The notes beneath the pieces are model-generated. The model saw only the letters and a program-made list of their open reading frames with translations. It had not been told where the DNA came from and made no database searches. Below, piece by piece: positions 1 through 64,000 of a DNA stretch of 64,000 bases. The first letter of the stretch is position 1; each line of letters begins with the position of its first letter. This DNA comes from Pseudozyma flocculosa PF-1 (taxonomy: Eukaryota > Basidiomycota > Ustilaginomycetes > Ustilaginales > Ustilaginaceae), in contig NW_006920874.1 of the NCBI RefSeq assembly GCF_000417875.1, forward strand, positions 83,137-147,136, written 5' to 3'. Both the position numbers and the translations under genes were made by a program.

Positions 1-153
1 CGCAGCACCGACACCACAGCAAACAGGCCGAGGAGCGATCCAACAATCAGACCGCTGACCGATGCCAGGTCCAGCTTACCGGCGCCGACTACACGCCGCT
101 GCATACGCTGCCTTACTGGTCGTTAGTGGAGCGAGCGCCGGTCGACGGGATGC

Positions 154-655
154 ATGCTGTCTTGCCCGGCATCATCAGACACCGAGCGAGCGTTCCTCGA
201 GCGCCGAGACAGAGGCGAACATGGCTGCGGCACGGCAAGCGACGCCGTCGTCGAGGCATTCGCACGTAGCCCGCTCTTCACGATGAAGAAGGTGGACGCC
301 ACCACCTTCGCTTCTACTCTTGTCAGCTTCGCACCGCTTTGCCCTCCGGAACCAATCCTGTTCGACATTCGACGCCACGGAGGGCCAGCACGTTCTGCTC
401 GACAGCATGGTAACATTCCATGCCTACGTCGACCTTTGCGACTCGGTCCTCAACTCAGCGGAGTCTCGAAGGGCAGCCAGACGAGCCGACATCGAGGACT
501 CCATCCTGGCAAAGTCGCCCTGCAGCGTCGCGAGCGACGTCGGGTGGGCCCTCAGACGAGCGAGAAAGGGCATCATGGTCGGGCTGCCTGATGCAGAGCT
601 GGATGAAGCCGTCCGTACTCGCGCTGCCTTAGCCGACCGCCGTCGACGCTGCTAG
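154..655 (+). pseudogene. Frameshifted coding fragment, unknown family
   Basis: Two adjacent plus-strand frames both look protein-like and join at one point. The first runs from about 154 and includes the stretch ARSPLFTMKKVDATTFAS. The second runs from about 361 to the stop at 653-655 and includes DIEDSILAKSPCSVASDVGW. They meet at a 7-base tandem duplication (TTCGACA at 361-367 followed by TTCGAC at 368-373), and removing one copy would put both in one frame. This suggests a broken gene rather than an intron, although an intron or a start upstream of the window cannot be excluded. No domain was recognised. The 5' end is probably outside the window or lost. Confidence 0.3.
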
Positions 656-665
656 TCAACTGGAC

Positions 666-1119
666 TTAAACGCTCGTGGCGAAGACCTTGAGCACTTGCT
701 TGAACTCGCCGATGGTTCCCTCTGCAGTGCCCTGCAGGTTGATTTCGCTATCGGCTGACTTACTGGACGACGTTGAGAGTGATCTGAACGCCGGCGGGCG
801 CTTGACGCTAGTACCACGACCATCGACAGGAGCGCCGCTACCGGTACCAGCCGGCCGACCGCCGCCAGAAGGTGTACCGCACCCGGCAGGACGGCTGTTG
901 GTAGGAGCGCCGTGGTCGTGCGCCTTCAAGCTGTGAATCGGCATGATCTTTGTCTCGTCGTTGTGTGTTTTGACCAGAACCGGAGGCAGGAGGCGCGGCA
1001 CAGGCGGCTGCTCGAACACGAGGGCGGCCTCGGTCCAGCCGAGGCAGGGTGTGCTCGCCTCGGTAGCGCATCGGCCCGCTCGCTCGCCGTCCGAATTTCC
1101 AAACTGATGCCGAACTCAC
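666..1119 (-). CDS. Possible terminal exon of an unknown gene
   Basis: A minus-strand frame is open from just after an in-frame TGA near 1119 down to a stop at 666-668. It contains natural-looking segments such as LVKTHNDETKIMPIHSLKAH and, near the end, GTIGEFKQVLKVFATSV. The upstream edge carries GCATCAG, which could be a splice acceptor. The first in-frame ATG is only at 944-942, giving a 92-residue product if used alone. No family was recognised. It converges with the broken gene to its left. Composition alone could produce such a frame in this GC-rich DNA, so support is weak. Confidence 0.25.
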
Positions 1120-1589
1120 CAAGACGGCTCCGTCAGCCTCGGGACATCGCCCCGTTCCGCCGTTGGACCGGCCCGCTGCCGCGATCGCTGCTTGTTTGTT
1201 GGTCCTTTGCCGATGCTGACGATCCTCGAGCGCACGACGATCCTCGAGCGCATCTAGGCCTCACTGCGCTAACAACCACCTCGTCCGATGGTCCAGCAGC
1301 GCCACTTCCTGTAGCCAGAACTCGGGGTTGCTGAATCCCAGCTCAGTCGAAATGGTCTTTTCCTAGAAGTCATGCATAGAATACAATAGTACGTGAGATT
1401 GCTAGAGTGCGTGAGGGAAAGTTGCGATTGAAGAGACGGTCAAGTCATGTGTACATATGGGTATGGTGAGGGGAATCCGTGACGGGGACAGAGAGGCGTG
1501 ACGGGGAACAGTGCTAGGGAACGGAACGAGGGAGAATAGGCGAAGCAGGGAAATGAGGGTCCGCTCCAAGGGGCCTCGGTGCCGTTGCT
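1120..1589. other. No gene seen
   Basis: This stretch holds no frame with convincing protein character. It includes the 3' flank of the small multi-intron gene to its right, whose stop codon lies at 1590-1592. Confidence 0.4.
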
Positions 1590-1851
1590 CTAAGGGGCGG
1601 CGGCAGCGGCGGCGGCGGCCGGGCGGTTGTCCTGTTGCTGCGGCGAAGGAAGAAAAGGGAGAAGGTATGTTTTTTGTCAGATGAGGGTGCACCGTCAGAG
1701 AGCTCTCTGATCGCGCTGTGCGCCCGTAGCAGCCGAAAAGACCGCTGGGGGAAGCTCGGACAGGATCCGAAGCTAAGGTCGTGCTGCCGAAAATCGGTCG
1801 GACCGCGCAACACGCCTTTCTCTGGTGAATCATAGGACTCACGGGTTCAGG

Positions 1852-1886
<35 letters not shown>

Positions 1887-2659
1887 GGTTGTCCTGCTGC
1901 TGCTGCAAAGGGGAGAAGTGGAAGAGGGGGCCTTTTTGTCAGATGAGGGTGCACCGTCAGAGAGCTCTCTGATCGCGCTGTGCGCCCGTAGCAGCCGAAA
2001 GACCGCTGGGGGAAGCTCGGACAGGATCCGAAGGCTAAGGTCCTGCTGCCGGTAAACCGGTCAGACCGCGCAACACGCCTTTCTCTGGTTAATCGTAAGA
2101 CTCACGGGTTCAGCGGCCGGGCGGTTGTCCATCTGCTGCTGCAGAGGGGGAAAAAGGAAAAGAGGATTGCTTTTTTTTGTCAGATGAGGGTGCACCGTCA
2201 GAGAGCTCTCTGATCGCGCTGTGCGCCCGTAGCAGCCGAAAGACCGCTGGGGGAAGCTCGGACAGGATCCGAAAGCTAAGGTCCTGCTGCCGGTAAAACC
2301 GGTCAGACCGCGCAACACGCCTTTCTCTGGCGAGTAGGAAAACTCACGGGTTCATCGAGCGCATTCTGGAACACGCCGTAGGCCTTGCAGGCAGCGCTGG
2401 CCATCTTGACGGCGATTTCCAGATAGCCGAGGGCGTCGCGTCGCGTCGAGATGAAGTCCATGAGGCTGACGAGGTCGGCGGTGCTCTTGGGCAGGCACTC
2501 GGCGGCCACCTTCTTGAGGGCGCGATAGAAGGTGGCTCGGCGCTTGGCCTCCTGCTCCTCGGCAGCGCGCTCGCGTTCAGCGGCGATCCTGCGAAGCTCG
2601 CGGAGCTGGGCCCTCTTCCTGCGCTCGCGCAGGCGCTGCTGGCGTCGGAAGCTCGGCAT
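1590..2659 (-). CDS. Small basic helical protein with triplicated intron/micro-exon units
   Basis: Predicted 150-residue protein of unknown function from four exons: 2659-2348, 2138-2106, 1902-1843 and 1637-1590. Exon 1 begins at an ATG and encodes a strongly basic, probably coiled N-terminus (MPSFRRQQRLRERRKRAQLR) followed by a helical region ending NALDEP. The three introns (2347-2139, 2105-1903, 1842-1638; 209, 203 and 205 nt) are all phase 0 and start GTGAGT. Each contains CTGAC branch-like sites and ends in pyrimidine-rich CAG. The introns are near-identical copies of one another. The short exons they separate are also copies, each reading Q(Q)xDNR followed by alanines, and the first two end in EP. 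The acceptors are CAGCAG type, so one or two glutamines may be alternatively included. No homologue was recognised. The exon structure is well supported by sequence. Confidence 0.6.
1638..2347 (-). repeat. Three tandem copies of an intron plus micro-exon
   Basis: Three direct copies, each about 205 nt of intron followed by 33-60 nt of exon, lie head to tail. Shared intron landmarks on the minus strand are the donor GTGAGT, CAGAGAAAGGCGTGTTGCGC, a central block GACCGGTTTTACCGGCAGCA (variably diverged), and an ATCTGACAAAA branch region 25-35 nt before CAG. Copies differ mostly by small indels and by expansion of GCC alanine codons in the micro-exon. Confidence 0.85.
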
Positions 2660-3008
2660 GGCGGCTGAAGGGGGGAGAGGGGGGAAGGCGAGGCGAAGAG
2701 GGTCAGCTAAGGGGGGAAGGGTACAGGGTAGACCGGAGGGGCGAAGCAAGCTTACTGAAACGAGGTAGCGGTAGTTGGAATGGGATGGGCTGTTGCTGGA
2801 GAGGCTGAGGAAGCTGTCGATGGGAGTTGAGGTGATGGTTTGAGAGAGAGGAGGAAAGGTTGCAAAAGTCTGTTATTTAAACATTTCCTGGCCCCTAGAG
2901 AGAGCAGCTCCTCGAAGCGTCAGAGAGGCCAAGCTGGAGGGAGAAGCAGGGGGGGGGAACACCCTGGCCAGCTACTCTGACTCTGACTGGCGCGCCTCTA
3001 CAGCAAGA

Positions 3009-3144
3009 AAATTACGGGAGAGTCGAGATCAGTGGACCAGGGGCAAGTCTGCCGCGCGGGGGGGCCAAAAAAATTACGGGAGACCAGGCTGGATCAGCGG
3101 ATCAGAGAGCGCGCGTGGACGCGTCCTCTCCATCCCGTAATTTT
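3009..3144. repeat. Inverted motif cluster AAATTACGGGAGA / TCCCGTAATTTT
   Basis: AAATTACGGGAGA occurs at 3009-3021 and again at 3071-3083. Its reverse complement TCCCGTAATTTT is at 3133-3144. The second and third copies can pair as a stem around a loop of about 50 nt. Both direct copies are followed by a related GATCAG-containing tail. The same motif recurs at 10.18 kb and 39.9 kb, so this is a dispersed element and not chance. Confidence 0.7.
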
Positions 3145-3240
3145 CTTCCCCGGCCCCTTGCCGGGGGGGAAGAGGTGCAGGGTTCAAGGGAGAGAAATCG
3201 CGTTCACCCCGCTGCATCAAGGGTCGACGTTGTCTGTGCT

Positions 3241-3400
3241 CCAAAGCAATTCGGGTCGACGTCAACCCGAACGTCGACCCGAATCCACACACCGCCGGTG
3301 TGCGCCAGAGCAATTCGCGTCGACGTCGACCCGAACGTCGACCCGAATCCACACACCGCCGCTGTGCCCCAGAGCAATTCGGGTCGACGTCGACCCTAAT
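3241..3400. repeat. 64-bp tandem repeat with GTCGAC palindromes
   Basis: Two and a half copies with a 64-bp period are anchored at AGCAATTCGNGTCGACGTC (3245, 3309, 3373). Each unit contains GGGTCGACGTCGACCC-type palindromes and a CCACACACCGCCG segment. Frames remain open across it only because the unit lacks stops. Confidence 0.8.
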
Positions 3401-4961
3401 GTTTGCACAGGTCGCTCGACCATCCGTCCTCGGCCGCTGAAGGGGATGGCGCCGCGCCCTCTGTCTCTTCAACCGAGACTGTGATCCAGTGCAATTCGTT
3501 CTGAATTCGCACAGAGCCGCTCGACCACGAGTGCTCGGCCAGCAGGAGTCCACGCGACGTTGCCCCAAGCAGGTGTGAGACGGGTTCGGATGGGCTTCTC
3601 CTTTTTTGCCTACCTTCGGGAATCAGAGTCGTCGGGGGCTTTCCTGATTCGCGTCCCCCCGTCCCGCTCCCCCGATTCGGAAAAGCGGTCGAAATTTTTG
3701 GCCAAAATCGTCTTCCTTCCTGACCACCATCTTCTCGAGACTGGTCAGCGCTGCACGAGATGTATCACGCCATCAGCTCAAGCAAAAGTGACTGACCACC
3801 ATAGCAGTCAAGCAGCCCCTACGTGATACCGCATCTCTGCTTGCCCGGCCCACAGTGTACCTGCCGCCCCCGCAGCAGTCGAGCTCGCCCGGTCTACAGA
3901 GTACTGTGCCCGTCCTGCCCGGCTCTTGATCCGCCTACCTAGGCCGCCAGAATGGATCTGATCCTGTCCACAGCGAGCATCTTGAGCAGCATCGAGGTCG
4001 ACCGTGCCAGGCAGCATCATCGAGAGCATCACTAACAGGGCTGATAACGTCGCTCGGCCCCCCTGCTCCATCAACTCGTGGTCGTCGCGACCGCACAGGA
4101 GATTCTCATCAGCACCATCGCCTCGTTCGGACCAGCTCCGCCTGGCGAGGCCATTTCAGACGGCCCTTGACTCAGCGCCCTTGGCCTCGCGTTGTGGATG
4201 GAGCGAGGCTTCCCGCTGTGGGTGAGCAATGTCGGAGGCGGCACCGTGGCTGTTCGGGGGCAGGCTTAGCAGAGGAGTGGGACCGGACGAGCGGCAAAGT
4301 GGGCTATCATACGATCTGGCCTACTGATACGAGCACTAGAGACATAGTCCCGGGCCTCTGGAGCAGCCTGGGCAAGAACGGGGCGATGGACGGAGAGGAG
4401 AGAAGGAGACGGTGGCGGCGCTACCAGAAGGGCATGCCCGCCGGCGGTGATCCACAACTCCAAAGGCCCGAGCTGCCTCTGCGTCGCGGTCTGCACCGCA
4501 AATGAACTGAGGAGCGGTAATGCCGAGGCCTTGTCCGTGCGACGGCGCCCTGAGAAGCGGCAGCCGATGCTGCCGGTACCATCGAGGCGCTGTCCGAGCA
4601 GGGCAGGTGGATTACGACGAGGACGACCGCGACGATGGCGTTGCAGACGGAGCGGACGGCCAACAGCGGCAGAGTAGCAAACCTCGCTCGGGGTCCCGAC
4701 GGTCGTTTGCCCAGCGGCCGGCGCTCACACGTAGACTGTACGGTTACTCGCCTGCTCTAGGCCCGCGATGGGTGCAACATGGGACCACCCTCCACCTGAC
4801 CCGCAACGCCCAGAGACCACCAGCTTCGTGCTTCTACAGCCACGCAACGCCTGATGTGCAACGATCCAGACGAGAAGACATTCGCAGAGGGAGCAAGGTA
4901 CATTGCATTCCATGGTGCTGCGAGACGGCGGTGCACTCTCCTCGCTCACTCGGCAATCGGC

Positions 4962-5784
4962 CTACTGCTGTGCGATGCTCTTGCCCGTCCAGCCGTCGTA
5001 GTAGGCCATGGCAGCAGCGGCACCAAGCTTGGGAGCGTCGGGCGAGTAGGCCAGGCGGAGGAAGCTGTCGGCGCTGTCAGCATCGCCCACGATGCTGGTG
5101 TGGTAGCCGCTGCCGCTGTTGCCGATCGGGAAGTCGTCGGGGCCGGTGCCGGCGGGCGCCGGGCCCTGGTCCTTGCCAAGATAGTCGACGAAGTGGTACA
5201 GTCCGGCCGAGTTGACCGAGAACTGGAAGCGCTGGTGGTTTGACAGGTCGTTGTCGATAAAGTGGCACGGCTTCGAGACGATGCGCTCGTCAGTGCCAGT
5301 GAGCGAGGTCGCAGAGAGGCAGTAGCCCGAGGCCTTGCGAGAGGCGATATACCTGTGGCGGCGCAGCGGAGACGTGCGGCGGACAGAGGACAAAGAGGTG
5401 CAGGGCATGTCAGTCGGCGAGGCGGCGGAGTCGCGCAGGTAATCGACGGCAGGGCGGCAGATGAGCGGCTCGAGGGACGCACCCGGACTTGACCTCGTTG
5501 CTAAACTCTCCGTTCGAGTTGATGAGGTCGTGGCAGGCGACAAAGTCAAACAGCTCGGGCTCTTTGCTCGGCTGCAGGTACTGGAAGCCGTCGGCGGTGC
5601 GATGTCCCTGGAAGGTGAGGTACGCCTTGGGGAGGTCCCGCGAGCCCAGGATGGTGTTGACGCCGTAGCCCAGAGGCGCGGTCGAGACGACCTTGCACGA
5701 GGCCGGGGCGGCTTGGACGCCAGCTGTGCCGTAGCAGAGGGCGGCGAGGGAGGCAACGACAAAGCCGGTGTTGAGGGCGAACAT
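4962..5784 (-). CDS. Secreted protein, paralogue A (candidate effector-like)
   Basis: A predicted 230-residue secreted protein of unknown function. Exon 1 is 5784-5483 and exon 2 is 5352-4962. The 130-nt intron has donor GTGCGT and acceptor CCACAG and splits a glycine codon in phase 2. The ATG begins a clear signal peptide (MFALNTGFVVASLAALCYGT, ending near VQAAPA). The mature part contains FQGHRTADGFQYLQPS, YIASRKASGYCLSATSLTG and four cysteines (SCK, ACH, YCL, PCH) that could form two disulphides. It is clearly paralogous to the gene at 22.0-22.9 kb, with the same intron position and phase and all four cysteines shared. It stands alone among repeats. A role in host interaction is only a guess from secretion and duplication. 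Start and splice sites are well supported. Confidence 0.85.
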
Positions 5785-7790
5785 GTTGGGCGGCGTGCGA
5801 TTGGGGAGCGGTGTCGAGCTGAGTGGGCAAGGTGGCAGCGAGTGTGCGATGCAGATTCGAGTGAGGGAGCGATGGCTAGTGGTGTGAGATTCAACGGATG
5901 ACTGGAGGCAGCGGTGACCGGTATATGTACAAGTGCAAGTTCGCAGAGCGAGGGTTCCACTGCACCGACAGCGTACCGAGCTACTGGTCGAGGGGCGAAC
6001 AGAGCGCCAAGGGACCAACGGAACAGCAGCGCAAAGACGAGCAGTCGAGGCTGTGACGGCGGGTCAGGATGGTCGGACGAAGAGCGGTGCGAAGCTGCTG
6101 CGGCCGTCGGCCCGAAGCAGGGTACGGCTGCTCGGTCCACGTTGCAACTCGCTCGCTGGCTCGTCTAACGGGACGGGGAGTTCCGAGGCCGCATAAGGGG
6201 AGGAAGGTGGTGGGAGTGGTGGAGCGACGACGGCGAGCTGCGAGCTGCGAGCTAGCGGGTCGTTGCCGGCGGCAGCGCCAATCCGGCACTGCGGCGCGGG
6301 GCGAGGGGCCAAACGGGGTCCGAGGGCGAAGAGAGAGAGAGCAAACGAGTACTAGCTAGTGGGCGAGCCAGCTGGAAGGCGGATGGCGGAGGGGCCGACG
6401 ACGAGGCACGCCGCTCCATCCTCGCTCCGAAGCCGCCGCCGAGGCTGTGCCGCCGGCTGGACCCCCGCTCAGCTCCACCGGCTGGTCCGCCTTCCGCCCA
6501 CCCTCGGCCGGCCTGCCCTCGATGCGCCCTCGATGCACGGTCGATCCGGAACTGAGCGCTCCGGGCCGAGGTGGCCCGCCATGCCGGGTGAGGCAGGCTA
6601 GGCCGGCCAAGACTCGGCCGACAGGCAGGGTCCGGTCGGTGCAACCCCGACGCCCCCGCCGGGTAAACTTTTCCTGGAAAATTTAAACGGAAGATTCCCC
6701 ACTGAACTTTAGCCGAGGCGCTTAACGACCCACGAGTTCGTCCCCCTGCCTCCTTGGATCGGATCGATGCGGGCGGCGTGCCACCCACCCCTTTCGGCAC
6801 GACCTGGGCCGCCGCTGCTCCCCCTGCCTCGCTCTCTCTTCCCGTGCCTCGCTCTCTCCGTTTAGAGTGCGGCGCCTCTGCCTCTGTGTGACACTGACAG
6901 CAGGATCCAGGTCGAGTCAGCTGGTACGGCACGTCCGACGGAACAGCTCGAGCACAATGTGCCCACGTCGGTCGCCTTCCTCGATAGATGGACAGGAGGC
7001 CCAGAAGAAGGCCGGGCGCTGACAGTCCTTCCCGAAGCGGCTTCCGAAGCCGCTGCGCCATTGCCGTCGAGAAACGGGGGCGTTCCCGAGGTCTGTGCGC
7101 TACCGGCCCGGTTCCGCGGCCAGCCCGCGCACGCCTTTGGACCGGGTGTCCGGCTGCCGTTTTGCGCTCCGCTCTCCGCGTTTCGCGCCTAGCTCTCCGT
7201 GTCCCGCGCCCAGCTCGAGGTGAACGGACCGCCCGGGCTCCAGCGGCTTGCGCCTGCACCTGTAGCGGTGCCTTGATGAAGTGAACGACCGGCAGGGGTC
7301 GTGGCGTCAAGGAAGTCGCCTCACCTGCGTGCAGCTGTTCGACCAGGACGATGATGCGTCGACGGCGGCGGGATGCCACTGGGTTGGCTCGGCGGGCTCT
7401 CCGGCCAGCACCAGCGCGACGTGCGATGCGGCGGCGGCCCTAGACGAGCGGAGTAAAGCCTCGCTGCACCATCACGGCCAGGAAGCGAGACGGAACCGTG
7501 CTTCGGTATCTCGTTGATGTGGTTGCGGAGCTGTAGGTTGTCGCTGCGACTGCGGCTTTGGGACGTGGTGCATGCCCATCGGTCCCGTTCCCCTCGCGCC
7601 CATGGCCAAAGGCGTCGCGAGAGCAGGCCCTGCGTCAATGCCTGCTGGGGTCGCCGAGGGATGCTCATCATGAGGCCCCAGCATGCCGAGCGCGCTGACT
7701 GGTATGCTCGCGTGCCCGTAGCTGCTCCGCCCGACGTCGATAACTGGACCCGGGAGGGGGTAAAGGCTGCGGCAGCCCGCCTCAACGGCC

Positions 7791-7857
7791 CGGCGAAGGG
7801 TTGTCCCGGCGAAGGGTTGTCCCGGCGAAGGGTTGTCCCGGCAAAGGGTTGTCCCGG
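7791..7857. repeat. 17-bp minisatellite, four copies
   Basis: The unit CGGCGAAGGGTTGTCCC is repeated four times with one A-for-G change in the last copy. Confidence 0.9.
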
Positions 7858-8510
7858 CGGCGCGCTGGAGATCTTCGAGCGAGCGGTGATTGTTCGCTCC
7901 GAAAGCGCCGGACGTCCGTCGACCCAGTGCGTTGATGTCACCCCCGCCGATTCAGGTGGCGTTGACCTCTGCGGGATGCGAGAAGCCTGCCCAAGGCGCC
8001 GTGAACAGGCGGCGAGGAGAGCGACATCCCTGGCTGTATGAAAGGCTGCCGGGACCGATGGACGCCTGCTTTGAGGAATCGAGACGCAGGAACTTTGCGC
8101 AGCGAATCGAGTGGGCGATGCCAACTCGCTCGGCGTCTCCGCAGAGGAGGTCTTTGCGCTGGCCGTGGATCAGTAGGACGGGCAGGCCCTGGTCGACGTG
8201 GGCAGAGCAAATGCTATCGCTGGTGTCGTGGGTGGTCTTGTCGGTGCGACGTGGCTCCCCCTGCTGCTGGCGAGGAGCAGGCCTGCAAGCTGACCAAGCG
8301 GACTGGATGGCGGCGACGTAGGCGAATGAGGGGCGCGGCGCTGCTCCATCAAGCCAGCATATGTCAGGTCGAGGAGAAATCAGGGAAAAGGACGGGCAGG
8401 GTCGATGGCGGAAGGGATGCGGAGCTCTGGCTGGCCAGCTGAGTGGTGCAGCATACGGTCGAAGACAAGGGCGGGACTGTTGGGCCTTGCGCCGGCGGAC
8501 CCGCCCAAAA

Positions 8511-8700
8511 CGGCCTGCCCCGAGGCAAAACCGCCGTCGCATCACCCCAGGGCGATGCCCTAAAGGTGCCTTGACAGGCAGGCCCGGCCAGGCTTCTCCC
8601 CACCAGCGCAAGCCGACCTGAGCGAACGGCCTGCCGAGGGGCACAACCGCCGTTGCCACTCCCCAGGACGACGTCCTAAAGGAGCTTTAACGGAAGGTCG
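8511..8700. repeat. Degenerate direct duplication, about 116-bp offset
   Basis: The segments starting CGGCCTGCC at 8511 and 8627 share the blocks AACCGCCGT, CCCCAG and TCCTAAAGG/CCCTAAAGG. They have diverged by substitutions and small indels. Confidence 0.6.
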
Positions 8701-10176
8701 GCGGCGCAACTGGTGAGGGTGGCAGGGATGATGGTGGTGCGGAAAGTGGAGGCGGGACCGCGGGCGCGCGCGCTTTTTGCTCATGAATTCATTTCTGTTT
8801 TTCGGGGGCGAGGCCCCGTCCCTCGACTGGCAGGGGAGAGGCCTGGCGCTTTCAACAACGCGCCGGCCCGCAGCCAGGGTCCGAGGCATCCAGATGGCCA
8901 GCACCAGCACCAGGTCCAGTCAAGCTCTAGCTCTCTCTTCGGGGAGAAGACCTGGCCACTTGATCACCAATCCGCCACCAGCAGCAACCATGATGACAAA
9001 CGATACCGGGCTCTCTACGGCGTCCGCTCATTTGGCCTGCTCAACGTCGACTCCGGCGAGCCGAAAGGGGGACAGTGCGCGGGAAGAGACATTGATAGAT
9101 GGGACGAGGCTGCAAGAGAGGGACAAGAACTGGAGGAGACCGAGGTCGAAGGGGCCTTGCCGGCCGCGTTGGTGAAAGAGTGGATGACCCAGTGTGGCGA
9201 GAGGGAGGCCAGCGGCGACGTCCTCGACCAGAAACGCAGAGAGTCGTGCCACCAGCGCGGCCGGTCCTGACCAAAGTCTGGCTCCATCGCGCGGTTTTTA
9301 TACAACGACGGAAAGGCGAGGTCCAGCTGGGCGAGCCTGGGCGAGCCGCTCCATGGGGCGCACGGGTGTGGCGGACGTCGTAGCAGGCTTCCACGTCGGC
9401 CGGGTACGGATCGTCGCGGCTGCCCAGGGAGCGGAGGTGAGCCGCTTGGTTCGACGCGGGGTGAAAGGAAGACGGACTACAGGCCTGCCCATTGGCACTA
9501 CTGTCCGGCGAGGCCCAGGTCGTTCAGGCGCCTGATGATCCCGCTGCTGATGCATCTCAGGCGAGAGCAGAGCGCGGCGAAGGTCTCTCGAAGTCTATGT
9601 GGCGTTTGTTGCTGGCGTCGCAGTGTGGCCAGTGGGGTAGGCGGGGGCTATCGGTTGCAGGCTGAGGTCGGCCAAGGGGTGTCTAGGAGACGAGTGCTTC
9701 GGAGCCGGCGCAAGAAACTGCTCTCGACGGTCACGGGATGCGCCAGGGCCCTGCAGTCGGAGCTCGCGCACGCGGGCCAACGAGTCGCGGCTGGCTCCAG
9801 GTCGCCCACGATAAACAGCCCCCTCGCCTCGTGCGACCAACGGGCAGCTCGAGGTTCAACGGTCAAGGGGCCAGCGCAGCGACCATGCCACCGGCTCACG
9901 CTCGTCCTTGGTCAGCAAAACACGTTGATCTTTTGCAAGCCGAATCCAGCAGGCCCACCGGAGTGGGTGACGTGGCGGCTGAAAATCCGGGGAGAGAGAG
10001 AGAGTGCAACGTTTCAGCTCGGGCGACGCGATTGAACACCCGAACGCGCTGCTCCGACCGAAACATCTGCCTGCCTCTGCTCCTCGCGTCTTGCCTGTCC
10101 GGCTGCTTAGGGGGCAGGGTGACGCGCCGGTCGCGCCAGCTTGTGTTCAGGCGCTAGGCTTGAGGAGGGACGCGAG

Positions 10177-10229
10177 AAATTACGGGAGAGTCCAGAGATC
10201 AGGGGATCAGCAGGGGTCTCCCGTAATTT
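10177..10229. repeat. Perfect 13-bp inverted repeat (hairpin)
   Basis: AAATTACGGGAGA at 10177-10189 and TCTCCCGTAATTT at 10217-10229 are perfect inverse copies around a 27-nt loop that contains CAGAGATCAGGGGATCAG. The same motif, with a similar GATCAG-rich interior, occurs at 3.0 kb. Single-orientation copies occur at 39.9 kb. Confidence 0.85.
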
Positions 10230-10609
10230 TTTTGGGCGTGCTTCGCAGGCGTCGTTGGTTCCCAGCCTGCAGGTCTCCCGTGGTTCTTTTCGCAGCGCAG
10301 TCTGTGGGCGTTGGGCCTTGCTCGCCTGAACAGACAGGCCCCAGCTGGAACGAGCCCAGGGGCACGAGCCCAGCAGGCTGGGCGAAAACAGGCAAGGGTG
10401 GAAGCCCAGAGGAGGCTGTTCCTCTCGAGAGACTTTCCTCTGAGCGAGCGCCCGATGTCCTCGCACTGCCTGTCCAGACCAGTATAAGATCCCCCCCTTC
10501 CAGTCTCCCCACAACCGTCTTCCCTTCCTCCATCGACCCCGCCAAGCGCTACATTTGTGAGTAAGGTTCCCCTGTGTTCTCGTCTTTCCCGCACCGTCTC
10601 GACTCTCGC

Positions 10610-11430
10610 CGTATGGTCCCCCAGCGCCGCACCATCCCGACTTTCGCCTCATGGACTCGCAGCGCCGCACCATCCCGACTTTCGCCTCATGGACTCCCAG
10701 CGCCGCACCATCCCGACTTTCGCCTCATGGACTCCCAGCGCCGCACCATCCCGACTTTCGCCTCATGGACTCCCAGCGCCGCACCGCCTCGATTCTCGCC
10801 ACATGGACTCATCGTTGCATTGTCGAGGCGCTCGCCACCTGGTTCCACCGACGCACTGTCTCGATGCTCGCCACCTGGTTCCACCGACGCACTGTCTCGA
10901 TGCTCGCCACCTGGTTCCACCGACGCACTGTCTCGATGCTCGCCACCTGGTTCCACCGACGCACTGTCTCGATGCTCGCCGCCTGGTCTCCACCACCGCA
11001 TTGTCTCGACTCTCGCTGCTTGGTGACCACCGCCGCACTGCCTCGACGTTCGCCGCATGGCCTCCAGCTCCGCAGCTTCTCGACTCTCGCCGCATGGTAC
11101 TCAGCGCCACACCGTCTCGACTCTCGCCACATGCACTCATCGTTGCATTGTCGGGACGATCGTCGCCTGTTGTCCATCGCTGCACTGTCTCGACTCTCGC
11201 TGCTTGGTGACCACCGCCGCACTGCCTCGACGTTCGCCGCATGGCCTCCAGCTCCGCAGCTTCTCGACTCTCGCCGCATGGTATTCAGCGCCACACCGTC
11301 TCGACTCTCGCCGCATGCACTCATCGTTGCATTGTCGTGACGATCGTCGCCTGTTGTCCATCGCTGCACTGTCTTGATGCTCGCTGTCTGGATCCCAGTC
11401 GCCGTGCCGCCCTGGCTCTCGCCGCGTGGT
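10610..11430. repeat. Complex minisatellite of 38-bp, 36-bp and about 180-bp units
   Basis: Units GACTTTCGCCTCATGGACTC... repeat with a 38-bp period from 10639. Units TCGATGCTCGCCACCTGGTT... repeat with a 36-bp period from 10861, four times. A block of about 180 bp (11011-11190) is then duplicated almost exactly at 11190-11370. All units share cores such as CTCGACTCTCGCCGCATGG. No plus-strand frame is interrupted for several hundred bases, because the units lack stops. The 36-bp part would encode a 12-residue repeat in one frame. A TATA-like ATAAGA and a leader-like sequence lie upstream near 10.48 kb, so transcription is possible, but no coding product is supported. Confidence 0.8.
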
Positions 11431-11617
11431 CCTCAGCACCGTATCCTAGCTTTTGCCCTGCCCCCCTTCTCCTGTCCATCTCCATCGCTGCATTGACCCA
11501 ACCGCCACCTGGCTTTGCCACCAGCGCCGCATCAGTTCGACCAGCGTTCGCCTCTCATTTCAGCATGACGCTGACCTTCACCTTCTTTTCTTTTCTTTGG
11601 CCCACCGTTGCCAGCCA

Positions 11618-11839
11618 ATGCCTCTCTCCCCACTCTGGACACCTGTCTCCTCCCCGGGCCCCGTCCCCGCTACTCCTGGCCAGGTGGAGGAAGCCATCCC
11701 AGCGCTCGACACATCAGCCGACCAGCCAATGCCCCTCTCCCCGCTCTGGACACCTTTCTCCTCCCCCGGTCCCATCCCGGCTACTCCTGGCCAGGTGGAG
11801 GAGACCATCCCAGCACTCAACACATCGGCCGACCAGGCA
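11618..11839 (+). repeat. 111-bp in-frame tandem duplication
   Basis: Two consecutive 111-bp copies start at ATGCCTCTCTCC (11618) and ATGCCCCTCTCC (11729). Each encodes 37 residues. Confidence 0.85.
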
Positions 11840-12981
11840 AGGATGGCTCAGGAAGCCTCGGGGGCCAGCGAAAACCATACGAACAGCAATGGGCAGGGCA
11901 GCCTCTTCTTCGGCGACCCGGACGACGACGACGAAGACGATCCGCACTACAGCCCCCTTGCAAACAGGAACCCTCAGCCAATCACGGATGCGGACCTCAT
12001 CCGCAACCTCGTCAACACCGTCCACCGCCTCTGGGACGAGGTGGCGGACCTGCGCCGTCGCACCGACGGCCACCACTTCACCCTCATCGCCCACGAGCAG
12101 CACATCGGCATGCCTCGCCAGGCAGCTCCTCAATTTCTGGGCCTGGGCGACTTCGTGCCAATCTCCGCGGCCGAAGCGGGGGAGTTTTGCGAGCGCTTCA
12201 ACACCGACAAGGCCTGCCGCGCTTGCGTCCGAGAGCACAAGTGCACCTTCTGCGGGGCGCGCCACAGGCGGACGCGCTGCCCCTTCGAACCCCGTGGTGA
12301 GTTAAGGGCTGGCCCTGTGCCACTGACTGTTCGGGCATCTTCGCTGACACCTTCTCCCTTGCTCTTCTTCACCCTGCCTTTCCGTGCGCTGGCGGTCCAG
12401 GACGTTGAGCTCCAGCATATTGCGCGAAACCCTTTCTTTGTTCGCGTCTTTCCCCTCCAGACAACGGCCTTCCTGATCGCGGTTTGACTCGTCCTGGTCG
12501 GCATGTACCCTGTTCTCCGTTCCAGTAGGTAGACCCCCATCAAATCCCACCAATTTCTATTCCCGCAGTTGGAGGCCGCACTTCTGCTCTTCGGTCTGCT
12601 GCACCGGCAAGCCGCGCGACGTTCAACGTTCGACCTCCGCCCTCGTTCGCAGTAGGAACAAAGCGTTGGCGCCGCCGAAGGCAAAGGACGTCCATCGTCG
12701 GCTTCGTGGCTGGATCATCGAGCACCTTGCGCGATCGCTGTCACGCTTCATCGCCGTCTTCACAAAGGCCGTGCTCTCGCTCGACGAAATCGACGCTGCT
12801 GAAAGATGCGAAAGATTTTGTCGCTGCCCTCGCCACAATCCCCCTGATCACGCCCAACTCACACTACATCAGCCACATCGGCGACCATAGCCACATCGGC
12901 GACCACATCCGCGCATTTGGCCCGCCACGATCCTTCTGGGCGTTTCCATCCGAGCAGGGCGATCGAACGCTCATATGGTAG
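11618..12981 (+). CDS. Cysteine-cluster protein of unknown function
   Basis: Two-exon model: 11618-12296, then 12569-12981, joined in phase 1 across a GTGAGT...CCCGCAG intron of 272 nt, giving 363 residues. The N-terminus contains two 37-residue repeats (MPLSPLWTPVSSPGPVPATP and its copy) produced by a 111-bp duplication. An acidic stretch (GDPDDDDEDDPHYSPL) follows, then a helical segment (DADLIRNLVNTVHRLWDEVA). A zinc-finger-like cluster comes next, with cysteines in C-x2-C-x5-C-x2-C-x8-C order (CRACVREHKCTFCGARHRRT, then RC). The second exon is arginine-rich and less certain. No family was recognised. It may belong to a mobile or lineage-specific gene family, since related-looking decayed coding sequence follows directly downstream. 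The first exon is better supported than the splice. Confidence 0.45.
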
Positions 12982-13401
12982 GCGGTCGTATCGGCGTCGC
13001 GGAGAGGTCGAGCGCTCGCTGCTGCGGCTCTGACACGGCTGGAGCGTGCTCGAGGATCTCGTTTCGCGCCTGGCCATCGGAGAGGCTCGGGAGCTGGTCA
13101 CGCGGACGCTCGGCATCGCTGATGCTGCGACTGAGCGATACACGCCGCTTGGCATCGACCTGGACCGCATCGAGCTTAGCAATCCGTACCACCTGAGCCA
13201 GGCGTTTTGCCTCGACCCCTCCCATGCCAATCGTGGGAGCCTGATCCGCCTTGCCACCCCAAATTTTCAGGAGTGTTTGCCCTGTTGCAAGCGGAGCGCG
13301 CGCTGGACGAGCCGGCCTACGTGGAGGACACCCTGATGGCATCAGAAGGCCTGACCCGTGTTGCAGGCTTGGTCAGCTGCCATGCCGGAGTGATCTGTTG
13401 A
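12844..13401 (+). pseudogene. Decayed coding relic with in-frame TGA
   Basis: One plus-strand frame reads GRFHPSRAIERSYGRRSYRR and on to VERSLLRL. It meets a single TGA at 13031-13033 and then continues in the same frame as HGWSVLEDLVSRLAIGEARE and TLGIADAATERYTPLGIDLD. After an AATTTTCAG acceptor-like site near 13270, another frame reads VFALLQAERALDEPAYVEDT and stops at 13399-13401. The sequence character is strongly protein-like, but it is interrupted by the stop and a frame change. A CGA-to-TGA change at a CpG would explain the stop. No family was recognised. It could be the 3' part of the cysteine-cluster gene, or an independent relic. Confidence 0.4.
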
Positions 13402-13620
13402 GGGCTCCACTTCTGCTCAGCGGCCTCTCGACGCAACGCCTTGACCGGGAACTTGTTCGCATTTGTCCGGCAGTCACCAGAAGCGGTTGCACAGGCAATG
13501 GAGATCCTCGGTGTGTCCTCGCATAGTTGGCTGAGGCAGCCCCGAGGCGTCATCCGGAGCGGATCCGATCGAAGAGGCGCGGGACAGAGGCCGCGTGTAC
13601 GCCCACTTGCAGGCGCTTCA

Positions 13621-14740
13621 TCAACCCTTTGTCTCCTCCCTTCCGACCACCACCACCCCCACCTCCACCCTCGCCACCCTCGCCACCCTCGCCACCCTCC
13701 TCGCCACCCTCACCACCTCGCCGCCCTGGCCGCCCTCGCCCGCCTCGCCGCCCTCGCCAGATCCTGATCCAGAGCCATTGCTGTCCATCGTAGCAGCAGC
13801 AGCTGCTGCATCACCGCCCTTGCTGCCCGTCGCTCCCTCGCCTCCACGCGCCTCGCACCTACATCGCCCGGGAAGCGCCCCCTGCAGGGGTGTGCCCCAG
13901 TCCTCCGGTCCTAGGCCGTGGTGAGTCGGCGTGTCGAGGCCGACCTTGGCTGCGATCTTGCGGTGCGCCTCTTCCCAGACCAAGCTGACCATCCACCTCT
14001 CGACCCTTTTCTTCGGCAGCGTGGCGTCCATGGCGTGACCCTCGTCTTCCAGGCCACGCGGCGCAAGGTGATTTCGATCAAGTTGGCATCATGTCGTAGT
14101 CGTCGCGCTTTGCATCCTAGCGGCGCACCAAGCTGGTGACCAGGCGCTCGGTGAGTTTCTCGCCGCGTTCCAGGGCTCCCAGTCGATGCGTAGCGGCAGA
14201 TCGGCGGCTGTCGAGGTGGCCTCGCTCTGGTCTGTGCCCTGCACCATGCCGGAGATGTCGATCCAGCCGGCGTCAGCCCTCGGATGCTGCCCTGAGACGA
14301 TGGGGTAGGGCGAGAAGGCCGCAGTGCTACCCAGGTGCATCTGCTCTCGAAGCTTGGCGCGGATGGCAGCTCTCACCTCGTTTTGCACCTCTTTCTCCTT
14401 CTCCGTTGATCCGGCAGCAGGCGTCAGCTCCTCCAGTCGAGCGTCAACGCCGGTATCGACACGGGCGTCGAGCTCCGCAGCGAGGCGGGCATTGACAAGG
14501 GTGCCGATTCGAGCATCGTCCGCTGCCCTGCTGCCTCCGCCTGCCTCAGTGCTAGGACTGGCGCCAGCTCGAGCAACAAGGCGTCTCTAAACGATCCTTG
14601 AGGCCAGCATTGCTTTTGCCCTCGATCACGGCCTCAAAGCGGGCGTCGATGCGGTCGCCACGGCCGCCCTCTTGGTTCGTGTCTGCAAGAATGGGGCGCC
14701 GTTGTTGCTGTCGCCGGTCTGAGAAGGCATATTGGTGAGT
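13621..14740 (-). pseudogene. Decayed minus-strand coding relic
   Basis: Protein-like minus-strand segments appear in order but in different frames. The first is RIDARFEAVIEGKSNAGLKD near 14.65 kb. The next is DARIGTLVNARLAAELDARV near 14.5 kb, continuing into VQNEVRAAIRAKLREQMHLG. EKLTERLVTSLVRR follows and meets a TAG at 14119-14117. The last is MDATLPKKRVERWMVSLVWE near 14.0 kb, which runs to a stop at 13621. At least one stop and two frame changes separate them, and no consistent splice sites join them. The last segment ends in a glycine/serine and arginine/valine low-complexity tail opposite a CCACC repeat. No family was recognised. Confidence 0.35.
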
Positions 14741-16600
14741 GATCGTCGTGATGAGAGTGAGGATGGTGCAGGGAGCAGCACCTCCATCGAAGCCCTCCCT
14801 ACAAGGCGTCGCCTTCTCCGCCATGGGCCAAGCAGCTGCTCTGGCGGCGGCGCTGCTCCGTGGCGCCCATTGGCCCATCCGGCAGCAGCATCGGCTGACC
14901 CGCACCTCCTCCTTCTTGCCACTCACCGTATGGACCGATGTGCGCCATCACCCTGTCTCGCTTCCTAACAGGCAAGCTCCAGCCACCCACCTCCGATGCC
15001 GGGGCCAAGAACGCGCGCGTGGTTTAGCTTTCGGCTTGGGCAGCATCTCGGTGAGTTCTGGAGCGCCCTCGAAACCGTCCTTGCCAGCACCTTATCGGCG
15101 GCCTGGCAGCAGGCAATGAAGGTATAAGGGTACCCTCTGCTTCTCGCTGCTTGCCGCGCCCACCAAGGCCGCCTCCTTTCCTCGACTTCAAGCTATGCTG
15201 ACCTCTCCTCCCCTTCTCCCTGTACCCTTGCCTCTCCGTCCTCTTCCCTTCCTCCTCGTCTCGCTGACAACAGCATGATCTCCTTGCTCCCAGGCAAGTC
15301 AGCCTCGATATGGTGGATCACCGCCGCCCAGCCCGACTCGCCTCGGTCCGCTGCCGCTCATACCAGCTTCTCCTGCTTTGCTCTGCCGGCTTTCAACATG
15401 ACGGCAGGGCTCCTTTGCAGACCACCGCCGATGGCAAGGTTTCTGTGCCTATTAAACTCTCGCTGCCGCTGTTATTGCCTCTCAGGTGAGTGCGTTACAC
15501 ATCGCATCTGCGCGATGCCCGGTGACGACGCTGACCAAGCATCCCTTCCATCCACTGCATCTTTCGCTGCCGAACATCAGTCATGCTCCTCCCTTCTTCG
15601 CCCTGATGCGGGCTTTGTCCCTCGCAAGATCAAATGCAATTCAAGTAGACGACAAACATGCTGGAAGCGAGCGTCCGAGGTCTAAATTCGAGGGACGGCC
15701 AGGCAGAAAAGAGCGACAACGCAAGGAAGGGGTGGCGGTGGATCGGCCAAGAAGGAGCTGAAAGCGGTGCGGCCGAGTCGATGCTGGCAGCAAGCCCGCG
15801 AAGTCGATCTTGGACGCCTGGCCGCTAAGGCATGGCCAAGGTGGACATGCCTGACTCTTCGGCCAAGGTGCCGCTAACATCGATTTGGCCGATACCGCCA
15901 ACAAGGATCTATTCACTGCTTTGACTCGTTCCATCGCACGCTCCTCGAGGCCGTCCTAAGCCTCACGCACCGCCATCCGCGACCTGGTAGCTGAGCTGAA
16001 GCTCGTTGGGCACCGGAAGCAGACCGACTCCGAGCAGGCTTGTTACGATCACAACGGCAGCTGCTGCAGCCGTCGAACCGCAACGTCACGCTGCGAGATC
16101 TGCTACGATGGACGCTCTTACCATAGCTGAGATAGGTGGTCAGCTGGCACTGCACCGCCTCGTACTGGAAGTTGTTGCGATCGGGCAGCATCCCGATGCC
16201 CAGGATTGGCCTGCATCGGGCTACTACCACCTCGCCCCTATCCTCCATTGTCATCCGATCAGCATTGCATCGCCCTGGAGGCCTAGCTAGTCCCCATGTC
16301 CCTGGCCCTGTCAGCCGCCTAGCAATGCACACCACCATCGGCACCACTTCACAGAAGTAACAGTTCGGCCAGCGCGATGCCAGGTGCTCGAGCGTCCACT
16401 GGCGGCAGCGTGATGCCAGGTGCTCGAGCGTCCACTGGCGGCAGGGACAGTCCTTGGGCAACATAGCGCCTTCGGTGATGGCCGCCACGTTGGCCTCGGC
16501 TTGCTGTGGACGAAACCCTTTGTGAACTTGACGTTTGCTGGCTGGCTGCAGGGCAGCCTGGGTCCCTGTTCCTAGTTCCGGGGCAGTGCATGCCCCCCGT
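14741..16600. other. No supported gene
   Basis: Short frames on both strands lack domains, starts or splice logic. A direct duplication of about 40 bp (GCGATGCCAGGTGCTCGAGC at 16373 and the related GTGATGCCAGGTGCTCGAGC at 16409) is present. CpG content falls sharply toward the right end. Confidence 0.4.
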
Positions 16601-18720
16601 TGCCAGCCCCACCCCCACCCCCAATCCAGCATCATCCCTTTGATACAAGCAAGCTTGTTGCTGCATAAACATCGGGTCTTGCGCTGCATATGGAACAGAT
16701 TGATGAGAGAGCTCAAAGACAGATGCAAAGCCACTGTGAGATCAGTGGCAGTATGTTGCAGTGAAACAGGGCTTTGCAACTGCACAGACCACATGGATTT
16801 GTTCTCCGGGTTGCTGGTAATGAACTGGCCTGCGGCAGCAGAGGCCAGTCTAGAAGCAGAAAAGGCACTGCAGCTGTTTTGCTGTCAAAGGTTGCAACTT
16901 CTCATGCCTACTGTTGATCTTGACTGTGGTTGCAGAGATCTCCAAGATCCTGTTGGTGTCCTTGGTCATCCTAGGGTGATACTTGAGGGTGCTGTTGAAA
17001 GTGCTCATGGGTGTTTGGATGCAGCCTACAGCAGATGCAGGCTGATGCTATGGGGCTAGGCTGATGGCAGAGGCCTTTTGCTGCACCAAGCTTGCCCAAA
17101 GGAAGAAAAGGAGAGAGGTGGGACCCTCTAGACAAGATGCTTCAATGAGCATCATTGGCTTGCAAGCAGGGTCTAATGTATCAGCAGTCCCTCTCCTTGT
17201 TAGACAGTGCTGCTTGCAGGCATGCTTGGCAATATCATCAGTGACTGGGCAGCAAAACAGATGCCCTGGACTGCATTGTGTGTGCAGTGCACGAGCAAGG
17301 TGCTTCCTTGTTGCTGCCCTGTACAGCAGCAAGACTGAGATGACCAGAGGAAGCGCTGGCTGTCCAGCCCATTGAGCTCTAGCATCATGTGCAAAAGCAA
17401 ATGCTTCTATCTTGCCACCAACCTCAGCCACCTGCCCTTCTGCCTCCTTTCTCTGCCAATGCTGCCATCCCATCACAATTCTGCAACAACAATGTCCAGG
17501 TTGACCTGTGGGTCTATCACCAGGCAAATATCTGGCCAGGAGCTTGGCAGACCAGCAGATGCTGCACCACCACCAGACCTCCGGTAGCTCGCTTCATCCT
17601 TGCAACCAGCTGTTGGACCAGCAGACGCTACATCACCACCAGACCTCCGGCAGATCGATGCGTCCACTCGACCAGCTGACACTGGACCTCCTACCAGGAG
17701 GCTCGATGCGTCCTCACCACCAGCCGGCGCTGAACCTCCTGTAGTTGGACCAGCAGATGCTGCACCACCATCAGAACTCCTGCAGGCACAATTGGCCAAC
17801 TCTGCACCGCTTCAGCCTGCCAGCAGCTCGACAGCATGTTTGGCCACACATGTCTGTCAGCCTCACTTTGCCAGGAAGGTGGCATCTGACAACTTCTTTG
17901 TTTGCCTCTTACACTAACCCACCAACACTGCAAGAGAGGAAGGGCATGATGAAGCAACATCTTCTTGGCTGAGCAGGTGCATCAGGCAACATCTAGCACC
18001 AGAGCCATCAAAAGTGCTGTGAAGCCCTGGTGCTAGATGGGCTTGGTGAATGTGTGCATTTGGCCAACACCACCATCATCAGTCTCTTGGATCCCAAACA
18101 GACAAACAGGGCTGCTCAGAACCAGTAAGACCTCACCAGCTGCATCAGCCTGCTGTTGTTGGCAGCACAGCATGCACTATGCATGTACCCAGAGTGTGTC
18201 ACCTCAGCCTCACCAGCATGCTTTTGGACAGCTTGGGCTGCCTCTTGGAGTCCAGCAGCTTGTTGCGCTGGTGTTTGAGATGTCATTGGCTTGGGAAGCA
18301 GTGGCAGATGAGCTGGACCTTGTTGTCAATGATGCTGGCTTTGCAGTTGGATGGTTCAAAGTCAACGTTTGTCAAAGCATCCGAGGTCAGTTTGACCTGC
18401 TCAAGCTGTCTAATGTGCCATCACAAGCATGCCTTCACTCAAACACTGTGTCTCAAGGACCCCCAGCTGGCCTGGTGTGGCACAAACAGACTGAGGATGG
18501 CAGACACAGACTGATTGCTCAGCTGCTCCTGCACCAAGCACCAGATCAGCTTGTAAGTCAGGTTGTTCATCAACTTGTGGCTCTAGCAACAGCACCAAAA
18601 GCTGCAAGCAGTGTCCATCATGGATTGATGATGTCTGCAGAGGCTGCCAGGGCTGGCTGATGCCCTGGCTGGCCCTGCAGATGCGACCAGGCCATCATTC
18701 TGGGTTAACCTCAGGATTTC
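16600..18720. other. CpG-depleted block, probable mutated mobile-element relic
   Basis: From about 16.6 to 18.7 kb CpG is almost absent; for example, 16861-17280 contains none. Flanking sequence has several per 60 bases. TG and CA dinucleotides are correspondingly common (TGCTG, CAGCA, TTGCAA). A small CpG-containing island remains at 17.58-17.82 kb, where a degenerate repeat reads GPADATSPPDLRQIDA in one frame. Open frames here carry no recognised domain. The pattern is what long-term C-to-T change at CpG leaves behind. A mobile-element origin is inferred, not shown. Confidence 0.7.
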
Positions 18721-18847
18721 AGGGGGGGCCATATTAGCAGAACACGGCCGCTGCCCGAGCGTAGATGCCAACGATGCTGAGAGCCCACGCACATAGCAAA
18801 ACACACGATTGTATTACGTAATCGATGCTACAGCGGCGCTCGCACAG

Positions 18848-20527
18848 CTAGCTGCGTCGCGCGGCGGTCGATCGATTGGACGACCCGGTCTTGCGCTTCT
18901 TGGGGGTTCGGTAGGCCTCGGCGTGCCAGGCGGCCATGGTGCGCAGATCGCCGGTCTGGAACGTGCCGTTCTCCCTGCGGTCGTTGACAACGGATCGATA
19001 GAAGCACGAAATGGCCCACCTCTCTGCCTCGTCGACGCCGTTGTTGACGTTGATGGGAAGCGGGCGCGTCGAGTGCCGGACTGTGCGAGCGTCAAAGAAG
19101 ACGGTGTCGACCGGTTCGAGGAGCACGCTGGCGTCGTAGTCGGGGAGCTCGAGCAGCGCCTGGGAGCCGAAGTTGAGCAGGATGGTGGCGGGAAGGTCGG
19201 ACACATCCTTGTGAGCCGATTCAGAGAAGCCGTGGAAGGGCGAGCAGGTCGAGTAGAGCGGGTGGCACAAGAAATCGGCGTCCAGGATCTCGCTCTTCAG
19301 CCACTTGTAGAGCTCCTCGCGGTCCTTGTAAGCTTGCACATACGTCGGATGAAGCCCATCGATCTCGCATTCACCGTCGCTCCCGATTGCAGGGTCGGAT
19401 GGCTTGGCGTCGACCAGATACTGAACGTACCACGTGAGGTAGTTGCGAAGCCACGCGAGGAAAGCCATGACGGCCATCTGCCCTTCCTTGTTGCCCCTCT
19501 GTAACGTCTCGGCCGTTTTGACGAGATCCCTTTGGCCCTGACCGTTCCAGATGCCGAAGTGGTAGTGCGGGAACGAGGAGGCTGTCCTGCTGCTCGGGAC
19601 GAGATGGTCGCACCTGGCGTACTTGACGACCCGGTCGTAGAGGGCTCGGCCTTTCGCCGCCTCGGCTTCCATCTTCTTGTGCGCCCTGTACGACGGCGGT
19701 CTGAAGCGCTGCAGCAGAACATCTCCTTCTCGATTCAGGAGGGTGAGATTCCTTCTAAAAACGATGTTCGGAGTCCCGTCCTTGTACATGGTGCGGTCTT
19801 CGTCGTCGACCAGATTGTGCACCTCTTCCACGGCCGTCGGCTTGTCTGCCGCGGGTGTCGGCGGAGGGGGCGCTCCAACGACGGAGGCCTGAGCGTGGTT
19901 TGGTTCTGACGGCGAGACCCCGGCCGTGTCTGTCGACGACATCGGGAGAGGTGCGGTAGTTCCGGCGCCGTCCGCCTCGCCCGACGGCGAAGCACCGCGG
20001 TGTGCAGCGGGCTCGGCCTCTCTCGGGAACAGAGGCAAGGGAGGTGAGACGTTGCCATCCTCGTCCGAGAGCGGAGACGAGCGTACCGACATGAGTCCAG
20101 CGTCGTCTTCAGGCGAGGCACGACGAGGCGATGTAGCTTCGGGCTCGGGCGCGTTACGACGAGGGGAAGTAGCTTCGAGCTCGCCAAGGGACATGGGAGA
20201 GAGAGGTGCGACGTTGCCATCCTCGTCCGAGAGCGGAGACGAGCGTGCCGAGTTGTCCCTGCCCTCGTCGGAAGCCGTGGGTGAGGGGGGCCCAGCCTCG
20301 TCTCTGGCCGAAGAGGTATTGGATCCGGCAGCCGTGCTGCGGGTCGCGATTCGCGCACTCTGGCGCGTGCCCTTCGGCTGAGTGGTAGAGGAATCAGTGC
20401 TCGGTTTCTTCGGCTGTGGCTTGGGATTGTAGTCGAGCGTAACCACCTTGTGGCGGACGGCCAGGTGGTATGTGTGCAGCAGCCGGGCCTCGCGCTGATG
20501 CGATGTAAGCTTCATATGCTTTGGCAT
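18848..20527 (-). CDS. 2-oxoglutarate/Fe(II) dioxygenase-like protein, TET/JBP-type
   Basis: Intronless 559-residue frame from ATG (20527) to TAG. Residues 1 to about 240 are low complexity and basic/acidic, with a repeated SARSSPLSDEDGNV-like element. The C-terminal 320 residues are globular. They contain SESAHKDVSDLPATILLNFG with an HxD pair at 439-441, then ALLELPDYDAS, then VDTVFFDARTVRHSTRPLP with a second histidine at 485, and an arginine at 503 in DEAERWAISCFYR. This order (HxD, G/LxLP, distal H, then R) is the metal- and 2-oxoglutarate-binding layout of double-stranded beta-helix dioxygenases. Fungal TET/JBP-like proteins, many linked to transposons, share it. If correct, it would oxidise methylated bases in nuclear DNA, but a protein hydroxylase is possible. 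It lies immediately beside the CpG-depleted block. The coding call is strong, the function moderate. Confidence 0.65.
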   Translation of the reverse strand: MPKHMKLTSHQREARLLHTYHLAVRHKVVTLDYNPKPQPKKPSTDSSTTQPKGTRQSARIATRSTAAGSNTSSARDEAGPPSPTASDEGRDNSARSSPLSDEDGNVAPLSPMSLGELEATSPRRNAPEPEATSPRRASPEDDAGLMSVRSSPLSDEDGNVSPPLPLFPREAEPAAHRGASPSGEADGAGTTAPLPMSSTDTAGVSPSEPNHAQASVVGAPPPPTPAADKPTAVEEVHNLVDDEDRTMYKDGTPNIVFRRNLTLLNREGDVLLQRFRPPSYRAHKKMEAEAAKGRALYDRVVKYARCDHLVPSSRTASSFPHYHFGIWNGQGQRDLVKTAETLQRGNKEGQMAVMAFLAWLRNYLTWYVQYLVDAKPSDPAIGSDGECEIDGLHPTYVQAYKDREELYKWLKSEILDADFLCHPLYSTCSPFHGFSESAHKDVSDLPATILLNFGSQALLELPDYDASVLLEPVDTVFFDARTVRHSTRPLPINVNNGVDEAERWAISCFYRSVVNDRRENGTFQTGDLRTMAAWHAEAYRTPKKRKTGSSNRSTAARRS

Positions 20528-22043
20528 CTTGGCTGTCTTCGCGAGCAGTCAGGTAGCGCGAAGGGCGGGGTCGGTGGATCTGAGACAGACAGGGCAAGCC
20601 CCGAGTCGAGATGCAGCGAGAGAGCGTCGGCCCAGTCGAGCCTTGGCGTTCTGGCTGTGACAAGCGTCGCAGCTGTCGAGCGTCGGTCGGAACGGAGCGG
20701 AACCGGACGAGAGATTGCCGGAACCACGATGGAACAGCGGACGAAGCAGCGCAAGCGACGAAGGCGGCACTGTATTGCGTGAGTGCGTGCGGAAGGGCTG
20801 AAATCGACCACAAGGTGATGTCAATGGTGCGGGCGGTGCGGGTGGTGGTGGTAATGAGGCCAGGTTGCTGTGCGCCGATGCGGCGAAGGACCGCCCGCCC
20901 GCCCCCGGAGGTGCGAGGTCAGCAGTCCGCGTCCCGAAGCCCGCTCCAGCGGGGCCATTGCGGGCGTGATCTGACGCCCGCCCTGCCAAGGCTTCACTGT
21001 GAGCCACTCAACTGGCCCGCAAAACGCCCCGGCTTCGAACCTGAACGACAGCACCACATTTGTGGCCTTGTCTTGGCCCTCAATCGGGGCCAGCTTCGCG
21101 GCCTCAGTCTTGTCCCGATGTGAGAGGCCGCATTTGCGGCCTCAGTCTGGCCCGACTGTGAGAGGCCGCATTTGCGGCCTCGCTTCCACCCTTTTTAGAG
21201 AGGCCGCGTTTGTGGCCTCAATCCGACTGCGCTGCCAGAGGCCGCGTTTGCGGCCTTAGTTCTGACCTCGTTGAGAGGCCGCGTTTGCGGCCTCGGCTTT
21301 GCCCCGTTGAGAGGCCGCAAATGCGGCCTCAGTTTGGCCTCAGAACAGCGCTGCGCCGTCCCTGCTTTGGCTGCTCTGCAGCGCCGTGTTTCTGGCCTCG
21401 TACTGGCAGCGCCTCTTGCGCCGCTCTATTGGTCCAGCATCACAAAGAGTATCTCACACGTGCTCAAGCCGGTCTGTTTAGCACACGACCACCTCCTCTG
21501 GGGCCGTCTTCTGGCACCTGCCGAGCTTAGTACGTCTTTCCTCAACTTTCTTCTGCATCGGTCTGTCTGTTGCCGCCGAGCCTTCACGACGCCTGGTTCG
21601 AGCAAGCTGATGTTGGTGATGTGCAGCTGTGTCCGCTGCCTCTTCTCCAGCCGATCCGAAAGGGCTTAGCTGCGGGATATCAGAGTGGTCTGATGGTTCG
21701 AGAGCGAGCTCGAGATGTGGAACAGGTCGATGGTGCCCTGAGAGGCGATGGCGAGGCCGGCTCGACCCGACTCCGCCTCACAGCCACAAAGCAGTCAAAG
21801 AAGCTTGTTTCGCCATCCTCTGCGCAAGCAGCTTCACTGATCAGCGTCAACGGCAGGAGCTGCGTGAGATCAGCTCGGCGAGTCGGTGTCGGCGAGCAGC
21901 AGCGGCGCGCAGATAGCAAATCACACCTTCTCTCCGGATTGAGGGGTTCAAACGGCATCGCAGCATGACATTGTCCAAGATCGTCAAGTCGTTCGATCGG
22001 TCGATAGGTACATCAGGAAAGGGCGGCAGCACCGACTCGGCGC
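20528..22043. other. Intergenic, no gene seen, contains palindrome array
   Basis: Apart from the 38-bp-period palindrome array at 21.05-21.33 kb, this stretch shows only GC-driven frames. Confidence 0.5.
21048..21330. repeat. 38-bp-period array of eight 20-bp palindromes
   Basis: Six good copies of GAGGCCGCATTTGCGGCCTC or close variants (middle ATTT, GTTT or AAAT) start at 21124, 21162, 21200, 21238, 21275 and 21311. Two degenerate copies lie in register at 21048 and 21086. Spacing is 38, 38, 38, 38, 38, 37 and 36 bp. The 16-18 bp between palindromes vary more but keep a loose TCTGNCCCGNTGTGA character. Each palindrome can form an 8-bp GC stem with a 4-nt loop. Confidence 0.9.
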
Positions 22044-22873
22044 TCACTGCGGCTGGGCGTCAATGTTGCCAGTCCAGGCCTTGTTGAACGCCAGGTCAGC
22101 GACGGTGCCGGGGTTGGGGCTCTGAGGGTCGTAGCTGAGGCGCAGGAACGAGTCGGCCTCGCCCGGGTTGCCCTGGATCGTGTAGCGGTAGCCGCTTCCG
22201 CTCTTGCCAAAGGGGAAGCCGTAGGTGTCGGTGCCCGAGGGTGCGGGACCGGGCGTGGCCTTTCCGAGGAAGTCGATGACGTGGTAGTTGAAGAAGCTGT
22301 TCAAGCTGAACTGGAAGGACGAGTGCTTCGAGGGCGCGCCGTCGATGAAGTTGCAGGGCTTCGAAACGATCCGCTCGTCATTGCCGGTCAGCGAGGTGGC
22401 AGTCAGGCAATAGCCGGGCGCCTTGCGGGAGGCGATGTACCTGTGGACGGACGGAGGCGTAGCGAAAGGGGTAGGTAGGCCGGGTCGAGCGTCAGCCTCG
22501 TGTTCAGCCGCACCTCTGCGCGCTCGGAGAGCAGGACGGCCACTCACCCGCTCTGCACGAGCGAAGAGCCCTTGCCGTAGCCCTCGGGGATGGTCGTCTG
22601 GCAGCTGACAAAGTCGAAGAGTTCTGGCTCGTTGCTGGGCTGCAGGTACTGGAATCCGTCGGCGGTGCGGTGGCCCTGGAACGTGGCAAAGACGGCGGGG
22701 TACTTGTCGGTGTAGATCGTCACTCGGGTGCTGTCGACGTTGAAGCCGATGGGGGCGGTGCCGATGATCTGGCAGCCGGCGGGAGCGGCCGAGGCGAGCC
22801 CGGCATTGGAGACGAGCGCGCCGGCTGCAATGGCGGCGACGGCGAGGGTGGAGCTGACGAGAGATGCGGGCAT
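22044..22873 (-). CDS. Secreted protein, paralogue B (candidate effector-like)
   Basis: A predicted 240-residue secreted protein. Exon 1 is 22873-22548 and exon 2 is 22440-22044, separated by a 107-nt phase-2 intron (GTGAGT...CCACAG). The N-terminus MPASLVSSTLAVAAIAAGAL begins a signal peptide ending near LASAAPAG. The mature protein contains FQGHRTADGFQYLQPSNEPE, YIASRKAPGYCLTATSLTGN and IVSKPCNFID. Its four cysteines match those of paralogue A at 5.0-5.8 kb, and the intron position is identical. A TATAAG box lies about 100 bp upstream. The function is unknown. The two copies probably arose by a duplication that is now separated by about 16 kb of repeat-rich DNA. Confidence 0.88.
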
Positions 22874-24140
22874 TGTGGGCGATTGCAGCTGTGCAAAGGG
22901 TGGGATTAGGATGTCTGGAGAAGTTGTTGGTGGATGGGGGAAGACTTTGCCAATTCCGCTCGACCTGCCTGCTTATAACCCCCTCGCGCAGAGGTCTGGT
23001 CGCCCGATGTGGTCCCGGACGCCTGGCTCAGCAAGGCAAGCCCCAGCCGGCGGCGCTGAAGCGCCGAGGAGAGCCGTACAGAACAGCCGCACCGGCACGA
23101 GTCAGGTAGTGCCAGCAGCCACAGTACTGCGGGGTTGCAAGCGTGACCGGCGGCCTGGATTGCCTCGCACTGGATGGAGCTCCTTCGGTGAAGAGCCGCC
23201 CCGCCGCTTCGGTCCGAACCCAAGGAGTCGGACGGCCAGGACCGCCGGTTGAGCGGATGTGGCCATGTGAGACACGCTGATGCTTGCTGCTCGTGTGGCC
23301 AACGCCGGATCTCCGGATCTCCAAACCAAGCCGGGGCAGGTTCGGGCCGATGGTGCAAAGCGGGGTCGACTCCAGACGAGGAGAAGCCGGCGGAGGCTTT
23401 GGCAGTGGAGGTAGAAGCACGGGGGCTAAACTCCACTTCTCGGGCCGAAGCAGCTGCAGGAACCCTTCGGATGTCGGACGCACGGCGCAGATCCGCGGGC
23501 CGCATCCGACCACGTACAGATAGAGCCAGCGCTGGCCACGCGACGAGCCGCGGAGTGTCGGGTCAAGCCAGGCCGAGGCGAGCACCGCTTCTCGTTCTCC
23601 CCATCGTCCGCGAGCTGCCGTCGTAGGCCGGCCATGCATCCGTCGAGCTTCAGATCGCGACCGGCGTGCAAGCAGGTGCAGCGCAACGTCGGCGGACGAC
23701 GTCGCAGCTCCGACGTCAGCCCGGCAACAGGCTGGCTGCGACTCGCCCGACTCCATGGGCCACTCCTTCGCCTCGTCCTCCCTGGCTTTTCTAGAGATCT
23801 ACAGCCCGCACTCGAGCGGGACAGTACACAAAGGATGTTCGACTGGGACGAAAGGGGCCGCGGGGTCGAAGGAGAAGGGGGACGGGTGGATCGGAAACGG
23901 GCGACAGGAGGGGCGCAGGCAGGGAAACCTCTGCTCGCAATAATTTCGGAAGTCGGAGGCCAGAAATGTGGTCGAGTGGAGGTTGGCCGCTCAGAGGACG
24001 CCGGGCTCGCTCGCTCCCTGCCTGCTCCCCACCACCACCACCACCGCCCCCACCACCACCACCATTGACCCGAGCTCGACTTTTTGGGCGACACAGCAGC
24101 AGCAGCAGCACCAGGGAAGTCGGAGAAGAAGCAGGACAAG
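22874..24140. other. Divergent intergenic region
   Basis: Promoter space between secreted paralogue B (minus) and the tRNase Z fusion gene (plus). A CCACC/CCACCACC tract at 24030-24064 and a CAGCAGCAGCAG tract lie in the presumed leader of the plus-strand gene. No gene was seen. Confidence 0.5.
22972..22977 (-). promoter_or_regulatory. TATA box of secreted paralogue B
   Basis: TATAAG on the minus strand, about 100 bp before the ATG at 22873, in otherwise GC-rich DNA. Confidence 0.55.
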
Positions 24141-27100
24141 ATGGCACCGCCACGCATATCCCTCAAGTTCCTCGGCACGTCGTCGATGCCGAATGCCACT
24201 CGCAACTACTCGAGGTGAGTCCGCCATCCCCTCGGATACGACGGGACGAGGGCTATCGCCTATGTATGCCCACTCATCACTCCACATTATATCGCCCTCT
24301 CTCCGTCGACGAGCGAGTAGTCTGCTGGTCAAGGTCGACAACCACACCGTCATGGTGTAAGTGCCCCCTTCCCTTGCCCTCCGACCTCGACTCAGGCTCG
24401 AGTAGGCGATGCGACCGCGCGCTGGCATACGCTCACGCTTACACTCACGCCCTGGCCCACGCTCTCCTCGTCGTCGTGTACGATTGCCTCGCCTCCTTCA
24501 AAGCGACTGCGGCGAATCGACGCAGCGTCAATTCCAGGCCCGTTACATCGGCGGAGACGAAAAGATGGCAAACCTAAAGACTATCCTCGTCACCCATCTC
24601 CATGCTGATCGTGAGTTGTGCCGCCGCCCCATCCCGCCCCTCCGGGCGACCATCATCCATACCACCTCGATTCGGCAAGATGCGAACGCCAACGAAGTGG
24701 CCGCTGATGCATGGCCCTGCGACGGCGGCGCATTGACCGCTCGTCCGACCACTCTCACCTGCAGACGTGCTCGGCATTGTGCCGCTCCTCATGTCCATGA
24801 TGGGTCCCTCGGGCACCGCTGCCAGCGCCAGCGACGTGAGTACAGTCGCCGCTCGTCTGCCGCACTGATCTGTTGGCCTTCTGGTCGCTCACGATGTGCT
24901 CTCCGACCTCTTCGCTTGCCATTCTCATCATCATCACCTTCTTTCTCGACCTTGTGCAGGCTCCTAGGGTCGAGATCTTCGGTCCTCGCGGCCTGCGCGC
25001 CCTCATACGCACCACACTGACGCTGTGCTACTCCAAGCTGAGCGGAAAGTATGTCGTGCACGAGCTCACCTGGCCTCGGCCCGACACCCACACCAGCGCT
25101 AGCGGCGGCTCCATCCCGACATCCCTGCTCGACGAGCCAGATCGACCGATCCCCGCCCTCCCGCCGCACGAGAGCGAGTTGCCCGGCCGCGACATCCCGA
25201 TGGAGCTGGGTCCAGCCGCCTGGACCCGCTTCACCAGCTTCAAGGCGCACGGCCAGTGCCCGCGGGTGCACATCAGCGCTGCGCCCATCACTCACCGCTG
25301 CCCGACGCTCGGGTACACGTTTGAAGAGGAGTGGGCCACGTCGCCGCTCGACGCCGCCGTCCCGGAGCTGCTCAAGGCCAACGCTCAGGCGCTCCTCGAC
25401 GAGCGCAACATCCGCAACCCGCTCTCGCTCCTCCCACGCCTCACCCAGCAACGCGAGTCGATCCTCCTGCCGGACGGAACCATGCTCCACCCGCCGCCCC
25501 TCGATCTGCCCGGTCGCAAGGTCACCGTCCTGGGCGACACGTCGGACGCCACGGGCGGACTCCTCGACGGCCTCGCGGGAACCGAGGCAAAGGCACGCGG
25601 CATGGCGGCGCTTGCACGCGGCTCCGACGTGCTCGTGCACGAGTCTACCAACATCGCGCTGCCCGCTGCGCTTACAAGGGACGGCAAGGCCGAGTCAAGA
25701 CCCCAGGCCATGGTCAAGGCGGCTGAACGCGGCCACTCTACGCCGCAGGGCGCCGGCGCGTTTGCGGCACTGGTACGTGCCGGCTGCCTCATCCTCAACC
25801 ACTTTTCGGTGCGGTACCCGGCACCACCACACTACTTGCTTGGCAAGCAGATCGGCGGCCCCAACGACGATGGAGCATCGACGACCGCGAGCGGAACTGA
25901 GCGCAACGGCAGTGGTCCAGGAGGCGCGGGTCCCGGCGCGGCGAGCAAGCAGGGGCCGAGGCAGCTCGGCGAGCCCGAGCGGAGGAGCCTGGTGATGCGC
26001 GAGTTCGAGTCGCAGGCTGCCGAGAGCTGGCGTGCCGCCGCTGCTGCCGGCGAGGGCGGGAGCGGGGGCGCCATGACGACCGACGCCGATGTCCAGCCCG
26101 GCTTCGAGGTCAAGGCAGCGTACGACGGCTTCGTCTACGATGTCCCGCCCAGACCGAGGGTGGCGTCCCGCCACGTCCCCTTCTCGCGACCAGGAGAGAC
26201 GTGGCACGCCGACCCGCCGCACCCTGCCGCCTTTTCGACGGCGAGCTACGCCAGGAGGAGCAGCAAGAAGGCTTCGGCCAGGGCGGTGGTCGCTACCACC
26301 CCTGCGGCAGCCAAGTACCAGAGCCGAGACGGAGACTGGGACCCTTCGCCGTACCTGCTCGACGATGTGACAAGACGCGAGGCGCACGCCGTCGTGCTGC
26401 TCAACTCGCCCATCGGCGACGTGCAGAAGCGGCATCTTGTGCGCATCTGGGAGACGGCCAAGTACCGCCTGTGCGCGGATGGGGCGGCGAATCGGCTGGT
26501 CGAGGCGTTCGGGTACGACTGCTTCGTCAAGGGCACGCGCGACCAGATGCCGCTGCCGCACGCCATTGTCGGCGACCTCGACTCGGTGCGGCCCGAGGTC
26601 AAGTCCTTCTTTGCAGAACAGGTGAGTGACCCGGACAATCGCTGGCGGTGCGCACTCGAGCGTCTGACCTGACCGTCCCGCCCCCTCCTCCATCTGCCTT
26701 CGCGCATGCAAACCTTCTTACCACGACCATGACAGGGCGTCGAGATCCTGCTGCGGCCATCGCAGTATGCGACCGATCTGCAAAAGTGCATCCAGGCCGT
26801 CGAGGACCACGAGGCAAGCGCAGCCGGGGACGGCGCGAGGAGCTCAGAGCTGGTGCTGCTCATCTTTGGCGGGCTCTCTGGCCGTTTCGACCAGAGCGTG
26901 CACACGCTGCACGTGCTGTGGCAGCTGGCACCGGGTGCTGCGGATCTGGGAGGCGTCGAGGACCCGAGCGAGACCGAGGCGGCGGCGAGCGACGGGCGCG
27001 GAGGCAAGCTGCGGAAGCGGCGGCGGACGTACGTGGTGGGCGACGGCAGCATGGCGTGGCTGCTGTCGCCGGGCAAACACCGGCTGCGGATGTCGAGGGC

Positions 27101-27341
27101 GGTGATGGGCAAGACATGCGGCCTCCTCCCCCTCGGCGTAGGCAACGCCGGTGCAAGAATCTCGACAAAAGGGCTCGAATGGGACCTCGAGGGCGAGCCG
27201 CCATCGACGCTGGGCGGCTTCCTGTCGACGTCCAACCACCTCGCCCACCCAGACGGCGAGGTCGAGGTCGAGACAGACCAACCCGTCTACTGGACCGTCG
27301 AGCTCAAGCAGCAGGCCGGCGTGCTGGAGGAGGAGGAATAG
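24141..27341 (+). CDS. tRNase Z fused to thiamine pyrophosphokinase
   Basis: Six exons (24141-24214, 24321-24356, 24504-24610, 24765-24835, 24960-26621, 26736-27341) give 851 residues. Residues 1 to about 497 are a short-type tRNase Z, the enzyme that trims tRNA 3' trailers. The evidence is LKFLGTSSMPNATRNYSS, DCGESTQRQF, the metal-binding HLHADH at 68-73, LGDTSDATGG near 288, VHESTN near 323 and NHFSVRY near 377. From about 555 to the end is thiamine pyrophosphokinase, which makes thiamine diphosphate from thiamine and ATP. Its evidence is CADGAANRL near 603, VGDLDS near 633 and QYATDLQK near 660. One uninterrupted exon spans the junction. No in-frame methionine lies between about 26075 and 26546, so the second enzyme cannot start separately from this exon. 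Both sets of key residues look intact. A linker of about 60 basic, low-complexity residues joins them. Confidence 0.9.
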
Positions 27342-28514
27342 ATTCAAGATTGCCAAGGGCGGGCGGGGCCGATACGAGGTGCTACGGTGGCATGGGACGG
27401 CGACGACGACGACGAGACTCGTCGCTCACCTCGACGACGAAGGTCGCGGATGCTTTCGGACGAAAGCGGCAAGCGGCAGCGGCGGCCAGCAGCGACCCTC
27501 GCTCGCCTCTGAGCAAGCCAGCCTGCCTGCCTGCCTGCCTGCTGGCGCTTGCTGGGGGGGCGCTGCCTGGGCCTGCGCATGGATCACCCACCTGGCTCTG
27601 CGGCCGCCCGCTGGTGGGTGTGCGTTTGCGTTTCGTTCCTTCTTTCCAGCGCACCGCACCTGCAAGCGAGGGGCAGCGCCCTGCCCGTGTGCAGGCAATT
27701 CAAAGTCCAGGCGAGCTGGAAATACAAAATGCACGCCAGGGGAGGGCGTTTGAATAATGCAGGCAACGGCATGGGCCAATTCAAAATTCCAAGCTGGAAG
27801 GAGCGAGCGGACGTGCACGGGCGCCCGGGCGTTGGCCCAGAGCAGGCAGGCTGCTTTCAGGTCGAGCCCAGGCGAGCTCAGGCCAGCCCCATGAGAGGGA
27901 GGCAGAGACACACACGCTCGCACCCACACGCACGCACGCACCCACGCACGCACGCCCTCTCTGACCAGAGCGCGAAGACGGCGAGGGCAGGCCAAGGGCA
28001 AGGGCAAGGGCAAGCAGGCCAGCAGGCGAGGCGTCGAGCGGGCGCCCTCTGGCTTGCCTCTGCGTGCCTCTGCTGGTCCGTCTCTGCCTGGCTGGCTGGC
28101 TGGCTCCCAGGCCACTTCGCTCGCCGCCAGAGCGCTGCGCTGCGCCGCGCCCAACACCGACCCCGCCTCCCTTCCTGCACCACCATCCCCACCGCCCGCA
28201 CACCCACCTCTTGCCTCACCTCACCTTGCCTCCGTCTCCCCTCTCTTCGACCCGGTCACACCCTCGTCACCCAAATTGCACCGCCCCGCACACGGTACGA
28301 CTGCTGTTGCGACAATCCAGCACATCCGTCTCGTCGCAGAGACCTCGTCCTTCTCCGACCCTCGCCCCACCCCGCCTCGTCTGTCCGCTCGACCGACAGC
28401 ATCTCTCTCGCCGACCGCCGACCACCGACGACACCTCCGGCGAAGCCACACTCTTTAGCGCCCTTGCCCTCTCCCCCTCGCCCATCGCCCGTCATTCCGC
28501 CAACACACTCCAAC
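27342..28514. other. Intergenic, no gene seen
   Basis: Contains a GCCTGCCTGCCTGCCTG tract near 27520, an ACACACGCTCGCACCCACACG purine/pyrimidine tract near 27910, and a long C-rich leader with CCACC units before the septin gene. The frames here are compositional. Confidence 0.5.
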
Positions 28515-30171
28515 ATGGCTTCCCGAAGGCGTGCTGCCAAGAAGGGCGTCTCCTTCTGCCTCATGGTCGTCGGCGCCAGCGGTACCGGTGCGTCTTCAGC
28601 AATGGCTCAGCAACCGCTCCTCGGAGCTGATCGACCCCGTCTTCGCAGCACAGAGCGACTGACCCTCTCTGCTCTATACTATCCCTCCTTCCGCTGCCTC
28701 TCTGCTCTATACTCCTGGTTGCTGTCGTCCTTGATGCTGCTGCCGCTGCTGCTCCGTCCCGCTTCCCGACCAATAGGCAAGACCACGTTTGTCAACACCC
28801 TCTGCGAGTCCGAGGTCATTGGCCACAAGATCTCCGACAACCCCGAGACGGCCCACATCGAGGAGGGCATCCGGATCAAGCCCGTCCACGTCGGTGAGTT
28901 CCGCGCATGGCGCTTTGGCTTCACTAATCAGCTTCATGCTCAGCCCCTCCTCTGACCCTCTCTTCTGTCCGCCCTCTACCCCTCCGTAGAGCTCGACGAG
29001 GATGGCATGCGCATCGGCCTCACCATCGTCGACACGCCTGGGTTCGGCGACAACATCGACAACGAGTATGCGTGAGTCTCGGCTGCTGTCGCCGCTACTT
29101 CTTCGACCGCCCGCCAACATTCGGCCGCACAAGCAGCGTCCAGACCATCGACTGACACTTGCCACCGCCGTTTCCCCATTCACTCTCCCGTTTGCCACCT
29201 GCCAGCTTCTCCGAGATTGTCGGCTTCCTCGAGCGCCAGTACGACGACATTCTCGCCGAGGAGTCGCGCATCAAGCGTAACCCGCGTTTCCGCGACAACC
29301 GTGTCCACGCCTTGCTCTACTTTATCACGCCCACCGGCCACTCGCTGCGCGAGATTGACATTGAGCTTATGAGGAGGCTGAGCCCGAGGGTCAACGTCAT
29401 CCCCGTCCTCGGCAAGGCCGACAGCATGACCAAGACCGAGAGGCAGGCGTTCAAGAAGAGGGTGAGTGGCGCAGGCGGCACCGGCGGCGGCGGCGGGCAT
29501 GCATGCTCTGCAGCTGCTTGATCGGCGACAGCAGCACGAGGGCGTCGACTGACCCCACTCCCTGCCTCGTCTCATGCCCGATCCCCAACACTACTCTTGC
29601 GTCGCCCGCACCTCTGCAGATCATGGAGGACATCGAGCACTACGGCATCCCGGTCTACAACTTCCCCTACGACGTCGAGGAGGACGACGAGGAGACGATC
29701 GCCGACAACTCGGAGCTGCGCGCGCTGATGCCGTTCGCCATTGTGGGCTCCGAGGAGGAGGTGGTGGTCAACGGCGAGCCTGTGCGCGCCCGGCGATACC
29801 CGTGGGGCATCGTCGAGGTCGACAACCCGGCCCACTCGGACTTTGCGCGCCTGCGCAGCGCGCTGCTCAACACGCACCTGACCGACCTCAAGGAGATCAC
29901 GCACGACTTCCTCTACGAAAACTACCGTACCGAGAAGCTTTCGAGGACGGTGCACAGCGACTACGCCGACACGTCGATCCCCGGCGAGGAGCTGGCCAAC
30001 CAGAGCGTGCGGTTGAAGGAGGAGCAGCTGCGGAGGGAGGAGGACAAGCTGCGCGAGATCGAGCTCAAGGTGCAGCGCGAGATCCAGGAAAAGAGGCAGG
30101 AGCTGCTCGCAAAGGAGGAGAGCCTGCGAAACCTCGAGTCGCGACTGGCGGCCGCCTCGGCCAACGAGTAG
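28515..30171 (+). CDS. CDC11: Septin, Cdc11 type
   Basis: Five exons (28515-28587, 28777-28893, 28990-29071, 29206-29461, 29620-30171) give 359 residues. Septins are GTP-binding filament proteins of the bud neck and septum. The P-loop GASGTGKT is at 20-27 and is split by intron 1. DTPGFG marks G3 and GKADSMT is the G4 motif. YPWGIVEVDNPAHSDF is the septin-unique region. The last 60 residues (RLKEEQLRREEDKLREIELK onwards) form a coiled coil. The signature RNPRFRDNRVHALLYFITPT and the early start MASRRRAAKKG point to the Cdc11 class rather than Cdc3, Cdc10 or Cdc12. Four introns interrupt the first half, all GTGAGT or GTGCGT. The class assignment rests on motif recall; the septin identity is certain. 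Confidence 0.93.
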
Positions 30172-30904
30172 GCCGCCAGGCCCTCGCGCCCCGATCACGA
30201 GGAGCGGCACCGGCAGCGCTGGCCGGCGACCAGTCAGGCAGACGAGCGGATGGACAGACGGGCTTGGTGTTCCACTGCCTCCGAGCGCGAGGCCTTTGCG
30301 CCGCTTCGCCGCTTACCAACCCGGACCAAGGCCCACGGAGGCCCGCGACGCATTGCCCCAGCCGCAGAAGGACCCCTCTTGTCGCTCCGTCGTGCGGCCG
30401 CTGCTCCTCTGAGTCGCCCCTTTTCAGGATGCCATCTTCTTTTGCGACGGAGGTCCGCTCGCCGCCTCCGTTTCTGTCCTGTTGTAGCCCCATCTTTGTC
30501 TCTCTTTCGATTGTCAACTGAATACCGATTCCGCTGGGCCATGCTGCTTCCGCCGTTCCGCCTGCATCGAGCATTGCGGACGGCGGACGGAATGGGACGA
30601 GATGGGTTCGACGGAGACGGCGGTTGAGCATCGGGACGCGGCCGGGCGGCCGTGCGGGACCAGGCCTAGCAGGCAAGCCAGCCTGTGGCTTGCTCCACAT
30701 TAAGATTGCGCCGCCCTGGCCCTGGCCCGAGGCCCACGCTTTGTTTCAAGATTTTTTCGCTCCGCCGGACCGCTCGCGCCTTTGCTTCCGGGCCACCACC
30801 CCTCCTCGTCGTCTTGCCGCGGACACCGCCTGCACATACCCTACGTTCGACACTTTGATACCACAGCCGGCAGCTATTTCAACGCAGCGTCGGAAAGAGT
30901 CAAG
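30172..30904. other. Intergenic, no gene seen
   Basis: 3' flank of the septin gene and promoter of the Fap7-type kinase. Frames here have no domain. Confidence 0.5.
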
Positions 30905-31818
30905 ATGGTCCGCAGGTGAGCCTCTCCGCCATGCAGCCGTGCACTGGCGCCTGCGCTCGCTCGTCTCGGCCCGTGGCAACTGACAGGTCCCAGGACCTCC
31001 TCCTCCTCACCACCACCACCACCATGACCATTCGCCCTCGCCACCGACAGCTACCCAAACATCGTCATCACCGGTACACCAGGGACGGGTAAATCGACGA
31101 CGTCGTCGCTGCTCTGCTCGCTCTACGCGCCGTCGGACGGGACGCCGGCGGCGCTGCGGCAGATTGACGTGTCGGCGCTGGTCAAGTCCGAGGGCTTCTA
31201 CACGCACTACGACCAGGAGTGGGATACGTACGAGGTCAACGAGGATGCCGTCCTCGACCACCTCGAGCCGCTCACGGGCAACCGTGCACCCGAACCGCTA
31301 AACGAGGCAGAGGAGCAGCAGCAGCAGCAACAAGAGGATGTAGAGGGAGAGGGAGAGGCACGCGGCGGCCTGGTGCTCGATTGGCACACTTGCGATCTCT
31401 ACCCGGAACGATGGGTCGATCTCGTCGTCGTGCTCCGCTGCGACCATGCCGTTCTGTGGCAGAGGCTGGAGAAACGGTGAGTGTGCCCCCACGCCGCCCT
31501 CCTTCCGGGACCTAGTCCCACCGATCCGATCGATTCCCCGCTGGCTCGGTCCTTGCCGTCGCAGACCACCAGATAGCTAACACCGCGACCGCCTACCACT
31601 TCCGTCCCCTCCCGGCCTGCAGCGGCTACACGCTCAAGAAGATTCAGGAGAACAACGAGGCGGAAATCATGGGCGTCGTGCTCGACGATGCGCGCTCCTC
31701 GTACCCGGCCGAGGCCATCGTCGAGCTGCGCTCTCAGGAGAGCGGAGACGTCGAGGACAACGTCGAACGCATCATCCAGTGGATTCACGCCTGGCGCAAG
31801 GACCGCGGTCTCGAGTAG
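30905..31818 (+). CDS. FAP7: Fap7-type adenylate kinase (ribosome assembly factor)
   Basis: Three exons (30905-30915, 31051-31476, 31623-31818) give 210 residues. The first exon is only 11 nt (M-V-R plus part of a serine). Fap7/AK6 is a nuclear adenylate kinase and ATPase needed for late maturation of the small ribosomal subunit. The nucleotide loop ITGTPGTGKSTTSS lies right after exon 1. The family signature LDWHTCDLYPERWVDLVVVL is present, as is the C-terminal IQENNEAEIMGVVLDDA. Relative to the usual size (about 175-200), it carries an insertion between these motifs, made of a glutamine run encoded by CAG/CAA repeats and an acidic/glycine tail. Intron 1 contains a CCACCACC tract. The identification is firm. 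Confidence 0.93.
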
Positions 31819-32062
31819 ACGCTGCCTCCCGCGCGCGCGCGCGCCCACACACACACGCACACGCCCTGGCCCCTACACGCTTTCCCTCTTGGCCTGTCCC
31901 GACTCGAACGAAGCACCAGCAACAGCAGCAGCAGGACGTCATACTCGATATATCCCCCCGTCTAATCCGACAATCTTTAATTGCAGCACAGCAGCAGACG
32001 ACGGACGGGACATGGCGAGAGGAGAGAGGGGTGGCGGAGCTGGGCTGGGCGGACCGAACGGA

Positions 32063-33668
32063 TCAGCTGAAGCTGACGGCCTCCTTTGCGCCGTCGTCGA
32101 CGACCAGCCTGAAGACGTCCGGGCGCGAATAGTGGCCCGTCGGGTCAAAGTCCATCTTGGCCTCGGTCAGCTGCGACCGGCGCACGACGGCCGTCAGGAT
32201 GCCGCGCTCGTCCCACAGCGGGCCGGCCAGCGTCTCGCCCAGCGGTCCGGCGATGACGGATCCGCCGCGCGTGACGATCTCGTCGGGCTTGGCGCCTGCA
32301 TCGACGGTCGTACAAAGGGGGAAGAGGACGAGTAGACAGGCAGGCGTACGTGAGCGCGGACATGACAAGAATAGGAGCGCAGGCGTGTCTGGCTGCTCCC
32401 GGAGACCTTGCGAGGCGGGAACACGCACCTTCGTAGGCCGGGTAGTCGTCGGGAAAGTCGGAACGCGTGTTGAACTGGTTGCAGCTCACGACAAAGCAGC
32501 GCCCCTCGGCGGCGATGTGCTTCATGCTGCTCGTCCACGTCTCGCGCGAATCTGCCGTGGGTGCGCAGTAGATTTCGACGCCCTTGGCGTACAATGCCAT
32601 GCGGTGCAACGGCATGTAGTTCTGCCGCCGCCGTTTATCGGTCGAAGGGTCGGTTGTCGGGACGAGGATCAGCGGACTGTGGATCGCGAGGCGTGGCGAG
32701 CGACCGGATAGACTCACCTCCCAGCAGATGACGCAGCCCAGCCTGCCGGCGGGCGTATCGACGACGCGGACTCCAGCGCCGTCGCCAAAGCCCCACACCA
32801 GCCGCTCGGTCGCGGTCGGCGTCAGTTTGCGGTGCGCCGAGAGGAGGTCGCCCCGGGGCGAAATCGTCAGTGCCGTACCTGTGACGGCGGCGGTGGCGGC
32901 GAGAGGAGTCGCATCGTCAGATGCCAAGCTCGACCGACCGACCGACCCGGGCACAAACGACGCTGGCCAGGCCATTCTATCGAAGCAGCAACGGGCTGCC
33001 GTGTCCGCCGGTCTGTAGACTCACAGTAAAGCGTCCCGGAGCCGCCTGGGTTCTTGCTGCCGTACGTCTCGCGCTTGGGTCCCGTCTCTGGGCCGTCACA
33101 GCGCTCAATGACGCCGACGACGAGCGTGATGTTGTTGTCGCGCGCCGCGGCGCGGATGGCCGACATCTGTGCGCCCTCGACGTCCGAGACGGGGATCGAT
33201 GAGGCGTGGTACCGCGCAAACCAAGACCGGCCCTCGGGCGTGCGCGAACCGATCTTGGCTCCAAACTGGCCAGCCAGATCGGAGGTGTGCCAGGACGACA
33301 GGGGGGAAGCAGGCAGAGGTGTCAGGACCGGCAGAAGGGAACCACCTCTGAACCGGAGGCGAAGGCGGGGTCAGGGGTGGGCACGGCACGAGACTTACGT
33401 CCAGCCCGCGCGGGTAGGCGCACAGGAAGGCTTCGGGGAAGACAACGACGACCTTTGCGTCCGGGTTGGGGCGGGAGAGGCTGTCGCGCGCCTTTTGCGC
33501 AGCCTGCCTGGTCAGCACTCCGAGCTTGGCCAGGCTGCCGGCCTGATCAAAGGCGACGGGACTGTCCTGCACCAGCGCCAGCACAATGTCCTCGTCGAGC
33601 GCAGCGGTGGCCGGGCTGGCCGCCGTGGCCGCGGCCGAACCGCTGCTGGGTTGGTTTGAAGTCGACAT
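32063..33668 (-). CDS. Nitrilase (carbon-nitrogen hydrolase family)
   Basis: Five exons (33668-33399, 33265-33025, 32878-32718, 32621-32429, 32295-32063) give 365 residues. Nitrilases hydrolyse nitriles to carboxylic acids and ammonia. The catalytic triad is visible: glutamate in [15 protein letters not shown], lysine in [16 protein letters not shown], and cysteine in GCVICWENYMPL. A further hallmark is [11 protein letters not shown] and the ending [17 protein letters not shown], typical of fungal nitrilases. The N-terminal 25 residues are serine/alanine-rich and likely disordered. The gene is transcribed toward the Fap7 gene, with about 245 bp between the stops. Substrate (aliphatic, aromatic or cyanide) cannot be told from motifs. 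Every splice junction keeps frame. Confidence 0.92.
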
Positions 33669-34598
33669 AGCGGGCAAAAGTGCCGTACACTGTGGTATGA
33701 AGGTCGAGATGCGGGCTGGAGAGTGAAGGCGTGGCCAATGCCGATGGAGGGAGGGAAGGAGGAGGCGGGATGGTAGGGTGCGGCCCTCGCCGAAACCTCG
33801 CCCCCTCCGGCCATTCGGCCCACGCCGATGGCCGAGCGCACCGACGCCCGCTTTCTTTCCCGAACCCAAGACGCCGTGCTTTTGCCCGGTCCCTGCGCAC
33901 GTCCGTAGCTTCTCCTCCGCTCTCTCCAACAACACCACCTCCTCCACCACCCTCGCATTCCGTCCGCTCGCCACCGTACCCCGCTCTTCATCCGCTCACT
34001 CCGCACAAGGCCACTAGAGATGGCAGCAGCAGTGGTTGCCCGCGGTGTCGGGCAGCTGATCGACACCGCCATCGGCTCGTTCCGACGTGCGCCGTGGCCC
34101 GAGTCAGAGCTGGCCCGACGATGAACTGCTTGACGGCCGAGCCGGGACAGGATGCTTCATACCTCCACGAAACCAGGCGGACGGCGACTCCCTCTATTTC
34201 GGACTCGAGCCGGTCTCAAACTTGACTCGGCCCACCCGTCTCTTTGGAAGAGTCAGGCGCGCCTGCCGCGCTGCGATCTTCGTTGCACCCGGCCTCGAGG
34301 CACCTCCCTCCGTCTCTGTTGCTTGTCATCGGGCTTGATCCCAAAAAGGATCATGAGGCTCCTCTGCCGCGCACAGTAGGGCCGCTCGGCGCTCGGGGAG
34401 ATAAATGGAGCGTCGAGGCTCGTCCTCTTCCCTGCTTGACTCGATTTCAGTCGCTCTCCGCACGGCGCTCGCAGCGATGCTAGACCCGGCCTGCCTCCTC
34501 AAGATCGCACTCGTGAGCCATTACGCCTTACTCTCCTTCGTTTCACAGAGCATGTTGGCGGAGCAAGGGCTGACGATCCTCACAAAGTCTCGTTCGAC
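33669..34598. other. Divergent promoter region, possible upstream exons
   Basis: Lies between the nitrilase and the helical protein gene. A short frame with a good ATG context starts at 34020 (MAAAVVARGVGQLIDTAIGS) and ends at a TGA at 34123-34125. Another starts at 34405 (MERRGSSSSLLDSISVALRT). Either could be a 5' exon of the next gene, but joining them needs weak donors or a 38-nt intron. Confidence 0.4.
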
Positions 34599-36062
34599 AT
34601 GGCGTTGCAGTCGGCCGTCACCGCGGATCGAGGCGGGGGTGAGAGCGCTCAGTCGTGCCGCGTCGAGGGCCAGGGACCAGGCTGGGACATGGTCTGACCG
34701 TACTTCCGCCTGTCCTGCCGCTCCCGCTTCCTCTCCCGCTCTGGAAAAGGAACTCGGCCACGTTCGCAGCACGATGCCGTCTACGGGGCCAAACGCCTGC
34801 TCCGTTGCGTGGCGGCTGGCGGCAAGGCAGAGGACGGCGCCCCCGATGGCGCGCTCGAGACCTTCCTCAAGATGGTATCGCAGGCGATCAGCGATCCATA
34901 CCGGGCCAGACAGGCCGAAGGTGAGCAGCGGCGAGACTTCCTGATTGGGTGCGGGACAATGACCGACGCCCGACTCATCTCTCGAACCGCCGCTCGCATT
35001 GCAGCGCCCAGCGACCATCGGCATCCCGGGCTCGATGCGTGTCAGGCTACCTTTATCGAGCAGACTCGCTGCTGGCTCATGCGGCCCTCGGCCCTTCCGC
35101 AGCTGCTCGAGCTCGACGCGGTCGCATCGGACATCCTCGCCCAAGCCTTCGACACCGCTGTCTTCGCGGCGGAGGAAGGTCCTTCTGTGCCCGCTGCGAC
35201 GCCGCACGAGGTCACTATCCTCAGCGGGACGAGGATGCTGATCGAGGGCTATATTGGCATGCCGCGCGACGCCGCCACAGCCAAGGACGACGAAGGGTGG
35301 TGCTTGCAGACGGGCGCCGCCGTCCTCGACCAAGTCGCCTGCGTCCTTGCAAGCCTGCTCGAGCTGGCCAGCCCCAGCCAGATTGCATCAGGCAGTGACC
35401 CGCGCGAGCATGGCTTGGAAATGGTGCTCGGCCTGCTCGGCGCTGCGGCCATCGTACTGGACTCGAGCTGCGAGATGCTGTCACACCGCTCGGCCGCTGA
35501 GCTGCTCGATCAGTTCAGCTACGGCTGCTTGCCGCTCGCGCTCGACCTCGCGGTTGCGAGCAACCTCGCGCGTGGCTCGGAGGTGCTCGACGTGCTCCGC
35601 TGCACGATCGAGCGCATAATGCTGCGCGAGCTCGAGCTCGGCATGGCGCTGGCAAGCACGGTGATCGAAGCGATCGCGTCGCAGTTGTTCGCAGCGGATA
35701 ACACCTCAAGCGACTGCCTCGAGGCTCCCGTAGAGGCCGATGACGCTCGGCGGAACGACCTCAGCGCAGACCGCGATGCGCGCCGCGAGGGCATCGATGG
35801 TGAAGCAAGGCGCCGGCTGCAGGGCCTGGTGGTGTCCGTCGTCGACGTCTTGGTCTGGGAGCTGCGCGAGATCGCCCTATGCGGCGAGGCGGCCCCTGCC
35901 AATGCCGCCTTGCTCCAAGAGACGCTCGAACAGGTCCTGTCGTCGTGGTCCTCTCCATGCGACGGCATCGGGCCATGCCGAGGCGTAGAGTGGCCGAGCC
36001 GCTCCTTGGGCGATGCCTTTCTCGACCTGGACGATGCGCTCGCGGCGCTGCGTGGGGCTTGA
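34599..36062 (+). CDS. Alpha-helical protein of unknown function
   Basis: Two-exon model 34599-34638 and 34750-36062 (450 residues). It starts at an ATG in good context (MALQSAVTADRGG), with an intron GTGAGAG...GGAAAAG that keeps frame. The large second exon is one clean open frame with strong coding character, rich in leucine, alanine and glutamate. Segments such as VLDQVACVLASLLELASPSQ and LQGLVVSVVDVLVWELREIA suggest stacked helices, possibly HEAT-like. No motif or family was recognised. The 5' end is uncertain because the same frame is open upstream to a TGA at 34437-34439, and alternative upstream exons are possible. The gene converges with the NAA38-like gene, about 90 bp away. Confidence 0.6.
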
Positions 36063-36154
36063 GAGCGATGCCGAGCGATGACCAGGAATATGCTGCGTTG
36101 TCGAGCCCGCAATGCTACGGCGTGAATGCGTCCGGTGATGTGCCCACAGCGGGG

Positions 36155-36568
36155 TCAGCCGTACATGTCCGGATCGTCTGGCCACCCCGCCTGCGCCATG
36201 CTCGAGGTCGGGAACGGACCAGACCCGAGAAGACGGCTGCCCGCACCCATCGTCTCATGCTCGACCTCGAAGCGGACGACATGGGCACCGGGCACCATGA
36301 CCATGCCGACGTTGCGCTCGGTGTAGGTCGGAGCGGGATGCGGGGCTCCATTGGCGGCCGCCGGGTGATCGCCCCGTGGCAAAGGTGCCCTGTGCACCTC
36401 GTAGGTGTTGTTGAGGATGATGTTTACGCCGTTGTCGATGCACAGGAGCGTTCCGCGGAACGCGCGACCGTCGGGGATGTGGACGATGACGGTGCGGTCG
36501 ATGAAGCGCTGGGTGATGAGCAGCGCAGCGTCGTCGGCCGACGAGGCGGACGTCGTCGTTGGGTCCAT
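36155..36568 (-). CDS. NAA38: LSM-domain protein, NAA38-like (NatC auxiliary subunit)
   Basis: Single-exon, 137 residues. The Sm fold is clear. Sm1 spans RTVIVHIPDGRAFRGTLLCI and DNGVNIILNNTYEVH, and Sm2 is ERNVGMVMVPGAHVVRFEVE. The DGRAFRG and D-x-x-x-N-I-I-L-x-x pattern match LSMD1/NAA38, the small subunit of the NatC N-terminal acetyltransferase. They fit less well to spliceosomal LSm1-8, whose Sm2 motif usually reads RGxxI/V. An insertion of about 20 residues (RGDHPAAANGAPHPAPTY) separates the two Sm motifs, and an acidic C-terminal tail follows. The start ATG at 36568 fits the length of the family. Role: co-translational acetylation of nascent proteins, by homology. Confidence 0.78.
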   Translation of the reverse strand: MDPTTTSASSADDAALLITQRFIDRTVIVHIPDGRAFRGTLLCIDNGVNIILNNTYEVHRAPLPRGDHPAAANGAPHPAPTYTERNVGMVMVPGAHVVRFEVEHETMGAGSRLLGSGPFPTSSMAQAGWPDDPDMYG

Positions 36569-37241
36569 CGCCGGGCTCGAGGGGAGGGGGGCAGTCGCCG
36601 ATATCGGGTCGAGACCCGGTTTGCTCCGGATGGGGTGGACGCGGTAGTGTGGCCGGAGTGGAGATGGTGGGTGGGTGTTGTGAAAGGTCGTGGGTCCCTC
36701 GCCCTTAGCTAAGGGGGCCGAGAGAAGAAGTCTTAGAGTGCGTGAAGCTCGAGGAAGATGGCGGCGGCGGAGGCCGGGCCAGGCCGCTCGAAAAGGCTCG
36801 CCAGGGTCCAGCGGTACGGCTGCTGGCTGCCTGCCGGCTGCTGGCTTACGTGGGCGAATTCGGTGCCGACGGGTGCCTTGCGCCCAGGGCCCGAGCGCGG
36901 CGCCCGCCGCTTGTGCTGGCTCGGCAAAAGAGGCAAGGTCAGGCCCACCTCCGGCAAAGCAACGCGAGCCTTTGCCGGTGGCCGCCCACAGCGAGAAGCC
37001 GGGCCCTCGGTGGCTGTCGGGCCACTCGCTCGACCGCCGTCAGCTGCTTCGTGCGGCCGCCAGCTAGGCCAGACTGGGCACGCCCGCCACCCGCACCTTG
37101 ACCACACCTCTGGCCACCACCACCACCACCACCACCACCACCTCTACGACCTCTTCTGCGTCTGCATCATCTCACAAGCTCTAGACCTCTGCAACCAACC
37201 CCAGCCCTGTCCACCCGCACCGCAGCAGCATCATCGCCGCC
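36569..37241. other. Divergent intergenic region
   Basis: Promoter space between the NAA38-like gene and the nitronate monooxygenase gene. A run of nine CCA/CAC triplets lies at 37115-37142, about 100 bp before the downstream ATG. No gene was seen. Confidence 0.5.
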
Positions 37242-38538
37242 ATGACCTCGCCTCAGAAGATCAAGACCCCGCTCACTGAGCAGTTTGGCATCACCCACCC
37301 CATCATCCTCGCCGGCATGAACGTCGGTAGGTGTCGAGCCTTGATGTTATTCAGCATCCTCCTATTGCAGCTGGATCGGTCCCTAGGCGCTCGGTGGATC
37401 TCGTGCTGACACGCTGCGCTTCCTACCCCTTCGCTGTCGCTTTGCAGCCGCTGGACCCTCGCTCGCTGCTGCCGTCACCAACGGAGGCGGCCTTGGCGTC
37501 ATTGGAGGTGTCGGATACACGCCCAAGTTCCTCAAGCAGCAGATTGAGGAGCTCAAGGCCGAGCTCAAGGACAAGAACGCTCCCTTTGGCGTCGACCTTC
37601 TCCTGCCCAAGGTCGGCGACGGCGCTCGCAAGACCAGTGAGTGGCGCCGCCCTGCGGTCGATGCTGGCTCATGCAACAGGCTGCTGACACTCGAGCCCTG
37701 CGTGCGTCTTTGCCACCCTTCCCTCTTTCCACCCGCAGACACCGACTACACCCAGGGCCAGCTGCCCCAGCTGATCGACATCATCATTGAGAGCGGCGCC
37801 AAGCTCTTTGTCTCGGCCGTCGGCGTGCCCCCCGTTGATGTCGTCAAGAAGCTGCACAACGCCGGCATCGTCGTCGCTGGCATCATTGGCCACCCCAAGC
37901 ACGTGGGCAAGGTGCTCGACGCCGGCGTCGACATGATCATCTACCAGGGCGGCGAGGGCGGCGGCCACACGGGCGACGTCCCGCTTTCGGTTCTGGCCCC
38001 GACCGTCGTCGACCTGACGCGCGGCCGCAAGTCGCCGCTGACGGGCAAGCCCATCATCACGGTGGCTGCCGGCGGCATTTTCAACGGACGCGGCCTCGCT
38101 TCTGCGCTGTGCTACGGCAGCGACGGCGTGTGGGTGGGCACGCGCTTCGTTGCGTCGGTCGAGTCGGGCGCGCCCAAGGCGCACAAGGAGGCGGTGCTCA
38201 AGTCGACGCACGAGACCGACGTGCGGACCATCATCTTTACCGGTCGCCCGCTGCGCGTGTTTAAGACGCCGTACATCATGGAGTGGGAGTCGAAGCCCGA
38301 CGAGATCAAGAAGCTGACGGACCAGGGCATCATCCCCGTCTACCACGACCTGGACAACGACGACGAGGAGGGCACCAAGGAGGCGGGCGCCAGCAAGCGC
38401 TTCCTGCTGGGCAAGTGCGCCTCGGTCATCAACGACATCAAGCCGGCGCGTGAGATTATCGACGACATGGTCAACGAGGCCTCGGCCGTGCTCCGCAACG
38501 GCAGCCAGCTCCTCGTCGGCCAGGGCGCCCGCCTCTGA
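37242..38538 (+). CDS. Nitronate monooxygenase (2-nitropropane dioxygenase family)
   Basis: Three exons (37242-37326, 37448-37636, 37739-38538) give 357 residues. This FMN enzyme oxidises alkyl nitronates such as propionate 3-nitronate to carbonyl compounds and nitrite or nitrate. It is a TIM barrel: THPIILAGMNVAAGPSLAAA at the first strand, NGGGLGVIGG, then SAVGVPPVDVVKKLHNAGIV. The flavin-phosphate and active-site region is DMIIYQGGEGGGHTGDVPLS, followed by PIITVAAGGIFNGRGLASAL and GSDGVWVGTRFVAS. Length and motif order match fungal class I-like enzymes. The acidic insertion DLDNDDEEGTKEAGA near residue 290 is not typical. Both introns have good donors (GTAGGT, GTGAGT) and keep frame. In fungi this enzyme often serves detoxification of plant nitro compounds. 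Confidence 0.92.
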
Positions 38539-41386
38539 GCGCGTCGTTGGCGTAGCGGATGGGCCCGCAGGCTAGCGAGCTCGACCCGACTCGGACTGCC
38601 ACATCTCTCGTCGTGCGGCGGCGGACCTTGACCCTTTTTGTCAGAGCGAGAGCGGAAGAGCAATGAACCCGGCGGCGGAAAATGATGTCCTCTCGCTTCG
38701 TCCGTGGTGTCGTCGCGTGGGCTGCGGCTGCTGGTGGACCTTGGGGTCCGTCGACGATTCTCGAGGCCCCGCTGCGTTGCTACGACATGGCAGGCAGGCT
38801 GTCCCCGGGCTGAAGCTTGATCGGTCGCGGGGAGAGAGCACGCCCAGACTGACCTGTCCGGGCGGACGACTTGACATGGCCGGGCGATGATGGCGGCAAA
38901 CAGGAGACGTAGCAGCAGAAACGGTGGGTTATGGTGGGAATCGAGACGAAGCCTGACGTATGAGCAAGCCAACATGCATTATTGTGGCTCCCGCCTTGAA
39001 GGTTTGCCTGGCCGTGCCTCTCCGACCTACGCCATCATAGCAGCTGCAGTAAATCACCCTACTCTACGACTCTGCTACATAGCAGTCAGCGGTTAGAAAG
39101 CATGCATCGAGAGGTGTTCGGTTGGACTGGGCAAGCGGGTCAGGCATGAGGGAAGCAGGCACATGAAGATGGAGGTCGTAGCCGCCAGAGGGCTTGCTTG
39201 ACCTGGGAGCTGACATGGAGGGGAACAGCAAGGCCCACCAGGTGCCAAAAGGTGTGTCGTTTGTCGACCTTCTACATACCACCACCACCGGCTCGCCCTG
39301 CCGACTATCGCTCGCCTGCCAACCCGCCTGCCGTCCTGCTCCCTGCTGCCCGCTGCCTACCTCCTGATGCCTGCCGTCTGCTGCCCGCTGCCTCATTCAT
39401 GTGGCCATCAGCCAATCCTGCTTCCCAGGTGGCCCGAGCCTTGATGGCTCACACCGCTTCGATCCCCCACAGCCGGCCCCCTCGTGCCCTTCTGGTGGGT
39501 TGCAGCTGTCCCTGCTGCCATGTCGCAGTCAGCCGTCCGACTTGCAGCTACGCTGACCTCTGCGTCTGTCTGCTGCCCTCTGCTGCCTCTGCGCGGACGT
39601 TGCCGCCATCGTCCGTGCCCTGCCTCCCACAAGGATGCAAAGCGCGCGACCATTGTTGTTAGCTACATAGCTCGCAATACAATTTTTCAAGCCTGATGCA
39701 GCGTAACTGGTGTGATCGGAGGGCAAGGGAAGTGCTAGGAGATGCTGAGGTTGCAAGAAGCGAGACGATGCGGCCCCCGGACAAGAGTCAGACGTGCTGG
39801 CAGGGAACAAGTCCTAGGACTTGTCGCAGGAGACGCTCGCGCCCCTCTCGCGGAAAGGGGGAAATCCGCTCAGGACCAGTCAAGATTCTGCCGCGATCCC
39901 TGCTCGCCCGTAGTTTCTCTGCTCTCCCGTTATTTCCCCTGCTCTCCCGTCATTTTCTGCTCTCCCGTAATTAGGTTTTTCACATGGGGGCCCTCTCCCG
40001 GTCTGACGCGCTTTGGGTCTGAAAGGCAGGCGTGAGCTTGGCTCAACGCGTCCAGCCAGGTTGCCGGCGGCTCAAGCGTGGCGAAGGGGAAGACATAAAT
40101 ACCAGCCGGGAGAGCCCGTCCTTCCATCCTGAACCACATTCAACCGCCGTTCTCCTTCGCCAACCAGAACCCGACCTTGGCCCAGATTGTAAGTTTCTTA
40201 CTAGATGTCGGTGGACCCGGCTCTGATGCCGTGGAACCGCTCAACGAGGTTGGAAGGTCTGGCAGATGCTTGAAAGTGTCGCTCGAGGCACCGGGAGCAG
40301 TTGAGCGAGCTCGCTCCTCTCTCGGAAGTGGCGAGTCGCCGACCGGGGCACGTACCCCTTGACAACCTCGGGGCGTCAAACCTCTGCCGAAAGCTTTCGG
40401 CTTAGAGATGCGGGCCGATGCACTAACGAAAAACCCACCTGCTTTTGCACATTTGGCTTCTTCCAACTTCTACAGGATCGCAAGGGGCAGTCCACGCGCC
40501 GGCTCACCGCGTATGGCGGCGCCATGGTGAATAGGGGGATTTCTGACGCGACAACCCGGCCGACCACTCGGGCGAAAGCCTGCCTCAGACTTGCGCCTGG
40601 CCAGGCCGGTCGAGCAACCCTGCCGGCAGCGTCCAAACTTCGGAAGGCGGCCGACGCCGGCGCCTCTCGACAGCGGCGGGCACCGGCTTCGAAGCCAGAG
40701 AGTGGGGACATTGTCGGCCACCCGCTGGACTTCTGGGACGAATCGTAGGCATCCGGTGCACCTATCCAACAAGGCAACCGACGTGGGCTCCTTGTGCTTG
40801 TGCTGTCCCGTCGGGTGTGGTGTACCAGCTGATTCGGCCCTCTGCCTCCTACAAGGGCCTGGAGGCCGCACGGAAAGCCGGGCAAGCAAGGCTGGCGCCG
40901 GCAAGCTCGCGGCGCGAAGGTAGGCACGCCGCCCGCATCGATCGACGAAATTAAATTCGTGAAAGGCAGGGCAAAATGGAGCTCGTGGGGTGGCCTCGGC
41001 TTAAGTTGTGGGCCGGGGCCCCTCGAGGTTTCCCTTCGGAAAATGAGGAAATTTATCCGGAGGCCGGAGGTGCGCCAATTGGACCCGATTGATTGCGGCA
41101 CAACCACCACCACCACCACCACCACCACCACCATCACCACCAGTACCATCGTCACCACCCTCCGGCTTCCCCCCTTCCTCTTCGAGGCTAGAGGCCAGCA
41201 TCTCGCATGCCCCCTTTGGCCGATCCATCTATCCTGCCCTCCACCTTCTTGGTGCGGCCACCGTTGCGTATCTTGCCCTGATTCCGCCCGCTGTTGAGCT
41301 GATACGCAGCCTCGGCATGGTACCCCTCTAGCCACCATCGCTCGCCCGTGGGCGCCGACTCTGCTCGCCACCACCTCGTCACCGCC
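38539..41386. other. Gene-poor interval of 2.8 kb
   Basis: Holds three TCTCCCGT motifs at 39.92-39.97 kb, a TATA-like ACATAAATACC near 40095, and a long CAC/CCA microsatellite at 41101-41142 in the leader of the next gene. A plus-strand frame near 40.13-40.36 kb (LLDVGGPGSDAVEPLNEVGR) looks protein-like but lacks a start and domain. It may be a relic, and the minus strand is also open there. Confidence 0.45.
39923..39972 (+). repeat. Three direct TCTCCCGT(T/C/A)ATT motifs
   Basis: TCTCCCGTTATT at 39923, TCTCCCGTCATT at 39943 and TCTCCCGTAATT at 39961. They match the right arm of the inverted repeats at 3.1 kb and 10.2 kb. Confidence 0.75.
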
Positions 41387-44300
41387 ATGCGCGCATCGCC
41401 TCGCTCCTCTGTGGCCGCGTCACGCAGCGGCAACCCAAGCCTACCGTCCGGCATCGATACCCTCGCTCGCGTCGCAGCAGCACAGTGGCAGCACGGCCAA
41501 CCTCGACCTCGACTTCAACCTCGCCTTCCTCCGTCCACCTCGACCACAGACACGCCCAGGTGCAGAAATGCCCGCCCCTGCACAGACACCAACACTCAAT
41601 CGCACTCGGACTCTGAGGGCGAGCACGAGCAGGAGGACGGGCCGGCGCGCTCCACGCCCTCGCGCCATGACCGGCGCGCATCCAAAGCCTGTCAGGCCTG
41701 CCGAGCGCGAAAGACACGCTGCGACGCTCGCAGGCCCACCTGCTCCTACTGCGCAAGGCTCTCACGCACCTGCGTCTACGTCGAGGGCGACCTGCGCAAG
41801 CAGCGCCCTTCGAAGCGACGTCGCAAGGATCCACCACCGCCGCCGTCCCCTCAGACCGCTGACGAGACCAGCATCAACGGGCCCAGACGGGCCTCATCGG
41901 CAGCAGCGGGCCAGTCCGATGCTACGACGGCAGAAGACGTTGCATCTATGCCGCCGCTGCAAGGTCGAGCCTCGCCACCGTTGAGCGGACGTGCTGCAAT
42001 GCCGCCGACGCCGCCACTGCCGCCACTGCCGACACCGTCGGCATCTTCTAGCCATCTACAGCAACAGCATGCCCCCGCGCAACAGCATCAACAGCAACGT
42101 CGACGACGGGACCAGATTCAGCACCAGGAGAACCAGAGCTTGCCCGGGCAGCCAGGCCAGCACCGGGCACCACCACCCCCGCCGCAGCCGCCAGACCCCA
42201 GCCAGGTCGACGCCACGACCCAGCTCTTTGCCCAGCCCGCCCCGCCTCTATCTTCCCACATTCTGCCCGACGAGCTCATCGAGGCGCTCTCGGGCAAAGT
42301 CGCTTGGTTCGACGAGCTCGAGCGCAACTCTAACACCTCGTCAGCAAACGAGCTCGGCGCTGCCGGCAGCAGCAACGCTCACGCCTCGCTGCAGCCGTCC
42401 TGGTCGAATGCGGCCGATGTCGCCGCCCTCGACCCCATGCTCGCAGATCTCCTACAGCCGTCCACCACGCCTCGCCGAGTCACGGGCAAGGAGAGGGTCA
42501 TTCAGGTGCGTGCCGCCGTCTGCCTCCGCTGTTGCTGTCTCCGTCGCCATCGCCTGCTGCCGCGCCTCCGCCTCCTGACGGTGCCGCCGCTCTGCCCGCT
42601 CCACAGCTGCACTACTTCCGCTCGTTTGGTGGGGCCACGGCCGTCACTCAGGGCCTTAAGAAGATCAGCGTGCGCATCCGCGTGCCCGCCGAGCTCGAGT
42701 CGATGCTCCTCGAGGCCCAGAACCGAAGCACCCTCTTTGACCCCGCATCGAGCAGCCTAGACCCGCAATCGCTCGACCTGCATGCGCTCCTCGGCACTTC
42801 GAGGATGGTGCCAAGTCATCCGGCCACCGCCAGCGAGGCCTCGCCATCGCAGGGGTCCGGACTCTTTGCTAGCATGGCTTCAGGCCAAGGCGCAGCATGG
42901 ACGCCGCCCGCGGCTACCGCGTTGCACGAGGACCTTCCAGACCCTCCGTTGCGGGACCTGCTACTCAAACGCTTCTTCCTGCATCTCGGCGACCATTTCC
43001 CGTTCATCAGCCAGGCCACGCTCGAACGGCAGTTGGCCGAGGGGAAGCGCGTCAACCCGGCGCTCGTCCACGCAATGTGCGCCCTGTCGGCCCGCTTCGC
43101 CCAGCCACACGAGCTAGATACAGCCTCGCCCGGAGCGGCGTCGACGCCAGCGGCGTCCGCACATCTTTCTCGACCCTCGTCCCTCGACGCCACCACTGGA
43201 TCCTGCTCGAAGCCTCACTCGCGCGGTCTTCCCTTTGCCGAACGTGCCAAGTCGTATGTCATGTCGTCGATCACCTGCCCCTCGGTGACGACGGTGGCCA
43301 CGCTCGTCCTGCTCGCCTGGCACGAGTTTGCCGTCAACGCCGAGGGCGGACTGTGGATGTTTGCCGGCATGGCCCTTCGCATGGCCATCGACCTCGGCCT
43401 CCATCGCCGCGTCAAGAAGCACTGGCTCGCGCCCAGCTCGCCGGCCGGCGCGGATGCGGGCGATCTGATCCAGCGGCAGCCGCTCTTCTGGTGCGTCTTT
43501 GCCCTCGACCGCCTCCTGTCGATCGGCACCGGCAGGCCCACTAGCCTTAAGGACTCGGAGATCAACCTCGAGTTTCCGCCGCTCACCGTGTCGCTTCCCG
43601 CCCCGACCGCCCCGACAGGGAGGCGCGCGGATCTGGACGGCGGCAGCGGCAGCGGCAGTGGGAACACGTCACGGCATCGCCCATCCGTCTTTGGCCACCT
43701 CACCCGGCTGATGCAAAAGGCCGGCACACTCGCCGAGATCGCCAACAACCTCGGCGACGAAGACGACCAGCGGCCGCTCGAGGAGCTCGACCGGCTCGAG
43801 GCGGCCATGATTGGCGACTACGATGCGCTGCCGCCGGAGCTGGTGCTGGGCGTCGAGCAGCTGCGCCAGTCGTCGGAGCCGCGCTGCCTCCTCTCGCTGC
43901 ACCTGTGGTTTCACAACCTGCTCATCCTGCTCAACCGCCTGCCCCTCAGCCGGCTGCGCGCCAGTCCGGTGAGCGCCGACGAGAGCCGCGAGATCCTGCG
44001 CCATGCGTCGGCGCAGATCCGCAATGCCGTCCTCTATGCCGATGCCGTCGATCCGACGATCCACCTCGCATGCCCCTTTACCAATCAGGCCTTCTGCCTT
44101 GCTGGCGGTGTCGAGGTCGGCATGGCAGCCACGTTGCAGCAGCACAGACAGGCTGGCGGCGGCGGCAACGGGGCCGCCAGCGCATCCGCCCGCGCATCCG
44201 CCGCTGCCAGCCGCACCGCCCCGTCGTGGCGGAACGGCACGTCGACGCCCGCCATCGGCCCAGGAGCGCGGTCGCTGTTTGTGCAGGCCCATCTGGACGC

Positions 44301-45026
44301 GTACCAGCGGTGCGTCGATGCGCTGGACAGGTTGACGGAGCGCTGGCTCGGCGTGAGCTGGATCGCCAACGCACTCAAGGCGCGCAAGATGGAAGAAGCG
44401 GGCGGCGAGAATGGCGGTGTCGCGGGCGCGGGCGCGGGCGGCGAGACGATGCTGTCGCATTCGGAGCTGGTGAGTCGACCGATGCCTTTTGATTGGTATC
44501 GTAGGGCGGTGGTGCCGCGATGTGAGCGACGAGGGGCTGACTGAAGTTGGTTTGGTGGTGGCCTTGCCTTCCTCGCTGGTGCCTCGCCGCGGTGCAGAAA
44601 GTGCTACTCCGTCTCGCGGCGTCTACGGCATCTTCGACTGAGCAGCCCATCTCGATCATCGACGATCCGTCCAGCGCCGGCGCGTCCTCGTCCTCCGGCC
44701 AGGCGCAAGCACAGACCGCTCCTCGGGACGCAGCGGCGCCGTCGTGGGTCTCGTCGGCCACGACGCTATCCAACGCGGCGTTTGCGTGCTTCGGCCCCGC
44801 CGAGGCGCCGCCAACCTCTCTGCCGGCCGTCTCGACCAGCAGCAGCAGTGAAAGCAACACGTCGATCTCGGCATCTGCTCCGCAGCCGCCGCCTTCTGCG
44901 TCGGCGCTGCATCACATCTCGATCAGCGACATCAGCCACCCGGACGACCTGTCGCAGTTCCTGCCCTTCCTATCGCACCACGCCCTAACGTTCGCAGCAT
45001 CCTCGACGACCGCGACACCGCGTTGA
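41387..45026 (+). CDS. Zn(II)2Cys6 transcription factor
   Basis: Three exons (41387-42505, 42607-44469, 44598-45026) give 1136 residues. A canonical fungal binuclear cluster C-x2-C-x6-C-x6-C-x2-C-x6-C spans residues 102-129 (CQACRARKTRCDARRPTCSY onwards). A basic linker KQRPSKRRRK follows. The region from 150 to 300 is proline-, glutamine- and serine-rich and probably disordered. The middle-homology domain (fungal-specific transcription factor domain) runs from about RDLLLKRFFLHLGDHFPFIS through GGLWMFAGMALRMAIDLGLH to RPTSLKDSEINLEFPP. The C-terminus is serine/glutamine-rich with an aromatic acidic motif (ISHPDDLSQFLPFL) that may activate transcription. The target genes are unknown. The next gene, convergent about 125 bp away, is a transketolase, but no regulatory link can be claimed. 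Introns keep frame. Confidence 0.92.
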
Positions 45027-45150
45027 ATTCGACGCCGAACTTCGAGTTGCCGGGCCCGGTCCGATCTGCTCTGTATGGCGCAGTCTACGTACACGCCCTT
45101 CTATCCCGCCCTACCCTCCACCGCGTTCGCTCCGCCTTGCCTCGCCCCGC

Positions 45151-47837
45151 CTAGTGACCTTTGGCGTAACCGAGCAGCAACTCCTCAAACTCGCCGACGC
45201 GCGGCAACCTGATCTGTCCACTCGGCTCATCAATCCGACCAGCGACGTAGGCGTCGATCTTGGCGGCGAGGTTGGACGGGTGGAAGCCAAAGTGGTCAAA
45301 GAGGTGGCGCTGCGGGCCCGAGAGGCCGTAGGTGTGCATCGACAGCGCGGCGCCGACGTAGCGCGGCCACGGCAGCGACGCCCACGCCTCGATGCCCACC
45401 GAGAGGTGGTGCGGCGCGATCGTGTCGTGCCGGTACGACGGTGGCTGCGCGTCGAAGCGCGACATGCACGGCATCGATACCACCTTGATGGCATATCGCC
45501 GTTGTCGGCCGGTGGCGGCAGATAACGATGAAGAGGCGAGCAGGTCGGCTGTCTCGATGGCTAAAGACACTTCGCTCCCCGTCGCTACCAGGGTGAGGTG
45601 CACCACCGGACCCGCCTCGTCGTCGTCGTCGTCGTCACTGGCCGCAGCGCCGCTCGAGGACGAGGGCGAAGAGGCGGAGTGGACGACGTAGCCTCCCCTT
45701 TTGACGCCCTCGCGGCTCGAGCCGGGCAGGAGGGGCAGGGCGTGTCGGCTAAGCGAGAGGATCGACGGCGTCGTCTCGGCCTCGAGGGCAAGGTACCACG
45801 AGCCTACCACCTCTTCGGCATCGGCGGGGCGGAGGAACTGCAGGTTCGGCAGGGCGCGGAACAGCGAGGCGAGACCGATGGGTTGGTGCGTCGGTCCGTC
45901 TTCGCCGATACCGATCGACTGCCAGAGTGGAGAGTGCAATGGAGAGGGAGGAGGGGGGGACAAAGGAAGAAGGGACACAGATATCGTCAGTCATCACGCC
46001 AGCCACAATACCTCTTACCCGGCAAGAGACCGTCGTGCACCGGGGTGGCTGGCACCATGACTACTCACGTCATGCGTGGCCACGCCAATGACGCGCAGCT
46101 TCTGCAGCGCCGACATGCGGATGGCGGGTGCGGCGTAGAGGAAGAACATGAAGAAGGTCGAGATGACGGGGACAAAGGCGTGCGGGGCGTAGGCGGCGAG
46201 GCCGTTGGCGACGGCGGCCATGGCGTGCTCGCGGATGCCATAGCGGATCTGGCGCCCGCCAAAGTCGCCGCCCTCGATCCGCCTCGATGGGTGCTGGAAC
46301 TCGACCATGCCGCGCCAGCTGACGAATGTCGACTCGAGCAAGTCGGCACTGCCCACCATGAACTGCGGGAAGTGCGGCGCGATGGCCTCGACGACCAGGC
46401 CCGACGCCTTGCGCGTGGGGATCGACGAGGTGGGCAGGTCGGTCTTGGGCGGCAGCATCGTCGTCCAGCGCGCAGGCAGGCCGCCGATTAGGCCGTCGGA
46501 CCCCTCTTTTGCTTCCTCCTCGGCGTCGTCAGCGACGGCAGCAGGACGGTTGCGCTGCTCAAACTCGGCCGCCAGGTCCGGGTAGGCGCGTCGGTATTCG
46601 GACATCATGCCGTCCCACTCGGCCTGGATCCGCTCGCCCTTTGCGCGCGCGCCGGCAAAGGCGTCGTAGACGTGCGGCGACAGCGTCATCTTTTGGTCCG
46701 GATCGCGGCCAAAGGCGCGCTTGAGGTGACGCACGCCGTCGTCGCCGAGCGCGGCGCCGTGGACGGGCCCCGTGTTCTGGCGCTCGGCGCCGAAGCCGAT
46801 GACGGTTTCGATCTGGACGCACGTGGGCCGGCCGTTGCGCCGGTGCTTGGCGTCGTCAAGGGCGGCGACGATGGCGGCGACATCCGTGGAGCCGTTGCGC
46901 ACCTCGATGACGTCCCAGCCCATGGAGCGCAGCTTGGCCGGCTGGTCCTCGGACGAGGTGGCGTCAATGGTGCCGTCGACGGTGATCTTGTTCATGTCGT
47001 AGATGAGGATGAGGTTGTCGAGCCCGAGGTGGCCGGCGAGCGAGAGGGCTGCGGGGCAGGGCAGATAGAGGGGCGGGGATGGCATGCTAGATCAGTGTCG
47101 GGCTAATTGCAGGCTGGCCGCTGCCGTCGTCGTCATCGCCTCGCGCCCCCCTCGCCACACCGGCTACCCGGCTGCTCACCTTCCTGACCGACGCCCTCTG
47201 CGATGCAGCCGTCGCCGGTAAAGCACCAGATGGTGTTGGAGACGACGTCGAAGCCGGGGCGGTTGTAGTGTGCTGCCATGTGCTTGGAAGCCATGGCGAG
47301 ACCGACCGAGTTGGCGATGCCCTGGCCGAGGGGGCCCGTGGTGACCTCGATGCCGTTGTGCGGGTCGATTTCCGGGTGACCCGCGGCGAGGCTGCCTTGG
47401 AAGTTGGTGGAGTGGTAGCGCTGGAGCATATCCATGGTCCAGGCCCGGTAGCCGGTAAGATGGAGGTAGATGTACTGGAGGAGGCAGGCGTGGCCTGCGG
47501 AGAGGACGAAGCGGTCGCGGTTGGACCAGGTGGGGTGGGCGGGGTTGAAGCGCATGGCGGTGCCCCAGAGGGCCATTCCGATTGAGGCGGCGCCGATGGG
47601 CGTACCCGGATGGCCGCCCTTGTAGGCCTGGACCAGGTCGGCGGCCAGGCAGCGGATCTCAGCCAGGATCGACTCGTTGGCCTCGGCGCTGTTGGTGCGG
47701 ATGGCTTCGCTGGCGGCGGCCGTTTCGGCGTTGCTCTTGTCGAGTGACGGCGAGGGGTGGACTTGCTTTGTGGCACCCGCTACTACCGCCACCGTCGTTG
47801 TCGGCGCGCCGCTGTCGAGGGTGGGTGCAGGAGCCAT
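45151..47837 (-). CDS. Transketolase family, dihydroxyacetone-synthase-like
   Basis: Three exons (47837-47180, 47048-46069, 45918-45151) give 801 residues. Transketolases move two-carbon units between sugar phosphates using thiamine diphosphate. Visible are GGHPGTPIGAASIGMALWG, GHPEIDPHNGIEVTTGPLGQ, the cofactor motif GDGCIAEGVGQE...YDMN, and RYGIREHAMAAVANGLAAYA with the catalytic glutamate. The substrate-side segment GEDGPTHQPIGLASLFRALP is also present. The wording HPGTPIG, MRFNPAHPTWSNRDRFVLSA and WTMDMLQRYHS resembles yeast dihydroxyacetone synthases more than Tkl1. Unlike methylotroph peroxisomal forms, it ends in YAKGH, not a standard PTS1 tripeptide. It is longer than usual (about 680-710) because of a 50-residue N-terminal extension and acidic insertions (DDAEEEAKEG; SSGAAASDDDDDDEAG). 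Confidence 0.9.
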
Positions 47838-48962
47838 GTTGGCGGTGGCGGTGGCGATAGCAGTGGCGGTGGTGGAGGCAGTGGCGGTAGGGCGGGGCGT
47901 GTCAAGGGAGGCGGCAACCGAGGCTTATCTTGACCAGGTGGACCGAAGGGCGAGCGAGCGCTTGAGGGATGGGCGATGAGGTCGACCAGGGGCTCGGACG
48001 GTGGGGAGTGGTGCGACGGGTGAGCTGGTCGACCTTCTTAAGCGCTAGCGTGGCGCGCAGCAGAGGCAATGGCGGGGCTGCAAGAGATGCTATGGCGGTG
48101 CCGGCAACATCCGAGTCGGCGACGTACCCGGTGCGGTGCGGTGCGGTGCGGTGCGGTGCGGTGCGGTGCGGTGCGGTGCGGTGCGGTGCCAGGCCAGGCC
48201 AGGTCAGGCCAGGCCATGCCAGCCGGTAGGTTCCCGCCGGGGTCGAGCGTGAGTGGTATGGCATCGCATCGGCATGCTCCCGCGCCTCGTGTGGTTGCGG
48301 CGTAGAAAGGATGGAGGACGAGAGGAGCCAGCCAGCTGGTGCCAAGGCCGGCGCGTCCTGTTTGGCCAACTTCCGACGATGGGCGGGGCTTTTCCCGCAC
48401 TCGCCTGCCTGCCCGCCGGTGTCTTTGCTCGCCATTTTCCGATGGCCGCTCGGCCTGGCAGGGACCCCCCCGCTTTTTGGGGGCCGAGGCTCGCTCGCCA
48501 TGGGCTAGCCTGGACTCTTGCCACCACCCTCCTCACCACCACCGCCGCTGCCGCCTCTTCTTGCCTCCCTGCCGATAGCTTTGACCCCCGCCCCCTTTTG
48601 ACCGGTCGGTATCATGCGCCCACCTTCCCCCATATCGCCCATCCCCGGTCTTCCGACCCACGCGGCGAGCGACCGACCTCGGCCAATTTACGGATCGACT
48701 CACCGAAAACCCCCTCCGTCCGGCTCAAACGTCAGGCGCTTTTCCGAACACCGCCCACGGTCATCCTGTCTCGACACCTCGGCCCTCAGTAGGCAGCAAC
48801 TCTTCCACCGGCCACCGTGCTCCCCGACGCTCAGCATGCTCGTCCCATCATCGCTCAGAGCCGGGGCCGGGGCCTAAAAGCCAAGCAGAGTGCTCGGGGC
48901 CGTTCCGCCACCATCCTCGTCTCCACTACATCCTTCCAGCCATTCCATTACGCCTCTTCGCC
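47838..48962. other. Divergent intergenic region
   Basis: Shared upstream region of the transketolase and SDR genes. It holds a GGTGC pentanucleotide array at 48.13-48.19 kb, followed by CAGGC units, and a CCACC tract near 48530. No gene was seen. Confidence 0.5.
48130..48190. repeat. GGTGC pentanucleotide microsatellite, about 12 copies
   Basis: Uninterrupted GGTGC units, followed by CAGGC-type units to about 48216. A four-unit GGTGC array reappears at 50637-50657. Confidence 0.95.
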
Positions 48963-50075
48963 ATGGTACCCATGCCCACCAGCACCGACAGCACCCGCGC
49001 CGCCACCAGCGTACAGGACGCCGTCCTCGCAGCCACCCAGGGCCAGCGCTCCGCAGCCCCAAACAACCTCTTCACCCTCAAGGACACCACCAGCCTCGGT
49101 AGGTGCCACGGCCATGCCTTGACCGCCCGTAACAGCCGCCGCCCAGCTCTGACCATACTTTCTCGTCTCTGAGTCTGCCCGCATCTCATCTACACTGTCC
49201 CGCAGTCACTGGCGCCGCTCGCGGCATCGGCCTGACGCTCGCAGCAGCCCTGCTCGAGGCCGGCTCCCACGTCGCCTGCCTCGATCTCCTCGACGAGCCA
49301 TCCGACGCGCCCGAGTGGCTCGCCTTCCGCGCACGCGCAAAGGAGCTCGGCCTAAATGCCTCCTACATCCAGGCCGACATCACCGATTCGGGAAACATCA
49401 ACGCCGTCGTCGACCACGCCGCACGCACCGCAGCCGACGCCGCCCGCCCGCTCCGCACCGTGGTGCATGCGGCGGCGGTGCAGAAGCAGGGCCCGCTCAT
49501 CGACTTTGATGCCGAATCCTTTGACTGGGTCATGCGCGTCAACGTGACGGGCTCCTTTATCGTCACCCAGGCGGCGGCGCGGGCGATGCGCGCCCACTCG
49601 CGCGGCGGCAGCATCGTCCTGATCGCCTCCATGTCGGGCCAGGTGGCCAACCGCGGCCTGTACGGCGCGGCGTACAACTCGTCCAAGGCGGCCGTGCACC
49701 AGCTCTGCCGCTCGGCCGCCGTCGAGCTGGCCGAGCACGGCATCCGCGTCAACACCATCTCGCCCGGCTACGTGGCCACCGACATGACCAGGCAGCTCCT
49801 CGCCGTCGAGACCACGCTCCTCGACCGCTGGACCGACGACAACCCCATGCGCAGGATCGGCGAGCCCAGCGAGTTCAAGGGCGCCGCCGTCTTTCTCGCC
49901 AGCGAGGCCAGCTCGTTTATGACGGGCGCAGACATGCGCATCGACGGTGGGGTGAGTGGTTGCGGAGCGCGAGAAGCTCGTACCGTTGCAAATTGCACCG
50001 GCCATGACGCTGACTGGCCTTACTCACCCTCCCTCGTTCTCTCCTTCTTGCTCCCCACAGCACTGCGCTTGGTAA
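48963..50075 (+). CDS. Short-chain dehydrogenase/reductase, sorbose/mannitol reductase-like
   Basis: Three exons (48963-49098, 49206-49951, 50061-50075) give 298 residues. The Rossmann cofactor motif VTGAARGIG begins just after the first intron. The active-site serine lies in SIVLIASMSGQVAN, and the YxxxK pair is YNSSK in YGAAYNSSKAAVHQLCRSAA. RVNTISPGYVATDM and MTGADMRIDGG complete the fold. The last exon is only 15 nt and adds HCAW before the stop. The ending GG-x-C-x-W is typical of fungal polyol/ketose reductases (NADP mannitol 2-dehydrogenase or L-sorbose reductase), and this supports the micro-exon. Without it the frame would run on into intron sequence. Substrate is inferred from the family ending only. 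Confidence 0.9.
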
Positions 50076-51571
50076 TTACGCTGCGACCATGCCGAAACCT
50101 CGACGTCCGTCCGTCGATGTCCTTGAGCGTCATTGTCACCGTACTTTCAGTCTTGCTGCTTCCGTGCTAGATGGCCTGATCGCCGCGGATATGAATGTGG
50201 ATGTCGATGCGGTGATGCTGCTACTTTGCCGAGCAGGCCAAGGAGGAGGAGGAGGGAGGCTGGTCGGGGCAGCGGTGCCTAGAGGCGGGCGGGTGAAATT
50301 AGCCTAGAAATTCAGGGGAAAATGTCCAGGGGCCGTGCTGGGAGCGAGCTGGAGCTTGGCCTCGCCTGCCAAGCCGGGCGGTGCAAATCGGCGGGGAGGA
50401 CGATCAACAACAATGAGGACGACACGCACAACGGGCACACAAATGGGTACATACATATCTTGGGCGTCTGCATCTGCGGCTGTAGGTACCGCCTGTACCT
50501 TCCCCGCACATTCGATCGCTCGGCATCTGCGACAATGCCACCAGTCAACCGACCGGGGGGCGGGGCAAGAAAGCCGATGCATCGTCATCCCCTCGGCCGG
50601 CCGCTCATCCTGCCAGGCCCCTGGCTCGCATGGAAGCGGTGCGGTGCGGTGCGGTGCGATAGAAGTGCGGCGGTATTGCAGCTCAGCTTCGGAGCCTTTT
50701 TTGCCGCCGACACCGTACTCCGACCGGGCAGACAGGGCTCGTCCAGCGGCTTGGTGAGTGGTTGAGCTGCTACCGTACCGCTGATTTTGGATGGTGAGCG
50801 ACCAGAGACCCCCGGGCGAACCGTACGCTCAGGTGCCACGCTCGATGCTGCTTGGCGGGTCAGCATGTCCGACCAGATCCACCTGCGTCGGCAATGTCGA
50901 GGCGGTTCAAGAGAATGCCGATGCAGCCGTCCAGAGCGCTGCTGGTGCGGGGCCCCAAGCGAGGTTGCGGGCACAAGCGAACGCCATGGCGAGCAGCGAG
51001 CAGCGAGCCCCCGCCAACTTGGCCTCGCTCTCGACAGCCACCAACCATCTTCATCCTCGACCTCATCATCGCACGGCGGGCGGCTTTGCTCTGCACTACG
51101 GAGCCGCCTTGCCGCGCCGCACCGCATCGCACCGGCAATCTCTCCCCGCACGCTGATTCCCGACCGGCAGCGATGGCCACGAGCCGGCGCCGAGGTCGGG
51201 AGCTGACCAGACCCACCATGTCCCGCCTGCCTGTCTGACGGTGATCTGCAGCCTTGTGGGTCCCAACCTCGACCCCACCTGCCGCCCCACCATGCACCAC
51301 CACCGTCATCATCCGCTGCCGCTTACCGGTACAGCAGCTGGGATGTGGGGCCGCGCTCGACCTCAGGTGTGCACAGGACCTGCCACCCCCCTGGCCGCAT
51401 CGCGGTCATGGAGCCAGGCGATCCAGCGCTATAAGAAGAGCGGATCCCGCTGCTGGTCATCCTCCCCGACTTCGACTTCTCCTCAACCTCACCCTCGATC
51501 CTCACCCTCAGACTCGATCGGCTTGGCACCACGCTCCTGGACCCGCCGCTTCCCGATCCATCCTCGCCGCC
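50076..51571. other. Intergenic, no gene seen
   Basis: Contains a short GGTGC array (50637-50657) and the promoter of the secreted GH43-like gene. Frames here are compositional. Confidence 0.5.
51430..51437 (+). promoter_or_regulatory. TATA box of the GH43-like gene
   Basis: TATAAGAA, 142 bp before the ATG at 51572. Confidence 0.55.
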
Positions 51572-52917
51572 ATGAGGCTCCTCCTCTTGACCTCTCTCCT
51601 GTCACTGGCGCTGGCCGCGCTCGCCTCGCCCATCGCCCAACAGCAGCAGCAACCGGCCAAGGCCAGGGCCGCAGCGTCCGACAAGGTGGGCTACTTCTTT
51701 GTCCACTTCCACGACGACTACAAGTCGCCCGGCGACTACAGCACCTACCCGGCGGGCGAGCAGGTGTTTGGGCAGCTGTCGAACGGCAACAATGCCATCT
51801 CGTACACGGCGCTCAAGGGCGGCGCGCCCCTCCTCACCTCGACCGTGGGCACCAAGGGCGTGCGCGACATGTACCTCGTCTCGAAGCCCGACGAGTCGCA
51901 GCACTATATCATCGCCACCGACCTCAACCAGACGGCCGTCGGCGGGTTCGGCGGCAAGTTCCTCAGCCGCAGCCTCGTCATCTGGGACTCGGAGGGTCCC
52001 AGCCTGACCAAGTGGAAGGCGCCCCGCCTCGTCGAAGTCGTCCCGCCCGAGTTCCGCATGGCCTGGGCGCCCGAGGCCATGTGGATCGAGGAGCGCAAGA
52101 GCTTCATGGTCTACTGGTCCTCGAACAAGTACGCCGACGCTTCGGTGAGTGGTGCGGGCGGTCGATAGGGGGGAATGACCTGGAGTGGGGTCCAGCATGT
52201 GGGATCGCCGCAACTGACCTTCGCGCCTCGACCGACTTCGGCCCGCCCTTGCAGCACTCGGGCACGCCCGACTACGACAAGATCTACCGCGCATACACGA
52301 CCGACTTCCGCAGCTTCACCCAGCCCGAGGTGTACATCGACCTGGGCGCCGGCACGGGCGTGATTGACCTGACGATGCACCCGACGGGCCAGGGCAACCA
52401 GTATGTGCGCTTCTTCAAGGACGAGAGCGTGTCAAAGTGCCGCGGCCAGGTGAGCAACAGCGGCATCGACGGCCAGTGGAACGACATCGGATCGGCAAAG
52501 GAGTACGTCGACAACAACAACCAGTCCGAAGGTGAGTGCGGTCGTCGTCTTCGGCGGCGGCGTGGCGTGGCGTGGCGTTGCGTTGCGTGGCGGGGTGCGG
52601 TCGACCTCGCTTGGGATACGATCGCGACTGACTCCCTGACTCCCTGCCTCGTCCTCGCCTTCGTCCTTATCGTCTTTGTGGGACTATCAGCCTGCCTGTT
52701 TTTCAAGGACAACCTGTCGGACAAGTGGTGGGTCTTCCTGGACCAGTACGGGCGCAACCCGCCGGGCTACTACCCGTACACGGCCGACAAGGGCATCACG
52801 CAGTACGGCTACACGGACCTGGGCTTCCCGCCGGGCATGCCCAAGCTGCTCAAGCACGGCGCCGTCAAGCCCGTCAACCAGGCCCAGTACGACGAGATCA
52901 AGGCCGCCTGGGGATGA
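51572..52917 (+). CDS. Secreted glycoside hydrolase family 43-like protein
   Basis: Three exons (51572-52144, 52255-52531, 52691-52917) give 358 residues. A signal peptide (MRLLLLTSLLSLALAALASP) is followed by a short glutamine run. The body matches five-bladed beta-propeller GH43-like arabinosidase/xylosidase relatives: FGQLSNGNNAISYTALKGGA, GTKGVRDMYLVSKPDESQHY with IATDLNQ, and FRMAWAPEAMWIEERKSFMV. Here RD holds the probable catalytic aspartate, and the usual RDP/F reads RDMY. WAPE holds the region of the usual acid. IDLTMHPTGQGNQYVRFFKD and GKC-type cysteines follow. Likely action is on plant cell-wall arabinan or arabinoxylan outside the cell, but activity is not proven. The third exon acceptor (GACTATCAG) was chosen because it is the site that keeps frame into ACLFFKDNLSDKWW. 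Confidence 0.8.
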
Positions 52918-54286
52918 GCGTCGCGGGGCTGGGTGCGATGCGGTCGTCGTTCTTTGTCGTGTTCGTCGTCTTCGGTCTGGAGACCTGGGGGCTGGTCGAG
53001 ATCGGCGAGTGGGCACGTCGCAGATGTATGGACGAGCGCGTCGATCCAGCGCCCGAGAAACCGTTGCAATCACGAGTTGGTCGATGTATCTCGGATGTCG
53101 GCTCCGCTGCGAGCAAGCCGGGGCGGTACGGTGGAAGGCGGTGTTGGAGGACCACCAGCGGCAGAAGACGGGCGCGATGATGATTGGCAGTCGGAGAAGA
53201 CGAGCGATGCCGTCGAGAGCGGAGGGAAGTCCGTCGATGCCCTCCGATCGACCGGCAGGGTTTTCGGAGCACAGAGAGGATCGCAGCATCGCCTTTCATC
53301 ACGAGTGCAACGGAAATGAATCGAGCGAGAGAGAGCGGGAGGGCATCCCGAGCGGCGAGACGACCGAGAGAAGGAGCAAGGACCGCGGCGTCGGAACGAT
53401 AGGGTATCGCCGGGCTCTGCGCCTCGCTTTCGGACTTAACGATCCGGCCCCCCTGCCTCGTTCCGCTGCGCAGGATTCCGCTCGTCGACCTCCTCGCAGC
53501 CCAGCCGTAGCCTGGCCTAGCCGTCGGTTCGGCCGAGGAGTGGAATCATAACGGTGTGGAAGGAAGCAGGGAATGGGTGCTGGATGTCGTACGGTGCACG
53601 GCGGTGGTGGTGGTCAGATGGCGGAGAGCGAGGAGGGGCAGCGGCGGATGGCCAGTGCGCCAGGCCAGGCCGGTGCATAGGCGTGGAGCCTGCAGCGTCT
53701 GTCTACCTGTGCGTGTTTCGACGCACGCAGGGTGCAAAAGTCGAGCAGCAGCGGACAAACGCACGCACGCAGCGGGGTCGGTCGGGCTGGGCTGCAACTT
53801 CGGGAAGCAGACGGCGCGGGCCTCTCAAGCAAGCAGGCAAGCAGGCAAGCAGGCAAGCAGGCAAGCAGGCAAGCAGGCAAGCGGGCAAGCGGGCAAGCAG
53901 GCAAGCAAGCAAGCAGGCAAGCAAGCAAGCAAGCAGGCAAGCAGGCAAGCAGGCAAGCAGACATACGGCTGGGCGCTGATTCAGGGCTCGCCTTAACTTC
54001 CGACTTGCCCCCCGGCTAGCCAGCTAGCCAGCCAGCGGCAAGCTAAGCCAGGGTCCTCGTCGAGGTTGCAGCCGGCCTGGCAGGCAGGCCTAGGCAAGCA
54101 GCAGGCAGGCCAGCCAGCGATGATTCACCACCACCTACGTCTTCCCCCCAGCCTAGCCTCTTCTTGGAGCCCCGCCTCTTAACAAGCAAGCTGCTCGCCA
54201 CCCCATCGCCTGCTTAGACCCCTACCACCACCACCACCGCAGCAGCCTTCCCACCACTTCATAGACCCCCATCAACACCCGCCACC
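52918..54286. other. Intergenic, no gene seen
   Basis: Holds the GCAAGCAG microsatellite at 53.83-53.96 kb, pyrimidine/purine tracts and a CCACC tract at 54222-54239, just before the next ATG. Confidence 0.5.
53827..53962. repeat. GCAAGCAG octanucleotide microsatellite
   Basis: About 17 units of CAAGCAGG with CAAGCGGG and CAAG variants. Long alanine/lysine/glutamine or cysteine/leucine frames over it are artefacts of the repeat. Confidence 0.95.
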
Positions 54287-55356
54287 ATGCCTCCCTCGTC
54301 TGCACCCTCGTCGCCCCCCGCTCACATCCTCGTCGTCGGCGCAACGGGCAAGCAGGGCTCCGCCGTCCTCGAAGCCCTCGAGCGCCACCCGGCCCTCCAG
54401 CAGCGCCCCTCGAAGCTCTTTGCCCTCACCCGCAACCCGGACTCGCCCCGCGCAAAGCCCCTCAAGGCGCGCGGCATCAAAGTCGTCCAGGGCGACATCT
54501 TCGACACCGACTCGCTCGTCACCGCCCTCCGCCACAATGCCATCACCGCCGCCTTCCTCGTCACCGACGCATTCGCAAAGGGCGGACCCGACGGCGAGAG
54601 GCAGCAGGGCATCGCCTTCATCGACGCCGCAAAGCGGGGCGGCGTAGAGTACATCGTCTTCTCCTCGGTCGGATGCGCCGACACGGCCACACAGGTGCCC
54701 CACTTTGCCTCCAAGAACGACATCGAGCACCACCTCCGCGACAGCGGCATCCCCTGGGCCATCCTCCGCCCCGCCGCCTTCATGGACAACTTCCCGCCCT
54801 CGGGCATCGGCCGCTTCCTCGCCTTTTCCCTCTTTGGCAGCCTCCTCGGCGGCCGCAGAAAGCTCCAGTACGTCGGCGTCTGCGACATTGGCAGGGTCGC
54901 CGCAGAGTGCCTCCTCAAGCCCAGCGAGTTCCAGGGCCAGACCATCGAGCTCTCGGGCGACGAACTCACCGTGCCCGACATCCAAAAGGCCTGGTACAGG
55001 GGCACGGGCACCTGGCCTTGGAAGATGTGGCTGCCCGGAAGCCTCCTGCTGCCCTTTATGCCGTACGACTTCAAGATGATGTTCAAGGTGAGTTGCATGC
55101 GGGCCCTTTCCCCTCTCCCTGGGCGTTATCCATCGCTCGAAGCCAGTGAGAGCAAGGTGCGGCCCGACCCTGAGCTAACGTCGGCTCGGTTCCCCTCAAC
55201 AACTCCCTCGCTCGATGCTCCACCTCCCTGCAGTTCTTCATCAAGGACGGCTACCGCGCCAACATCAAGAACCTGCGCACCAGATTCCCCGGCCTCAAGG
55301 ACTTCGAGACATGGTCGCGCGATGAGGTCGCCGCCAAGGCCAAGAAGCAGGACTGA
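54287..55356 (+). CDS. NmrA-like NAD(P)-binding protein
   Basis: Two exons (54287-55087, 55234-55356) give 307 residues. The ATG has an ideal GCCACC context. The atypical SDR Rossmann motif ILVVGATGKQGSAVLEALER is near the start, followed by LFALTRNPDSPRAKPLKARG and VVQGDIFDTDSLVTALR. EYIVFSSVGCADTATQVPHF and the downstream SGIPWAILRPAAFMDNFPP are typical of NmrA/HSCARG proteins. These act as redox-sensing regulators or as reductases lacking a classical YxxxK. The intron (GTGAGT...CCTGCAG) keeps frame into FFIKDGYRANIKNLRTRFPG and the end AAKAKKQD. Function cannot be set beyond family. Confidence 0.9.
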
Positions 55357-57486
55357 GGGCGGCGACCCGACGTCACGGGCCAACCCGTCGTCACGGGCCA
55401 ACACAACGTGCCGCGGCATCGAGTCTTCGATGCGATCACGCCTCGACCGGCCAGACAGCCTCAAGCCACCCGAAATCGCGCGCAGCATCTTCGCAGGCTT
55501 CCCCGATGATCCAATGGGCAGGCGGAGATGTCGCTGTCCCCTTCGTCGCCGAGCATATACCTGCTCTCAGCCCGGTACGGGCCCGTCGGGACCCGAACTC
55601 TGACACAGGGTCCGCGAATGAGGCGAATTGTCCTATCGGGCCTCGCCGTTCCTGGCGCTGCCCCCATAGCCGTACCCTTGCACGCCGACGGACACGATCG
55701 CCCCACTTCAGGGCTGATCTGGCTGTCTTAGCCACGAGAAAGGCGCTCCTCATGCTGTTGATCCCGACCTTTGCTGGATGTCTTCACGGCCACAGCCCCG
55801 CTCGGCCCCGTTCCGACCCAGCCGACGCCGTTTTGTGCCGCTGACTCCGCCTATCACCGGTCATATCGCGGTCACCGCAGCTCGGACTGCGACCTCTGCC
55901 TCATCGGATACGTTGACGGTGCTTGAGTGGCGATCCGACGCCGGCTGTATCATGCTTCGACAACATCACGCTGCTGCTGCCTCCGGTCCGGCCGATGTCG
56001 TCCAGCTTGCGGTGGGCAGACGCGCCACCGGTAAGAGACGCTGCCCTGCTGGCCTGCTGGGACTCCTTCGGCGGCTGCTACGGCTGCGGATTTCACCGTC
56101 TCTGCCCAGTCATCCAGCAATGGTGGATGAACTGCGCTCAGCTGGCTCAGCAGACACCACTCAGCAGAAGCCTGGCGCCGAGACCGCCTGCTTGTATCGG
56201 TTCAGGGCACCGACGCCGGCTACCTCGCCTTTTCCGCCAGAACTCCGCGCCGAGCGGCGCCGCTCTGGAGCCGTCCAGGCCCGCCGGTCCTGCACGTTCT
56301 CGTTGCCCCGCGGCCCACTCTCGACTCTTGCGGCGGCAGGCGATCGAAAGAGGAGAAATGGCCAGCAGAAGGTGCTTCGCTGACATGCTACCGAGCAGAC
56401 GCCACGAGGCGGCGCCACAGTCGAGCCAGCGGCTATAGTGCGGCCCAGATTCGGCCCCCGGCGTGGGATGGCTGGTCCGGCGTCGATCGTCCACCTGTCT
56501 GTCCAGTCGTTCAGTCCGGGCGGTCATGGGGCCCCGCGCTGGCATCAACGGCCATGCAGACGCCTGCCAGGTCGGCACAGAGCAGCGCGCTGCGCGACGA
56601 AGGCCGTCGTTGCCAGCTGCGGACGACATCCCAAGACAGGCTGCGTTCGAAAAGGAGGTTCTGCCGACCTGGAGCGCTCTCGAGTCTCCCTCTAGCCGAG
56701 CGTGAGCGTGGGGGAGGAGCGAACTCGGGCGCTGTACGACAGCACAGCACAGCGCAGCGCAGCGAATGGAAGCCAGCCAACGGCGCTAGTCCAACGTGAA
56801 GCCCCTGGCCTGGGCAGGGTCTTGGAGTCGGTCACGTCAGGCGGTCCAGTCCAACACCGCCATCTTCCACCGCTCAATTCACCGACACCGGCGGCGTCAG
56901 CGGCGGCGGCGGCGACGGCGGAGGCCAGGTCGCCTGTCGGCGCGTGTGTACGTACGTACAACAAAGTCGCCGGCCGCATTCCGCGCTTTTTCCGCACTGC
57001 GACCATGCCAGGTCCTCTCGTTGGCCGCGCCAGGTCTCTCGAGCGCACGGACGCGAGAGCGCGAGCCCTGCAAAGGCCCCTCGACGACAGGCCACCACCG
57101 TCAGCCCCTCCCTCGCCCATGATGCCCAACGCTAGCCACACTACGCGCTAGCGCCGTGCTACTGATCAGGACCTGGTCACAGGGTCTGCGCGGGGCTCCA
57201 CGACGATGCCATCTCGACTGTTGGGGCGCTGTCGTGCCGAGGGCCTGTGGCCCAACTCCCTGCTCCATCGCTCTGGCAGCTGGCTGGGCGACAGGGTTCT
57301 TCCCCGCTTCCTGTCGCAAACGGCCCCCCAATGTGTCGCGAGAGGGATACATAAGAGCAGCGGTGACAGCTCCCCTTGCTGTTCGCCGACGCCGCTACGG
57401 CACTGTTTCCCGACCTCGCCGCGATCTCGTCCTCCCTCGATTCTCCGACTTTCAGACATCACCGAAGCAAGAAGAGCATCGCAAGC
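55357..57486. other. Gene-poor interval
   Basis: No supportable gene. Frames on both strands lack domains and consistent starts. The right end is the promoter of the permease gene. Confidence 0.45.
57348..57355 (+). promoter_or_regulatory. TATA-like element of the Dal5-type permease gene
   Basis: TACATAAG about 135 bp before the ATG at 57487. Confidence 0.4.
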
Positions 57487-59253
57487 ATGACGCAACACGC
57501 CGACGTGGAGAAGGCCGCCGAGCCACTCGACCCTAGCAGCCGGCCTGGCTCCCCTACGAAGGAGGAGAAGACATCGCCTTCGACCGAGCTCGAGCTCGAG
57601 ACCCGCGATGCGATGATCGCGCCTGCCCCATCGACGGCGGCCAAAGGGGGCCTTGCTGCGGGAGCCGATGGCCAGGCGAGCAACGTCCTTACCAGCAGCG
57701 ACATCATCAACAACAACGACGACGACGACGGCGACGACGAACAAGCGGCAGGGCCACGGCCGTGGTACCGGCGCTTCTGGCAGAGCGAGGTGCCGCGCTC
57801 CTTTTACCGAGAGGCGCTGGCGCGGTACGGCGGCGAGGGCGGGCTGGACGCTGCCGACGACGCGCGCATCCGGCGGCGTCTGGACCTCATCATCCTGCCG
57901 CTGATCGCCGTGTGCTACGCGTGGTACTACATTGACAAGACGACGCTGTCGTACGCGGCCATCTTTGGGCTCAAGGCCGACCTGGCGCTGACGGGCGACA
58001 TGTACGCGTGGCTCAGCAGCTGCTTCTACCTGGGCTGGCTCGTATGGGCCGTCCCGGCCAACCTGCTGCTGCAAAAGTCGCCCGTGGGCAAGTTCCTCGG
58101 CATCAACATTGTCCTGTGGGGCGCGTTCCTCATGGCCCAGGGCGGCGTGCGGTCGTTTGCGGCCCTCGTCGCGCTGCGCACCATTAGCGGCGCCGTCGAG
58201 TCCATCGCCGACCCGTGCTTCCTGGTCCTCATCGCCATGTTTTACCGCAACGACGAGCAGCCGCTGCGCATCGCCGCCTTTTACTTTGCCAATGGCGTCG
58301 GCTTCTCGGCCGGCGGGCTGATCGGGTACGGCATAGGCCAGATTGACGCTCCCATCGCGAGCTGGCGCCTCATCTTCCTCCTGGTGGGCGCGGCCTGCCT
58401 GCTCTGGGGCCTCGTCATCATCGCCTTCTGTCCAGACCATCCAGCCACGTTCGTCGGCCTCTGCCGCGACGACCGCCTGCGCGCCGTAGCCCGCGTCCGC
58501 GACAACCAGTCCGGGATCGCCACACGCCGCTTCAAACCCGACCAGGCGAGGGAGGCGGTGCTGGACCACCGCACCTTTCTCTACCTCGCCATTGCGTTTG
58601 TCAGCAACGCGCCCAACGGCATCCTCTCCAACTTTGGCACCCTCATCGTGCGCGGCCTCGACTTTTCCACGCTCAACACCACGTTGCTCCAGATCCCCTA
58701 TGGCGCCATTGTCGTATTCTGGATCGGTAGCGCCGTTTGGCTCAACCAACGCCTACCAGGACAGACGCGGCTGCTCCTCTCGGCGGCTTACATGCTCCCG
58801 ACCATCGCGGGCGCCCTCGGCCTCCTGTTCGCCCCGCAGTCGAGCCAGGTAGGCCGCCTGTGGTGCTACTACCTCACCTCGAGCTTCCAGGCGCCCTACG
58901 TCCTCTACCTCTCCATCATCACGTCGTCCGTCGGCGGCCACACCAAGCGCATCCTCACCATTTCGGCCAGCTTTATCGGATTCACCATTGGCAACATCGC
59001 CGGTCCCTTTTTCATGCACGACGACGAGGCGCCCCACTACCGCTCCGGCATCGTCGGCATCCTCGTCTGCAACGTCCTCGAGGCCACCTTTTTCCTCCTC
59101 CTCCGCGCCTCGCTCGTCCGCTCCAACCGCGAAAAGGAGGAGCAGCTGCGCCGGATGCGCGACGACGGCATCGACGTCGTCGTCCAGAGGGACCAGACGG
59201 CTCAAATGGACGTCACCGATCGCCAGAACCCTTACTTCCGCTACTCGTACTAG
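57487..59253 (+). CDS. MFS transporter, Dal5/allantoate-permease type
   Basis: Intronless, 588 residues. A long acidic, disordered N-terminus of about 115 residues precedes twelve predicted membrane helices. RRRLDLIILPLIAVCYAWYY begins helix 1. IDKTTLSYAAIFGLKADLAL and MYAWLSSCFYLGWLVWAVPA are hallmarks of the anion:cation symporter (Dal5/Tna1/Seo1) group. Other matches are NIVLWGAFLMAQGGVRSFAA, PNGILSNFGTLIVRGLDFST and SSSVGGHTKR-like loop residues near the end. Substrates in this group include allantoate, ureidosuccinate, nicotinate and dipeptides; which applies here is unknown. The C-terminal tail after the last helix is charged (SNREKEEQLRRMRDDG). Located in the plasma membrane by family. 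Confidence 0.92.
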   Translation: MTQHADVEKAAEPLDPSSRPGSPTKEEKTSPSTELELETRDAMIAPAPSTAAKGGLAAGADGQASNVLTSSDIINNNDDDDGDDEQAAGPRPWYRRFWQSEVPRSFYREALARYGGEGGLDAADDARIRRRLDLIILPLIAVCYAWYYIDKTTLSYAAIFGLKADLALTGDMYAWLSSCFYLGWLVWAVPANLLLQKSPVGKFLGINIVLWGAFLMAQGGVRSFAALVALRTISGAVESIADPCFLVLIAMFYRNDEQPLRIAAFYFANGVGFSAGGLIGYGIGQIDAPIASWRLIFLLVGAACLLWGLVIIAFCPDHPATFVGLCRDDRLRAVARVRDNQSGIATRRFKPDQAREAVLDHRTFLYLAIAFVSNAPNGILSNFGTLIVRGLDFSTLNTTLLQIPYGAIVVFWIGSAVWLNQRLPGQTRLLLSAAYMLPTIAGALGLLFAPQSSQVGRLWCYYLTSSFQAPYVLYLSIITSSVGGHTKRILTISASFIGFTIGNIAGPFFMHDDEAPHYRSGIVGILVCNVLEATFFLLLRASLVRSNREKEEQLRRMRDDGIDVVVQRDQTAQMDVTDRQNPYFRYSY

Positions 59254-59834
59254 CGGGCGCCTCTCGAGACGGGCGGTCTGGCGTAGCGCAATGTGGGGCG
59301 CGCGCCCGCCTCTTGCCGGACCGTCCGGCGACTCTCTGTCATGTCGATCTGTACCTTGTCGCAGCACGGCATGAACCCCCTGACCGACGCTGGTCAGACG
59401 CAATGGCAAGGCGCGACGGCAGCGGGAGAGACGCAACGGCAGCGGAAGAGACGCAACGGCAGCGGAAGAGACGTGCACTTGCCCCTTGGCCGACCGCGCC
59501 GGCTCTCGCCCTCGCTGCCGCTGCCGCTGCCGTTCAGGGGTCTTGCGCGAGCAGCCAAAGGGGGCCAGGCGAGCTGCCCGAGCTGGAGGGCAGTTGAGGG
59601 CAGCTCTGCTCCCCCGCGACTGCTCTCGCGCGGCGTCGGGCTAGCTGTAGCCTGCGAGCTTTGGTCCTGAAGCACGAAGGCGACGAGCCGCCCGAGTCAA
59701 AGGGAAGTTCCATGCTAGAGCCCGGGTAGCTTGCCCTCTCTCTCCTGGGCTGCTCGCGCATGGCCGACGTTGTGTCCTGCCTGCCTCGTGATCGGTCCGG
59801 ACGCCGGCAAAGAGGCAACTTGACTTGCGTCCCG
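59254..59834. other. Convergent 3' intergenic region
   Basis: Lies between the stops of the permease and the LYR gene. It contains a short ACGCAACGGCAGCGGAAGAG tandem repeat near 59.42-59.47 kb. No gene was seen. Confidence 0.5.
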
Positions 59835-61166
59835 TCACGCTCTGGACGCGCTGACGATGCCGGCCTGCTCGAGGAATTTGATCTCTTGATCCGTCAGCGC
59901 GCGTTCCGACCCAGGCGCAGCACCCCTGGGTCCGCGTCTCCTGGTGGCATGCTCCGAGATGCCGATTGACGCCTTGCTAGGCCGATCCATGGCATCGCGG
60001 AGCTGCGCCTTGAGGCCTAGTGGATCCCGGCCGACCCCTCCTCGTGGACCCGATCCGGGCGCCGATGGCACAGCGGAGTCGATCGATGCTTGGACGCTTT
60101 CGGCCTCGGCAGTCGATGCAAGGCGGAGGAGCGGCGACTTTTCCAGCAGGCCAGCGTAGATGCGCCGCCGTGCTCTGGCATGCCTGGCATAGTCCTTTGG
60201 TGTGCGGCTCCAGCCGTGCGTGCGGAGGGACTGCTTGCGCATGGCCTGTGGGCGCATGCCGGAGCTCAGTCGATCCGCCTCCGCCCTTGCATGGTCGAGG
60301 TAGGGCGGTGATGGCGCCTTGCGAGGCCCGGGGTCGACTCGAAGCGTTGACGATGCCGCATTCGCACCCGCGGTCGTGGTAGCCTGGCCGCTACGCAGCC
60401 GCCTTGGCAGCGGGCAGTCCAAGCTGGCCGCGCGCTCCTCGATCCCTCTGAAGCGCTCCGCTTGGCCGCCGCCCGGCACCTGCACGTCGATGGGCAGGAT
60501 GACCTTTTTCAGCTGTGCGCCTGCCCACTTGCGCCAGGCGTTGGCCATCCTCGTTCTCCCCACGCGTTTGCCAAACTTGACCAGCACGGGGTCGTCGAGC
60601 GCCGGGAGGTAAGGCGGAGGGAGGCGTTTGAGGTGCTGGGGTCGTGCTGCTGCGCCGCGCATCGACTCCTGGGTGGTGAGGAGGTGGGCAAGGATGGGGT
60701 GGACGTCTTTGTGCCGTAGCCGGCGCGGGTAGCGCTGCTCCTCGGGTGCCGACGAGGGTTGTGGGCTGAGGAGGGCGAGGGCGTCGCGGCGGAGCTTGCC
60801 TCGGCGGGCGTAGGCAATGTCGATTGCGCGCTTTACGGCATGGGGCCAGCCGATGTTGGCGTCTGCGAGGTGGCGGAGGTGGATGCGTGCGCGCTTGATG
60901 CGTTTTTGGGTCGTCGAGGGGGGCCATTGGAGGTCGAGGTCGTCGTCGAGCAGCGGGGGCTGGGCTGGTGGATGCGGCGCACGGCTGCGACTCGAGCTGG
61001 GACCGGGATCGCAAGGAGGAGAGCGAGGTAGAAGGGGCTCGAGGTTGCGGCGAGCGAGGTGGGCGTGGGAGCGGAGGAGGGTGTGGTCTGACCAGGTGTG
61101 GGAGAGGAGGCGTGCCTGGTGCAGGATGGATCGGTAGAGGGGCACCACCTGGACGGGCGCCGACAT
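59835..61166 (-). CDS. Long LYR-motif protein (probable mitochondrial)
   Basis: Intronless, 443 residues. The N-terminus MSAPVQVVPLYRSILHQARL carries a textbook LYR tripeptide in the position used by Complex1_LYR proteins. These bind mitochondrial acyl carrier protein and help assemble respiratory complexes or iron-sulphur proteins. A basic helix follows (TQKRIKRARIHLRHLADANI). The rest is arginine-, alanine- and proline-rich with another folded-looking section (PVLVKFGKRVGRTRMANAWR with KWAGAQLKKVILPIDVQVPG) and the end DQEIKFLEQAGIVSA. Typical LYR proteins are 80-150 residues, so this is unusually long. Fungal long forms do exist. The specific partner is unknown. The sense-strand leader has a CCACCACC run at 61241-61272. 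Confidence 0.75.
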   Translation of the reverse strand: MSAPVQVVPLYRSILHQARLLSHTWSDHTLLRSHAHLARRNLEPLLPRSPPCDPGPSSSRSRAPHPPAQPPLLDDDLDLQWPPSTTQKRIKRARIHLRHLADANIGWPHAVKRAIDIAYARRGKLRRDALALLSPQPSSAPEEQRYPRRLRHKDVHPILAHLLTTQESMRGAAARPQHLKRLPPPYLPALDDPVLVKFGKRVGRTRMANAWRKWAGAQLKKVILPIDVQVPGGGQAERFRGIEERAASLDCPLPRRLRSGQATTTAGANAASSTLRVDPGPRKAPSPPYLDHARAEADRLSSGMRPQAMRKQSLRTHGWSRTPKDYARHARARRRIYAGLLEKSPLLRLASTAEAESVQASIDSAVPSAPGSGPRGGVGRDPLGLKAQLRDAMDRPSKASIGISEHATRRRGPRGAAPGSERALTDQEIKFLEQAGIVSASRA

Positions 61167-62086
61167 GGTCGTTTGTTGGGGGTGCAGCGCGCGGCAGCCG
61201 TGTGCAGTCGATTCGCCAAGTCGGCTGCGTTGGCAAGACGGCGGTGGTGGTGGTGGTGGTGGTGGTGGTGATGGGCGGTCAAGAAGAGGATGGTGGTGAG
61301 GGGGTCGGGCATGCGTCCAGACCGACAGCGCTGCCGGCCAAAGGGAAAAAAAGAGAGGCTTTTAGAACGCTTAAATGTGGAGTAGGCCGCCACCTGACCC
61401 TTTGCCCGAAATCCGCGTTTCGAATTCCTCGGCCGGCATCAGATGGCAGATGGCAGACGGCCTCGCCGCGCCCCGCAGAAACGAGGCCAACTACCGCACG
61501 CCTCGACCGACCACTTCCTTCTATCTGGCGCCGAGGCGGCGACGGCGTGGTCAAGCGGCAGGGCAGGGCCATGGTGCGCAATCGCATCGTCGCTCCTCGG
61601 CACCTTGCCGCTCTATACGCTCACCAATACGGTGACTACGGTCGGGCGTCCAATTGACCGGCCCTACGTCTCGCCCCATCGGAAGATGGTGGCTGCCATT
61701 CCACCAGTTTACCCGTCGGCCAAATCAGACGCCGTCGACGTCGGCGTGGGGGGCCAAGGGGCGAGGAGGGGGCCCCACACGATGGCCGCCGGCCCTTTGG
61801 CTCGCTGCCTCGCCCGTCTCCCTGCACATCCACCGCCCTGACCTCTGCTCGCCACCATTGCCCGCACCGGCGTTTGCCCCGGCTGTTTGTCGGTCGATCC
61901 ATCGACGCAATCATGAATACCTGCAGCCGTGACGGCACCCCGGTCGCTCATCGTCGGAAAATGGCTACGCAATCGCCCCGCCCGCCTCCTCCTTCCTATC
62001 CACGACGTCGCTCCCCCTCTACTCCCGCGGGGCCCCACAGGCACCGCTCGTCCCCTGCCCTAGCGCATCCATGCTCCCCTGCCCCT

Positions 62087-62123
<37 letters not shown>

Positions 62124-62360
62124 AGGCACTCATGACCACGCACGATGCCGCCTGGCGCTCTGTCACGTTGACACCGCCTCGGCTCGCTCGCGTGCATCCC
62201 CTCCCCGGTGGCTCCTTCTCGACTCGAAGCTTATAAGCACCACCTCCCTCCGGCCCCATGGCGACTGCCCTAAGTTACCCCGCATCGAGCTCCCCACCGA
62301 GAGCCTCTTCCCCTCCAGCGCCACCGCTGCCGATCGCCTGCCACCCGCCTCGACCCCACC
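61167..62360. other. Divergent intergenic region
   Basis: Promoters of the LYR gene (minus) and sugar porter (plus). Apart from the CCA microsatellite at 61.24-61.27 kb and GACGACGACGACGAC at 62105-62120, no feature or gene was seen. Confidence 0.5.
62232..62237 (+). promoter_or_regulatory. TATA box of the sugar porter gene
   Basis: TATAAG about 129 bp before the ATG at 62361. Confidence 0.55.
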
Positions 62361-64000
62361 ATGAAGCCCCTCTCTAGGCCCTACGGCGCCTTTATCGCGC
62401 GCGCCTCGCCCCGCACCCTCCTCAACGGCATCATGGCCGCCTGCGGAGCCGGCTTCTTGCTCTTCGGATACGACCAAGGCGTAATGAGCGGGCTCCTGGC
62501 CAGCCCGCCGTTTCAGGCCCAGTTCCCGCGCATGGCCGACGACGCCACGCTCCAGGGGCAGGTGGTGGCCCTCTACGAGATTGGGTGCTTTGCGGGTGCG
62601 CTGGCCACCTTTTGGCTGGGCGAGCGCCTGGGCCGCCGCAGGATGATCATCTACGGCATGCTTGTCCTCTCGCTCGGTGCCGTCATCCAGGCCTCGTCGT
62701 TCGACGTGCCCCAGCTGATTGTGGGCCGCATCGTCGCCGGCGTCGGCAATGGCTTCACCACGGCCACCATCCCCGTCTACCACTCCGAGACGTCCAAGGC
62801 CCACGACCGCGGCCGGGCGGTATGCATCGAGCTCGCCGTCAACATCGCCGGCGTGTGCACCAGCTACTGGATCGACTACGGCTTCAGCTTCATCCACGGC
62901 AGCAGCGTCCAGTGGCGCTTCCCGCTCGCCTTCCAGGTGTTTTTCGCCCTCGTCACCGTCGGCCTCATCTCGTTTATGCCCGAGTCGCCCAGGTGGCTGC
63001 TGCTCCAGGGCCGCGACGACGAGGCGCTCGACGTGCTCCGCATGCTCGACGTCTCGCAGCAGGTCGCCGAGGAGGTCGTGGGCAAGGGCGCCACCACACC
63101 CGACGCCGCCGCTCCAGACGCCCCCGCGCATGCGCTCGACTACCGCCACGAGTTTGACGTCATCAAGGCCACGATCGAAGAGGAGCGTGCCCTCTCCGCC
63201 GGCTCGCCGCCCTGGCGCGACATCTTCCGCAACAGCGGCAAGGAGCGCTACCTGCAGCGCGCCCTGCTGGGCATGGGCAGCCAGTTTGCCCAGCAGCTCT
63301 CGGGCATCAACCTGATCACCTACTACGCCCCCGTCATCTTCCAGCAGTCGGTCGGGTTCTCGCACAACCTCTCTCTCCTCATGTCGGGCTTCAACGGCCT
63401 CGCCTACTTTTTCAGCTCCCTCGTCCCCATCTTCCTCATCGAGCGCCTCGGACGACGCCCGCTCATGCTCTTTGGCGCCGCGGGCCAGATGGGTTGCATG
63501 GCCGTCCTGGCCGCCATGACGGTCTCGGTCGGGGACACGGCCAAGGGCATCGTGGCCACCGTCATGCTGTTTCTCTTCAACTTCTTCTTTTCCGTCGGCT
63601 GGCTCGCCATCCCCTGGCTCTACCCCGCCGAGATCAACCCGATGCGCACCCGCACCCAGGGCGCCGCCCTCGCCACGTGCTCCAACTGGATCTTTACCTA
63701 CCTCGTCGTGTGCATCACGCCGCCGTCGGTGCAGAACATCGGATACAAGACCTACGTCGTGAGTGGGTCCTGCTCGGTCCGTCAGACAGAGAGACAGCGA
63801 TAGCGCGACCGAGGACTGACAGCCGTCACCGCTTCGGCCAACCCTCTCTCCGCCGCCGCCGCCGCCGCCACGCCGCACTTCGCAGATGTTTGCCATCTTC
63901 AATGCATCCTTTATCGTTCTCACCTTCTTCTTTTACCCCGAGACGAAAGGTTTGACGCTGGAATCGGTCGACAAGCTGGTACGTATCCTGGGCATCCTGC
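62361..64000 (+). CDS. MFS sugar porter, 3' end beyond the window
   Basis: Exon 1 is 62361-63758 and exon 2 is 63886-63978. A GTACGT donor at 63979 then runs off the window, so the gene is partial. 497 residues are visible. Sugar-porter signatures are complete so far: GFLLFGYDQGVMSGLLASPP in helix 1, FWLGERLGRRRMIIYGMLVL, PESPRWLLLQGRDDEALDVL, QQLSGINLITYYAPVIFQQS, IFLIERLGRRPLMLFGAAGQ, PWLYPAEINPMRTRTQGAAL and the closing FYPETKGLTLESVDKL. A TATA box lies 129 bp upstream. Substrate is not predictable from this; hexose, xylose or a related sugar is likely. Intron 1 sits just before the last helix. Confidence 0.93.

Follow-up and report, generated by a model that had tools for sequence, protein, structure and literature searches.

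The window, meaning the whole 64,000-nucleotide stretch of DNA that was analysed, contains a gene in which a tRNase Z and a thiamine pyrophosphokinase (TPK) are joined in one reading frame. Its product is identical to PFL1_02172 (P0001) of Pseudozyma flocculosa PF-1. The gene has six exons, its five introns are all of the GT-AG type, and the spliced product is 851 residues long.

24141..24214, + strand: exon 1, with the start codon, residues 1-24 and most of 25, and a GTGAGT donor; it encodes the first strand of the tRNase Z and the PxKxRN-type loop, SSMPNATRN
24321..24356, + strand: exon 2, with a TAG acceptor and a GTAAGT donor
24504..24610, + strand: exon 3, with the bulk of the HLHADH metal motif, which ends in exon 4
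24765..24835, + strand: exon 4, with the final His of HLHADH
24960..26621, + strand: exon 5, 1662 nt and stop-free, running from tRNase Z through the linker into TPK
26736..27341, + strand: exon 6, with the remainder of the TPK catalytic domain, the thiamine-binding domain and the stop codon

Re-splicing bears out the preliminary description in its account of a 1662-nt exon without a stop across both enzymes, in its coordinates and in the length of 851 residues. Three Pfam domains are found above their gathering scores: Lactamase_B_2 at residues 33-136, TPK_catalytic (PF04263) at 591-714 with a score of 94.9, and TPK_B1_binding (PF04265) at 765-834 with 49.1. The window has no Rfam match at gathering score to a TPP riboswitch or other RNA element, and no tRNA gene was found within it. 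The next gene downstream lies on the same strand from position 28515; it begins MASRRRAAKKGVSFCLMVVGASGTG and seems to run on into KTTFVNTLCESEV, and we take its product to be septin-like.

The tRNase Z and TPK domains

The nuclease half is shown by its sequence to be a short, ELAC1-type tRNase Z with its metal ligands kept. The ligands (HLHADH at residues 68-73, H208, D289 and H377) match those of human ELAC1 (3zwf) in alignment, and HEST 323-326, GHST 354-357 and the SSMPNATRN loop all have counterparts there; the loop names (HEAT/HEST, HST and PxKxRN-type) are those of section 8 of PMC2942849. The motifs encoded in exon 5, each aligned to 3zwf, are:

25533-25547, + strand: GDTSD, tRNase Z motif
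25638-25649, + strand: HEST, tRNase Z motif
25731-25745, + strand: GHSTP, tRNase Z motif
25797-25817, + strand: NHFSVRY, tRNase Z motif

Over its whole length the fused nuclease domain has the RNase Z fold, with the tRNA-binding arm, and 300 of the 307 residues of pre-tRNA-bound Bacillus subtilis RNase Z align to it; an insert around residues 394-430 is poorly ordered in the predicted structure. The fused protein scores 124.7 bits against the RNase Z equivalog TIGR02651, under the cut-off of 293, but this library was built for bacterial and archaeal genomes and the organism's own long-form open frame is also under it, at 128.9. The Trz1/ELAC2 long form has an N-terminal half that the fused protein lacks, with no PF13691 match up to E = 1. 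Of the earlier label 'Trz1/ELAC-type', the assignment as a tRNase Z thus stands, but the enzyme is of the short ELAC1 type and is not an orthologue of Trz1.

The kinase half begins at residue 556 and carries the following features:

26337..27338, + strand: TPK domain, residues 556-851
26472-26498, + strand: CADGAANRL, TPK motif
26571-26585, + strand: GDLDS, TPK motif
26760-26777, + strand: SQYATD, TPK motif
26880-26894, + strand: GRFDQ, TPK motif
27225-27236, + strand: STSN, TPK motif

It passes TIGR01378 with 87.3 bits against a cut-off of 76.4. Residues D603, D635, D637, Q660 and D664 are invariant in the kinase alignment, and R700 and D702 nearly so. The roles of the four Mg-binding Asp residues and of the Gln, Arg and Asp substrate residues of TPK are those described in PMC2515308, and were mapped onto the fused kinase in this analysis through the alignment with human TPK1. 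As compared with THI80/TPK1, residues 1-243 of human TPK1 align in fold over 242 residues with the active-site residues kept, but the P. flocculosa TPK lacks a start codon of its own and is found solely as another enzyme's C-terminal domain. A basic stretch of the fused kinase, GGKLRKRRR (about 739-747), is not in the human TPK1 alignment; a similar stretch is present in standalone kinases of the subphylum.

The 23.05 Mb P. flocculosa genome (33 contigs) was searched for further copies of either enzyme. A six-frame search with PF04263, in which the best candidates alone were scored, finds only two exons of PFL1_02172, and no TPK besides this one was detected in the genome. With the fused tRNase Z half as the query, nothing ELAC1-like came up beyond the exons of the gene itself and a single weak match (E 0.043) on contig C10, a locus that also matches a metallo-beta-lactamase model. 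A separate long-form tRNase Z of the Trz1/ELAC2 type lies on the minus strand of contig C3 (C3:89291-92169), with matches to PF13691 at C3:91987-92169 and to PF12706 at C3:89291-89926. The cell thus seems to have one long-form and one short-form tRNase Z, the short one being fused, and it need not rely on PFL1_02172 for tRNA 3' processing.

Distribution and origin of the fusion

Three protein searches bear on how widely the fusion occurs. One with the full-length protein returned 40 proteins, the 7994 candidates that shared most words with it being scored, and one with the kinase region, confined to long proteins, gave 26 out of 5906 candidates. Among these 26, 17 have both Pfam domains, three (P0002, P0018 and P0019) are N-terminally truncated models of the fusion, and six have another partner or none. 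A kinase-only search returned 907 proteins, from the best 120 of which findings were drawn; among them is a Melanopsichium model (P0045) that begins within the tRNase Z C-terminal helix. Examination of related basidiomycete proteomes, as the preliminary description had suggested, thus reveals a conserved in-frame fusion in at least 21 protein clusters, 10 of them from named Ustilaginomycetes: P. flocculosa, Thecaphora frezii, Testicularia cyperi, Sporisorium reilianum, S. graminicola, P. hubeiensis, Ustilago nuda, U. loliicola, Violaceomyces palustris and Melanopsichium pennsylvanicum. By NCBI taxonomy these span three orders of the class, the Ustilaginales, Urocystidales and Violaceomycetales.

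Separate tRNase Z and TPK proteins are present in six named species of Tilletia, Malassezia and Microstromatales (Tilletia controversa, T. horrida, Parajaminaea phylloscopi, Sympodiomycopsis kandeliae, Microstroma glucosiphilum and Malassezia vespertilionis), and no named organism outside the Ustilaginomycetes has both domains among the 26 long kinase proteins, P0026 apart. The latter, labelled Cichorium endivia (chicory), is a damaged smut tRNase Z-TPK fusion and most likely represents fungal contamination of a plant assembly. No clear standalone smut kinase is present among the best 120 of the 907 kinase matches. The ones that come nearest to the fused kinases comprise P0019 and P0045, which are fused, P0072, and four (P0062, P0086, P0097 and P0158) that are partial or 43-59% identical. 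P0072, 250 residues long and 84% identical to a fused kinase, is a smut-like fragment without a tRNase Z part or the W-D motif, and looks like a broken gene model. Five Malassezia proteins of 222-298 residues (P0049, P0050, P0051, P0052 and P0078) have TPK domains alone listed and are named 'ribonuclease Z' at NCBI; the names were probably copied from a fused smut orthologue, and the fusion may thus explain this label on several Malassezia kinases in public databases.

At a GC content of 66% the open frame alone is little evidence of a fusion, since antisense frames of 301-346 codons are likewise open here; what places it beyond chance is its retention in relatives, together with a common linker motif. 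Merged-looking TPK models do exist, in P0035 (with TPR) and P0044 (with a CS domain), and could suggest that the junction is an assembly error, named beforehand as a possible refutation, or a merged gene model. We consider such an artefact to be ruled out, with hardly any probability left to it, by the position of the joint within the single open exon 5 and by its recurrence in ten named species and in sequences from separate sources.

Quick maximum-likelihood trees were built from 31 sequences of tRNase Z and from 54 of TPK, with SH-aLRT values and no bootstrap; in each of them the fused state takes one change (SH-aLRT 77 for tRNase Z and 87 for TPK). Violaceomyces is the first branch among the fused kinases in the TPK tree, and its inclusion in the tRNase Z clade has an SH-aLRT of just 77. 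One fusion in a common ancestor of the Ustilaginomycetes is most likely, as judged from these trees. In both gene halves P. flocculosa pairs with Thecaphora frezii (Urocystidales; SH-aLRT 98) and not with Ustilago/Sporisorium, despite its placement by NCBI in the Ustilaginomycetes, Ustilaginales.

Standalone short tRNase Zs differ from the fused proteins at their C-termini. An Arg/Gly-rich tail with at least seven RG/GR pairs is present in 8 of 15 (P0020-P0024, P0028, P0032 and P0034, including those of Tilletia, Meira and Microstroma), where the fused proteins have the linker and kinase; 19 fused linkers contain 0-1 such pairs.

TPK is joined to other genes in sister orders. In Ceraceosorus (Exobasidiomycetes) P0041 the kinase is placed behind an MgsA/MGS1 ATPase, BLAST reveals the same MGS1-TPK junction in P0036 and P0076, and all three proteins have 82-125 Met-free residues ahead of the kinase; Ceraceosorus and these two relatives thus possibly carry an independent fusion. 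P0042 has an N-terminal Pil1 domain and a TPK, and it shares with Microstroma P0043 a C-terminal tail and a short stretch ahead of the kinase (BLAST), the Pil1 domain being seen in P0042 alone and not in P0043. Met-free runs ahead of the kinase are 145 residues in P0042 and 99 in P0043, and the Microstroma-like TPK looks to sit between the Pil1 domain and the conserved tail of a PIL1-like eisosome protein. P0035 and P0044 look like merged gene models; each has a Met three residues ahead of the W near the kinase start, as judged by eye. Should DNA-level evidence bear out the MGS1 and PIL1 joins, three unrelated genes in one subphylum would have captured TPK; we regard this as a lead, and if confirmed these captures would make TPK a test case for the recurrent fusion of a single housekeeping enzyme.

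Linker and translation of the fused gene

The two enzymes are separated by a linker that is 40-63 residues long among the fused proteins:

26151..26336, + strand: linker, residues 494-555, mostly disordered
26181-26198, + strand: conserved linker motif, FSRPGE

Residues 502-548 have pLDDT values below 50 in the predicted structure. A motif of the form F/Y-A/S/K-R/K-P/A-x-E (F-A/S-R-P-x-E-like) is present in 18 of 20 linkers, being missing from P0016 and P0017, compared with a mean of 0.04 and a maximum of 2 in 2000 residue shuffles, where the motif was picked post hoc from the alignment and most of the 20 rows are close relatives. The codon-usage score of the P. flocculosa linker DNA is higher than that of 97.8% of 1888 overlapping noncoding windows; it is also weak, and lower than all 12 held-out blocks outside the linker. 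The disordered linker could be where one precursor is cut into two ordinary enzymes in equal amounts, with the common motif serving as a recognition site; basic stretches like LKRKHNE also occur in most Sporisorium/Ustilago-type linkers. We view such cleavage as unlikely: no known protease site was identified in the linker, and the LKRK stretch is not in P. flocculosa, Thecaphora or Testicularia.

The absence of start codons bears on whether the kinase is additionally, or even chiefly, produced on its own, through an internal promoter, an alternative first exon or translation that begins internally. An in-frame Met-free stretch of about 470 nt had been described before the motifs of the second enzyme; it is indeed present, 471 nt long (codons 469-625, 26076-26546), but it passes through a kinase motif, and the run ahead of CADGAANRL is 132 codons (396 nt). 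No donor-like GTRAG[TG] occurs anywhere in exon 5, which speaks against an intron hidden in the linker, something that the preliminary description had itself named as a potential refutation. In 16 of 20 fused proteins the closest Met upstream of the kinase is 84-414 residues away, the largest value being that of Testicularia, and in all 20 proteins whose linker can be read the kinase is preceded by tRNase Z C-terminal and linker sequence. All 15 standalone TPKs, by comparison, have a Met 2-14 residues ahead of the W-D motif. Four of the 20 fused proteins do have a Met 1, 2, 6 or 39 residues ahead of this motif, so separate initiation of the kinase is possible in a few species; the models P0002, P0018, P0019 and P0045, which begin within the tRNase Z part, and the fragment P0072 without any, are also consistent with a separately made TPK. 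As a general account we find this slightly less probable even than cleavage, and on the sequence evidence the best reading is one polypeptide in most species.

Proposed assembly and activities of the fused protein

We propose, with a probability of roughly 0.8, that PFL1_02172 represents a smut gene fusion of single origin that would give one spliced mRNA and one bifunctional polypeptide. The bifunctional protein suggested at the outset holds to the extent that a conserved in-frame fusion joins two enzymes that appear intact from their sequences; the suggested link between tRNA processing and thiamine diphosphate synthesis goes beyond this evidence. On joining behind the tRNase Z the kinase would have lost its own start codon and promoter, and would now be expressed solely as the C-terminal domain of the fused protein. 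TPK is dimeric in solution, the dimer forming the substrate groove (PMC2515308), and short tRNase Z acts as a homodimer (PMC5646807). Since both parent enzymes are homodimers, the fused protein probably forms a dimer of dimers or some larger assembly, which flexible linkers would hold together. Two dimeric enzymes on flexible linkers could co-assemble unhindered, and on the simplest account they would catalyse independently and be expressed in fixed, equal amounts. The human short-form tRNase Z is cytosolic (PMC3084753), and the two activities are probably independent and in the cytosol, one being ThDP synthesis and the other tRNA 3'-end trimming or repair; the long-form tRNase Z would handle the bulk of nuclear and mitochondrial tRNA maturation. 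A repair role for the short form would fit its coexistence with the long form, and the fusion may mainly fix equal, shared expression of both enzymes.

Two-enzyme proteins containing TPK have a precedent. Tnr3 of Schizosaccharomyces pombe has a Nudix-TPK architecture, and like the fused protein carries its TPK inside a larger two-enzyme protein. The Tnr3 partner is a Nudix hydrolase, whereas the fused smut protein has no Nudix match up to E = 1. The TPK gene of S. pombe is named tnr3 (PMC2515308). The tRNase Z partner appears to be new in the literature searched. The preliminary description knew of no account of the pairing, but the database entry for S. reilianum carries the name 'related to Ribonuclease Z / related to thiamin pyrophosphokinase 1', and annotators had therefore seen it. 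Among the matches listed, from literature mostly outside subscription journals, there is no paper on a tRNase Z-TPK pairing, and a survey from 2010 that covers fungal tRNase Zs (PMC2942849) mentions neither Ustilago nor thiamin nor fusion in its main text.

The comparison with Tnr3 raises a further account, in which the nuclease half has turned to thiamine metabolism as a zinc phosphodiesterase that would split adenylated thiamine (AThTP or AThDP) into thiamine phosphates and AMP, the fusion being a synthesis-and-repair enzyme analogous to that of fission yeast. As a phosphodiesterase RNase Z acts on more than tRNA, since it also strips proteins of AMP (PMC12663964), AThTP hydrolase is termed putative in a 2021 review (PMC8615392), and the separate long-form tRNase Z would free the short form for such a role. 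The tRNase Z motifs are intact, however, as is the alignment with pre-tRNA-bound RNase Z described above; no sequence feature suggests a thiamine substrate, and the AThTP-splitting activities described for Escherichia coli and animal tissues are in membrane fractions (PMC8615392). Both the synthesis-and-repair enzyme and, more broadly, a tRNase Z half acting on adenylated thiamine or AMPylated proteins, alone or besides its tRNA work, are in our estimation improbable. If true, a soluble AThTP hydrolase would be tethered to the cell's only TPK, which makes thiamine diphosphate and AMP.

TPK is essential in Saccharomyces cerevisiae and S. pombe (PMC2515308). Given a single bifunctional polypeptide, the sole TPK detected would be tied to a tRNA-processing nuclease across a fungal class that includes crop smuts, and the fusion may offer a clean example in nature of unrelated enzymes that remain joined over long periods, from which to ask whether this comes about through shared expression, metabolite channelling or a hidden activity of RNase Z.
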